Source of the DNA: Flavobacteriales bacterium
GTDB lineage: Bacteria; Bacteroidota; Bacteroidia; Palsa-965
Direction of reading: 5' to 3'
Length of the DNA: 46,650 nucleotides
Assembly: GCA_002737665.1 (NCBI GenBank)
Contig: NSIF01000007.1
Location: 1-46,650 of the forward strand
Shown: piece by piece, positions 1 through 46,650 of the stretch
Layout: the number at the start of each line of letters is the position of its first letter
Position numbering within the stretch: the stretch's first letter is position 1
Program-made: the position numbers and the translations under genes
Notes under the pieces: generated by a model
The model's database searches: none
Told to the model about the DNA's origin: nothing
What the model saw: only the letters and a program-made list of their open reading frames with translations

Positions 1-1
1 T

Positions 2-802
2 TTTAATGCACACAATAATTTTTTCGAAGAGATTGCAAAATTCCGAGCTGCTCGACGCATGTGGGCAAAAATAACAAGCGATCTTGGTGCAAAGGATGAG
101 CGATCAATGATGTTGCGTTTTCACACACAAACGGGAGGGTCAACATTAACTGCACAACAGCCACAAAACAATATTGTTCGTGTAACGCTTCAGGCGCTCG
201 CAGCTGTAATGGGAGGAACTCAGAGTTTACATACAAATGGTTTTGACGAAGCATTGGCACTGCCAACTGAGGAAGCTGCGAGAATTGCATTACGTACACA
301 GCAAATAATTGCTTTGGAAAGTGGCGTTCCTGATTCCGTTGATCCACTTGCAGGTTCTTACATGGTGGAGGCCTTGACCAATGAGGTGGAAGCTAAAGCA
401 TGGGAGTATATTGAGCAAATTGATGCTATGGGTGGGAGTGTAGAGGCAATTGAAAAAGGTTTTATGCAAGATGAGATTGCGGGTGCTGCTTATAAATATC
501 AAAATGAAATTCAGCGTAATGAGAAAATAATTGTGGGTGTAAACAATTTTCAGGTTGAAGAAAAGCCAATGCAAAATTTGCTAACGATTGATGATGAAAT
601 TAGAATTGTGCAAATTGAAAAAATCAAAAAAATAAAAGAAGATCGCAACAATGAAAAAGTGATCGAACTTTTAGGGAAACTGGAAACAGCTGCAAGGGGA
701 AGTGCTAATGTTATGCCTTGTATTTTAGCTGCAGTGGAGGAGTATGCGACGCTCGGTGAAATTTCAGATGTTTTGCGTAAGGTATTTGGAGAATATAAAT
801 AA
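2..802 (+). CDS. Acyl-CoA mutase (methylmalonyl-CoA mutase type) large subunit, 3' part
   Basis: The open frame runs in from the left edge (frame starting at base 2), so the 5' part is missing; an ATG at 59 is internal. The visible 266 residues contain [10 protein letters not shown], a stretch rich in [14 protein letters not shown], and [20 protein letters not shown], typical of the substrate-binding TIM barrel of B12-dependent acyl-CoA mutases, which rearrange methylmalonyl-CoA and succinyl-CoA or related acyl-CoAs. The protein stops soon after the barrel, at an [20 protein letters not shown] end, with no C-terminal cobalamin-binding domain (no DxHxxG). It is therefore the large chain of a two-chain mutase; the B12-binding chain must be encoded elsewhere. 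Substrate (methylmalonyl, isobutyryl or other) cannot be decided from this fragment. It converges on the FtsB-like gene with a 14-base gap. Confidence 0.9.
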
Positions 803-816
803 TTTTCATTGTTGTA

Positions 817-1128
817 TTATTTTTTCTCTAACGAATCTTCAACCAACAAAAAAATATCTTCGTTGTCTTTTTTCATAAGGTAACGCTCTCTTGCAAATTT
901 TTCTAGTAATTTAGAATCTGATTTTAATTCTCCCCCCTCTTTTTTGTTTCGAGCAATTTCGTTTTTAAAGTAGTTTGCTTCAGCCTCCAGTTTTTTTACA
1001 CTTTGATATCTTTCATATTGATAGAAAACGTCATTCCGATCAAAAAATAATAACCACAAGGATAGTAGCATTACGGTTAAAACATATTTATTTTTAACTA
1101 CTGAATATAAGAAATTCAAAATTTTCAC
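817..1128 (-). CDS. FtsB/DivIC-like septum formation initiator protein
   Basis: A 103-residue bitopic membrane protein. A short basic N-terminus is followed by one membrane helix (about residues 14-29, YVLTVMLLSLWLLFF), then a coiled coil (about 35-75, YERYQSVKKLEAEANYFKNE) and a short C-terminal piece with FARERYLMKKDNEDIF. This is the layout of FtsB/DivIC proteins, which with FtsL and FtsQ/DivIB form the division subcomplex that activates septal peptidoglycan synthesis. The motif 'ARE-x-Y-x-MKK...E' is the conserved end of the family. From memory, the neighbourhood of an acyl-CoA mutase gene is common for this gene in Bacteroidota. Length is usual. Family assignment is firm; the exact orthology (FtsB or DivIC) is not. 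Confidence 0.85.
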   Translation of the reverse strand: MKILNFLYSVVKNKYVLTVMLLSLWLLFFDRNDVFYQYERYQSVKKLEAEANYFKNEIARNKKEGGELKSDSKLLEKFARERYLMKKDNEDIFLLVEDSLEKK

Positions 1129-1468
1129 AAAACGAAATTACACATATCTATATTCAATTTACTATTTGTGTAAAACTTCGTCCGATTGTTAATAGCTGGT
1201 TTTAACCCTCGTTCCGATTTATTAAGCCCCACTAATACAATAGACAGAATGTTCGAGGCTAAATGGTTGTTTTTATAGTTTCATTCTCTTCTTATTCGTC
1301 ATGATGTGGTTTTAAAAATGCCATTTATAATCATACTGAAGATTAGCTTAATCACTCAATTTATGATGTTTTAACACTTTGCGAATTTGGCAACGAAAAA
1401 CCGACCGATTTTTATGATAATCAATTAGTTCTGTTTCTTTATATTTGTAATCTAAATAATATAATAAA
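1129..1468. other. Intergenic region between divergent ftsB-like and ompH-like genes
   Basis: This is the only gene-free stretch over 300 bases. It is AT-rich. I see no tRNA, no clear hairpin terminator and no ORF of coding character. The right end holds a TATATTTG box that probably serves the OmpH-like gene. Nothing else in it could be assigned. Confidence 0.6.
1440..1447 (+). promoter_or_regulatory. Bacteroidota -7 box before the ompH-like gene
   Basis: TATATTTG matches the Bacteroidota TAnnTTTG consensus and lies 21 bases before the GTG start at 1469, so transcription would begin near 1453. No good TTG element is present at the expected distance upstream, only the weak TTTATG at 1411-1416. 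Inferred from the consensus alone. Confidence 0.4.
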
Positions 1469-2116
1469 GTGAAAAATAATTATTCTTTAATTCTAAATGC
1501 GATACTCGTTGTAGCTGTTGCTGTTTTATTTTACCTCCATTTTAATTCAGACCTATCTAGTTCTTTAGCAACGTCTAATGATGTCCCAACTATCGATTTG
1601 TCGAAAAAAGCATTTTCTGTTCCAAAAAATCTTTCTACTTCGAGGGTTTTATATGTTAACATTGATTCTGTTGGTATAAAATATGAAGCTTATGCTGATT
1701 TGAGTTTGGAAACTAATGCCAAAGCAAATGCGTTGCAAAATCAATATCAGAAAAAAGCAAGAGCGCTTCAATCTCGATTAGAGTTGTATCAACAAAACGA
1801 TGCTAAACAATTATTGTCGGATAATGAAAAGTTAAGGGAAGAGACGGCATTAAATGAGGGAAATGAGGAATTACAAAAAATGCAGGAACAAATGGGAGTT
1901 CTCGAAAACAGTGCCATGGGAAAAAATGCGAAAATCACTAATGACATTACAAATTTCTTCAAGGTTTTTTATAAAGATAAAAAAATAGATTTTATTTTAG
2001 GTTATGGTGGTGGTAGCGGTGTGCTCTATGCAAATGATAGTCTCGATATTACAAATGAGGTATTGCAATCACTCAATGAAAATTACCGACTCATTAAAAA
2101 GTCTGCTAAAAAATAA
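1469..2116 (+). CDS. OmpH/Skp family periplasmic chaperone-like protein
   Basis: A 215-residue protein with an uncleaved-looking N-terminal membrane segment (YSLILNAILVVAVAVLFYLH), a linker, a long coiled coil (about residues 85-150, with EELQKMQEQMGVLENS) and a C-terminal part ending in DFILGYGGGSGVLYANDSLD. That glycine-rich strand and the 'D-I-T-N-E-V-L-Q-x-L-N-E-x-Y' tail are typical of Bacteroidota OmpH/Skp proteins, which chaperone unfolded outer-membrane proteins in the periplasm. The start is GTG at 1469: the hydrophobic segment begins immediately after it, and a TATATTTG box lies just upstream. It stands 80 bases before the MazG-like gene, probably co-transcribed. The N-terminal helix looks like an anchor and not a classic cleaved signal peptide. 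Confidence 0.85.
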   Translation: MKNNYSLILNAILVVAVAVLFYLHFNSDLSSSLATSNDVPTIDLSKKAFSVPKNLSTSRVLYVNIDSVGIKYEAYADLSLETNAKANALQNQYQKKARALQSRLELYQQNDAKQLLSDNEKLREETALNEGNEELQKMQEQMGVLENSAMGKNAKITNDITNFFKVFYKDKKIDFILGYGGGSGVLYANDSLDITNEVLQSLNENYRLIKKSAKK

Positions 2117-2196
2117 TAGTTTGCGCTTTTTAAGACTTGGATTGTTTATTTCTTTTATATCTACTTTATTTATATTTTCTGATTAATTAAAAAAAT

Positions 2197-2613
2197 ATGG
2201 CTGTTGAAAGTGGTTCTTCTCTTTCGCTTTTGAGTAAAATTAAGAGTGTGGAAGAGTTTCATGATATATTTAATATCGGTAATCGATTTGTTCCTACAGG
2301 AGTAGTGCCTGCTGACGAAGCAATGCTTCGTTTTAATTTATTGAAAGAGGAAAATGAGGAATACCTCGAAGCATGTAAAAATGGAGATTTGGTTGAAATT
2401 GCTGATGCTTTAGGTGATTTATTGTACATCACCTTTGGCACTATACTTCGTCATGGATTGCAGTATAAAATCGAGGAGGTTTTCGATGAAATTCATCGTA
2501 GTAACATGTCCAAATTAGATGAAAACGGAAAACCAATATTTCGTGAAGATGGTAAAGTTTTGAAAGGAACGAATTATTTTAGACCCGATATTAAGCGAAT
2601 CATTGAGAAGTAG
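2197..2613 (+). CDS. MazG-like nucleoside triphosphate pyrophosphohydrolase
   Basis: A 138-residue all-alpha NTP pyrophosphatase of the MazG/PRA-PH superfamily. The metal-binding signature is visible as EENEEYLEA (E51, E52, E55) followed by EIADALGDLLYITFG (E67, D70, D74), the ExxE...ExxD arrangement that coordinates Mg2+ and the triphosphate. Enzymes of this family hydrolyse (d)NTPs or phosphoribosyl-ATP to the monophosphate and pyrophosphate. It is not fused to HisI, and no his genes are nearby, so a house-cleaning role on nucleotides is more likely than histidine synthesis, but the substrate is unknown. It converges on the LysE-type gene with only 6 bases between stops and no visible terminator. 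Confidence 0.82.
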   Translation: MAVESGSSLSLLSKIKSVEEFHDIFNIGNRFVPTGVVPADEAMLRFNLLKEENEEYLEACKNGDLVEIADALGDLLYITFGTILRHGLQYKIEEVFDEIHRSNMSKLDENGKPIFREDGKVLKGTNYFRPDIKRIIEK

Positions 2614-2619
2614 AATATT

Positions 2620-3261
2620 TTATGTTATCCAAGGATGTTCTACAACAACGCGTATTATTAATATAATACCAGAGATTATTAAAATAATTCCTGCTATCAT
2701 ATTTACTTTCCAAATTGTTTTGTCATTGAGATAGTTTTTTATTTTCCCTGCTGCAAGCGATTTTAAAATATCTGTTCCTAAAACTGTTGAAAGTGTAGCG
2801 ATAAAGAAAACAATAACATTCAATGGGTCTTTGTCCAATTTATTTGAAGCCAATGTTATTGCCCCAATCCATAGAAATAATACAAATGGATTCAAAAGAT
2901 TCATAATAAATCCTTTCAATGCCGATGCAGTATAAGTTGTTTTTTTAATATCTATTATTTCCCCATCCTCATTTTGTACAACTGGCTTTTTTAACATTTG
3001 AATTAGTCCATAAACAACTAATATGATACCCCCACCGAATCCTACTGGTATCGCATATTTTTCATTCATTAATATGCTTGAAATTCCAAAATAAGCAAGT
3101 AGGAGGTACGTTAAATCGCTTGCAAAAATCCCCAATGCCATAGCGACTCCATTTCGATATCCGTGTTTCAAACTGGTTTGAATTAAGCCAAAAAATGCTG
3201 GTCCTATTGAAAAGCAAAGTGCAATACCGAATAAAATTCCTTGACCTATAGCTGTTATCAT
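2620..3261 (-). CDS. LysE/RhtB family amino-acid exporter
   Basis: A 213-residue integral membrane protein with about six hydrophobic segments. The N-terminus GILFGIALCFSIGPAFFGLI carries the SxGPxxF motif of the LysE translocator family, which exports amino acids or related small molecules across the inner membrane. The second conserved region, FIMNLLNPFVLFLWIGA, carries the N-P-x-x-x-x-F-W family signature before helix 4. It is the last gene of a minus-strand cluster and begins one base after the GH3 stop codon, so the two are almost certainly co-transcribed and perhaps translationally coupled. Substrate is not predictable from sequence. Confidence 0.85.
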   Translation of the reverse strand: MITAIGQGILFGIALCFSIGPAFFGLIQTSLKHGYRNGVAMALGIFASDLTYLLLAYFGISSILMNEKYAIPVGFGGGIILVVYGLIQMLKKPVVQNEDGEIIDIKKTTYTASALKGFIMNLLNPFVLFLWIGAITLASNKLDKDPLNVIVFFIATLSTVLGTDILKSLAAGKIKNYLNDKTIWKVNMIAGIILIISGIILIIRVVVEHPWIT

Positions 3262-3262
3262 A

Positions 3263-4810
3263 TTAGGAAATTGATTTTTCTAATTTGTATTTTAATACAT
3301 GGGCTTTCCAGCTTTCATACCTTTCTGTTTTTATAACGCGTGGAAATTTGTGCTGCCCCCCCTCTTTTCCATTTTCTCGCATCCAATCATTGAATACATG
3401 GTTTGGAAGCAAATCAATAAATATTTCTTTTAATCCCGCCATTCGTTCAACACGGTAATCATCATTTAACGTTTTTAAAAATTCATCAATAGCAAAGCGG
3501 ACTTTATCCTTATCAACAACATCATTTGTACCCAAGTACCAATGGTGTGCGAATAGATTTTCATAATTTAATCCGGCAACGGTATACTCACTGATTCCAA
3601 TATTGAATTGATCAGCAACTAATTCGATTGCGCGGCTCATATTATCTTGTGATAAATGTTCACCGCATAAACTCAAAAATAATTTTGTACGACCAGTAAT
3701 TTTTATTTCTGCCTTTTCAACATCAGTGAATTTAATGGTATCTCCAATCAAGTACCTCCATGCTCCTGAACATGTACTGATGAGAATGGCATATTCGGTT
3801 TGATTGTCAACTTCTGATAGTATAAACGAAGTTGGGTTTGCTATGATTGTACCTTCACTGTCAAAATTATCGGATGTAAAAGGTACGAATTCAAAAAATA
3901 TTCCATTGTCGAGTAATAGTTGAATTCCTTCTGAATTTGGCCTTTTCTGAAAGGCGATAAATCCTTCTGATGCTAAGTAGGTTTCAAGATATTTTATTTC
4001 TTTACCTAATAATTTTTCAAAACTCTTTTTATAGGGCTTAAATACAACGCCCCCCCAAATATAAATTTCGAGATTCGGCCATATGTCATGGATTGTTTTA
4101 ACATTATGAAATGCGATAATTTTTTCGAATAATATTTGAACCCATGCTGGAACGCCACATATAATACCAATATCCCAACTTTTTGCATTAAGCACCATTT
4201 CATCTAACTTATTATTCCACTCTCTTTCTCGAGCAATTCGGCGTCCCGGTTTATAAAAATGTTGAAACCAAAATGGAATATTAATAGTTGTAATTCCGCT
4301 CAAATCTCCCGAATAGTATGTTCCATTATAATTTAGGTGCGTGCTGCCTCCTAACATCAGAATTCCTTTTTGATAAAAATCCGATGAGAGTTCATATTTT
4401 GCTAATGCAAGAATTTGCTGTACACTTCCTCTTCGTATGGATTTAATTGTATCTTTTGTTACAGGAATGTGTTTGCTCGATTGTTCTGATGTTCCAGAGC
4501 TTAAAGCAAAGTATTTAACACGCTCTGGCCAGCACACATAAGCTTCCCCATTTAATGCTCTGTACCACCATTTGCGAAACATGGAATTGTAATCATGCAC
4601 ATCTACTGTTGAACGAAACATTTTTACGATATCTTTTTCCGAAAGAATCTTTGTAAAATTATAATGTTCGCCAAATGCAGTAAATTCTGCTTTTCTCAAA
4701 AGTTTTTTTAAAGTTTGCTCTTGCTTTTGGTATGCATTTTTATTTCTAAGCTTAGGTAGTATTTGATTTAAATCAATTGTTTTTTTTAAAAGTTTTCCAA
4801 GTATTGCCAT
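3263..4810 (-). CDS. GH3-family acyl-adenylating enzyme (GH3 auxin-responsive promoter family)
   Basis: A 515-residue member of the GH3 branch of the ANL adenylate-forming superfamily. The ATP/phosphate motif is FALSSGTSEQSSKHIPVT (residues 101-118), matching the family SSGT(S/T)xGxxK, and downstream motifs YLASEGFIAF and YLIGDTIKF fit the second and third ATP-binding motifs. In plants GH3 enzymes activate jasmonate, auxin or benzoates as acyl-AMP and join them to amino acids; bacterial members are widespread in Bacteroidota, but I know of no settled substrate. The C-terminal domain (GISEYTVAG and later) is present and the length is usual. It sits between a lipoprotein gene (36-base gap) and a LysE-type exporter (1-base gap), which would suit making and exporting an amino-acid conjugate. 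That role is inference only. Confidence 0.88.
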   Translation of the reverse strand: MAILGKLLKKTIDLNQILPKLRNKNAYQKQEQTLKKLLRKAEFTAFGEHYNFTKILSEKDIVKMFRSTVDVHDYNSMFRKWWYRALNGEAYVCWPERVKYFALSSGTSEQSSKHIPVTKDTIKSIRRGSVQQILALAKYELSSDFYQKGILMLGGSTHLNYNGTYYSGDLSGITTINIPFWFQHFYKPGRRIAREREWNNKLDEMVLNAKSWDIGIICGVPAWVQILFEKIIAFHNVKTIHDIWPNLEIYIWGGVVFKPYKKSFEKLLGKEIKYLETYLASEGFIAFQKRPNSEGIQLLLDNGIFFEFVPFTSDNFDSEGTIIANPTSFILSEVDNQTEYAILISTCSGAWRYLIGDTIKFTDVEKAEIKITGRTKLFLSLCGEHLSQDNMSRAIELVADQFNIGISEYTVAGLNYENLFAHHWYLGTNDVVDKDKVRFAIDEFLKTLNDDYRVERMAGLKEIFIDLLPNHVFNDWMRENGKEGGQHKFPRVIKTERYESWKAHVLKYKLEKSIS

Positions 4811-4846
4811 TTTCTCTTTTCGATTTTTAGCAGCCCTATCTAAAAT

Positions 4847-5701
4847 TTATTTAATCTTAATGATTCTGTTTCTTGTGATGGTTATTTGTTGTTGTAGGAT
4901 TTGAAAATCTGGTATTATTTTTTTCTTTTTAGCAACTATTTTCTTGGGAAATATTTTTTTAATAATTAATAAATCGGAATAAAGTTTTACACTAACGCTG
5001 TCATCTTGAAATGAACCAATGAGTTCTGTAATGTTATTTAAATAACTGCGCTGTAAGGCAAGAATATCAATCAAAACTTGTTTTTTTTGATTTGGATCAG
5101 ATTTCTCGATGGACTGCACTGTTAGGTACACACTTTCAATCCATCCGCCAGCCAAAACCAATGAGGCTTGTTCAATTCGATCATTTTCTTGTAGTGTGTT
5201 ATCTATTTTTTTAAAGGATTGTTGAACTAAATGCTGCAAGGAGTCTTTCTTATTAATATTTTCCTCATAGCGATCTATAACAGCACCATTAAATGCTGTA
5301 GGCACAACAATTGCGTCTGATAATCTTCGAATGCTTTTTAAAAATGGCTCTGCTTCATTTAATTTATCCTGTGCAATTAGGTAAGCTAAATCAGCTCCAT
5401 AAATACCCAAATTCAATGCTTGAATTCTAATGCTATTGTATGCCTCACTATTTTTAGGGTTATTAAGTAATTTTGCGTTAAAACGCGTTTTTGCCGCTGA
5501 AAATGATTTAAGTGTTTCGAATGGGATAGGCATTTTTGATATTAAATTCCTGAAACGAATCCTTGTAGAATCAATAATGCTGGTTTCAGTAATTGTATCA
5601 TTTTCGATGGCAGTCGATTTATTACTATTTTCACACGAATAAATCAGTGAAGCGAGTAGTAGCCCTAAAACGAATTTATAATGATTTACGATGTATTTCA
5701 T
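4847..5701 (-). CDS. Predicted lipoprotein of unknown function
   Basis: A 284-residue protein I do not recognise. The N-terminus is a lipoprotein signal (basic MKYIVNHYK, hydrophobic FVLGLLLASL, then lipobox IYSC with the acylated Cys at about residue 23), so it should be anchored to a membrane on the periplasmic or surface side. The mature part is predicted mostly helical, without cysteines or recognised enzymatic motifs, and ends in a lysine-rich stretch (KKIVAKKKK) and a short helical tail. It starts 3 bases after the M42 peptidase stop and ends 36 bases before the GH3 gene, so it belongs to that operon. It may be an accessory or scaffold protein; nothing in the sequence specifies more. 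Confidence 0.75.
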   Translation of the reverse strand: MKYIVNHYKFVLGLLLASLIYSCENSNKSTAIENDTITETSIIDSTRIRFRNLISKMPIPFETLKSFSAAKTRFNAKLLNNPKNSEAYNSIRIQALNLGIYGADLAYLIAQDKLNEAEPFLKSIRRLSDAIVVPTAFNGAVIDRYEENINKKDSLQHLVQQSFKKIDNTLQENDRIEQASLVLAGGWIESVYLTVQSIEKSDPNQKKQVLIDILALQRSYLNNITELIGSFQDDSVSVKLYSDLLIIKKIFPKKIVAKKKKIIPDFQILQQQITITRNRIIKIK

Positions 5702-5704
5702 TAT

Positions 5705-6814
5705 TTATTTAATATAGCGAAAATCTTGGTTTGCTTTAATTGTTTTCAGTGTTTCGAAAATTAATTTAATGACACTTTCCACATCATCTTTATGCACACT
5801 TTCTACAGTTGTATGCATGTATCGCAGTGGAAGAGAAATTAATGCAGAACAAACTCCACCAGAAGAATATGCAAAAGCATCTGTGTCTGTACCTGTCGAT
5901 CGGGATGCAGCTTCTCTTTGAAATGGAATTTTATTTTTGTTAGCAGTGTCAATGATTTGTTTCAATAATTTATTGTGAACGGCAGGTCCGTAGGTAAGGG
6001 AAGGTCCTTTCCCAGCAGCAATATCTCCTTGTGCAATTTTATTCATCATCGGTGTTTGCGTATCATGCGTAACATCAGTAATGATTGCAACATTAGGTTT
6101 GATTCTTGCAGAAATCATTTCTGCACCGCGTAGTCCTACTTCTTCCTGAACAGCATTTACTATGTAAAGTGCGAATGGAAGTTTCACTTTCTGTTTTTTT
6201 AGCATGCGAGCAACTTGTGCAATCATAAATCCACCTACGCGGTTATCTAATGCCCGACCAACATAAAATTTGTCGTTTAGAATCATGAACTCATCTTCAT
6301 ACGTTACCACACAACCAACATGCACCCCTAATTTTTCAACTTCTTTTTGGCTTGCGGCTCCACAATCAAGAAAAATATTTCTCACACTAGGTGTTTCTTC
6401 TTTGCCTGGTTCACGAACATGAATTGCAGGCCATCCGAAAAATGCTTTTACAATTCCCTTATCGGTATGAATATTAACACGCTTAGATGGAGCAATTTGA
6501 TGGTCAGAGCCACCGTTCCTACGCAAATAAATGAACCCGTCTTTTGTGATGTAGTGTACAAACCAAGAAATTTCATCAGCATGGGCCTCAATCACTACCT
6601 TATAAGGAGCTTTTGGGTTGATCACTCCGACCGCAGTGCCGTATGTATCAACGAAATACTCATCAATGTATGGCTTTATATAATCAAGCCAAAGTTGTTG
6701 TCCAGGTGACTCAAAGCCGGTAGGTGAGGGATTATTTATATAGGCTTTAAGGAAGTCAAGCTCCTCATTACCTACAATAGAAACCTTTTTTTTTGCAATT
6801 TTTGATTTTGCCAT
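5705..6814 (-). CDS. M42 family metallo-aminopeptidase
   Basis: A 369-residue cytoplasmic peptidase of the M42 family (glutamyl aminopeptidase / tetrahedral aminopeptidase type). The dinuclear metal ligands are all visible: H78 in EAHADE, D190 in GRALDNRVGG, E224/E225 in NAVQEEVGLRG, D247 in IITDVTHD and H334 in RYMHTTVES; E224 or E225 also gives the catalytic base. Such enzymes form dodecameric tetrahedral shells and trim peptides from the N-terminus. The first 12 residues are lysine-rich, which is slightly unusual. It is the first gene of the minus-strand cluster M42 - lipoprotein - GH3 - LysE. I found no clear promoter box in the 143 bases shared with the divergent TPR gene. Confidence 0.9.
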   Translation of the reverse strand: MAKSKIAKKKVSIVGNEELDFLKAYINNPSPTGFESPGQQLWLDYIKPYIDEYFVDTYGTAVGVINPKAPYKVVIEAHADEISWFVHYITKDGFIYLRRNGGSDHQIAPSKRVNIHTDKGIVKAFFGWPAIHVREPGKEETPSVRNIFLDCGAASQKEVEKLGVHVGCVVTYEDEFMILNDKFYVGRALDNRVGGFMIAQVARMLKKQKVKLPFALYIVNAVQEEVGLRGAEMISARIKPNVAIITDVTHDTQTPMMNKIAQGDIAAGKGPSLTYGPAVHNKLLKQIIDTANKNKIPFQREAASRSTGTDTDAFAYSSGGVCSALISLPLRYMHTTVESVHKDDVESVIKLIFETLKTIKANQDFRYIK

Positions 6815-6957
6815 TGTAATTTTCTTTAAAGTACTACGAATATGAGGTTTTTTATTTGATTTGACAAGTTAACAATGCTTGGTGATATGTTTATTTTTTG
6901 AATTGTTTTACTTTCAAACATTTTGCTATTTTTAGACGATATATTAACAACATCAGT

Positions 6958-8001
6958 ATGAAAACAAAATCCGTTTTATTAATTACTTTTTTGCTCTCTT
7001 GCTCAGTTATTTGTTTTGCGCAAGATACGATTCGAGCAATTACGCTTATGCCTACTCAAGATGCGGAACGATTTTTCAATAATGGTACTGCTAAATTTAA
7101 TGCAAAACTATATGTTGACGCGCTTCCTGATTTTACAAAAGCGATTGAATTAAAACCTGATTTCGAAAAAGCATATTACAGTCGAGGCTTGTGTAGAGTT
7201 GAATTAATAATGTATAAAATTGCGATTGAAGATTTTATGAAAAGTATTGAACTTAATCCAGCAGCAGATTATTCTTATTTTTCAATGGGATCAGTAAAAG
7301 AATTAGATGGAAATCTCAAAGGGGCATTGAATGATTATGAGAATGCAGTTCGAATTAAGTCTGAGCACGATAAGGCCTGGTACCATATTGGAGTGCTTCA
7401 CTTTTTAGAAAAAAATTACAATGCTGCCATCTCTGATTTCGACCATGCTATTCAGATTAATAGTAAAGACGCATATTATTGGAATGACAGAGGTAGTGCG
7501 AAGCGTCAGTTGAGTAATTTAAATGGAGCAATTGAGGATTATAAAATTGCTATTAAGATTAATTCAGGATTGCCCTTTATACACAATAATTTAGGAAGTG
7601 CATATCGGGAGAAAGGGGAATTGAAAACTGCGATTGAATTTTACACTACTGCAATAAGTTTAAAAACGGATTATTGTATTGCTTACAATAATCGGGGTTA
7701 TGCAAAATATTTAGCAGATGATTATGTTGGTGCGTTGGCTGATTTTAATCGTGCCATTTCGTATCAATCAGATTATGCATTTGCATATGTTAATCGTGCT
7801 GCTGTTCGCTATAAACAAAAGGATTATGCGGGAGGTTTGGAAGATTGTAACAAAGCAATTGCTATTAATTCAAATTATGGCGATGCGTACCTCAATAGAG
7901 GCATTGTAAAAGAGATGCTACGTGATAATACGGCTATCGATGACTTTAAAAAGGCATATGAACTCGGTGTAAATAGCGCTAAACAATATACAATAGAATA
8001 G
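6958..8001 (+). CDS. Secreted tetratricopeptide repeat protein
   Basis: The frame is open from 6898 but the supported start is ATG 6958, because it begins a clean signal peptide (MKTKSVLLITFLLSCSVICFAQ, cleavage after residue 21 or so). The mature protein of about 325 residues is nearly all TPR helices: about nine 34-residue units with the pattern A-x-x-D-(F/Y)-x-x-A-I-x-(I/L)-x-x-x-x-x-x-A-(Y/W)-x-x-R-G, for example YVDALPDFTKAIELKP and YVGALADFNRAISYQS. It should act as a periplasmic protein-protein interaction scaffold. It lies 26 bases before the TPR/propeller/OmpA gene, so the two probably form an operon and may work together. No enzymatic domain is visible. Confidence 0.88.
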   Translation: MKTKSVLLITFLLSCSVICFAQDTIRAITLMPTQDAERFFNNGTAKFNAKLYVDALPDFTKAIELKPDFEKAYYSRGLCRVELIMYKIAIEDFMKSIELNPAADYSYFSMGSVKELDGNLKGALNDYENAVRIKSEHDKAWYHIGVLHFLEKNYNAAISDFDHAIQINSKDAYYWNDRGSAKRQLSNLNGAIEDYKIAIKINSGLPFIHNNLGSAYREKGELKTAIEFYTTAISLKTDYCIAYNNRGYAKYLADDYVGALADFNRAISYQSDYAFAYVNRAAVRYKQKDYAGGLEDCNKAIAINSNYGDAYLNRGIVKEMLRDNTAIDDFKKAYELGVNSAKQYTIE

Positions 8002-8027
8002 TTGTAATTTTAATTTATAAAATAATT

Positions 8028-10172
8028 ATGAAAACTAAATATATTCTTTTTTCTATAGCTTTACTTCTAAGCGTAAGGTTGAATGCTCAGGTTAATGTAG
8101 ATTTTGTTTCAGAAAATTTTTCCGATAAAAAAGCATACAAGGAGGCTGCAAAACATTTTGATCAAGGTCGTATTTTGTTTAAGCAAGCAAGTGAAATATA
8201 CAATATCCAACTTAAATTTTTTATTGACGATAATTATTTTTTACCTAGCGGAATTAATGAAATGCAAGGCGCTGGCTTGGATGGATTTAAAAAGGCACTT
8301 GAGGAATTTAAAATCGCCTATTTGTTTAATCCTAATTGTGCAATTTTAAATTACAAAATGGCAATTTGTTATTATAATATTCCTGTGCAACGATTATTGG
8401 GTTTATCCTATATCGAAAAAGCCATTATGCTTAATCCTGTGGTTGATGAACTTGCACAATATTATCTTGGGCGGTTGTATCATTTGCACGCGCAGTGGGA
8501 CAAGGCTGTTATTGCTTATGGTGCTTATCGCGTTACACTTACTAGTAATCCAGACGGCAATAAAGCTAAAATTGTGGATATAGCTCGTAAAAGCAGAGAA
8601 TGTTTTGCAGGTCAAGAAATGCAGCGAAATCCGCAACGTGTTTTTATTGATAATATTGGTGAGATGATTAATTCTAATGAAGCTGAATATTCTCCAATTA
8701 TCACTGCAGACGAAAGTTCAATGTTTTTTACATCTCGCCGTGCAACAACAGGGAAACAAAAATTTGATAAAGACATGCAGTATTTTGAAGATCTGTATCA
8801 ATCTGTTTATACTGATGGTAAGTGGTCTGCAGGAGTAAATATCGGCAAACCAATTAACAGTGATGTTCATGATGCCACTGCAGGTATTTCACCTGATGGA
8901 CAAAAATTATATGTTTACCGTCAAACAAAGGGCGGCGATTTATATGAATCTGTATTGAAAGGGAATCGTTGGACTGAACCACAACGAATGAATAAAAATA
9001 TTAATTCTAAAAAACATGAATCTACAGTTTCCCTTTCTTACGATGGGAAAAAATTGTATTTTATAAGTGATAAGAATGGAGGAATTGGTAATCGTGACAT
9101 CTATTTTTCTACTATGGATTCAAAAAACAATTGGGGTCCTTCAACTAATATTGGTGTTCCAATTAATACTGTTTATGGTGAAGAAGGTGTATTCATTCAT
9201 CCGGATGGAAAAACGATTTATTTTTCTTCACAAGGACACAATACAATGGGGGGGTATGATATTTTTAAAAGTGAATTTTCGAATGGTAGTTGGGGCGAGC
9301 CAATTAATTTAGGTTGGCCAATTAATGGACCCGATGACGATGTTTTTTTTGTAATTTCTGCTAATGGAAAACATGGTTATTTTGCTACGAATAAGGCAGG
9401 CGGATACGGAGAAAAAGATATTTATAAAATTACATTTTTAGGTCCCGAAAAAACATTAGCATTAAGTGCTGAGGACAATTTGCTCGCCGGAGTAGCACGG
9501 CCAGTAAAAAATGTTGAATCATTAATGCCTGTTGACATCATAACAGCTCAGGTAACTATTTTAAAGGGAACTGTTACGGATAAATCAACTCAATTGCCAT
9601 TAGGTGCTTCAATTGAAATTGTTGACAATACACTCAATCAGACAATTGCTACATTCACTGGAAATAGTGTTTCAGGTAAATACCTTGTTTCCTTACCTTC
9701 TGGAAAAAATTATGGAATTGCAGTTAAAATGGATGGTTATCTTTTCCAATCCGAAAATTTCGATATCCCTGTCATTGCTACATATCAAGAAATAATTAAA
9801 AATATAGAACTTGAGAAAATTGATGTGGGTGCAACAATTGTACTTCGAAATATTTTCTTTGATACTGATAAATCTACTTTGAAAATTGAATCTTCAATAG
9901 AGTTAGATCGTTTAGTAGATATTTTGCAGGATAATTCTACATTGCGGATAGAATTATCGGGCTATACCGATAGTCGCGGTAACGATGAGTACAATCTAAA
10001 ACTTTCTGAAGCTCGTGCAAAAGCTTGCGTAGATTATTTAGTGGCGCATAAAATAAAATCAACTCGTTTAGAATTTAAAGGATTTGGTGAAACAAATGCT
10101 ATCGATTCAAACGATACAGAGGTTGGACGCGCTAATAATCGTAGAACAGAGTTTAAGATTCTTTCAAAATAG
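8028..10172 (+). CDS. PorE-like envelope protein: TPR, WD40-like propeller, carboxypeptidase-regulatory-like and OmpA domains
   Basis: A 714-residue protein with a signal peptide (cleavage near residue 20, LNAQ, no lipobox). Domain order: TPR-like helices (about 35-170), a five-bladed PD40/WD40-like beta propeller (about 205-470; repeated patterns such as ISPDGQKLYVY, LSYDGKKLYFISD, IHPDGKTIYFSS and ISANGKHGYFAT), a carboxypeptidase-regulatory-like beta sandwich (about 514-590, GTVTDKSTQLPLGASIEIVD), and an OmpA peptidoglycan-binding domain (604-714; GYTDSRGNDEYNLKLSEARA). This is the same architecture as PorE of the type IX secretion system, which links that system to peptidoglycan. Bacteroidota carry many paralogues with this layout, and this one lacks the PorE lipobox, so T9SS membership is not shown. 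Confidence 0.9.
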   Translation: MKTKYILFSIALLLSVRLNAQVNVDFVSENFSDKKAYKEAAKHFDQGRILFKQASEIYNIQLKFFIDDNYFLPSGINEMQGAGLDGFKKALEEFKIAYLFNPNCAILNYKMAICYYNIPVQRLLGLSYIEKAIMLNPVVDELAQYYLGRLYHLHAQWDKAVIAYGAYRVTLTSNPDGNKAKIVDIARKSRECFAGQEMQRNPQRVFIDNIGEMINSNEAEYSPIITADESSMFFTSRRATTGKQKFDKDMQYFEDLYQSVYTDGKWSAGVNIGKPINSDVHDATAGISPDGQKLYVYRQTKGGDLYESVLKGNRWTEPQRMNKNINSKKHESTVSLSYDGKKLYFISDKNGGIGNRDIYFSTMDSKNNWGPSTNIGVPINTVYGEEGVFIHPDGKTIYFSSQGHNTMGGYDIFKSEFSNGSWGEPINLGWPINGPDDDVFFVISANGKHGYFATNKAGGYGEKDIYKITFLGPEKTLALSAEDNLLAGVARPVKNVESLMPVDIITAQVTILKGTVTDKSTQLPLGASIEIVDNTLNQTIATFTGNSVSGKYLVSLPSGKNYGIAVKMDGYLFQSENFDIPVIATYQEIIKNIELEKIDVGATIVLRNIFFDTDKSTLKIESSIELDRLVDILQDNSTLRIELSGYTDSRGNDEYNLKLSEARAKACVDYLVAHKIKSTRLEFKGFGETNAIDSNDTEVGRANNRRTEFKILSK

Positions 10173-10226
10173 GTTGCTTCTATTTTTAGTTTTATTTGGA
10201 ATTTGAATTTCTGAATTTTAAATGAC

Positions 10227-10922
10227 ATGAATGGAATCTTGGATCATCAAGTAGTGCAAACTCAAGATGGATCGGATACAATTTTTTCTTCTCAATTTAA
10301 CCAACACTTTCATTCTATTCATGGTGCCATGCAGGAATCGTTGCATGTGTACATGAAAATGGGTTTCGATTTTGTGACAACCAATGAACTTGATATTCTT
10401 GAAATTGGTTTTGGAACCGGGTTAAATACATTTCTTGTTGCCCGGGAATGTTTACTTAATCATTCAAGAAGTGTCAGGTATTGTTCTATTGAAAAGTTTC
10501 CTCTGAATTTAGAGATCGCAAAGCAATTGAATTATGCATCGGACGATTTGTATCAACAATTATTTTTGAAAATACACGAGTGTGAATGGAATACGAATGT
10601 CGAAATTCAAACTAACTTTATTTTAACTAAACTTCAAATTGCATTTACGGATTTTAGGCCATCAGCGCATAAATTCGATTTGATTTTTTTTGATGCATTT
10701 TCGCCAACTGTTCAGCCTGAATTGTGGACAGAAGAAATTTTCAAAAAATTATTTACGTCAATGAAAAAAAACGGAATTCTCGTAACGTATTGTGCGAAAG
10801 GGCAGGTGAGGAGAAATATGATTGCTGCAGGATTTTCTGTGGAACGATTACAAGGTCCACCTGGAAAGAGAGAAATGTTAAGAGCAAAAAAAAATGCTGA
10901 ACAGTTTCCCATTCAGCATTAA
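10227..10922 (+). CDS. mnmD: tRNA (5-methylaminomethyl-2-thiouridine)(34) methyltransferase MnmD
   Basis: A 231-residue SAM-dependent methyltransferase matching the stand-alone MnmD family, equivalent to the N-terminal domain of E. coli MnmC. It converts 5-aminomethyl(-2-thio)uridine at wobble position 34 to the methylaminomethyl form. Motif I is EIGFGTGLNTFL, the post-I acidic region is RYCSIEKFP, motif IV is FDLIFFDAFSP, and the end GILVTYCAKGQVRRNMIAAGF...GPPGKREMLRA is the family signature. No oxidoreductase domain follows, as is usual outside proteobacteria. The last 30 bases form the stem-loop that acts as terminator of the convergent glutamate dehydrogenase gene. Functionally it links with mnmH-selD at 38685-40786, which act on the same base. 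Confidence 0.92.
   Translation: MNGILDHQVVQTQDGSDTIFSSQFNQHFHSIHGAMQESLHVYMKMGFDFVTTNELDILEIGFGTGLNTFLVARECLLNHSRSVRYCSIEKFPLNLEIAKQLNYASDDLYQQLFLKIHECEWNTNVEIQTNFILTKLQIAFTDFRPSAHKFDLIFFDAFSPTVQPELWTEEIFKKLFTSMKKNGILVTYCAKGQVRRNMIAAGFSVERLQGPPGKREMLRAKKNAEQFPIQH
10886..10920 (-). terminator. Intrinsic terminator of the glutamate dehydrogenase gene, inside the mnmD 3' end
   Basis: Perfect 9-base stem AATGCTGAA (10893-10901) and TTCAGCATT (10912-10920) with a 10-base loop. Read on the minus strand the stem is followed by an uninterrupted run of U (complement of the A run 10886-10894), the layout of a factor-independent terminator. On the plus strand it is followed by mixed AT sequence, so it is weaker for mnmD. 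The whole element overlaps mnmD codons up to its stop. Confidence 0.8.
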
Positions 10923-10939
10923 TAATTATTAATCGTTAA

Positions 10940-12214
10940 TTAGAACTGGCCTTTATAACGAATCGCTTTATCCAAACGTTTCAACGCTGTAATGTAAGCA
11001 CCAATTCGCATGCTCGTTTTATATTGTTGAGAGTTGTACCAACAGTTTTCGAATGCCTGAGCCATCGAGGTGTCATGTTTTGCATTTACTTCTTCTTCTG
11101 TCCAGTAGTGTCCGTATTTATTTTGTACCCACTCGAAGTAAGAAACAGTAACACCTCCACCATTTGCAAGAACATCTGGAACAACTATGATTCCCTTGTT
11201 ATTTAAAATTTCATCGGCTTCTGCTTCTGTAGGACCATTTGCTCCTTCAACAATTAACTTAGCTTTAATATCCTTTGCATTCGCCTCAGTTATTACACCT
11301 TGGATAGCCGCAGGTACAATTAGATCAACATTTAATGTGAGGATAGAATTTTTGTCGATTTCTTCTCCGCCAGTAAATCCTTTAAGAATATTTCCATTAC
11401 TTGCAGCAAATTTTATGGCAGCATCAATATCAATTCCATTTTCATTAAAGTAGGCAGCGGTATGATCGGAAATAGCCTGAATTTTTATGCTTTTAGATGC
11501 GAGTAAGCGTGCAGCGTTGGAACCAACATTTCCGAAACCTTGAACAGCAGCAGTTGCAGTTTTATGATTAATCCCCATTTTTTTCATAGCTGCAAGTGCA
11601 GCTACCATTACACCTCTGCCGGTTGCAGCCTCACGACCTTTTGAACCGCCGAGTGTAATTGGTTTTCCTGTTACAACTCCTGGACAGTCTTCACCTTTGA
11701 TGCGGTTAAATTCGTCAAGCAACCATGCCATTTCACGTTTTCCTGTTCCCATATCTGGTGCTGGGACATCTTTATTTTCACCAAAAATATCGGCCATTGA
11801 TCGTGTGTAAGCACGTGTCATACGCTCTAATTCACCTTCCGACATTTTTCGAGGATCGCATTTTACGCCACCTTTTCCACCACCGTAAGGAATATTTGCA
11901 ATAGCACATTTAATGGTCATCCATGCAGCAAGTGCTCTAACTTCATCATCGTTCACATCCATTGCATATCTTATTCCACCTTTCGATGGTCCAAGATGCG
12001 TAGAATGTATTGTACGAAACCCCTCAAAAACTTTTATGGATCCATCATCCATTTTTACAGGAAGACTTACTTTAACTTCCTTCTTCGGATGTCGAAGTAT
12101 TTCTGCTATCTCAGGTTTTATTCCGAACAGTTCAGCAGCTTTATCTAATCGTGCTAGCACAGCATGAAACATGCTTTGGTGAGTTGTGGTGTCTGGTTTA
12201 GTAGTCGATTCCAT
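10940..12214 (-). CDS. Glutamate dehydrogenase (Glu/Leu/Phe/Val dehydrogenase family)
   Basis: A 424-residue enzyme interconverting glutamate and 2-oxoglutarate plus ammonium with NAD(P). The catalytic region is visible as GPSKGGIRY, then PYGGGKGGVKCDP (catalytic lysine in KGGV) and DVPAPDMGTGKREM; the Rossmann domain carries VQGFGNVGSNAARLL. Length and sequence style resemble the catabolic RocG/GudB type of Bacillus (about 424 residues) and not the 447-residue GdhA of E. coli, but cofactor preference cannot be stated. It is monocistronic: a strong terminator follows it and cdsA lies upstream behind a 154-base gap. A possible -7 box on its strand (TACGTTTG, 12316-12309) lacks a properly spaced partner. 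Confidence 0.93.
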   Translation of the reverse strand: MESTTKPDTTTHQSMFHAVLARLDKAAELFGIKPEIAEILRHPKKEVKVSLPVKMDDGSIKVFEGFRTIHSTHLGPSKGGIRYAMDVNDDEVRALAAWMTIKCAIANIPYGGGKGGVKCDPRKMSEGELERMTRAYTRSMADIFGENKDVPAPDMGTGKREMAWLLDEFNRIKGEDCPGVVTGKPITLGGSKGREAATGRGVMVAALAAMKKMGINHKTATAAVQGFGNVGSNAARLLASKSIKIQAISDHTAAYFNENGIDIDAAIKFAASNGNILKGFTGGEEIDKNSILTLNVDLIVPAAIQGVITEANAKDIKAKLIVEGANGPTEAEADEILNNKGIIVVPDVLANGGGVTVSYFEWVQNKYGHYWTEEEVNAKHDTSMAQAFENCWYNSQQYKTSMRIGAYITALKRLDKAIRYKGQF

Positions 12215-12368
12215 TTTTTGCAGATATATAATCTGATATTAGTTAAATTATTGATTTAATTAACGTACGAAATTAAGTATAATTTTGGATTTGTAATTCA
12301 TTGGTAATCAAACGTATTCAGTCAATGGTCCAATTTCGTTAATATTGAAATCTATGCATTTTTCGTAG

Positions 12369-13220
12369 TTAGAGAGCAAAAATCCAATAATAGACAACTA
12401 CAAATGGTGTTGAAAGTAAAAAAGAGTCAAATCGATCAAGAATGCCTCCGTGCCCAGGGAAAATTTTCCCCGAGTCTTTAACTCCAATACTTCTTTTGAA
12501 CATAGATTCTACTAGGTCGCCTAGCGTTCCTGTTATGGCAATAATACCTGCAAGGATAATCCAATGCATCGTGTTTAGATCATGGTAGAAAATTGAAATA
12601 ATAAATCCACTGAGTAGGGCGAATAGTGCTCCACCAACAAACCCTTCCCAAGTTTTTTTTGGTGAAATGCGCTCAACTAATTTATGTTTCCCGAAAATTT
12701 TTCCGCACACATAAGCCATTGTGTCTGTCGTCCACATGATTATGAAAAATGCAAGTAATGGATGAAAATTATACATTATTTCAGATTTAGAATCGCTCAT
12801 CTTAAATAAAATAATATTCCATAAAGCAAATGGAAGTGCAATGTAAAGCCAACCTAAAATGGTATAAGCAATATTTAAAAATGGCAGTTCTTTCTTTCTG
12901 AAAAGTTCAATAAAAAAAAGCAGAAATGGAATAAAATACAATATTGAAAATAGGTACTTTTCTATATTGACGGAAGGAAATGATGTTCGATTTTTTGCAA
13001 AAAAAACAAATAAAAATAGGGATGCTCCAAGTAGTACGCCTAAAAATGTTTGTGGTATTGCGCCAGTTTCTTTAATTAATTTGTAAAATTCCAAAAGTCC
13101 GAGGATGATAAGTAGTAAAAATAACCCTGCAAAACTCCATTGGCTTAAGGTGATGCAAGAAACGAGTACAGCAATGAAAACAATACCCGTACATAAGCGT
13201 TGATAAAAATTCTTATCCAT
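12369..13220 (-). CDS. cdsA: Phosphatidate cytidylyltransferase CdsA
   Basis: A 283-residue polytopic inner-membrane enzyme making CDP-diacylglycerol from phosphatidate and CTP, the branch point of phospholipid synthesis. Around seven to eight hydrophobic segments are present. The family signature is complete near the C-terminus: SMFKRSIGVKDSGKIFPGH followed by GGILDRFDS. SPKKTWEGFVGG upstream is the second conserved block. It is the last gene of the minus-strand rsfS-ftsH-LUD-cdsA unit and starts 14 bases after the LUD gene. No terminator hairpin is evident after it. Confidence 0.93.
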   Translation of the reverse strand: MDKNFYQRLCTGIVFIAVLVSCITLSQWSFAGLFLLLIILGLLEFYKLIKETGAIPQTFLGVLLGASLFLFVFFAKNRTSFPSVNIEKYLFSILYFIPFLLFFIELFRKKELPFLNIAYTILGWLYIALPFALWNIILFKMSDSKSEIMYNFHPLLAFFIIMWTTDTMAYVCGKIFGKHKLVERISPKKTWEGFVGGALFALLSGFIISIFYHDLNTMHWIILAGIIAITGTLGDLVESMFKRSIGVKDSGKIFPGHGGILDRFDSFLLSTPFVVVYYWIFAL

Positions 13221-13234
13221 AGTTATTTAACTAT

Positions 13235-13894
13235 TTAAGATTCATTGTAAGATCCCATGTCATCAATCATAAAAACATAAATTTCTTTTGGGCCATGTGC
13301 GCCTTGAATTAATATTTTTTCGATGTCAGCGCTTTTGCTTGGTCCTGTGATTACCGACACAAAGGAAGGCATTTCGTTGTTGTATTTTGTTTTCACTGCT
13401 TTTAGCGCCTCTTTCATATGCATCACCAGTTGCGATGTTTTGGCAACTACAATATGTTGTTGTGGGGAAACAGTAGCTTTACGACTTATTATTTGTTTGG
13501 AAGAAATTAAGATACTCCCAGTGCGTGCAATTAGAAACTCACAGCTGGTAACACTTGTTCCTGCCTGTTCTAATTCTTCTATGGAAGATAAATAAGAGGT
13601 GTTCGATTGCTTGAGTAATTCTTGAATTGCTGGTTCAGCACACCATATTTCCCCGAAACTTTCGTCTTCAATTAATGCGGCTATATTCGTAATGAAATCT
13701 TCCGCATGCTCACAAAAAATAAAATTTCCTCCAACATCTGAAAACTGCTGAGCGAATATTATTTCAATAGAATCTTCCGATTCAATATAAATATTTGAAT
13801 CGTAGTCTATCGACCCAGCTTCAATTCTCGACTTATTAAGTAGAGCAGTCCGCACTTTTTTTAAAATTTTTTCTCTTGAAGTGCTATCTTCCAT
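13235..13894 (-). CDS. LUD domain (LutC/YkgG-like) protein
   Basis: A 219-residue protein of the LUD/LutC family. The C-terminal part has the typical 'L-x-A-R-T-G-S-I-L-I-S-S' strand (EFLIARTGSILISS), VSPQQHIVVAKTSQLV and the end SVITGPSKSADIEKILIQGA followed by HGPKE, conserved in this family. LutC works with LutA and LutB in L-lactate oxidation, but no lutA or lutB is near here. From memory, in Bacteroidota a lone LUD gene commonly lies between ftsH and cdsA as it does here (30 and 14 bases away), so it probably has a separate, undetermined role. Cytoplasmic; no signal peptide. Confidence 0.85.
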   Translation of the reverse strand: MEDSTSREKILKKVRTALLNKSRIEAGSIDYDSNIYIESEDSIEIIFAQQFSDVGGNFIFCEHAEDFITNIAALIEDESFGEIWCAEPAIQELLKQSNTSYLSSIEELEQAGTSVTSCEFLIARTGSILISSKQIISRKATVSPQQHIVVAKTSQLVMHMKEALKAVKTKYNNEMPSFVSVITGPSKSADIEKILIQGAHGPKEIYVFMIDDMGSYNES

Positions 13895-13924
13895 ATTTAA
13901 GTTAGAAAAATCTTGCTTTGTTCA

Positions 13925-16201
13925 TTAATTATTTTCCACTTTCTTTTCTTCGCTATTATTTAATGATTCAATAGGTTCTGTCTTTTGGTCAGCAATCATT
14001 TTTTCTTGAGCTAACTTATCTGATTCTTCTTTTTCTTTTTCGATGTCTTTATCAAACAAACGTTTTCCGAAAATGATTTCAAGATCTTCTTTGAAAATTA
14101 CTTCCTTCTCTATTAGTTTTGCAGCTAATTGATCTAATTTATCACGATTGTCGCGAAGTAATTGTTTCGTTTTTTCGTACGCAGAATCAATTAGCTTTTT
14201 AACTTCCTCGTCAATAATTTCAGCTGTTTTGTCACTGTATGGTTTTTGCATCATGAATTCCTGACCGCTTGTATCGTAGTAAGAAATATTTCCAATTTTA
14301 TCATTCAGTCCATAATACATAACCATTGCATAAGCTTGTTTGGTTATGCGTTCTAAATCGCTCAATGCTCCTGTAGAAATTTTTCCAAAGACTACTTCTT
14401 CTGCAGCGCGACCACCAAGTGTAGCACAGATTTCATCGTAGAATTGATCAGTAGTTGTAATTTGTCTTTCATCAGGTAAATACCAAGCTGCTCCTAACGA
14501 ACGTCCACGAGGAACGATAGTTACTTTAACCAAAGGAGCCGCGTGCTCGAGCATCCAACTTACAGTTGCATGACCAGCCTCGTGGAAAGCGATAACTTTC
14601 TTCTCGCCTTTGGAAACAATTTTATTTTTCTTTTCCAGTCCACCGATGATACGATCTACTGCATCTAAAAAATCTTGACGCTCAACAAATTTTTTGTCAT
14701 GGCGAGCTGCAATTAATGCTGCTTCGTTGCAAATGTTTGCAATATCGGCACCAGAAAATCCAGGAGTTTGCTTTGCAAGAAAATCTAAGTCCACTGTTGT
14801 ATCAATTTTAAGTGGTTTCAAATGAACTTGGAAAATAGCTCTTCGTTCATTTAAATCTGGTAGGTCAACAAAAATCTGTCTGTCAAATCTGCCTGCACGA
14901 AGTAGTGCTCGGTCTAATATATCAGCTCTATTGGTGGCAGCAAGAATAATTACCCCAGAGTTTGTACCGAAGCCATCCATCTCTGTCAACAATTGGTTCA
15001 ATGTATTTTCACGCTCATCATTTGAGCCTTGAGCAGCACTTCTTCCACGTGCACGTCCAATAGCGTCAATCTCGTCGATGAAAATGATGCATGGTGATTT
15101 TTCTTTTGCTTGCTTGAATAAATCTCTTACCCGAGATGCTCCTACACCTACAAACATTTCCACGAAATCTGAACCTGATAAGGAGAAAAATGGAACTTTC
15201 GCTTCTCCAGCAACAGCTTTTGCTATTAATGTTTTTCCAGTTCCTGGAGGACCAACCAACAACGCACCTTTTGGAATTTTTGCACCTAAGTCAGTATATT
15301 TTTTCGGATTTTTCAAGAAATCCACAATTTCTTTGATCTCCACTTTTGCTTCTTCCAATCCAGCCACATCGTTGAACGTGGTATTAACCATGGTGTCTTT
15401 GTCGAACAGCGTAGCTTTAGATTTTCCGATATTAAAAATTTGTGATCCACCACCTCCGCCCATTCGTCGCATAAAGAAAATCCAAATGATAATCATTATT
15501 GCCAATGGAAGTATCCACGATAAATGATCTGAAAAGGAGGTACGCTTTATTTCCTCAATAGCAATTGTATAATCCTTTTTCTTTCCTATTGAGGTAATTT
15601 TTTCATTGAAATACTTTTGAGAAATAATACTGCTATCTGTTTTTTTGCAAAGCGCAGCAATGTCAGCATCAGAATAACCTTCTGTTTTTCCGGCTAAAAT
15701 ATCCAGATTTACAGTTGAATCAAGTTTCAACTGCTTTAAATGAACTTGGAAACTTACTATGCGCTCATTAAATCTATTATCCAGCTGTGTTTGAATAATT
15801 ATATCATTGAGATTCTCAGACCAACTATTTTCCAATTTCAAATGTGGCACATGCGGTGGTGTTGCACCTTTCCAATTTTTGAATTTTGCTTTTAAAGCTC
15901 TAACGGAATTGCTTGAATCTGCTGAGGTGTTTAATACAATTTCAAGTTTATTGTTGTCATTACTTATTCTTTGCATTTTTTCAATAGCATGATCTTTAAC
16001 CAATGCTGTAAATTCTGTATAATTTACCTGCGGAATTTCTTCCATCATTGTTGGTACAAAAAAGCTAATAAGGCCTACAACTAAAATGATGTAAACCCAC
16101 ATAAAACCTGATGGCGAGCGTGGAATTTGTGGTTTACGTGGAGTAAATCCGTTTTTACGCTTCTCTTCATTTGAATTACCTTTATTGATATCTTCACTCA
16201 T
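13925..16201 (-). CDS. ftsH: ATP-dependent zinc metalloprotease FtsH with an internal lid-segment duplication
   Basis: A 758-residue membrane-anchored AAA+ protease that degrades misfolded and regulated membrane and cytosolic proteins. Membrane helices at about 34-52 and 229-245 enclose the periplasmic part. The AAA+ domain has Walker A GPPGTGKT (317-324), Walker B IIFIDEID (372-379) and the SRH arginines near 435-441; the protease has HEAGH (540-544) with D615 as third zinc ligand. The protein is longer than the roughly 640-700 usual. The periplasmic part is about 176 residues and holds, at 143-188, a copy of the AAA+ lid segment 449-494 (26 of 46 identical). All catalytic residues are intact, so the enzyme should be active. 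The C-terminal tail is acidic and lysine-rich. It follows rsfS by 85 bases and precedes the LUD gene by 30. Confidence 0.96.
15638..15775 (-). repeat. Diverged copy of the ftsH AAA+ lid-coding segment inside the periplasmic-domain coding region
   Basis: Aligns without gaps with 14720-14857 in the same gene: 26 of 46 encoded residues and about 90 of 138 bases agree by hand count, including a 15-base identical run (15738-15752 and 14820-14834). Shared protein landmarks are NER, FQVHLK, LK-x-D-x-TV-x-LD-x-LA, ADIA and C. The copy is flanked by two short matches, RFNE (143-146) and YFNE (197-200). Confidence 0.88.
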
Positions 16202-16286
16202 ACTCTATTTTTTTTTATTTAATCTTGTTGTGAATTGTTTATTGAAACTTCTTTACGATGTTTGATCTGGTAAGTGCTGTAATTTT

Positions 16287-17366
16287 TTAGAATTTTATCT
16301 TTTCACCATCGGCCCAAAGACTTTCCAGATTATAAAATTGCCTTGTTTCTTTATCAAAAACGTGCACAATAACATTGACGTAGTCAATCAAAATCCAGGT
16401 TTTATTTTCATAGCCCTCACTTCGGTATGGTCGCTCCCCCAAATCTCTTTTTACTAAAAATTCTACTGATCCTGCTATGGCATCAACTTGAGTAGTAGAG
16501 TTACCATCGCATATAATAAAGTAATCACATACTCGGTTTTCAATATTTCTCAAGTCTAGGCAAATTATATTATCTCCTTTTTTTTCCTCAATTGCATTTA
16601 CAATTGCTTTGGCAAGTTGAGAAGCTTTTGGGTCTACAGGTAATGTGTTTTTGGGTATTGCAGGGTTTGTGCTATACGTAGCATCTAAAAGTGTTTCTCT
16701 TTCAGAAGATTTTTTCTTTGCGGAAGATTTTTTAAGTTGATTTCTTGAAAGTGTTTTTGTAATAGACGTTTCTTTGTTCTTCTTTTTTATTTCTTTCGGT
16801 AATGCAGGCGGTATAATTTCTTTTGCTGAATCAACTTTTTTCTTTTCAGGGACTTCTCTTTTTATACCTTCAAAATTTTCCCAATCGAAAATTGGTACAG
16901 CAATTCCGCTTGAATAGGGCTCTTGCTCATTTAATTCTTGTAACCAATCAGGTACTTTTTTAACTGCTGCTTTCTTTTTTGGAGCAATGGTTTTCTTGAC
17001 AAGAACTTTTTTTGTTACTATTTTCTTTTTAGGAGCAGCAACTTTTTTGGGAGCTATTTTCTTTTTAGGAGTAGCAACTTTTTTGGGTGCTATTTTCTTT
17101 TTAGGAGCAGCAACTTTTTTTGTTGCTATTTTCTTTTTAGGAGCAGCAATTTTTTTCGATGCCACTTTCTTTTTAAGAGCAATAATCTTTTTGGGAGCTA
17201 TTTTCTTTTTAGGAGCAACTTTCTTCACAACTTTTTTGGGGCTGACTTTTTTCTTAGCTGCAACTTTTTTAACAACTATTTTTTTGTCTTTTTTAAAAGT
17301 TGTGGATTTTTTTGCTGTTGGCTTTTTTTTAAGTTTTCCAATAACTTTTGTTTTCTTCTTTGCCAT
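16287..17366 (-). CDS. rsfS: Ribosome silencing factor RsfS with long lysine-rich N-terminal extension
   Basis: A 359-residue protein whose C-terminal 115 residues (about 245-359) are a normal RsfS/Iojap domain: ASQLAKAIVNAIEEKKGDNI, DLRNIENRVCDYFIICDGNS, YRSEGYENKTWILIDYVNVI and VHVFDKETRQFYNLESLW. RsfS binds ribosomal protein uL14 and blocks subunit joining when nutrients are short. Usual family length is about 105-130 residues. Here residues 1-138 are a histone-H1-like Lys/Ala/Pro/Ile repeat (60 Lys in the first 140), and 139-243 a mixed, low-complexity linker. No Met occurs between residue 1 and the domain, and the frame is unbroken, so the fusion looks real. It is first in the unit rsfS-ftsH-LUD-cdsA, with a good -7 box upstream. 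Confidence 0.9.
   Translation of the reverse strand: MAKKKTKVIGKLKKKPTAKKSTTFKKDKKIVVKKVAAKKKVSPKKVVKKVAPKKKIAPKKIIALKKKVASKKIAAPKKKIATKKVAAPKKKIAPKKVATPKKKIAPKKVAAPKKKIVTKKVLVKKTIAPKKKAAVKKVPDWLQELNEQEPYSSGIAVPIFDWENFEGIKREVPEKKKVDSAKEIIPPALPKEIKKKNKETSITKTLSRNQLKKSSAKKKSSERETLLDATYSTNPAIPKNTLPVDPKASQLAKAIVNAIEEKKGDNIICLDLRNIENRVCDYFIICDGNSTTQVDAIAGSVEFLVKRDLGERPYRSEGYENKTWILIDYVNVIVHVFDKETRQFYNLESLWADGEKIKF
16992..17219 (-). repeat. Imperfect 36-base tandem repeats coding the lysine-rich RsfS extension
   Basis: Residues 50-125 of RsfS are built from a 12-residue unit of the form KKKIAPKKVAAP, seen about six times with substitutions (IATKKVAAP, IAPKKVATP, IAPKKVAAP, IVTKKVLV). At DNA level the plus strand shows recurring ctttttaggagcagcaa and acttttttgggagct blocks. 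Such tracts change length readily by slippage. Confidence 0.85.
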
Positions 17367-17461
17367 TTAGTTATTTAGCTTTCCTATTGCGGTTTTAAAG
17401 CTTAATTTTGTGTTGTAAATAATGAATATGTTTCTCCAATCAGCAATTGCTTAACGGGGTA

Positions 17462-17495
17462 CAAAGATAAGTTAAAATGGCCTTAGGAAATTCAA
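17462..17495 (-). promoter_or_regulatory. Probable promoter of the rsfS-ftsH-LUD-cdsA unit
   Basis: On the minus strand a TATCTTTG -7 box (17469-17462) is followed by TACCCC, closely like the rpsT box TATATTTGCACCC. A TTG (17495-17493) lies 23 bases upstream, at the long end of allowed spacing, inside the birA coding start. Transcription would begin near 17456, giving a leader of about 90 bases. Confidence 0.5.
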
Positions 17496-18247
17496 GTACG
17501 CTCTTTATTGGTAATCAAATTATTCGATTGAACGAGGTAGGTTCTACTAACTCATTTGCTCTTGATCTGTTGCGTGGCCCAGCTATTGCTGAGGGGGCTG
17601 TGGTACTTGCACTTTCGCAAACTAATGGTCGCGGGCAAAGGGAAAATGTTTGGCAAAGTGAGCCTACCAAAAATGTGGTTTGTAGTATCATTCTAAAGCC
17701 CACTTTCTTAGCTATCCCTATGCAGTTTGATCTTACCCGCGCTATCTCTTTGGGTGTTTCTGATTTACTTATTGACCTAGTTCCTTCTGCCGATATTCAT
17801 ATCAAATGGCCCAATGATATTATCGCTAATGGTAAAAAAGTGGCAGGAATTCTTATTGAGAACATACTCAGTGGCTCATTGATTTCTGCTGCTGTTGTCG
17901 GAATTGGGCTTAATGTTAACCAGGCACATTTTGATGCCGATTTGCCTCAAGCAATTTCAATTTTACAATTGATACAAAAGGAAACTGAATTGGATGCTTT
18001 CCTGCAGCAGCTTTTTTGTTCCATCGAGGCGCGTTACCTTCAATTACGAGCTTGTCAGTTTGATAAATTACGTGCCGATTACCATGCGCGACTTTATAAG
18101 TTAAATTGCAGCGCACATTTCTCTGATTTCAAGACCGATTTTGATGCCACAATAGAAGGTGTAAGTGCTGAAGGAATTTTAATTCTACGATCTGTTGATG
18201 GAGTAGTAAAGCGGTTTAATTTTAATGAATTGAAGATGATTTTTTAG
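17477..18247 (+). CDS. birA: Biotin--[acetyl-CoA-carboxylase] ligase BirA, catalytic type
   Basis: A 256-residue biotin protein ligase that forms biotinyl-5'-AMP and attaches biotin to a lysine of carboxyl-carrier proteins. Signatures: LNEVGSTNSFALDLL, the biotin/ATP loop TNGRGQRENVWQSEP, SIILKPTF, IKWPNDIIANGKKVAGILIE and VVGIGLNVN. There is no N-terminal helix-turn-helix, so it is a monofunctional ligase and not a biotin-operon repressor. The small C-terminal SH3-like domain is present (ATIEGVSAEGILILRS). It is divergent from rsfS with a 110-base gap, the usual Bacteroidota arrangement as I recall it. A TAATTTTG at 17403-17410 could be its -7 box but its upstream partner is badly spaced. 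Confidence 0.93.
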   Translation: MALGNSSTLFIGNQIIRLNEVGSTNSFALDLLRGPAIAEGAVVLALSQTNGRGQRENVWQSEPTKNVVCSIILKPTFLAIPMQFDLTRAISLGVSDLLIDLVPSADIHIKWPNDIIANGKKVAGILIENILSGSLISAAVVGIGLNVNQAHFDADLPQAISILQLIQKETELDAFLQQLFCSIEARYLQLRACQFDKLRADYHARLYKLNCSAHFSDFKTDFDATIEGVSAEGILILRSVDGVVKRFNFNELKMIF

Positions 18248-18296
18248 AAGAACTTTTATCTGTTAAATATTCATAATTTTATTTTAAAAAACTATT

Positions 18297-18581
18297 CTAT
18301 TGGACTTCTAAGCTCCAAACCATGGCTTTTTCAGCAAACAATATTTTTATTTTAGGCCAAATTATTTTGAAAAGTTCAGAGTTGCGGTAGTTTTCTAAAT
18401 CGGCTACTGAATTCCATTTAGAAATTGTAAAAAAAACAGTTGGCGAATTAATATCTCTTTGTAGTTCTTGTGTTAAGCAACCATGGAATTTTTTAATTGA
18501 AACTTCGTGTTCATAAAATATTTCTTTAAAGAGTTCTGTTTTTTCAGGTAGCAATGTAAGTTTAACCAGTCTTGTAATCAT
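18297..18581 (-). CDS. ABM-domain (antibiotic biosynthesis monooxygenase-like) small protein
   Basis: A 94-residue single-domain protein of the dimeric alpha/beta-barrel ABM family. The start MITRLVKLTLLPEKTELFKEI, the middle PTVFFTISKWNSVADLENYR and the end in VWSLEV show the beta-alpha-beta order and the 'F-x-x-x-x-x-W-x-x-x-x-x-L-x-x-(H/Y)' pattern of the fold. Members include quinol monooxygenases and heme-degrading enzymes, but many have no known reaction; no heme-ligand pattern is clear here. It converges on birA (49 bases, no clear terminator) and lies 73 bases after the SAM-hydrolase family gene on the same strand, so co-transcription is possible. Confidence 0.78.
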   Translation of the reverse strand: MITRLVKLTLLPEKTELFKEIFYEHEVSIKKFHGCLTQELQRDINSPTVFFTISKWNSVADLENYRNSELFKIIWPKIKILFAEKAMVWSLEVQ

Positions 18582-18654
18582 CGATTATTGTGTTTATCCT
18601 TTTTTTTGTTGAATTGTCTTTGCCTTAATTAAATTTAATCAATCAAATTTATCG

Positions 18655-19428
18655 TTAGGAAAATTTTATTCTAATTATGGAGTTTAATTTTAAATTAAAC
18701 AATGCAGCCATTTTACCATTGTTCATTGCTAATTCTAAAACCCCTGCAGAATTAAAAAAGGCGACCAATCCTCCTATGGGAACATCTCCATATGTACGGT
18801 GTAGTTCTTTAATTTCTTCGCGTAATACTTCTATTATAAATAATCGCCCTTTCCCAATTCTATCAAAATCATCTCCTGTTATGTTTGTAATTATGTTATT
18901 GAATTGATCAATATAGACAACAACCCCTTTTAAAACGTCAATTTCTGGTGGAGAAATAGTACGAAACAGCTCAGAAATTTTGGTTTGTGGAATTCCAAGA
19001 TTTTCTATTGGAATTCCTTGCGCTAATTTTATAACTGCCGGTAAATATAAATCACGTGCAAGAAATGTAGAGGGTTCTTTCCCTGCCAATCCTATCTGTA
19101 TGATTTGTTCTAGTTTATTATTGGGTGATAGTAGTGAAAAAACGCCGTTATCACAGCCCACAAAATAATGGTCTTGAAATTTAATAGCAACGTGATTAAA
19201 CATTCCACTTCCACCACTGGCAACCGCTACGAGGTGTATTGTCCCGATTGGAAACTCATGAAACGCATTTCCTAAAACATGAGCAGCTTGACCGCAGTCG
19301 TAAGGTGCTATTTCATGTGATATATCGATGATCGTAGCAGACGGAATTTGACGCAGTAAGGCACCTTTTAAGGAGGATGAATAATGATCCTTTAGTCCAA
19401 GGTCAGTAGTTAGCGTTATGATTGACAT
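18655..19428 (-). CDS. SAM hydroxide adenosyltransferase (DUF62 / SAM hydrolase family)
   Basis: A 257-residue member of the family that includes fluorinase, chlorinase and the much commoner SAM hydroxide adenosyltransferase, which cleaves S-adenosylmethionine to adenosine and methionine. Motifs: LTTDLGLKDHYSSSLKGAL at the N-terminus (the D and 'DHY' are family signatures), IIDISHEIAPYD, HLVAVASGGSG, FVGCDNGVFSLL and VVYIDQFNNIITNIT, where the F-N-N triad holds the SAM base. The hydroxide-type triad of Asp, Arg and His should be present; I see the Asp and His but did not place the Arg with confidence. Halogenase activity is unlikely. No nearby SAM-cycle genes point to a pathway. Confidence 0.85.
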   Translation of the reverse strand: MSIITLTTDLGLKDHYSSSLKGALLRQIPSATIIDISHEIAPYDCGQAAHVLGNAFHEFPIGTIHLVAVASGGSGMFNHVAIKFQDHYFVGCDNGVFSLLSPNNKLEQIIQIGLAGKEPSTFLARDLYLPAVIKLAQGIPIENLGIPQTKISELFRTISPPEIDVLKGVVVYIDQFNNIITNITGDDFDRIGKGRLFIIEVLREEIKELHRTYGDVPIGGLVAFFNSAGVLELAMNNGKMAALFNLKLNSIIRIKFS

Positions 19429-19605
19429 TCAATTTTAAATTTTGCAGATTGAATAAATTCCGTTTATTTTGTTGTAAAATTACGAAAAGAGATTAAGGTG
19501 GGGTTTGGTTATTCGAGAAAGGAGAAATTTTTTTCATTTCTTGTGTCTAACAAAACTTTCTTTAAAATAAATAATTCATAATTGGATTTAAAATTTAATT
19601 GTAGG

Positions 19606-20562
19606 GTGGCAGAAAAAAATATTGAATTGATAAGTGTTGAACCAATCGTCCTGTTTGGAGTAAATGACGCAAAGCTAGATTATATCCGAACATTTTTTCC
19701 AAAATTGAAAATTATAGCGCGTGGGAATATGATTAAAGTGATTGGTGACTTAGAACAAATAATACGGTTTGAGGAGTCCATCGATGCTTTCCAGCAATAT
19801 TTTAAGCGTTACGGTACATTGACTCATGCCAATGTAGAGACAGTTATGAATGGTGCTTTAGAAGGCAATTCAGAAAACAAAAATGGCGATCCAACTGATA
19901 TTCTTGTATATGGAAACCAGGGATTGCTTGTTAAACCTCGTACGGCTGGGCAAATTCGTTTAGTAGAAAGTTCAACAAAAAACGACATGGTTTTTGCAAT
20001 TGGTCCTGCTGGAACGGGGAAAACTTATACTGCAGTAGCACTTGCAGTTCGTGCATTGCGAAATAGAGAAGTACGTAAAATTGTTCTGACACGGCCTGCG
20101 GTTGAAGCGGGGGAAAATTTAGGTTTTTTACCTGGAGATTTAAAGGAAAAATTAGATCCGTATTTGCAACCCTTGTACGATGCTCTTTATGATATGATCC
20201 CATCGGATAAATTAAAAAATTACATTGAAACGAATGTTATTCAAATTGCCCCTCTTGCATTTATGAGAGGTCGCACCTTGGATAATTCCTTTGTAATTCT
20301 TGACGAAGCTCAAAATGCTACGGAGATGCAATTAAAAATGTTTTTAACTCGTATGGGTCCTTCTGCTAAATTTGTCATCACTGGTGATGTGACCCAAATA
20401 GATTTACCGAAGCATCAGCCGAGTGGATTATTGCAAGCCATGAAAATTTTACCATTAACAGAAGGAATTGATTTTGTTTATTTAGATAAACAAGATGTTA
20501 TTCGACATAAAATTGTAAAACAATTAATTGAAATATATGATAATGAAAAACAAAATGAATAA
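19606..20562 (+). CDS. PhoH family NTPase
   Basis: A 318-residue protein of the PhoH (PhoH1/YbeZ) family of P-loop NTPases linked to RNA handling. An N-terminal KH-like region ([20 protein letters not shown] and ARGN) precedes the NTPase core: Walker [34 protein letters not shown], Walker [11 protein letters not shown] and [17 protein letters not shown]. The frame is open from a TTG at 19582, but GTG at 19606 fits the usual family N-terminus ([13 protein letters not shown]) better, so I chose it; either may be used. It overlaps purC by 8 bases. YbeZ-type proteins usually pair with YbeY, which is not in this window. Confidence 0.92.
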
Positions 20563-21499
20563 CACACTTACAGAAACAAATTTTAATTTTCCAAATCAAA
20601 TCGCTTTTTATAAAGGTAAAGTGAGGGATGTATATTCCATCGGTACCGATTTACTTGTAATGGTTGCAAGTGATCGAATTTCTGCATTTGATGTGGTATT
20701 GCCTCGTGGCATTCCTTATAAAGGGCAGGTTTTGAATCAGGTAGCTGCCCATTTTTTGGAAGCAACAAAAGATATTGTGCCTAATTGGGTAGCAGCTGTT
20801 CCCGATGCCGTTGTAACAGCAGGCATTCGATGCGAACCGTATAAAGTTGAGATGGTCATTCGGGGCTATTTAACGGGCCATGCATGGCGGGAGTATTGCC
20901 TAGGGAAAAGAATGATTTGTGGGGTTGCTATGCCCGATGGATTAAAGGAAAGTGATAAGTTTCCTGAACCAATCATTACACCTACTACTAAGGCCTCTGT
21001 TGGTCATGACGAGGATATTACAAGGGAAGAGATTATTCAGTCTGGTTTGGTTTCAGAATTAGATTACACACAGTTGGAAACTTATACCCGCGCATTGTAC
21101 CATCGAGGTAATGAAATGGCTGCTAAGCAAGGTTTAATTTTGGTTGATACCAAGTATGAATTTGGTAGCTACAAGGGTGAAATTATTTTGATGGATGAAA
21201 TTCATACGCCAGATTCTTCTCGCTATTTTTATGCTGATGGTTATGAGATGCGTCAAGCGAACGGCGATGCTCAAAAACAATTATCTAAAGAATTTGTTCG
21301 TCAGTGGCTAATTGAAAATGGTTTTATGGGACAGGAAGGTCAGGTGATTCCTGATATGAGCGATGCTTACGTGCAGTCTGTTTCTGAACGCTACATTGAA
21401 CTTTATGAAAAGGTTACTGGTAAAAAGTTTCAACGTGCCGACGCGAATGCTGTTGAAAAACGAGTGGAAGAAAATATACTTTCCTATTTATCTAAATAA
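20555..21499 (+). CDS. purC: Phosphoribosylaminoimidazole-succinocarboxamide synthase PurC
   Basis: A 314-residue SAICAR synthase, which joins CAIR to aspartate with ATP in purine synthesis. Signatures include [12 protein letters not shown] near the start, [35 protein letters not shown]-like text (here [15 protein letters not shown]), [26 protein letters not shown] and [14 protein letters not shown]. The start ATG at 20555 gives the [15 protein letters not shown] beginning usual for this longer bacterial type; ATG 20543 and TTG 20528 are in frame upstream and less likely. The start lies inside phoH, 8 bases before its end, suggesting translational coupling. I see no promoter of its own. Confidence 0.94.
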
Positions 21500-21589
21500 G
21501 TAAGTAAAGGAATTAATGCCTTAACTTATAATTCGCTTATTTACCTTGTATTTAGCTTGTAATCCTTACCTTAGTCCTACATTTTTAGC

Positions 21590-23464
21590 ATGCATTTGAA
21601 CAGGGTTGCAGTACTTTTTATTTTTTTATTTTTCTGCAATCTTCTTGTGGCTCAAGTAAACACGTTCGATTTCTCCTACAATGTTACTATTGATTTACAA
21701 AATGTCAACTCTGAAAAAGATCGTGTAAAGGTTACTATTCTAACACCACCAATTGAGGCAACTACTATTCGCTATGTCTTACCTGCTTACCTGCCTGGCG
21801 TTGCTGGAAAAATAGATGCAGGTCGTTTTGTGCACCAGTTTTATGCCCTAGATAATAGTGGTTTTCCATTGTCTGTTTCAAAGAAAGGAGACAATGTGAT
21901 TTTGATGAAAATGAATGCCGGTGCTGTATTGAAGAAGATTGAATATTGGGTAGATGATACTTGGGATGATGAAAAAAGTAGTGCTAGCCAAACCGATGCA
22001 AGATTTAATTATGTAAATCAAGCGGCCGGTTCCAATATTAATGCAGGAAATAATTTTGTTATTAACCATGCTTTTTATTTTGGATACATTGAAGGATTTT
22101 CAGACATTCCATATACTGTCAATATTTTAAAATATGAAGATTTAAAAGTTTCCAGTGCACTGAGGGTTTTTTCTGAATCACAGACACGCGATTCCTATAA
22201 AGCAGCAAACTACGCAGAGTTAGTTGATTCGCCTGTTATGTATTCGCGACTTGACACATGTGGCTTTTTAGCAGGCAATATTTATATAAGTATTTCTGTT
22301 TTTTCTGAAAATGGAAGAATATCAGCACGCCTAGTAAGGCGTTTGCTTGCTGCACAGCTTTCTGCCAGTGCTAATTTTATTTCAGCTATTGGTAAAAAAA
22401 AATATGAGTTGATTTTTTATTTCACCACACCATTTAAAACAGTTCTCAATCAAAATGGTAATTATGGTGGTGTGGCGCATAAGAATTCTGCTTTTTATTT
22501 TATGCCGGAAATGACAGATGAGGATGATTTATTAAATGAGTTGCTGCTTAAAACATCTGCTGATATGATGCACATGTTGTCACCCTTAGATTTTCAAAGT
22601 TTTTTGGGGAATGAAAATTTTTTAAAGCCACAGCTTACAAAAAACTGGTGGTTTTTAGAAGGAGTTAATACTTATTTCGGTTGGTTGGCTGATATTCGTG
22701 ATTCGGTTGTGAATGAAAGTGATTTTATGGGGGCATTGAGTGCAAAAGTTAAACTTTTGCACATGAATTCTAAGAAACCAATTTCTAATTTACCGTTTCT
22801 TACTGTGGCACTTCAAAATCCATTGAGTAAGGAAATTCTACGCGCTCGCGCTGTTTTAACGGCTTGCTTATTAGACATTTATTTAACAGAAATTTCAGTG
22901 GGGAAAATTGGATTGAAAGAAGCAGTGTTTGAGTTGAATAGGAAAAGTTCTTTAAGTAGCGCCTCCCTCGAAGAATTGTTGGTTGATATAGCAGGTCCGA
23001 GTATTACTGATTTTTTTCATGATTATGTGGATGGTACAGTGCCTTTACCTTTAAAAAATTCATTCCAAAAAATAGCATGGAATTATGATGATAAAACAAT
23101 TGATTCCGTTTATACATTTGGGCCATTCGGTCTCATTTATAATGAAATTGTTGATGGTTTTTTTGTTTACCATGCTGATACCTCTAATCTTTTTGGAATG
23201 CGAGATGGTGATCGTATATTAAGTGTAGATGGAATGGTAGTAAATTCTGTCAATTTTGATGAAGCGCTTGCACCTGTTTATACTCCTGATAAAAGTAGTG
23301 TTGTGGAATTAATTTATAGCAGAAAAAACATTGCTGTTACTGCTCGCGCATTTCCTAAAGTAAAAACAATAATGTTTGAATACATTATTCGGAATGATGA
23401 ATCTGCCAATGAAAAGGAACAGTTTTTGCACAACAAGATATTTGCACCAGCATTGGTTCAATAA
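21590..23464 (+). CDS. Secreted M61 (glycyl aminopeptidase) family protein with degenerate active site and PDZ domain
   Basis: A 624-residue protein with signal peptide (MHLNRVAVLFIFLFFCNLLVAQ). It shows the M61 N-terminal beta domain (FSYNVTIDLQN, YVLPAYLPGVAG), a thermolysin-like central domain and a C-terminal PDZ domain (about 520-600, GPFGLIYNEIVDGFFV and FGMRDGDRILSVDGMVV). Where M61 peptidases have HExxH (as HEFFHIVTPL), this one has ADMMHMLSPL (324-333): the first zinc His and the catalytic Glu are replaced by Ala and Asp, while the second His (H328) and the downstream Glu ligand (WWFLEGVNTYF, E357) remain. Peptidase activity is therefore doubtful. The frame is intact over the full family length, so it looks like a maintained pseudoenzyme and not a decaying gene. 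Confidence 0.82.
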   Translation: MHLNRVAVLFIFLFFCNLLVAQVNTFDFSYNVTIDLQNVNSEKDRVKVTILTPPIEATTIRYVLPAYLPGVAGKIDAGRFVHQFYALDNSGFPLSVSKKGDNVILMKMNAGAVLKKIEYWVDDTWDDEKSSASQTDARFNYVNQAAGSNINAGNNFVINHAFYFGYIEGFSDIPYTVNILKYEDLKVSSALRVFSESQTRDSYKAANYAELVDSPVMYSRLDTCGFLAGNIYISISVFSENGRISARLVRRLLAAQLSASANFISAIGKKKYELIFYFTTPFKTVLNQNGNYGGVAHKNSAFYFMPEMTDEDDLLNELLLKTSADMMHMLSPLDFQSFLGNENFLKPQLTKNWWFLEGVNTYFGWLADIRDSVVNESDFMGALSAKVKLLHMNSKKPISNLPFLTVALQNPLSKEILRARAVLTACLLDIYLTEISVGKIGLKEAVFELNRKSSLSSASLEELLVDIAGPSITDFFHDYVDGTVPLPLKNSFQKIAWNYDDKTIDSVYTFGPFGLIYNEIVDGFFVYHADTSNLFGMRDGDRILSVDGMVVNSVNFDEALAPVYTPDKSSVVELIYSRKNIAVTARAFPKVKTIMFEYIIRNDESANEKEQFLHNKIFAPALVQ

Positions 23465-23492
23465 TTAGCTTAATTACAAAAGAAAATAGAAT

Positions 23493-23500
23493 TAACTTTG
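23493..23500 (+). promoter_or_regulatory. Possible -7 box before panB
   Basis: TAACTTTG matches TAnnTTTG and lies 29 bases before the panB ATG. No good TTG is found at the expected distance upstream, so this is weak. Confidence 0.3.
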
Positions 23501-23529
23501 TTTAAATTAAATCAGTTTAAATTTTTACA

Positions 23530-24348
23530 ATGCCGTCCAAATTAACTAACATAAAAAAAGTAACCACTCATACCCTTCAAGGGTTGAAGCTCGCTGGCGA
23601 AAAAATTGCTATGATTACAGCTTATGATTACACTTCTGCAAAAATTGTTGATGCTGCAGGTATTGATGTAATTCTAGTTGGTGATTCTGCATCTAATGTA
23701 ATGGCTGGTCATGAAACAACTTTGCCAATTACTTTGGATCAAATGATTTACCATGCATCGAGTGTCGTGCGTGCTGTTGACCGTGCATTAATTGTAGTTG
23801 ATCTTCCTTTTGGATCTTACCAAGGAAATTCAAAAGAGGCCTTAAATTCTGCAATTCGTATTATGAAAGAATCTGGAGCCCACGCTGTTAAATTAGAGGG
23901 TGGGAGCGAAGTGAAGGAATCAATCGCAAGAATTCTGACTGCTGGTATTCCTGTCATGGGGCACCTTGGTTTAACTCCACAATCCATCTATAAATTTGGA
24001 ACATATAATGTTCGTGCTAAGGAAGACGAGGAAGCAAAACGATTAATTGCTGATGCTCATATTTTAGAAGGAGCGGGTTGTTTTGCAATTGTTTTAGAAA
24101 AAGTTCCTGCAACACTTGCAGCTACGGTTGCCGCTGAATTAGAAATACCTGTAATTGGAATTGGTGCAGGTGCCGGTGTTGATGGTCAGGTTTTGGTTTA
24201 CCATGACCTCATAGGATTAACGACAGAGTTTTCACCTCGTTTTTTGAGACGTTATGCAAATTTAGCTGAGGATATTAAAAATGCTGTTGGAAATTACATT
24301 GCTGATGTTAAAAGCAAAGATTTTCCCAATGAATCGGAGCAGTATTAG
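23530..24348 (+). CDS. panB: 3-methyl-2-oxobutanoate hydroxymethyltransferase PanB
   Basis: A 272-residue enzyme making ketopantoate from 2-ketoisovalerate and methylenetetrahydrofolate, the first committed step to pantothenate and CoA. The family motifs are clear: [85 protein letters not shown] and [20 protein letters not shown]. The Mg2+ ligands D (in VGDSAS), D (in VVDLPFG) and E (in KLEGG) are present. It has its own -7-like box and converges on paaZ. No panC or panD lies next to it. Confidence 0.95.
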
Positions 24349-24394
24349 TTTTCTCTTACACTATTAAAGTGGCTTTGCTAAAACTACGTTAAAT

Positions 24395-26512
24395 TTATAT
24401 CTGATTTTTCTTTTTGACCATTGTTAGAATCGTGGCAATCGCAACGGTATCTCCCGTTTGACCGTCATATCCATTTTTATCCAAAAATTCCTGCGGTGTA
24501 GCATCATAAACATCTACTAACCATTTTACAATTCCTTTTGAAATGTCATCTGTATTTTTTTTCTCCTGGTCAATTTTTTCTTTGCATGTAAAGCGAACTC
24601 CAAAGCTCATTCCAGGATAGACAGGTTTTGTAAATCGGCATTCATCAATTCCATAATTAAGAAGCACTGGGCCTTTGAACGGATCTACAAATAGACCAGC
24701 CGCACGCGATAACACAAAATAGCCATGCGCTACTGTACGCTTAAAAATAGTTCCTTCTAATGATGTTGGATCCATGTGCGCATAAAATTTATCACCACTT
24801 AAATTCGCAAAATTAACAATGTCTTCTTCCGTTACTAAATGTGTTTCTGTTAGTAGAGTTTCTCCAATTTCTAATTCTTCAAAGTATTGTTTGAAAGGAT
24901 GAACATCTTTAATTATATATTTTCCACCTTGTTGGTATTGATTTAATATACTTGTCAGCATTGTTGGTGAACCTTGTAACGCTGTTCGTTGTAAATAATG
25001 GAATACACCACGTTTTCCACCCATTTCTTCACCACCACCTGCGCGTCCTGGTCCTCCGTGTACTAATAAGGGAAGCGGTGATCCGTGCCCTGTTGATTCC
25101 TTTGCACAATCTTCATTCAAAATTAAAATTCTACCATGCATACTTGCTGCACCTAAGACATATTGCTTTGCAATTTTCGAATTAGTTGTAATAATTGAAC
25201 TTACTAACGAACCTTTTCCTAATCGAGCTAATTCAATCGCTTCTTCGGTTGTTTTATAGGGCATTAAAGTACTTACTGGGCCAAATGCTTCGATGTTGTG
25301 ACAATCTAAATTTTTAAAAGGATTTTCGTTCAGAAAAACGAGGGGGGGGATGAATGATCCTTTTACTTTATCTGCTCCTCTTACTTCAAAATTTTCGTAG
25401 TCACCAATAATTATTTTTTGTGTTTTGGAAAGTTGCTCTACCTTTTCTAAAACTTCCATGCGTTGCGCCATACCAGCAAGCGCACCCATTCGCACACCTT
25501 CTACATTTGGATCTCCAATAATTGTTTGTGCCAAACGTTTTCCTAAAGCGATGCGAACTTCTTCAATGCGATTTTCCGGAACAATAATTCTTCTAATGGC
25601 TGTGCATTTTTGGCCCGCCTTGGTTGTTATTTCACGTACAACTTCTTTTATAAAAATATCAAATTCTGGTTGCTGTGGCGTTACATCATTGCCTAGAACA
25701 CAACAATTCAATGAATCGGCTTCCATGTTAAAATGAACGGATTCAGATAAAATACGTGGATGTGCTTTCAGCATTTGTCCAGTAGATGCAGATCCGGTAA
25801 ACGTAACGACATCTTGATTACCTACATAATCTAAAATACCATTGGCAGAACCACAAATTAATTGCAAAGCACCTGCTGGTAAAATTCCTGAATTGATTAT
25901 TTCTTTTACAACAGCTTCTGTTAGAAAGGAGGTTACAGTAGCAGGTTTTACTATTGCAGGAACACCAGCAAGCCAGTTGACAGCCACTTTTTCGAGCATG
26001 CCCCAAACAGGAAAATTAAATGCGTTGATGTGTATTGCAACTCCATCTTTAGGAACACAAATGTGATTTCCACTAAATGTATTGTTTTTTGAAATTTTTG
26101 CTGGGTCTCCATCTATGCAAAAAGTTTCGTCTGGAAATTGTCGTCTTAAAGAAGCGTAAGCAAATAAATTTCCAATACCACCTTCAATATCTACCCAGCT
26201 ATCTGTTTTTGTTGCTCCTGTTGCCCATGATATTTTGTAAAATTCATCTTTTTTACTTAACAGATGCAAAGCAAGTGCGCGTAACATTCTTCCTCGTTCG
26301 TGAAATGTCATTTTTTGCAATTTTGGACCACCGATTGCTCGTCCGTAATGGCACATAGCTTCAAAATCTAATCCTTTGCTTGAAGTGTTTGCAATAGGAT
26401 CTCCAGTAATGGCATTGTACAAATTTTGTCCTTCACCATCTCCAGTAATCCATTTTCCCAATGCAAAATTTTGTAGTTTATTAATTGTTATTGTACTAGT
26501 AGTTGTGGTCAT
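24395..26512 (-). CDS. paaZ: Phenylacetate degradation bifunctional protein PaaZ (aldehyde dehydrogenase plus MaoC hydratase)
   Basis: A 705-residue fusion. Residues about 1-520 are an aldehyde dehydrogenase with catalytic C303 (KAGQKCTAIRRI), general base E264 (FNMEADSLNCC) and NAFNFPVWGMLEK; about 550-690 is a MaoC-type hot-dog domain with the Asp/His pair five apart in ANLSGDKFYAHMD. In E. coli PaaZ opens the oxepin-CoA ring and oxidises the resulting semialdehyde, a central step of phenylacetate breakdown. Both active sites are intact. No paaABCDE, paaK or paaJ genes lie in the window; only an enoyl-CoA hydratase at 33389 might belong to the pathway. It could be a lone copy of a dispersed pathway, or act on a related oxepin or aldehyde substrate. 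Confidence 0.92.
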   Translation of the reverse strand: MTTTTSTITINKLQNFALGKWITGDGEGQNLYNAITGDPIANTSSKGLDFEAMCHYGRAIGGPKLQKMTFHERGRMLRALALHLLSKKDEFYKISWATGATKTDSWVDIEGGIGNLFAYASLRRQFPDETFCIDGDPAKISKNNTFSGNHICVPKDGVAIHINAFNFPVWGMLEKVAVNWLAGVPAIVKPATVTSFLTEAVVKEIINSGILPAGALQLICGSANGILDYVGNQDVVTFTGSASTGQMLKAHPRILSESVHFNMEADSLNCCVLGNDVTPQQPEFDIFIKEVVREITTKAGQKCTAIRRIIVPENRIEEVRIALGKRLAQTIIGDPNVEGVRMGALAGMAQRMEVLEKVEQLSKTQKIIIGDYENFEVRGADKVKGSFIPPLVFLNENPFKNLDCHNIEAFGPVSTLMPYKTTEEAIELARLGKGSLVSSIITTNSKIAKQYVLGAASMHGRILILNEDCAKESTGHGSPLPLLVHGGPGRAGGGEEMGGKRGVFHYLQRTALQGSPTMLTSILNQYQQGGKYIIKDVHPFKQYFEELEIGETLLTETHLVTEEDIVNFANLSGDKFYAHMDPTSLEGTIFKRTVAHGYFVLSRAAGLFVDPFKGPVLLNYGIDECRFTKPVYPGMSFGVRFTCKEKIDQEKKNTDDISKGIVKWLVDVYDATPQEFLDKNGYDGQTGDTVAIATILTMVKKKNQI

Positions 26513-26659
26513 ACGTTATGCTTTTCTGATTTAGAAAATGTTTCTACCATTAGAGGGTATGAAGGTAAAAATACGAACCGACATACAATCCAATTTTATT
26601 AAATATACTATGGTCCTTTTAGGTATTTTACAAAAAGCGAATTAATTAGTGGAATTCTA

Positions 26660-26688
26660 TTGTATATGATGCTAAATTCTTACTTTTG
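26660..26688 (+). promoter_or_regulatory. Promoter of the DUF349 gene
   Basis: TTG (26660-26662), 18 bases, then TACTTTTG (26681-26688): an exact match to the Bacteroidota consensus TTG-N17-23-TAnnTTTG. Transcription should start near 26695, giving a leader of about 52 bases that contains the hairpin at 26709-26731. Confidence 0.6.
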
Positions 26689-26690
26689 AC

Positions 26691-26722
26691 CAAACATAAC
26701 GCACTCCGAACCTTGTCGCAAA
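26691..26722 (-). promoter_or_regulatory. Possible divergent promoter of paaZ
   Basis: On the minus strand TTTG (26722-26719), 20 bases, TATGTTTG (26698-26691). Its -7 box ends 2 bases from the plus-strand box TACTTTTG, so the two promoters would overlap face to face. The paaZ leader would be about 170 bases, longer than is usual, which lowers confidence. Confidence 0.35.
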
Positions 26723-26734
26723 GACAAGGTTTTT
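26709..26734 (+). promoter_or_regulatory. Terminator-like hairpin in the DUF349 gene leader
   Basis: Perfect 9-base stem AACCTTGTC (26709-26717) and GACAAGGTT (26723-26731) with a 5-base loop GCAAA, followed by a short T run (26730-26734). It lies after the promoter and 12 bases before the ATG. It may be a transcription attenuator or a translation-control or RNA-stability hairpin. No gene ends just upstream on this strand, so it is not an ordinary gene-end terminator. Confidence 0.55.
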
Positions 26735-26746
26735 CATTCTTGTCAC

Positions 26747-28591
26747 ATGGATAATAAAGTAAACGAACAGAAGATTGAATCAACTGAATCTTTTAATGAA
26801 ACAGTTGATATTTCAGCTATTAAAAATCAGCATGAAGATTTAGAGCAAGAAAGCGAACCAGATGCATTGCATGCGCTAGAAGATTTTTCTAGTTTGAGCA
26901 AGGAAGAGTTGCTGAATCGGATGGAGGAAGCTGTTTCCAGTGTAGATCTAGATCAAGTTAAATCGAAAATTCAAAAGCTTAAAGATACCTTTAGAGAGCT
27001 TGTTCGCGAAGAGTTGGAGGCAAAGCGTAGGGTTTGGGAAGAACATAAAGAGTCTGATGATGATAAATTTGAGCCAGCAGCTGATTTTGTTTCAGATAAA
27101 TTCGAGGATTATTTAAAAAAATACAATCAGAAAAGAACTGAATTGCGTCGTTCACGTGATGCAGATCAGCGTAAGAATTTTGCCAATAAAATGGCCTTGG
27201 TTGATGAGCTGAAAGCGCTTGCTGAGTCGAGCGAAAGTATGAATAAGGCCTTTGAGAAGTTGCAGGACCTCCAATTGCGTTATCGTAAAATAGGACTTGT
27301 ACCCCAAGGCAATGTTGAAGAATTACGTAAAGTTTGGCAGCATCATCTTGATCGATTTTTTGATGTTGTAAAGATTTCTAAGGAATTGAGGGAACTCGAT
27401 TTCAAAAAGAATCAGGAATTGAAAATCGAATTAATTGCTAAAGCAGAGGCGTTGACAGGCGAGCCTTCTGTGCGTCGTGCATTGGATCAACTGAATCAGT
27501 TTCAAGAGCAATGGCGTGAAATAGGATCAGCTTCAAAGGAACTCAACGACCAACTTTTCGATAAATTCAAGTTAGCAGCTGACAAAACGTATGTTCGAAA
27601 GCAAGCTATGTTGGCGGATAATAAGTTAAAGCAAGTTGAAAATTTAGCTAGTAAAGTTGCCCTTTGTGAAAAAATGGAATTGAGTGCTGAACAAATTTTT
27701 GATTCACATAAAAATTGGCAAGATGCAAATAATGCAGTAGAAGTTTTGTTTGTCGATTGGCGAAAAATAGGTCATGTGCCAAAGGAAGATGAAGAAAAAA
27801 CATGGAAACGATTCAAAGATGCGCGTCAGAATTTTTTTCGCAACCGTGAATCTTACTATTCAAAACAACGAGAAGATTTCAAGGAAAATTTAGTAGCTAA
27901 AATTGCGTTGTGTGAAAAAGCTGAAAGCTTAAAGGAAAATGTAGATTGGAAGAATACTGCAATACAATTTAAAAGGATGCAGGATGATTGGAAAAAAATT
28001 GGACCTGTTTCTAGAAAAGTTTCTGATAAAATTTGGTTTCGTTTTAAAGCAGCCGCTGATGCTTTTTTTGATAATAGAAACAAACAGTTTGCAGTAGCAG
28101 ACGCTTTGTTGAAGGAAAATGTAATTGCTCGTGAGGCACTTATTTTGGAGGCAAGCAATGCGAACTTAGGAGAAGATTTGTCCAGCGCACGTTTAGCATT
28201 GGCTGAATTACAGAAGCGTTGGATGGAACTGAAACCTGCACCTCGAAATGATTTTGAACGCTTAGAAAACGCTTGGAAAAAAGTTCAAGAGTTATTATTT
28301 GTTCAATTGAAAGATAAAGGTGGAGATGAAAATACGTTGCAGCGAATAAAATATGACCAATTGCAACAATCGGATAAAGGACGAGATCAAATTATTCGCG
28401 AGCGTTCAGCTATTCAGGAGCGTATTAAGAAATTACAAGCTGAGATTAGTTCAATAGAAAATAATCTAATGATGTTCAGTAAATCTAAGGGAGCACAAAG
28501 TTTAGTGGCAGGATATCAAGCTCAAGTCGAAAAAAATAAGACGGAGGTTGATAAATTGAAGTTGCAGTTGAAACAGATTCCTAGAGCATAA
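26747..28591 (+). CDS. DUF349 repeat protein
   Basis: A 614-residue, highly charged, predicted all-helical cytoplasmic protein. It contains five DUF349 units recognisable by W-(R/K)-x-(I/L) cores: LRYRKIGLVPQGNVEELRKV, EQWREIGSASKELNDQLFDK, VDWRKIGHVPKEDEEKTWKR, DDWKKIGPVSRKVSDKIWFR and KRWMELKPAPRNDFERLENA. The acidic N-terminus (about 1-45) and the coiled-coil C-terminus (about 540-614, QERIKKLQAEISSIENNLMM) are outside the repeats. DUF349 proteins are common in Bacteroidota and their molecular role is not settled in my knowledge. A good promoter and an unusual leader hairpin stand upstream; it is divergent from paaZ. Confidence 0.88.
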   Translation: MDNKVNEQKIESTESFNETVDISAIKNQHEDLEQESEPDALHALEDFSSLSKEELLNRMEEAVSSVDLDQVKSKIQKLKDTFRELVREELEAKRRVWEEHKESDDDKFEPAADFVSDKFEDYLKKYNQKRTELRRSRDADQRKNFANKMALVDELKALAESSESMNKAFEKLQDLQLRYRKIGLVPQGNVEELRKVWQHHLDRFFDVVKISKELRELDFKKNQELKIELIAKAEALTGEPSVRRALDQLNQFQEQWREIGSASKELNDQLFDKFKLAADKTYVRKQAMLADNKLKQVENLASKVALCEKMELSAEQIFDSHKNWQDANNAVEVLFVDWRKIGHVPKEDEEKTWKRFKDARQNFFRNRESYYSKQREDFKENLVAKIALCEKAESLKENVDWKNTAIQFKRMQDDWKKIGPVSRKVSDKIWFRFKAAADAFFDNRNKQFAVADALLKENVIAREALILEASNANLGEDLSSARLALAELQKRWMELKPAPRNDFERLENAWKKVQELLFVQLKDKGGDENTLQRIKYDQLQQSDKGRDQIIRERSAIQERIKKLQAEISSIENNLMMFSKSKGAQSLVAGYQAQVEKNKTEVDKLKLQLKQIPRA

Positions 28592-28609
28592 TAAAAGTAA
28601 ATTTATTAT
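28588..28609. terminator. AT-only symmetric hairpin between convergent genes, possible bidirectional terminator
   Basis: ATAATAAA (28588-28595) and TTTATTAT (28602-28609) form a perfect 8-base stem with a 6-base loop, overlapping the stop codons of both the DUF349 gene and the convergent small gene. The stem is A/T only, so termination would be weak; offered as a possibility. Confidence 0.3.
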
Positions 28610-29070
28610 TCTTCCTCATCACTTGTAATATCATCTTCTTCTGGTAGTGGAAGTTCATTTGGGAAATCCTTTTTGCTAATGTAAATTCCAGGAATCGGAT
28701 TAATTTGTTCGTGACCACCTTTTAGGAATATGTAAAAGCGAATAGCACCATTTTTATCCACATTCTTCTTTGTGTCTTTTATTAATTTTCTTGATGCAGC
28801 GAATTGTGTAATGTTGCCATTTTCTTCAATGCATTCAATGATTGTCATGGAAGGGATATCGTGTGAAAATTTAATTTCTCCTTTCATTCCTTCCAATATA
28901 TAAATTTCGTTGTTACGAATCTTGAATTCTTTAATATCATTCTTTAATTCAAATTCGTCCTCCCAATTGTAACGAATATTATATTCACTTTCCTGCCCGT
29001 CATTCTCCTTGTCGGCCAAATCTTGGTCAAATGTGGGATTTACTTCTTTTACAATTAGCGTCATTTTCAT
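28606..29070 (-). CDS. Hypothetical protein with acidic C-terminus
   Basis: A 154-residue soluble protein I do not recognise. There is no signal peptide or membrane segment. The body looks like alternating beta strands (IRYNWEDEFEL, IYILEGMKGEIKF, AIRFYIFLKGGHEQI), and the last 20 residues are very acidic. ATG at 29070 is used here; a second ATG two codons later (MKM) is as good. A CAAATGTA (29075-29082) just upstream reads TACATTTG on its strand, a -7 match that would place the transcript start almost at the start codon. It converges on the DUF349 gene with 14 bases between the stops. Confidence 0.65.
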   Translation of the reverse strand: MKMTLIVKEVNPTFDQDLADKENDGQESEYNIRYNWEDEFELKNDIKEFKIRNNEIYILEGMKGEIKFSHDIPSMTIIECIEENGNITQFAASRKLIKDTKKNVDKNGAIRFYIFLKGGHEQINPIPGIYISKKDFPNELPLPEEDDITSDEEE

Positions 29071-29177
29071 ACTGCAAATGTAATTAAGGTATTTTATACA
29101 CTTAAGAAATATCTAAATTTTATCAAAATAATCAGTATAAAAATGGAATATGCTGAATCAATAAGTACATTTGTTCT

Positions 29178-29405
29178 ATGCAGGAAATCTTTTTTACCCT
29201 ATTAACAATTTGGTTTATATGGCGATTGTTCGGGGCGTTTTCTGGACCAAAAGTATCCTCTCAAAATTATCAGCAGACGAACAATAATTATAACTCCAAG
29301 CCAACGCAAGAGGTTGGAGAGGTTAAAATTGATACAAAAGCAGTTCCAACAGCAAAAATTCCACCTACAGAAGGAGAATATGTGGATTTTGAGGAGTTGA
29401 AATAG
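29178..29405 (+). CDS. DUF4834 family small membrane protein
   Basis: A 75-residue protein: one N-terminal membrane helix (about residues 4-24, IFFTLLTIWFIWRLFGAF), a polar, Asn/Gln-rich linker (SSQNYQQTNNNYNSKP) and the end GEYVDFEELK, where the Y-V-D-(F/Y)-E-E-(I/L)-K tail is the mark of the DUF4834 family as I know it. In Bacteroidota this family commonly sits before YfhO-type genes, as it does here (96-base gap). Function is unknown. A TACATTTG box at 29166-29173 is very close to the ATG at 29178 and could make a leaderless message. Confidence 0.75.
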   Translation: MQEIFFTLLTIWFIWRLFGAFSGPKVSSQNYQQTNNNYNSKPTQEVGEVKIDTKAVPTAKIPPTEGEYVDFEELK

Positions 29406-29471
29406 CTAACTCATATTTAGACACTTGCTTTTTCATTTTTCTTAATGGTTTTATGCTTTCAGGGGTTTTGA

Positions 29472-29479
29472 TAACTTTG
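29472..29479 (+). promoter_or_regulatory. Possible -7 box before the YfhO gene
   Basis: TAACTTTG fits TAnnTTTG and lies 22 bases before the ATG at 29502. The upstream element is not convincing (TTATG at 29451-29455), so this rests on the -7 match alone. Confidence 0.3.
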
Positions 29480-29501
29480 TATACTAGAAAAAAAATATTT
29501 T

Positions 29502-32063
29502 ATGGACTGTAAGCGTTACATCCCTCACTTCTCTGCGATTGTCATTTTCGTAATCATCACCGCCATCTTTTTTTCTCCATTATTTGATGGTAAACGTGTT
29601 AAACAACATGATGTGACAATGTATTTGGGTATGTCAAAGGAAATAAAAGATTTCCGTGACGTTACAGGAGAAGAAGCACTTTGGACGAATAGCATGTTTG
29701 GCGGAATGCCTGCTTTTCAGATTTCAATCGAATACCCATCGAATCTTGTGAGCTACATTCAGAAATTTTTCATCAAAATATTTCCTTTTCCAGCCACGGC
29801 TATTTTATTGTGCATGATTGGATTTTACTTTCTGTTACTTACTTTTAAAATAGATTCCTGGCTTTGCATTGGTGGTGCAATTGCATTTGGTTTTTCATCT
29901 TTTTTTATAATTGTAATTGGGGCTGGACACAATACGCAGATACTTGCGATTTCCTATATGGCTCCCGTTTTAATGGGTTTTCTCATTACACTTAGGGGGA
30001 GATTGTGGCTTGGTGGTGCTATAACTGCACTCTCACTTGCTGTTGAGCTTAATGCTAATCATTTGCAGATTACTTATTATCTTTTGATTGTTATTTTACT
30101 TGTAGGACTTGGAGAAGCGATTCGCCTTGTGCAAGAAAAAAAAATAAATTATCTTTTAAAATCAAGTGGTATTTTATCTGTAGCAGTTTTTCTTGCTGTA
30201 CTACCGAATCTTTCTAATCTCTACCTCACGAACGAATATGGGAAAGCATCTATTCGTGGAAAATCTGAAATTACAATTGATTCCATACAGCATGTAAAAA
30301 CATCGGGTTTGCCAATTGATTATGTCACTCAATACAGTTATGGACAAGCAGAGACATTTACACTGTTGATTCCCGATTTTAATGGTGGTGCATCCGAGGC
30401 AATTTCAACGTATGACGAGAAAGCATTGGCTGATGTGGATGATAATTTCAAACAATATGTTGGAGGGAATTTTGGAGCATATTTCGGTTCACAAGGATCA
30501 ACTAGCGGACCTGTATATGTAGGAGCAATTATTTGTTTTCTATTTGTTCTTGGAATGTTTATTGTCAAAGACAAAATAAAATGGTGGTTGTTCGCCGCGA
30601 CTGTTCTTTCAATCTTATTAGCTTGGGGAAAAAATTTTCCCGGCTTCACTGAATTTTTTCTTAATTATATTCCGGGGTATAATAAATTCAGAGCTGTTTC
30701 GATGACCTTAGTCATTGCTGAATTTACAATGCCAATTGTGGCGATGCTTGCGATTAATGAAATTGTAAAAAATTCGCAGGAATTGAAAGCGAAGATGAAA
30801 TATTTTTACATCAGTTTTGCAATGACGGGTGGCTTAGCATTATTGGTTTTACTTTCACCAACTTCCTTTGTAACGACTGTTTCTGATAGTGAAATGACAA
30901 AATTAAAAGCTGATTTGGTTCAGAACCAAGGGCAAAGTGCACAGCTTGCAGATGAAGCGGTTGCAAATTTAGAAATTGCTAGAACTGCAATTGTAAGTTC
31001 AGATGCAACACGAACATTCCTTTTTATTTTAATAACTGCTGCGCTACTTTATTTTTATATCCGTAAACCATTCGGAATTATGCCGCTAGCAGCTGCGCTT
31101 ACTTTATTATTACTTTTTGATATGTTTGGCGTAGGTAAGCGTTATTTATATGACAGAAGTGAAAAAGTAACAAAATATGAGAAAGTGAAAAAAAATGAAA
31201 CACGTTTTCCTAAGTCTGAGGCAGATGCTTTTATTTTGAATGATAAAATTAACCAAGGTGCCGATTCAGTGAATTACCGTGTTGCAAATCTGACAATGGA
31301 TATATGGTCTGACGGGTCAACTTCTTATTGGCATAAATCATTAGGAGGATATCACGGTGCTAAACTAAAGCGCATTCAGGAACTATACGAACAACGCCTC
31401 AGTGCAGACATTGATACCATTAGTTATGCATTACAAACTCCTTTTGCAGATTCAATTCTTGCGACTGAAAGTATTGTAAATATGCTCAACACAAAATATT
31501 TTATGTTTTACACTTATAATGAAAAAAGACAACCGCAGGGACCTTATGTTTATACAAATACTCATGCTTGTGGAAGTGCTTGGTTTGTTCCCAGTATTAA
31601 ATTTGTTAAGAATGCAGATGCTGAAATTAATGCAGTGAAAAATTTTAATCCAAAGGAAACTGCAGTTGTGGATGAACGATTTCATTCACTGATAGGAGCA
31701 TTTAATTCCAAAGGAACAGCAGGAGCTTCAATAAAAATTCTTTCCTGCCTGCCTAATAATTTAAAATATCAATACAGTGCTCCAAGCGAACAGATTGCTG
31801 TTTTTTCAGAAATGTATTACGAAAAAGGTTGGAATGCTTATGTTGATGGAAAGCTTACACCACATTTCAGAACGGACTATGTACTGCGTGGAATGAAAGT
31901 TCCGGCTGGAAACCATACAATTGAATTTAAGTTTGACGGAACGTTTTATGGCACCGGCGAAAAAATTGCGCTGGCAGGATCTATTTTACTTTTCTTATTT
32001 TTAGGTGGTGGAATTTATATGGATGTTATAAGAAAAAAAGAATCCACGAAAATGGCTGCATGA
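29502..32063 (+). CDS. YfhO family polytopic membrane protein
   Basis: An 853-residue membrane protein. The N-terminal two thirds have about a dozen hydrophobic helices separated by short loops, starting with a helix at about 8-27 (FSAIVIFVIITAIFFSPLF); the C-terminal part is a large extracytoplasmic domain (about 570-825) ending in one further membrane helix (IALAGSILLFLFLGGGIYMD). Early motifs HDVTMYLGMSKEIKDF and LWTNSMFGGMPAFQI (an acidic first loop typical of GT-C enzymes) and the late VPAGNHTIEFKF fit the YfhO family (GT-C-like), whose Gram-positive members help glycosylate cell-wall polymers. Its Bacteroidota substrate is unknown. It overlaps the glycosyltransferase gene by 4 bases (ATGA), which supports a shared role in glycan building. 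Confidence 0.88.
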   Translation: MDCKRYIPHFSAIVIFVIITAIFFSPLFDGKRVKQHDVTMYLGMSKEIKDFRDVTGEEALWTNSMFGGMPAFQISIEYPSNLVSYIQKFFIKIFPFPATAILLCMIGFYFLLLTFKIDSWLCIGGAIAFGFSSFFIIVIGAGHNTQILAISYMAPVLMGFLITLRGRLWLGGAITALSLAVELNANHLQITYYLLIVILLVGLGEAIRLVQEKKINYLLKSSGILSVAVFLAVLPNLSNLYLTNEYGKASIRGKSEITIDSIQHVKTSGLPIDYVTQYSYGQAETFTLLIPDFNGGASEAISTYDEKALADVDDNFKQYVGGNFGAYFGSQGSTSGPVYVGAIICFLFVLGMFIVKDKIKWWLFAATVLSILLAWGKNFPGFTEFFLNYIPGYNKFRAVSMTLVIAEFTMPIVAMLAINEIVKNSQELKAKMKYFYISFAMTGGLALLVLLSPTSFVTTVSDSEMTKLKADLVQNQGQSAQLADEAVANLEIARTAIVSSDATRTFLFILITAALLYFYIRKPFGIMPLAAALTLLLLFDMFGVGKRYLYDRSEKVTKYEKVKKNETRFPKSEADAFILNDKINQGADSVNYRVANLTMDIWSDGSTSYWHKSLGGYHGAKLKRIQELYEQRLSADIDTISYALQTPFADSILATESIVNMLNTKYFMFYTYNEKRQPQGPYVYTNTHACGSAWFVPSIKFVKNADAEINAVKNFNPKETAVVDERFHSLIGAFNSKGTAGASIKILSCLPNNLKYQYSAPSEQIAVFSEMYYEKGWNAYVDGKLTPHFRTDYVLRGMKVPAGNHTIEFKFDGTFYGTGEKIALAGSILLFLFLGGGIYMDVIRKKESTKMAA

Positions 32064-33364
32064 AGCGAGTACTGATAATTACATATTATTGGCCGCCAAG
32101 CGGGGGAGCTGGAGTACAGCGCTGGGTTAAACTCAGTAAGTACTTTTTGAAGCAGGGAATTACTCCTTATATTCTTACTGTAAATCCTGCAAAGGCCTCT
32201 TATGCATTGCTTGATCCTACTTTGAATGATGATTTGGATCCTTCAATTAAAATTAGTAGAACTTCAACCCTTGAACCTTATGGAATTTATAAGGCAATTA
32301 CGCTCCAAAAACAAATTCCTTTCGGTGGTTTCGCCAATGATGAAAAGCAACTTAATTTATTTCAGAAGTTTACCAGATTTATCCGTGGAAATCTTTTTTT
32401 GCCCGACGCTAGAGTAGGATGGAATAAATTTGCATTCAGAGCTGCTTGTAAACTTATTGAAACAGAACACATAGATGCGGTAATTACTACTAGTCCACCT
32501 CATTCTACACAACTCGTTGGATTAAAACTTAAAAAGAAATATAAACTCCCATGGCTTGCCGATTTGCGTGATCCCTGGACTGGGATTTATTATTACGATA
32601 AATTGTACCTCAGTTCATTTTCTAAAAAGAGAGATGCGAAGATGGAGCGAGATGTATTAGAGAATGCAGATGGGGTAGTGGTAGTTAGTAACGACATCAG
32701 AAAAAATCTACTTGCAAAATCGTCTTTGCTTAACGGTTCAAAATTTCACATTATCCCAAATGGATTTGATGCTGACGATTTTGATAAAGTTATTTCAGAA
32801 CAAAAAGAAATTGAATTTGTTATTTCGTATACAGGAACGCTAACAAGCGATTATAGGTTAGAAGGATTTCTTTTTGCAATTAGAAAACTGATCGCAGAAC
32901 AACAACCATTTCGATTGCATATCACAGGAAGTTTGCCAGTTGGCATTAGAGAATCACTTGAAATGACAGCGCCTGGAAGTGTTCGTTTTAAATCGCATGT
33001 AAGCCACCACGATGCCATTGCTCAAATGAAAGCTGCCGATTTATTATTACTTATTATTCCTGATGCTCCTGGAAATAAAGGTATTTTAACAGGTAAATTA
33101 TTTGAATATTTAGCAGCACAAAAACCTATTTTAGGAATTGGTCCTGTTGATGGTGACGCAAGTATGATTGTTGAAAATTGTAATTCAGGTACCACTTTTA
33201 AGTATGAAGATGGGAATGGAATTTATTTATTTCTTCTGCAGAAAATTGCTGATTGGAAGAATAACCCGAATTCAGTACTAGACAATGCTGAAGTTGTTGC
33301 TAAATTTAGTAGGGAACAACAGGCCAAGGAAATGATTCGTGTATTGAATGAAATGAATTGCTAG
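32060..33364 (+). CDS. Glycosyltransferase, GT4/GT-B type
   Basis: A 434-residue soluble or peripheral enzyme of GT-B fold. The start VLIITYYWPPSGGAGVQRWV is typical of the Bacteroidota family with an N-terminal acceptor domain; the donor domain has VISYTGTLTSDYRLEGFL, HIIPNGFDADDF and the C-terminal nucleotide-sugar motif TGKLFEYLAAQKPILGIGP followed by a Glu-containing loop (SMIVENCNSG). The first codon overlaps the YfhO stop (ATGA), so translation is coupled. It converges on the enoyl-CoA hydratase gene with 24 bases between. The donor sugar and product are not predictable. Confidence 0.9.
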   Translation: MKRVLIITYYWPPSGGAGVQRWVKLSKYFLKQGITPYILTVNPAKASYALLDPTLNDDLDPSIKISRTSTLEPYGIYKAITLQKQIPFGGFANDEKQLNLFQKFTRFIRGNLFLPDARVGWNKFAFRAACKLIETEHIDAVITTSPPHSTQLVGLKLKKKYKLPWLADLRDPWTGIYYYDKLYLSSFSKKRDAKMERDVLENADGVVVVSNDIRKNLLAKSSLLNGSKFHIIPNGFDADDFDKVISEQKEIEFVISYTGTLTSDYRLEGFLFAIRKLIAEQQPFRLHITGSLPVGIRESLEMTAPGSVRFKSHVSHHDAIAQMKAADLLLLIIPDAPGNKGILTGKLFEYLAAQKPILGIGPVDGDASMIVENCNSGTTFKYEDGNGIYLFLLQKIADWKNNPNSVLDNAEVVAKFSREQQAKEMIRVLNEMNC

Positions 33365-33388
33365 TTTTTAAATGACCGCATTCAGTAT

Positions 33389-34153
33389 TTAGGATTTCTT
33401 TTTAAATTGTTGAATGGCATTAATCGTAAATTCTGAAAGAACTAATTGGCCACTAATTCCTGCGCGTTCTATTAAAAGAGTATCCCAGTTTTCAGTTCCT
33501 TTCCAAGCTATTTTTTTTAGTTCAGCCATTGCATCTGGATTACTAGCTGCGAGCTTTTGGGCTAAGGAATTTACGGCTTCATCTAAATTTGCAATTGTCG
33601 CATGTACATCGGCATACATTCCAACGTTTTTTGCCCAATTTGCATCTCGCCAAGTTGTGGCATTAATTGCTAGACTTGTAAAAGCAGCCTTCCCGATTTT
33701 TCTTTCTACTGCAGGACCAACTACAAATGGACCAATTCCTACAGCCAGTTCTGAAAGTTTGACAGCTGCTGTATCCATCGCTATGGTATAATCGGCAGCA
33801 CAGGCAATGCCAACACCACCACCAACGGCTTTCCCTTGCACACGAGCAATAATAAATTTAGGAGCCGTTCGAATTGCGTTTATCACATGTGCAAATCCAG
33901 AAAAGAATTCCTTTCCAGTTTCAAAATCTTTTAAACTAATTAATTCGTCAAAGGAGGCCCCTGCGCAAAATGTTTGCTCACCTTCAGAACGCAGTACAAT
34001 CACTTTTACAGCTGGGTTATTGCCAAAGTTCGAGATTTCTTCTGCTAGTTTTCTTAAAAGATCACCGGGTAATGAATTGCTATGTGGGTGGTAAAAGGAA
34101 ATAGTTCCTATTCCCAATTCTAATTTACAAATTACTTTTCCTGCTTCGTTCAT
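33389..34153 (-). CDS. Enoyl-CoA hydratase/isomerase family protein
   Basis: A 254-residue crotonase-fold protein. The oxyanion-hole segments are EQTFCAGASFDELISL and GKAVGGGVGIACAADYTIA. The second catalytic Glu region is SELAVGIGPFVVGPAVERKIG; a Glu is present in LSELAVG, where hydratases of this family keep it. In style it resembles methylglutaconyl-CoA hydratase and PaaF/PaaG-type enzymes of amino-acid or phenylacetate breakdown, but which acyl-CoA it uses cannot be told. It stands alone on the minus strand, 91 bases beyond the anti-sigma gene. With paaZ (24395) it is the only other candidate for an aromatic degradation step in the window. Confidence 0.88.
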   Translation of the reverse strand: MNEAGKVICKLELGIGTISFYHPHSNSLPGDLLRKLAEEISNFGNNPAVKVIVLRSEGEQTFCAGASFDELISLKDFETGKEFFSGFAHVINAIRTAPKFIIARVQGKAVGGGVGIACAADYTIAMDTAAVKLSELAVGIGPFVVGPAVERKIGKAAFTSLAINATTWRDANWAKNVGMYADVHATIANLDEAVNSLAQKLAASNPDAMAELKKIAWKGTENWDTLLIERAGISGQLVLSEFTINAIQQFKKKS

Positions 34154-34244
34154 ACGCCAAATTTAAGCTTTGTTACGCGTTTATGAAATTTATTAGTACG
34201 TAATTTATTGTCTTCTTATTTTTTTGTTTTTTAAATGACTTTGA

Positions 34245-35321
34245 CTACTGTATTTTTTGTAATTCTTGTTCCGCTAAGGATTTATAATTTCCACCATTAG
34301 TTATTATTTTTTGAAGCATCATTTTTGCTTCCTCTTTTCGATTGAGTTGTATAAGTGCTCTTGATTTTTGCCATTCCGCATCTTGGTAATAACGATGCTT
34401 TGGATACTTTAATACTTCGTCAAAAAAATCTAACGAAGCGATAGCGTCTCCTTTACGGAGTATTTTAAAACCATTTTCATAACATAAATCAAGTTCTTTT
34501 TCTGATGGTTTTAATGGGAATAATTTTCCAGTGTCATTTTTAACACTGTCAGTTAATATCGCTAAAGTTGATTTAAATTCTGTGTCATTTGTATTATTCT
34601 CTTCTTTCTTTGTTTTTTCGCTTGCGATCGTAGCTGGACTATTCCTAGTTGATGGTGTGCTTTTGCTTTCTATTTTATTCGCCAATTTTTCGTTGCTTGC
34701 TTCTTCATTCAAAGTTGCTCCTTCTTCCGGTGCAGTTTCTTCAATGGCTACTGTTGGTTCATCAACTATTGTAATTGCTTGTTCTATATTGTTTTCTAAT
34801 CTTCCTGATTTATATGTTTCAATTTGTTTAGTTATTTTATCTTTAGTATCGGAAGTAACAGGTTTCAATCCTGCATCTGCTATTTGCGTATCAGTTTTAA
34901 TTAATGGATCAATTGTTGGTTTATGAACATCGTTCTTATTAGTATTTAACGCTATTTTAGAACGCCCACTTTCGTTTTGATTTTGTAATTTATTAATTAA
35001 AAAACCTAAGACGATAATAAGCACAAGACCTGCAGCGACTGAATAATATTTTATTTTATGATTAATAGAAATTATTTTTCGTGAGGCATTTGCTTCCGTT
35101 TCATTTAAAATTGAGCTCGTGTTGAAGGCCGAAACTTTACTGCGGTCTTTTAGCTTCGCTAGGCCTTCCATTGCATCGCTACACATTTCACAGTCCAGCA
35201 TGTGTTTTTCAATAGCGTGCATAGCTGAAGCATTCAATTTTATATCGATGTAATCGAAAATTTGAGATGCAGACAAACACTTGTCTTCAGGTTCTATATT
35301 GTTTTTATCTTTTTCAAACAT
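34245..35321 (-). CDS. Zinc-finger anti-sigma factor with C-terminal TPR-like domain
   Basis: A 358-residue membrane protein. The N-terminal cytosolic part has the anti-sigma zinc finger H40-x3-C44-x2-C47 (IEKHMLDCEMCSDAM), preceded by CLSASQIFDYID. A membrane helix follows at about 93-110 (YYSVAAGLVLIIVLGFLI), then a long Thr/Glu/Lys-rich, probably disordered periplasmic linker (about 115-260), and a C-terminal TPR/YbgF-like helical domain (about 262-358, FFDEVLKYPKHRYYQDAEWQ). It overlaps the sigma gene by 8 bases, the usual pairing for a cognate anti-sigma. The periplasmic TPR part could sense an envelope signal; that is inference. Confidence 0.88.
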   Translation of the reverse strand: MFEKDKNNIEPEDKCLSASQIFDYIDIKLNASAMHAIEKHMLDCEMCSDAMEGLAKLKDRSKVSAFNTSSILNETEANASRKIISINHKIKYYSVAAGLVLIIVLGFLINKLQNQNESGRSKIALNTNKNDVHKPTIDPLIKTDTQIADAGLKPVTSDTKDKITKQIETYKSGRLENNIEQAITIVDEPTVAIEETAPEEGATLNEEASNEKLANKIESKSTPSTRNSPATIASEKTKKEENNTNDTEFKSTLAILTDSVKNDTGKLFPLKPSEKELDLCYENGFKILRKGDAIASLDFFDEVLKYPKHRYYQDAEWQKSRALIQLNRKEEAKMMLQKIITNGGNYKSLAEQELQKIQ

Positions 35322-35901
35322 TTTTTCTGTTCATCATTAGGATTTTTAAATTGCGTTTTCCATTTTGAATGTAGCTTTTTACTTCGTTTAAAGAAAAGCC
35401 TGTTAGTGCTACAACTTCTTTATAACATTTTAATTCAAGGTAGAACAGTTCAAGGCAGCGACGTTGTTTTTCGTCAAGTTCTTCCAACTTGTTTTCCATT
35501 GCTCTTAGTTGATATTCTGTTTCAGTTATACCTTGTTGATGCATCGATAAGTCGGATTCCATACTTACACTTAAATCTTTATGCATTTCCACCTCCTTGG
35601 CTCTTTTGTTTTTTCTGCTTCTGATAAACATCAAGCACTCGTTTTTTGAAACGGTGTAAAGCCAAGACTTAAATTGAATAATATCATGTCGATGTAAATC
35701 TTTAAGAAGTTTTTCAAAAACTTGCATTTGTACGTCTTGACTTTCATCTTCGTCAGCAAGGTATTTCATACAAACTCCATATACCAAATGCTTATAGCGA
35801 ATAAAAAGTTCCCCTACACAGCTTTTTTCACCAGTCTCTTTAAAGCAATTGACTAGCTCTTGGTCTGATAAATTATTTTTATGTGAGGAGGATTTTGTCA
35901 C
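35314..35901 (-). CDS. ECF RNA polymerase sigma factor
   Basis: A 195-residue sigma-70-family factor of the ECF group. Region 2 spans LFIRYKHLVYGVCMKYLADE and the -10-binding helix DVQMQVFEKLLKDLH followed by FKSWLYTVSKNECLMFIRSR; region 4 is LEELDEKQRRCLELFYLELK with helix-turn-helix CYKEVVALTGFSLNEVKSYI and QNGKRNLK. A charged linker (about 100-130) joins them. It is followed, with an 8-base overlap, by its probable anti-sigma gene. The gene facing it across 144 bases encodes a large secreted repeat protein, which is a likely member of its regulon, along with the sigma itself. Confidence 0.93.
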   Translation of the reverse strand: MTKSSSHKNNLSDQELVNCFKETGEKSCVGELFIRYKHLVYGVCMKYLADEDESQDVQMQVFEKLLKDLHRHDIIQFKSWLYTVSKNECLMFIRSRKNKRAKEVEMHKDLSVSMESDLSMHQQGITETEYQLRAMENKLEELDEKQRRCLELFYLELKCYKEVVALTGFSLNEVKSYIQNGKRNLKILMMNRKNV

Positions 35902-35974
35902 TTTGATTTTCTATACGAAGGTAATGATTCGTTTTTCTTTCTTCTATTAAATTGTTGAAATTCAGATGTTTTGT

Positions 35975-35996
35975 ATGTAATTTTACATGTAATTTT
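35975..35996. promoter_or_regulatory. Repeated palindromic motif between the sigma gene and the secreted repeat-protein gene
   Basis: The 10-base sequence ATGTAATTTT occurs twice in a row with a 12-base period (35975-35984 and 35987-35996). The first copy with the next bases forms ATGTAA-TT-TTACAT, and the junction holds the perfect palindrome TTACATGTAA. It lies about 50 bases before the ATG at 36046 and about 75 before the sigma start, a suitable place for an operator or an ECF promoter. Confidence 0.4.
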
Positions 35997-36045
35997 TTTC
36001 GGCACGATTAATGTAAATTGCTGGAATAGCATTTTAAATTTTATT

Positions 36046-38676
36046 ATGAAAAGATTTTTTACATTCCTATCTATTTTTACTTTACTAAACAGCTTGAACG
36101 CGCAAGCGCCTGCAAAGAACACTGCTGCTTCAAGTCGCCCGTTATGGGTAGGACTTGATTTTGGTGGAACTTGGCAAACTAGTGATATGAAACCTCAAGC
36201 TGGTATTGGTTGGGGAATCACATTGTCAAGGTATTCTAAGCTCGATAAAAAAGGACCACTTTATTATGGATGGCGTTTCCGTTTTCTTGATGGTAGAAGT
36301 TATGGTTATAATTATCATCGACTTTATGGGCTGGATGCAGATCCCGTTTTAAGTGCTGGCGCTACTAATTACCATACGCCAACAGCTACTAATGATGGTT
36401 ATGTTTTTAGCAATTATAAATTTCGTTTCGATGAATTTGCTGGTGAGTTTATTGTTGGTTGTAATGGACTTCGAAAGCGAGGCATTCTTCTTTACGGTTT
36501 TGGTGGACTTGGTTTTACACATTGGCGAACAATGACCAACCAATTAGATGCTAATGCTAATAAGTATGATTATTCAACTATAAGCACATCAGGAAATGAT
36601 GATAAAGTTCAAGCTGAGTTGGAAACAATTTGGAATAATGGAAATTATGAAACAGTAGCACACGGTAGTGTTTCTTCAGGTCAGTGGGGATTAATGCCTT
36701 CGCTTGGTTTTGGCATGGGATATGAATTTGCCAATTCATTTGCAGTTGGTTTTGAACATCGAACAACTTGGGCACTTAATGATTTTATCGATGGTTCAAA
36801 TCATTTATCCAATAGTTTATCAACTGGTTCAAACGATTTGTATCACTACGACGGGGTATTTATTCGTTGGACTTTTGGTAGCAATTCTACTACTGATAAT
36901 TCAAACACAGCAAATACACCACGTCCCCCAAATCCTAACAATTTTCCAAATAATAATCCTACACCTCCTCCTATAAATACAATTACGAATACAACTGTAC
37001 CAGAAACAACTTATCCAGCTAATTATAATCAAACGACTGGCCCACCACCAAGTGTTAATTTTCAAGTTCCAAGTGTCAACCCATATACTGCAACTGTTCC
37101 ATCTCAACAGCTTGTTATACAAGTTTTGAATATTACAGCTTCCAACCAAATTAGTTTGCTTGTAAATAATCAAGCGAATTCAAATTTTAGTTTCAATGCA
37201 AGTACAAATACAATGGTGCTCACTGCTAATTTTCAAAATGGCACCAATGTTTATCAAGTTACGGCTGCCAATCAATTTGGAAGTGCTAATGATATACAAA
37301 CAATTAATTATGGAGCTCCTTCTGTTCATCCCACTTCTTCATTACCGCCACAGGTAACAATTACCAACCCTGCCGCAAATCCATTTACATCTTTAGTACC
37401 GACACTGTCTGTAGTTGCAACCGTATTGAATGTTACAACAGTAGCGAATGTGCAGGTGCGTAGAAATGGAATTTCAGTATCCAATTTTTCATTTGATCCA
37501 AATTCTCATATAGTTACAGTTCCTGCAAGTCTTTCTGTTGGAAGTAATTTGTATGAAGTAATTGGGTCGAATAATTTTGGAAGCGCTTCGGATAATGTGA
37601 CACTAATTTATAATCCGGTTGTTGCTCCTTTGCCTCCTGTCGTCACCATTACAAGTCCAGTATCATGTCCGTATTCTGTAAAAACTGTTGTCAATTCAAT
37701 TCATGCAAATATTACCAATGTTACTACAGCTAACCAAGTGTCTATTGTATTCAATAACCAACCCATTACACAATTTACTTTTTTGAACAATGGTTTAAAT
37801 TCTTCAGTCAAGTTTGATGTTACATTACTGCCAGGTTCGAATCCATTCACCGTTACAGGAACAAATGCTGTAGGGAGCAACACTAAATCTTGTGCACTTA
37901 TTTTAAAGTCCATCCAAGCACCTCCTGCTGAAGTTCCTCCAACGGTGACTATTCTTACACCATCCGCTAATCCTCATATAAGCACAACATCTACTTTTGT
38001 TGTGGTTGCAGAAGTGATGAATGTCACTTTGGCGAATCAGATTACAGTCAAAACATTGGCAGGAACCAACGTTCCATTTACATTTAATTTATCAACGCAT
38101 GCGGTGACCTTTACTGCAAATCTTCTCAATGGATCTAATTATTATAATGTAACTGCTACAAATTCTGCCGGTACTGCAAGTGATAATACTACAATTAATT
38201 ATGTAGCAACAATACCAAGTTCAAATCCCGCTCCTGTTACTCCTGATATTATTAATAATAACCAAGCTACTATAAGTCCGGTTATAATTATTTTGATAAG
38301 TCCAGCTGCTGCATCTTCTGCATCCAGTAATCAGACTTTACCTGTAAGCATGACTGTAAATGGTATTAATGCTTCAAACGAAATTAGAGTTCGTGTGAAT
38401 GGTGCATTGCTTTCTAATTTTGCTTACAACAATTCAACACATTTACTTACGTTTAATGCCAATTTAACTGTGGGGGGAAATACTATTGAAGTTCGTGCAC
38501 AAAATTCGAGTGGAATTGCAACACAAGTGCTTACAGTTACTTATGCTGCACCGGTTCGAAAGCCCACACCCAAAACCAACACACCTAAAACGACTCCAAC
38601 CAAAACCAACACACCCAAAAATACTTCGAAGACAATAGAAACTCCTAAAGTGATTAGTAAACCAAAATTACTTTAA
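36046..38676 (+). CDS. Secreted protein: N-terminal outer-membrane beta-barrel-like domain and five Ig-like repeats
   Basis: The frame is open from 35971 but the start is ATG 36046, which begins a signal peptide (MKRFFTFLSIFTLLNSLNAQ). The 876-residue product has a glycine- and aromatic-rich domain (about 30-278) with alternating amphipathic strands and an aromatic end VFIRWTFG, like a small beta barrel; a Pro/Asn/Thr linker (280-333); five Ig-like repeats of about 90 residues (334-423, 434-523, 530-620, 631-720, 743-834); and a basic Pro/Thr/Lys tail (838-876, with repeated TNTPK). No T9SS C-terminal domain and no OmpA domain are seen. It is divergent from the ECF sigma and anti-sigma pair, which may control it. 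I cannot name the family or function. Confidence 0.8.
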   Translation: MKRFFTFLSIFTLLNSLNAQAPAKNTAASSRPLWVGLDFGGTWQTSDMKPQAGIGWGITLSRYSKLDKKGPLYYGWRFRFLDGRSYGYNYHRLYGLDADPVLSAGATNYHTPTATNDGYVFSNYKFRFDEFAGEFIVGCNGLRKRGILLYGFGGLGFTHWRTMTNQLDANANKYDYSTISTSGNDDKVQAELETIWNNGNYETVAHGSVSSGQWGLMPSLGFGMGYEFANSFAVGFEHRTTWALNDFIDGSNHLSNSLSTGSNDLYHYDGVFIRWTFGSNSTTDNSNTANTPRPPNPNNFPNNNPTPPPINTITNTTVPETTYPANYNQTTGPPPSVNFQVPSVNPYTATVPSQQLVIQVLNITASNQISLLVNNQANSNFSFNASTNTMVLTANFQNGTNVYQVTAANQFGSANDIQTINYGAPSVHPTSSLPPQVTITNPAANPFTSLVPTLSVVATVLNVTTVANVQVRRNGISVSNFSFDPNSHIVTVPASLSVGSNLYEVIGSNNFGSASDNVTLIYNPVVAPLPPVVTITSPVSCPYSVKTVVNSIHANITNVTTANQVSIVFNNQPITQFTFLNNGLNSSVKFDVTLLPGSNPFTVTGTNAVGSNTKSCALILKSIQAPPAEVPPTVTILTPSANPHISTTSTFVVVAEVMNVTLANQITVKTLAGTNVPFTFNLSTHAVTFTANLLNGSNYYNVTATNSAGTASDNTTINYVATIPSSNPAPVTPDIINNNQATISPVIIILISPAAASSASSNQTLPVSMTVNGINASNEIRVRVNGALLSNFAYNNSTHLLTFNANLTVGGNTIEVRAQNSSGIATQVLTVTYAAPVRKPTPKTNTPKTTPTKTNTPKNTSKTIETPKVISKPKLL
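37045..38547 (+). repeat. Five tandem Ig-like repeat units
   Basis: Units of about 270-300 bases coding the pattern P-P-x-V-T-I-x-x-P-x-A-N-P, then V-x-A-x-V-x-N-V-T-x-A-N-Q-(I/V)-x-V, F-x-F-(N/D)-x-x-(S/T)-x-x-V-T, and L-x-x-G-x-N-x-Y-x-V-T-(A/G)-x-N-x-x-G-x-A. Unit 3 is the most diverged and contains two extra cysteines (C541, C616). Copies differ at many positions, so the duplication is not recent. Confidence 0.82.
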
Positions 38677-38684
38677 TTCATTTT

Positions 38685-39719
38685 TTATCGAACTAATATT
38701 CTTGCTTCACCTCGTTTAACTAGTTTACCAAAGCATTCTAATTGCAATCCAATAGATTCAGCAACGCTAATAAATTCATTTTCGTTTCCTTGTTCTACTG
38801 CCACTAATAATCCTCCGCTGGTTTGCGGGTCGCAAAGAATGGATCTCTTGTATTCATCGACACCTTCAATACCATTTCCGTACGATTCCCAATTCCGTTT
38901 TGTTCCTCCAGGCATGCTACCTTGAGAAATGTAAAAATCAATATTTGTAAGTTTTGGAACTTTTGAGAATTCAATTTCTGCTGATAGATTACTTCCATCC
39001 ACCATTTCACCAAGGTGACCGAGCAAACCGAATCCTGTTACATCTGTCATCGCTTTTACATATGATAATTTTCCGAAAGTTTCTCCTGGTTTATTTAATG
39101 TCAGCATAGTTTGTAATGCTTGATCAAAATCTTCGGGCTTGACAATACCCCTTTTTTGTGCTGTGGTAAAAATACCAACACCAATTGGTTTTGTTAGAAA
39201 AAGCGAACAACCTTCTGTCGCTGTTGAATTTTGTTTCAAATTGCTTATCAGTATTTCGCCAGTTACAGCTAAACCAAATAGCGGTTCTTCATTATCGATG
39301 CTATGTCCACCTGCTAATGTTATTCCTGCATCAGCACATATTCTTCTTGCACCTTCTAATACTTTTCCAGCTAATTCAGCAGGAATTTTATTGATTGGCC
39401 ATCCTAAAATTGCAACGGCCATCATTGGAGTTCCTCCCATAGCGTACACATCGCTGATTGCATTTACAGATGCAATTCTTCCAAAATCGAAGGCGTCATC
39501 AACAATGGGCATAAAAAAATCTGTCGTTGAAATAATGGCTCGTCCATTTCCAATGTCAAAAACAGCGGCATCATCTTTTTTATCATGACCAACTAATAAA
39601 CGTGGATCATTTTCGATATTTATTTTTGAACTTTGTAAAATAGAATCAAGGACTGCAGGCGCAATTTTGCAACCACATCCAGCACCATGCGAGAATTGTG
39701 TGAGTTTAATTTCTGTCAT
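38685..39719 (-). CDS. selD: Selenide, water dikinase SelD
   Basis: A 344-residue enzyme making selenophosphate from selenide and ATP. The active-site stretch is FSHGAGCGCKIAPAVLDSI: C15 and K18 match the catalytic Cys17 and Lys20 of E. coli, so the cysteine form and not the selenocysteine form is used. Further marks: DDAAVFDIGNGRAIISTTDF, FGRIASVNAISDVYAMGGTP, DVTGFGLLGHLGEM and CDPQTSGGLLVAV. It follows mnmH by 29 bases on the same strand, so the selenophosphate is most likely used to make 2-selenouridine in tRNA. No selA or selB is in the window. It converges on the repeat-protein gene with 8 bases between. Confidence 0.95.
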   Translation of the reverse strand: MTEIKLTQFSHGAGCGCKIAPAVLDSILQSSKINIENDPRLLVGHDKKDDAAVFDIGNGRAIISTTDFFMPIVDDAFDFGRIASVNAISDVYAMGGTPMMAVAILGWPINKIPAELAGKVLEGARRICADAGITLAGGHSIDNEEPLFGLAVTGEILISNLKQNSTATEGCSLFLTKPIGVGIFTTAQKRGIVKPEDFDQALQTMLTLNKPGETFGKLSYVKAMTDVTGFGLLGHLGEMVDGSNLSAEIEFSKVPKLTNIDFYISQGSMPGGTKRNWESYGNGIEGVDEYKRSILCDPQTSGGLLVAVEQGNENEFISVAESIGLQLECFGKLVKRGEARILVR

Positions 39720-39748
39720 AATCGAATTTGATAATTTTGGATGTATAG

Positions 39749-40786
39749 TTATAGTATTTCGAAATTATTTTTTGCTATTTCTAAAATTAAATTCGTATTT
39801 TTTTCATTGTCTCCATCCTCACATGGTATAAAAATAACACCTTTATAATTTCTTTGATTTTGAGGATAATCATATGCTTTATCGTAGTAAAATAAAGTTA
39901 TCCTAACAATTTCAGCAAGGTTATTGTTTTCTAAAGCTTCAATTGCTTGCTGCGTGGCGAGTCCACCGAGTCGCTTTTGAATTCGTAAAACCGCGGCCAA
40001 TAAAAATTCTTTTGGAAAATGTCCATAGTCTTTAACCAATCGATTGACACGAATTTCTAATGGAATTTGCAAACGGTAACATGTTGCATTTACTTTTAAT
40101 TGAAAAAGAGGTTTTGGAATAAAAACGCGCCCAATACTTTGCGATTCGTCTTCTACCCAAATTCTTTTTGAGGAATCAAATTTTTGTAGCTGATCATAAA
40201 TAATATTTTCAAATTGTTCTGTTGTGGGCTGAGGCAATTGTCCCAAAGCGCCAAAAGATGAACCTCTGTGGTTTGCTATTTCTTCGAAGTCTAGAACCTG
40301 TTCGCCTTTTTTTCTTAAGCAATTTAGAATTTCTGTTTTTCCTGAGCCTGTTTCACCACCAATGACACGAAAATCATAATTATGTGAAAAGCTTTCCAGC
40401 ACATGTTGTCGGAATACCTTATAGCCACCCGTTAACAACATTGCCTCAAGTCCCGCTTTTTCAAATAATTCGGCCATGGAAGAGCTTCTTAATCCTCCTC
40501 TCCAACAGTGAACCAAAATCTTCCCATCAACAGCCAATTTTTGAGCTTGTAATACAAAATCTGATAATTTTGGCTCAACGTATTCATATCCTTTTGCCAT
40601 AGCAAGGTCTTTCCCTTTCTGCTTATAAATGATACCTATAGCAGCGCGCTCTTCATTTGTAAATAATGGCATATTACATGCCGAAGGAATATGGCCCGAT
40701 TCGAATTCAATAGGGGATCGAACGTCCAAAATAGGCGCATTTTTGGACAGTTCTAAAAATTTATAGATGTCGATAGATTGCGCCAT
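39749..40786 (-). CDS. mnmH: tRNA 2-selenouridine synthase MnmH (SelU)
   Basis: A 345-residue enzyme that replaces the sulfur of 2-thiouridine at wobble position 34 of tRNA for Lys, Glu and Gln with selenium, via a geranylated intermediate. The N-terminal rhodanese domain has active-site C94 in VHCWRGGLRSSSMAEL and DVRSPIEFESGHIP; the C-terminal part has a P-loop GGETGSGKT (143-151). It is first in mnmH-selD. It is divergent from rpsT: a TATTTTTG box on its strand at 40843-40836 with TTTG 16 bases upstream may be its promoter, overlapping that of rpsT, but the spacing is short. It depends on 2-thiolation and modifies the same base as MnmD (10227). Confidence 0.95.
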   Translation of the reverse strand: MAQSIDIYKFLELSKNAPILDVRSPIEFESGHIPSACNMPLFTNEERAAIGIIYKQKGKDLAMAKGYEYVEPKLSDFVLQAQKLAVDGKILVHCWRGGLRSSSMAELFEKAGLEAMLLTGGYKVFRQHVLESFSHNYDFRVIGGETGSGKTEILNCLRKKGEQVLDFEEIANHRGSSFGALGQLPQPTTEQFENIIYDQLQKFDSSKRIWVEDESQSIGRVFIPKPLFQLKVNATCYRLQIPLEIRVNRLVKDYGHFPKEFLLAAVLRIQKRLGGLATQQAIEALENNNLAEIVRITLFYYDKAYDYPQNQRNYKGVIFIPCEDGDNEKNTNLILEIAKNNFEIL

Positions 40787-40799
40787 TTATTGATTGATG

Positions 40800-40829
40800 T
40801 TTGATTTTTAAGAAAAAGCACTATATTTG
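40800..40829 (+). promoter_or_regulatory. Promoter of rpsT
   Basis: TTTG (40800-40803), 18 bases, TATATTTG (40822-40829): full match to the Bacteroidota consensus. The transcript would begin near 40836 and have a leader of about 20 AT-rich bases without a Shine-Dalgarno sequence. This is the clearest promoter in the window. Confidence 0.7.
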
Positions 40830-40855
40830 CACCCTCAAAAATAAACAATACAACG

Positions 40856-41113
40856 ATGGCAAATCATAAATCTTCACTGAAACGTATTCGTTCAAACGAT
40901 GCAAAACGTATTACGAACCGTTACCAGGCGAAAACTACCCGCACAATTCTTAAGAAAATTCGTGAGGAAAAGGACCCAAAGGTAGCTGCAGCTGCACTTC
41001 CAAAGGTTATTTCAATGCTTGATAAACTTGCAAAGAAAAATGTTATTCATAAGAATAAAGCTTCTAACATTAAGTCTAAACTAACTAAAAGTATTTCTAA
41101 AATAGGGAAATAG
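40856..41113 (+). CDS. rpsT: 30S ribosomal protein S20
   Basis: An 85-residue, very basic primary 16S rRNA-binding protein of the small subunit, placed at the bottom of the body where it binds helix 9/44. The family start ANHKSSLKRIRSNDAKRITN and the end VIHKNKASNIKSKLTKSISK are plain. Length is normal. It has a strong promoter and a strong terminator of its own, so it is expressed mainly as a single-gene transcript, as usual for this gene. Confidence 0.96.
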   Translation: MANHKSSLKRIRSNDAKRITNRYQAKTTRTILKKIREEKDPKVAAAALPKVISMLDKLAKKNVIHKNKASNIKSKLTKSISKIGK

Positions 41114-41137
41114 TTTTTGTTTCAAATCTTATTATTC

Positions 41138-41168
41138 AACACTGCTCTAAAAGGCAGTGTTTTTTTTT
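41138..41168 (+). terminator. Intrinsic terminator of rpsT
   Basis: Perfect 8-base stem AACACTGC (41138-41145) and GCAGTGTT (41154-41161) with an 8-base loop, followed directly by a run of T (41160-41168). It lies 24 bases after the rpsT stop and only about 21 bases before the radC start. Confidence 0.9.
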
Positions 41169-41189
41169 ACCCTTTTATCCAATTTTCAA

Positions 41190-41888
41190 ATGTATGCACC
41201 TCTTAAATTATCTATAAAGTCCTGGGCTGAAGGCGATCGGCCAAGAGAAAAATTAGTTAATAAAGGAAGATCGGCATTATCTGATGCAGAATTAATTGCC
41301 ATTCTGATTGGCTCAGGGAGTAGAAACGAGTCGGCTGTGGAGCTCTCAAAGAGAATTTTAAACACTATAGATAATAAACTTGAATGTTTAGCGCGTTTGG
41401 GAATAAATGAATTAAAGGAGTTTTCTGGAATGGGCGAAGCTAAGGCCTTGAGTATTATTGCTGCATTGGAGTTAGGACGTCGAAGATCATCTTCTATTAT
41501 TGATTCTGATTCAATGAGAATCAAGTCGAGCAACGATGCTTATTGTCTTTTTCGTTCTGAATTGGATGATTTACAACAAGAAGAATTTTGGATGTTGCTA
41601 CTAAATCGCTCTAATGTTGTTATTAAGAAGGTTCAGGTAAGCCGTGGAGGCCTGAGTTCTACAATTGTAGATCCAAAAGTTGTGTTTAAGATTGCGCTTT
41701 CAAATATGGCAACTGGTATACTATTAGGCCATAATCATCCCTCTGGACTAGTGAATCCAAGTGAAGAGGACCGTCGCCTTACTAAGCGACTTAAAGAGGG
41801 TGCAAATTTGCTTGACCTTGTAATTTTAGATCATATTATTGTGGGAGCGAATACATACTTTAGCTTTGCAGACGAAGGATTGTTATAG
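41190..41888 (+). CDS. radC: RadC family (JAMM/MPN+) protein
   Basis: The frame is open from 41157 but the start is ATG 41190 (MYAPLKLSIKSWAEGDRPRE), which gives the family N-terminus; the earlier region is terminator sequence. The 232-residue protein has a helix-hairpin-helix region (ELKEFSGMGEAKALSIIAAL) and the JAMM metal motif in LLGHNHPSGLVNPSEED with the upstream Glu in the E-E-F-W-M-L-L-L-N strand. Despite its name, no DNA repair function is firmly established for RadC. It is the first gene of a same-direction run reaching the window end, 15 bases before wecB. It has no obvious promoter, because the rpsT terminator lies immediately upstream. Confidence 0.92.
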   Translation: MYAPLKLSIKSWAEGDRPREKLVNKGRSALSDAELIAILIGSGSRNESAVELSKRILNTIDNKLECLARLGINELKEFSGMGEAKALSIIAALELGRRRSSSIIDSDSMRIKSSNDAYCLFRSELDDLQQEEFWMLLLNRSNVVIKKVQVSRGGLSSTIVDPKVVFKIALSNMATGILLGHNHPSGLVNPSEEDRRLTKRLKEGANLLDLVILDHIIVGANTYFSFADEGLL

Positions 41889-41903
41889 TCCATTCTATAA
41901 ACT

Positions 41904-43022
41904 ATGCTACATATTCTTACAATAATTGGTGCACGTCCTCAAATTATTAAGGCAGCAGCTTTAAGTCGTGCCATTAATACAAAATTTGCTGAATTTATAA
42001 ATGAGCGTATTGTTCACACTGGCCAGCACTACGATGAAAACATGTCGCAAGTATTTTTTGATGAATTGGAAATTCCGTCACCCAATTACAATCTAAATAT
42101 TAACACGGGCTCAAGAGAAGAGCAAATTGCGTTAATGGTTTCCGCTTTGGAGCGCTTGTTAAGTAAGGAAAAGCCATCAGCAATTGTTTTATACGGCGAT
42201 ACCAATTCGACTAAGGCAGGAGCAGAGGCAGGGTTTAATTTAAAAATTCCTGTGATACATATTGAAGCAGGTTTGCGTTCTTTCAACATGAAAATGCCCG
42301 AAGAAATTAACAGAATTTATTGTGACCAAGTTTCTAGTTTACTTTTTTCTCCAACAAAAGCTGGGTATGATAATTTAGTCAAAGAGAATTTATTGAAAAA
42401 CGCAAGAGCATTTCATTGTGGCGATGTTATGTTTGATAATAGTTTGTTTTTTGCATCAATTGCAGAAAAAAAATCTGAAATTCTTCAATTAGAAAAATTA
42501 GTTAGCAATACTTATTTTTTAGCAACTATACATCGTGATTTTAATGCTGATTCACCTGATCGATTAACGTCAATTTTCAGTGCTTTGGAAAACATTACAG
42601 TGGAACATAATTTACCTGTCATCATTCCACTTCATCCACGCACAGCAAAACAAATTGCACAGTTACCAGATTTGCAAAATCGGATTGCTTCTTGCTCATT
42701 GCTTCGAATTATACCACCCGTATCTTTTTTAGATATGATTGTTCTTGAGAAAAACGCAAAATTAGTGCTCACCGACTCAGGTGGCGTACAGAAAGAGGCA
42801 TATTTCTTTAAAAAGCCATGTGTTATTTTACGTCCAGAGACGGAGTGGGTCGAATTGGTTGGAGTTGGTGCAGCTATCTTGTGCGATGCGGATGCAAATA
42901 AAATTACAGAAGCTGTTCGATCCTTGCTTACAAAAAAACTAAATTTCCCAGCAATTTTTGGTGATGGACATGCTGCCGAATTCATCTGTTCAAAAATAAT
43001 TAGCGATCTTTCCAAAATATGA
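41904..43022 (+). CDS. wecB: UDP-N-acetylglucosamine 2-epimerase (non-hydrolysing)
   Basis: A 372-residue enzyme interconverting UDP-GlcNAc and UDP-ManNAc, which feeds capsule, O-antigen or other surface glycans. Marks: IIGARPQIIKAAALSRAI, VHTGQHYDENMSQVFFDELE, VLYGDTNSTKAGAEAGFNLK, HIEAGLRSFNMKMPEEINRI, LTDSGGVQKEAYFFKKPCVI and LRPETEWVEL. Catalytic Asp/Glu/His residues of the family lie in these motifs. It overlaps the following deacetylase-like gene by 4 bases (ATGA). No wecC (dehydrogenase) is next to it, so UDP-ManNAc is not obviously oxidised here. Confidence 0.94.
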   Translation: MLHILTIIGARPQIIKAAALSRAINTKFAEFINERIVHTGQHYDENMSQVFFDELEIPSPNYNLNINTGSREEQIALMVSALERLLSKEKPSAIVLYGDTNSTKAGAEAGFNLKIPVIHIEAGLRSFNMKMPEEINRIYCDQVSSLLFSPTKAGYDNLVKENLLKNARAFHCGDVMFDNSLFFASIAEKKSEILQLEKLVSNTYFLATIHRDFNADSPDRLTSIFSALENITVEHNLPVIIPLHPRTAKQIAQLPDLQNRIASCSLLRIIPPVSFLDMIVLEKNAKLVLTDSGGVQKEAYFFKKPCVILRPETEWVELVGVGAAILCDADANKITEAVRSLLTKKLNFPAIFGDGHAAEFICSKIISDLSKI

Positions 43023-44332
43023 ATTCAGTTTTAGTTTACACACATAAACTAACGAATAGGAATAGTTATATGTTCCGATTGTTTTTTCGTGAGTTGTTAG
43101 GTCTTGATTTAGTGATGACGGATCGTATTAATGATTTTGCCGCAGCCACCGGACCTAAAGTGAGTTATGGAGAGGAGCCTATCAGCGACGAATTATTTTT
43201 TTACGCTCGGTCATTGGTTTTTGAAACAGGAATTGTAGAACAAAATATTTCAGTTTTTACTTGGGAAGGTAATGAAGTGTTTTATGCAACAGGTAAAAAC
43301 TCTGCACTTCCGTTTGATCCATTTTGCTGTGGATTTTATTTAGTGAGTAGGTATGAAGAATACCTTCCACACATTCGAGATTCAAACGATCGATTTGATG
43401 CGCATAACAGTTTGGCTTACCAATATAATTTTTTATCTAAGCCCGTCGTTAACCAATGGGCGGAATTAATTCGAAAAAAACTTGTAGAAAAATATCCTGC
43501 TTTAGTATTTCCGATTAAAAACTTTCGTTTTCAGCCAACAATTGATATTGATAATGCTTATGCATATCGTGAAAAGGGATTTATGCGTACTGTTGGTGGT
43601 TATGCCAAAGCAATTTTAAAATTTGATTTGGAGGATGTACGAATGCGGACACGTGTTCTGCTAGGATTACGAAATGATCCGTACGATACCTATGCTTATC
43701 AGCTTGCATTACAGAAAAAATATTCCTTGAAACCGATTTATTTTTTTCTTCTTGGCGATTATGGTTTAAATGACAAAAATATTTCTTCTCAAAATCACAA
43801 TTTTCGTCAATTAATTTGTCATCTTTCTGATTATGCTGAGGTAGGCGTTCATCCATCCTTTGGCTCGAACAAGGATCCGTTAAAACTGCAGGTAGAAATA
43901 GGGCGATTGAAAAATATTGTGCACAGGGATATTTTTCAGAGCCGTCAACATTTCCTGATGTTGAAATTCCCATCTACTTATAGAAATCTTTTAGCGCGCG
44001 ATATTACTGCCGATTATTCTATGGGTTTTGCTAATGAGGTGGGATTTCGTGCAGGAATTTGTAGCCCTTTTAATTTTTATGATATTGACCTTGAACGAGA
44101 AACTACATTGCGAATTCATCCATTTGCTGCCATGGATGCTACTTTGAATTTATACATGCGACTTACTCCAAATGAAGCTTTTGATAAAGTAAAAAATTTG
44201 ATCATTGAAATTAAAAAAGTAAACGGAGTTTTTACTTCACTTTGGCACAATGAAACGTTGAGCGATGAAAAGCAATGGAAGGGATGGAAAAAGGTTTATG
44301 AAGATATTATTGAGGAGGCCTGTTCAAAATGA
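43019..44332 (+). CDS. Polysaccharide deacetylase-like protein with N-terminal DUF7033-type region
   Basis: A 437-residue protein without signal peptide. The N-terminal half (1-160, SDELFFYARSLVFETGIVEQ, DPFCCGFYLVSRYEEYLPHI) resembles the domain that precedes the catalytic barrel in Bacteroidota deacetylase-like proteins. The C-terminal half follows the NodB barrel: FQPTIDIDNAYAY (the Asp pair of motif 1), a VGVHPSFGSNKD stretch with a His (motif 2), an FRAGICSPFNFYDI stretch (motif 3) and SLWHNETLSD (terminal His). Metal-ligand His-x3-5-His is not as clear as in canonical deacetylases, so activity is uncertain. Overlaps of 4 bases with wecB and with the next gene tie it to surface-glycan work. 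Confidence 0.78.
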   Translation: MNSVLVYTHKLTNRNSYMFRLFFRELLGLDLVMTDRINDFAAATGPKVSYGEEPISDELFFYARSLVFETGIVEQNISVFTWEGNEVFYATGKNSALPFDPFCCGFYLVSRYEEYLPHIRDSNDRFDAHNSLAYQYNFLSKPVVNQWAELIRKKLVEKYPALVFPIKNFRFQPTIDIDNAYAYREKGFMRTVGGYAKAILKFDLEDVRMRTRVLLGLRNDPYDTYAYQLALQKKYSLKPIYFFLLGDYGLNDKNISSQNHNFRQLICHLSDYAEVGVHPSFGSNKDPLKLQVEIGRLKNIVHRDIFQSRQHFLMLKFPSTYRNLLARDITADYSMGFANEVGFRAGICSPFNFYDIDLERETTLRIHPFAAMDATLNLYMRLTPNEAFDKVKNLIIEIKKVNGVFTSLWHNETLSDEKQWKGWKKVYEDIIEEACSK

Positions 44333-45243
44333 TTAAACACCATCGAGCACATGAAATTGATCGCGAGCGATGGGATGAGTGTATCCGAAAATCGTTTAAT
44401 GGAATTATTTATGCGTACTCTTGGTATTTAGATATTGTTTGTCCTAGCTGGGAGGCTTTGATTGAGGGTGATTACAAAATTGTGATGCCTTTATCAACAG
44501 GGAAAAAAATGGGACTGCGTTATTTATACCCTCCTTATTTTGTTCAGCAAATGGGTGTTTTTTCTGTTGATAAATTAACTGCAGAAGCTGTTATAGATTT
44601 TTTGAAAGCAATTCCTAAGGAATTTAAATATGCTGAAATTAATCTGAATACTTTTAATAATGTTTCCGGAACTGAATTTAATTTTATTTCAAATTTGACG
44701 CACGAGTTAGATTTGATTGGTTCTTATGAAGCATCGCGAATGGCCTATACCGATAACACAAAACGAAACGTTAAAAAGTCAGAACAGAATAATTTGGATT
44801 TTGTTGAAAATCCATCGCGAGAAGCAATAATTACTTTATTTCGAAAGGGTAGAGGAGCTGATGTAAAAAACTTAAAGGAGCAGGAGTACGATGTGCTGCG
44901 CCGACTTTTGCAGGCATTGGATGCTCGGGGTCGATTGCATACGCGAGGTGTTTTGGATGCCAATGGAGAGCTTATAGCAGGTGCTTTTTTTATAGATTCC
45001 AACAGCAAAGTAATTTTCCTGTTTTCTGGATTGTCCGAGCTCGGAAAAACAATGGGCGCCATGTTTTTTTTAATTGATCGGTTCATTGCTGCTAATTCAA
45101 ATAAAAATCTTGTTCTTGATTTTGAAGGTAGTAATGATTCTAAGCTCTCCAGATTCTATAAAGGTTTTGGCGCAAAAGAATGCGTATATTTACAAGCACG
45201 AATTAACAAGTTACCTTGGTTTATTCGTTGGTATAAACGCTGA
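44329..45243 (+). CDS. GNAT/FemAB-like acyltransferase
   Basis: A 304-residue soluble protein with two GNAT-like halves in FemAB manner. The N-terminus MIKHHRAHEIDRERWDECIR with IIYAYSWYLDIVCPSWEALI is common to a Bacteroidota group next to polysaccharide genes. The C-terminal half has ELIAGAFFIDSNSKVIFLFS, GKTMGAMFFLIDRFI and LDFEGSNDSKLSRFYKGFGA, typical of FemAB-like acyl transfer domains. It may transfer an acyl or aminoacyl group to a sugar; the acceptor is unknown. It starts inside the stop of the deacetylase-like gene (ATGA) and ends 20 bases before upp. Confidence 0.8.
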   Translation: MIKHHRAHEIDRERWDECIRKSFNGIIYAYSWYLDIVCPSWEALIEGDYKIVMPLSTGKKMGLRYLYPPYFVQQMGVFSVDKLTAEAVIDFLKAIPKEFKYAEINLNTFNNVSGTEFNFISNLTHELDLIGSYEASRMAYTDNTKRNVKKSEQNNLDFVENPSREAIITLFRKGRGADVKNLKEQEYDVLRRLLQALDARGRLHTRGVLDANGELIAGAFFIDSNSKVIFLFSGLSELGKTMGAMFFLIDRFIAANSNKNLVLDFEGSNDSKLSRFYKGFGAKECVYLQARINKLPWFIRWYKR

Positions 45244-45263
45244 AATAAATCCTAAATTAATTT

Positions 45264-45911
45264 ATGATTATTGATTTAAGTACTCAGAATTCAGTCTTAA
45301 ATATGTACATGTCTGAATTACGCGATTTGCAAGTTCAAAAAGACAGTATGCGTTTTCGTTTAAATATAGAGCGGATAGGTGCATTAATGGGTTACGAAAT
45401 CAGTAAGAAATTTGAATACATTTCGACTGAGGTTACCACACCCCTAGGTATAGCAATTGTGCCCGTGTTGAAAGAGCAACCCGTTATTGCAACAATTCTT
45501 CGCGCAGGTTTGCCTTTACACCATGGCATGTTAAGCACATTTGATAAAGCAGATAATGCATTTGTATCTGCTTACAGGAAACATCACAAAGACAATACCT
45601 TTGATGTACATGTCGATTATTTAGCTTCTCCTTCTATTGAAGGTAAAGAATTAATCCTGTGTGATCCAATGCTTGCAACAGGTACTTCAATGGTTTTAGC
45701 ATACCAAGCTTTGTTGCGACATGGGCGACCAAAACACATCCATGTTGTTTCTATTTTATCCAGTATGTTTGGCATTGATTATGTTAAAAAAAATCTCCCT
45801 GAAAATACATCCATTTGGACTTGTGCTATCGATGATGAATTAACTGTTCAATCGTTTATTGTGCCTGGATTGGGTGACGCAGGAGATCTTGCTTATGGCG
45901 CTAAGTTATAA
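45264..45911 (+). CDS. upp: Uracil phosphoribosyltransferase
   Basis: A 215-residue salvage enzyme making UMP from uracil and PRPP. The PRPP-binding loop is LILCDPMLATGTSMVLAYQA; other marks are VPVLKEQPVIATILRAGLPL and the C-terminal uracil-binding part WTCAIDDELTVQSFIVPGLG followed by DAGDLAYG. Residue pattern at the start (MIIDLSTQNSVLNMYMSELR) fits the Bacteroidota type. It lies 20 bases after the FemAB-like gene and its stop overlaps the next start (TAATG). Confidence 0.94.
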   Translation: MIIDLSTQNSVLNMYMSELRDLQVQKDSMRFRLNIERIGALMGYEISKKFEYISTEVTTPLGIAIVPVLKEQPVIATILRAGLPLHHGMLSTFDKADNAFVSAYRKHHKDNTFDVHVDYLASPSIEGKELILCDPMLATGTSMVLAYQALLRHGRPKHIHVVSILSSMFGIDYVKKNLPENTSIWTCAIDDELTVQSFIVPGLGDAGDLAYGAKL

Positions 45912-46417
45912 TGATGATGGGCGAATTTGATATTATTTATTTTCTTGAAATTTTGGAAGTGACCTTAATTTCAGCTGTGAAATTTGTGTTGGCACCTTTT
46001 GAGGCAGAACGTTACCACTTTAATTTTTGGAAAGCTACCTTCATTACCTCCATTGGTGGTTGGATTGGTGTTTTCTTTTTTTATTATGCTGGTGTAAAAT
46101 TTTTAGCTTGGTGGCAACATGGAGTAGCACTTCTAAAATCTTTTTTTATAAAAAAATCGATTCAAAGTAAAAAGAAAAAAATATTTACTCGCAGTAGCAG
46201 GTTTATCATTAGAATAAAAATGCGATTTGGAATTATTGGTATTGCATTTATTACACCCTCACTTATTTCAATTCCTATAGGTTCAATTGTTGCTGCTAAT
46301 TTTTACAAGAAGAAAAAAGGAGTGTTACTATATTTTATTATTTCTGTGTTTATTTGGTCACTGGTTATAAATGGTATCGCACAACTATTGAAGTTATCAC
46401 AGTACGTTACTATTTAA
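45911..46417 (+). CDS. Small polytopic membrane protein of unknown function
   Basis: A 168-residue membrane protein with about four hydrophobic segments (DIIYFLEILEVTLISAVKFV, ATFITSIGGWIGVFFFYYAG, FGIIGIAFITPSLISIPIGS and VLLYFIISVFIWSLVINGIA) and a very basic cytosolic loop (SIQSKKKKIF). The P-x-x-I-S-x-P-I-G-S pattern recalls small membrane transporter-like families, such as the 'small multidrug export' group, but I cannot claim a match. ATG 45911, 45914 and 45917 are equally possible starts; the first overlaps the upp stop. It is 9 bases before the HAD gene. Confidence 0.75.
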   Translation: MMMGEFDIIYFLEILEVTLISAVKFVLAPFEAERYHFNFWKATFITSIGGWIGVFFFYYAGVKFLAWWQHGVALLKSFFIKKSIQSKKKKIFTRSSRFIIRIKMRFGIIGIAFITPSLISIPIGSIVAANFYKKKKGVLLYFIISVFIWSLVINGIAQLLKLSQYVTI

Positions 46418-46426
46418 AACAAAAAT

Positions 46427-46650
46427 ATGTCATCCTTCCGCCATTTATTTTTTGATCTTGATCGCACGCTTTGGGATATGGAGCGGAATGCAAACGAAAC
46501 ATTGGTGGAATTGTTTGATCGCTACGATTTGAAAAGTCGTGGCATTGCAAATTCCGATTTATTTATTGAACATTACAATCGATACAATGATTTATTGTGG
46601 GATCGATACCGTAAAAAATTAATAAATAAGGAAACATTGCGTGTGTTACG
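46427..46650 (+). CDS. HAD-superfamily phosphatase, YjjG type, 5' part
   Basis: The gene is cut by the window end; 74 codons are visible. The N-terminus SSFRHLFFDLDRTLWDMERN has the HAD motif I DxDxT(L) (FDLDRTLWD), with the tryptophan and the following NANETLVELF typical of YjjG-like noncanonical pyrimidine nucleotidases, which act on damaged nucleotides. The cap-domain region FIEHYNRYNDLLWDRYRK follows. It starts 9 bases after the membrane-protein gene. Substrate is inferred from subfamily only. Confidence 0.82.
   Translation, partial: MSSFRHLFFDLDRTLWDMERNANETLVELFDRYDLKSRGIANSDLFIEHYNRYNDLLWDRYRKKLINKETLRVL

Follow-up and report, generated by a model that had tools for sequence, protein, structure and literature searches.

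Members of the FtsH family (TIGR01241) combine two hydrophobic segments with an AAA domain, a lid and a peptidase domain in this order, and FtsH is called essential in bacteria (PMC13097134). The lid corresponds to AAA_lid_3 (PF17862), the helical lid at the C-terminal side of AAA+ ATPases, FtsH and p97/Cdc48 among them. Partial internal duplications are mostly tandem and stay within one compartment. An enlarged domain between the membrane helices has been described for the m-AAA proteases, the mitochondrial FtsH relatives to which AFG3L2 belongs, where it comprises ~25% more residues than in Aquifex FtsH (PMC7949044). The FtsH described here shares this larger inter-helix domain, a likeness of size, and differs in that its insert resembles a lid, whereas the enlargement of the m-AAA proteases is not called lid-derived there. 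A full-text literature search returned no paper on a periplasmic insertion in FtsH, a lid duplication or an internal duplication in AAA proteins, and one plant paper for intragenic duplication of FtsH.

The gene under study lies in the window, i.e. the whole stretch of 46,650 nucleotides analyzed, from a Flavobacteriales bacterium (GCA_002737665.1). The ftsH gene (13925..16201, reverse strand) encodes an AAA+ zinc metalloprotease of 758 amino acids, identified by its open reading frame, TIGR01241 and its Pfam domains. The whole protein reaches 822.9 bits with TIGR01241 (cut-off 600), and AAA, AAA_lid_3 and Peptidase_M41 follow each other in order, all above the Pfam cut-offs. FtsH_ext (PF06480) scores 18.2 bits with a cut-off of 25.5 and matches residues 35-84 only. 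The translation contains the zinc-binding motif HEAGH and a 16-residue stretch for the Walker motifs (A and B). Hydropathy windows place the membrane helices at about residues 29-57 and 223-249; the plan is otherwise normal, with TM1, a periplasmic part, TM2, a Gly-rich linker, AAA, lid and peptidase M41. The protein agrees with the family in curated score, in the order of AAA, lid and peptidase and in its two hydrophobic segments, but differs from it by 63 extra residues ahead of TM2, among which is a second, diverged segment of lid type. It is the sole full-length FtsH match in the source genome (1.65 Mb, 60 contigs, 66.6% complete). Outside the insert the enzyme is intact in sequence, and it presumably works normally. 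The adjoining gene (16287-17366, reverse strand), which we take to be RsfS-like, has a long lysine- and alanine-rich repeat ahead of its conserved part; a similar long tail is found in the RsfS-like protein of the congener G006 and a shorter one in that of G005.

The second lid segment comprises residues 143-188 (15638..15775, reverse strand) and aligns without gaps to residues 449-494 (14720..14857, reverse strand), the working lid segment, which is the likely source of the copy or the sister of that source. The original prediction had given 26 of 46 identical residues, about 65% identity at the DNA level and a 15-base identical run for this pair, and recomputation returned exactly these coordinates and values, with 89 of 138 identical bases. 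The 46 codons contained neither an indel nor a stop; their first, second and third positions were identical in 31, 36 and 22 cases, respectively. When residues 53-228 were compared without gaps to the part from residue 253 onward (BLOSUM62), the top score was 131; shuffling residues 53-228 100 times gave no score above 46. In the full-length protein the AAA_lid_3 profile matched twice at E up to 1; when residues 143-203 were scanned alone, they were matched with E 2.1e-5 and 24.4 bits, which is below the Pfam cut-off of 27.2, and the match was limited to profile positions 2-24 of 45. In all, 46 residues of the insert align gap-free to the protein's own lid, whereas the match of the insert to the family is partial and below the cut-off, no ATPase core is attached and the predicted place is outside the cytoplasm. 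The insert does not directly follow the AAA core, since it precedes TM2 and the core starts after TM2. In comparison to 32 aligned lids, the copy deviates at positions that are at least 90% invariant, for example the P and the second G of TPGFSG, and it lacks the NEAA stretch. Lacking a P-loop, the copy cannot serve as part of an ATPase.

Alignments with congeners delimit an insert of 63 residues (143-205; 15587..15775, reverse strand), the 3' end of which could shift by a few codons. By visual count on the alignments, the spacing between N142 and E217 is 74 residues in this FtsH and 11 at the corresponding place in two congeners (L004 and L009). The insert sits ~20 residues ahead of the second membrane helix, and the lid-derived segment is flanked by the two hydropathy helices, as had been proposed; a periplasmic location is thus predicted. 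Only residues ~143-188 are demonstrably similar to the lid, and the tail of the insert (residues 189-205; 15587..15637, reverse strand) is not: an extension of the copy into residues 189-213, suggested by eye from KYFNEK and KKFVER, was rejected, as its score was reached by 31% of 2000 shuffles. The tail does show a short similarity to the beginning of the segment. Among 12,246 ten-residue pairs within residues 53-227, four of the five top pairs connect residues 142-151 with 196-205, in overlapping registers of one similarity, and a pair without relation to it, at 117 and 154, reaches an equal score. Of the earlier proposal that RFNE (143) and YFNE (197) represent a duplicated target through which a lid segment recombined at a shared NER stretch, the short similarity stands, while the duplicated target and the recombination are not established by it. 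The pairs would fit a short direct repeat around the segment, and the origin of the other ~17 codons of the insert is uncertain.

To compare the region with homologues, as the original prediction had proposed, FtsH proteins of related genomes were aligned. In all six congeners the FtsH match splits in two, with the first part ending at residues 139-146 and the second beginning at 205-213. A similar break was obtained in four of five other members of the family (the first segment ended at 137-148 and the second began at 198-221); from the fifth, G010, no FtsH was obtained. From 90 expected FtsH loci, 80 homologous N-terminal parts were gathered, as two loci gave no protein and eight were dropped because the AAA start motif was missing or near the end. 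In an alignment of 65 of these (15 were omitted for size), the columns of the insert held at most 14 residues in any sequence. In the relatives compared, the segment is therefore no ordinary part of the periplasmic domain. When the lid copy and the own lid were subjected to BLAST against all 80 N-terminal parts, no carrier besides this FtsH was found; one further match (L064, E 0.75) was taken as chance. Three homologues (L070, L075 and L079) have ~15 extra residues before TM2 at almost the same place as the insert, indicating that the site seems to tolerate changes in length.

Further carriers were sought in wider sets. Among 395 genomes of the class, 66 matched residues 143-232 at E up to 1e-9 and two matches occurred in the source genome only; since 329 genomes gave no match, an ordinary lid often falls under this strict threshold, and a less similar lid insert would escape it. 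In the phylum set (395 genomes; residues 160-235, E up to 1e-6) the source genome was the sole match; the non-matching genomes listed for this set belong to that class too, so that there is at least partial overlap between the sets. Within the order (12 genomes), the lid copy and TM2 were found in one stretch in the source genome only, and a scan of viral contigs gave 18 pattern matches, none of which was confirmed.

We regard an old, in-frame partial duplication of the lid, placed in a loop of variable length in an FtsH that is normal elsewhere, as the probable explanation of these results, a reading that rests on one incomplete genome (66.6%, 60 contigs). To narrow down the source of the copy, it was compared to the lids of relatives. 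It shares 24-27 of 46 residues and 78-90 of 138 bases with lids of congeners, and 24-26 residues and 75-80 bases with three lids of other genera; with amino acid identities this similar, protein identity singles out no source. The insert matched FtsH reading frames of the fetched loci, while none of nine non-FtsH P-loop reading frames was matched at E up to 10. In a search of PDB sequences with the insert as sole query, the top matches among the best 60 of 126 were p97 lids (E 3.1e-9) and not FtsH chains, with AFG3L2 at 4.2e-5. This counts against the duplication, and the matches show the general lid character of the insert.

That the segment was taken from the FtsH lid of another organism by illegitimate recombination, a variant of the duplication, is unlikely. 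With 27/46 residues and 90/138 bases, the lid of G006 is no more distant from the copy than the own lid is (26/46, 89/138). A tree that joins the copy to the own lid and one that sets it outside the pair of own and G006 lids differ by only 0.3 log-likelihood units, and the copy has KLD as in congeners, where the own lid has KID. However, a duplication older than the later changes in the own lid would give this pattern as well, and on grounds of economy the copy likely originated in this gene.

The age of the copy and the constraint acting on it were also considered. At third codon positions the copy and the own lid agree at 22 of 46 sites, while the own lid and six congener lids agree at 14-25 of 46. 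This bears out the drift between the copies noticed in the original prediction, and a divergence of congener depth speaks strongly against both a recent duplication and a mere copying artefact. The loss of conserved lid residues together with the many third-position changes likewise indicates that the copy is not fresh. It weighs against the duplication that silent change has reached the depth of the congeners while the segment is absent from every congener sampled, as the event would then have been an early one in the lineage, or losses occurred elsewhere. Codon models were applied to the 46 codons in five sequences chosen from ten (the copy, the own lid and the lids of L004, L005 and L008). 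With free branch lengths, the omega of the copy was ~0.18, and neutrality was worse by 1.6-1.8 log units (2dlnL 3.2 and 3.6), which is not significant. Under one clock for the copy and the own lid, a model that takes the own lid as the source although the tree placements differ by just those 0.3 units, omega was 0.24 (lnL -503.10, compared to -507.10 at omega 1, a difference of 4.0 units), and a single omega for all branches was worse by 19.8 (lnL -522.90). The omega of the copy is 17- to 27-fold the background, and all omega figures are rough, as kappa was fixed and several branch lengths were at or near their bounds. The proposed test for purifying selection gave a divided answer, with neutrality worse by 4.0 log units under the clock and no significance without it. 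The copy is much freer than the working lid but perhaps not wholly neutral.

These values bear on a stronger form of the duplication reading, not exclusive of it, by which the insert would have a selected function: as a helical bundle resembling a lid, it would bind HflK/C-like partners, substrates or adjacent subunits. An omega below 1 under the clock and 46 codons free of indels and stops speak for it, although the open frame is weak evidence of function, because a stop or frameshift would break a usually essential gene. Against it stand the raised omega of the copy relative to the background, the lost conserved lid positions and the fact that the full insert is known from one sequence alone, and we hold such a function to be rather unlikely. 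Somewhat more doubtful is the further proposal that a piece of the cytoplasmic lid of FtsH was put to new use as a folded element across the membrane and is kept by selection, which would provide FtsH of this lineage with a second, non-ATPase lid-like module near the membrane, where substrates and partners meet it.

An assembly or binning artefact, in which the contig joins different genomes inside ftsH, would have to be considered for an incomplete assembly of 60 contigs, and a contig end of a genome from another family (G187) gave further reason to do so. This end (L138, G187:C17:30000-36632, last 220 bases) stops within ftsH at the counterpart of residue 201. Compared to the window, its last 34 bases have seven mismatches and the next 118 (~residues 212-251) none, so that beside the insert the contig shares a mismatch-free stretch that its own congeners do not: five of these are 36-49% identical to this FtsH in the TM2 region and a sixth, G215, gave no match. 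Past ~150-190 bases from its end, the G187 contig resembles its own family. A DNA search with positions 15400-15900 returned G187 with 94% identity over 200 bases, G006 with 75% over 154 and G004 with 69% over 144, and no match in G002. The identity over 118 bases means that a chimera or an exchange touches the very spot of the insert. On one reading the contig end of G187 is chimeric or exchanged and not inherited, and on the simplest reading it would stem from a strain close to the species of the window. G187 was rejected as a second carrier, because its contig, ending at the counterpart of residue 201, covers the last five codons of the insert only and not the lid copy. Those five codons have a counterpart there in 12 of 15 bases, which lends weak support to the existence of the insert, or at least its end, in a second strain, and argues against a misjoin. 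A misjoin is further opposed by the frame, which is open across 63 codons, by both flanks, which run on as FtsH of the same genus, and by the RsfS-like gene adjoining ftsH, which matches its counterpart by the ftsH of G006. In addition, the copy is unlike a piece of a working FtsH, as it differs at lid positions that are otherwise nearly invariant. Taken together, we judge an artefact to be improbable. That an ordinary, older periplasmic element came to resemble a lid by convergence can be dismissed almost entirely, given a score far above that of the shuffles, the 15-base identical run and the lack of the segment in every aligned homologue.

In the partial duplication that we favor, ~46 codons of an FtsH lid, either its own or that of a close relative, would have been copied between the periplasmic domain and TM2, in this lineage but not in the congeners sampled. 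Since the length of the loop varies among homologues, FtsH probably tolerates the insert; both the duplication as mechanism and this tolerance are what we infer. As a guess, the copy might form a small helical decoration near the membrane that is weakly constrained by folding or by partners. Most likely, the insert is genuine and confined to this lineage, an oddity of a well-known protein that one incomplete genome shows. A segment of the ATPase domain in the cytoplasm appears to have been transferred to the periplasmic part of that protein, with the frame preserved while many silent changes accumulated. Should further strains bear the insert out, it would be a natural insertion mutant at a membrane-proximal loop of FtsH and a test case for whether such a segment decays or is taken up into use.
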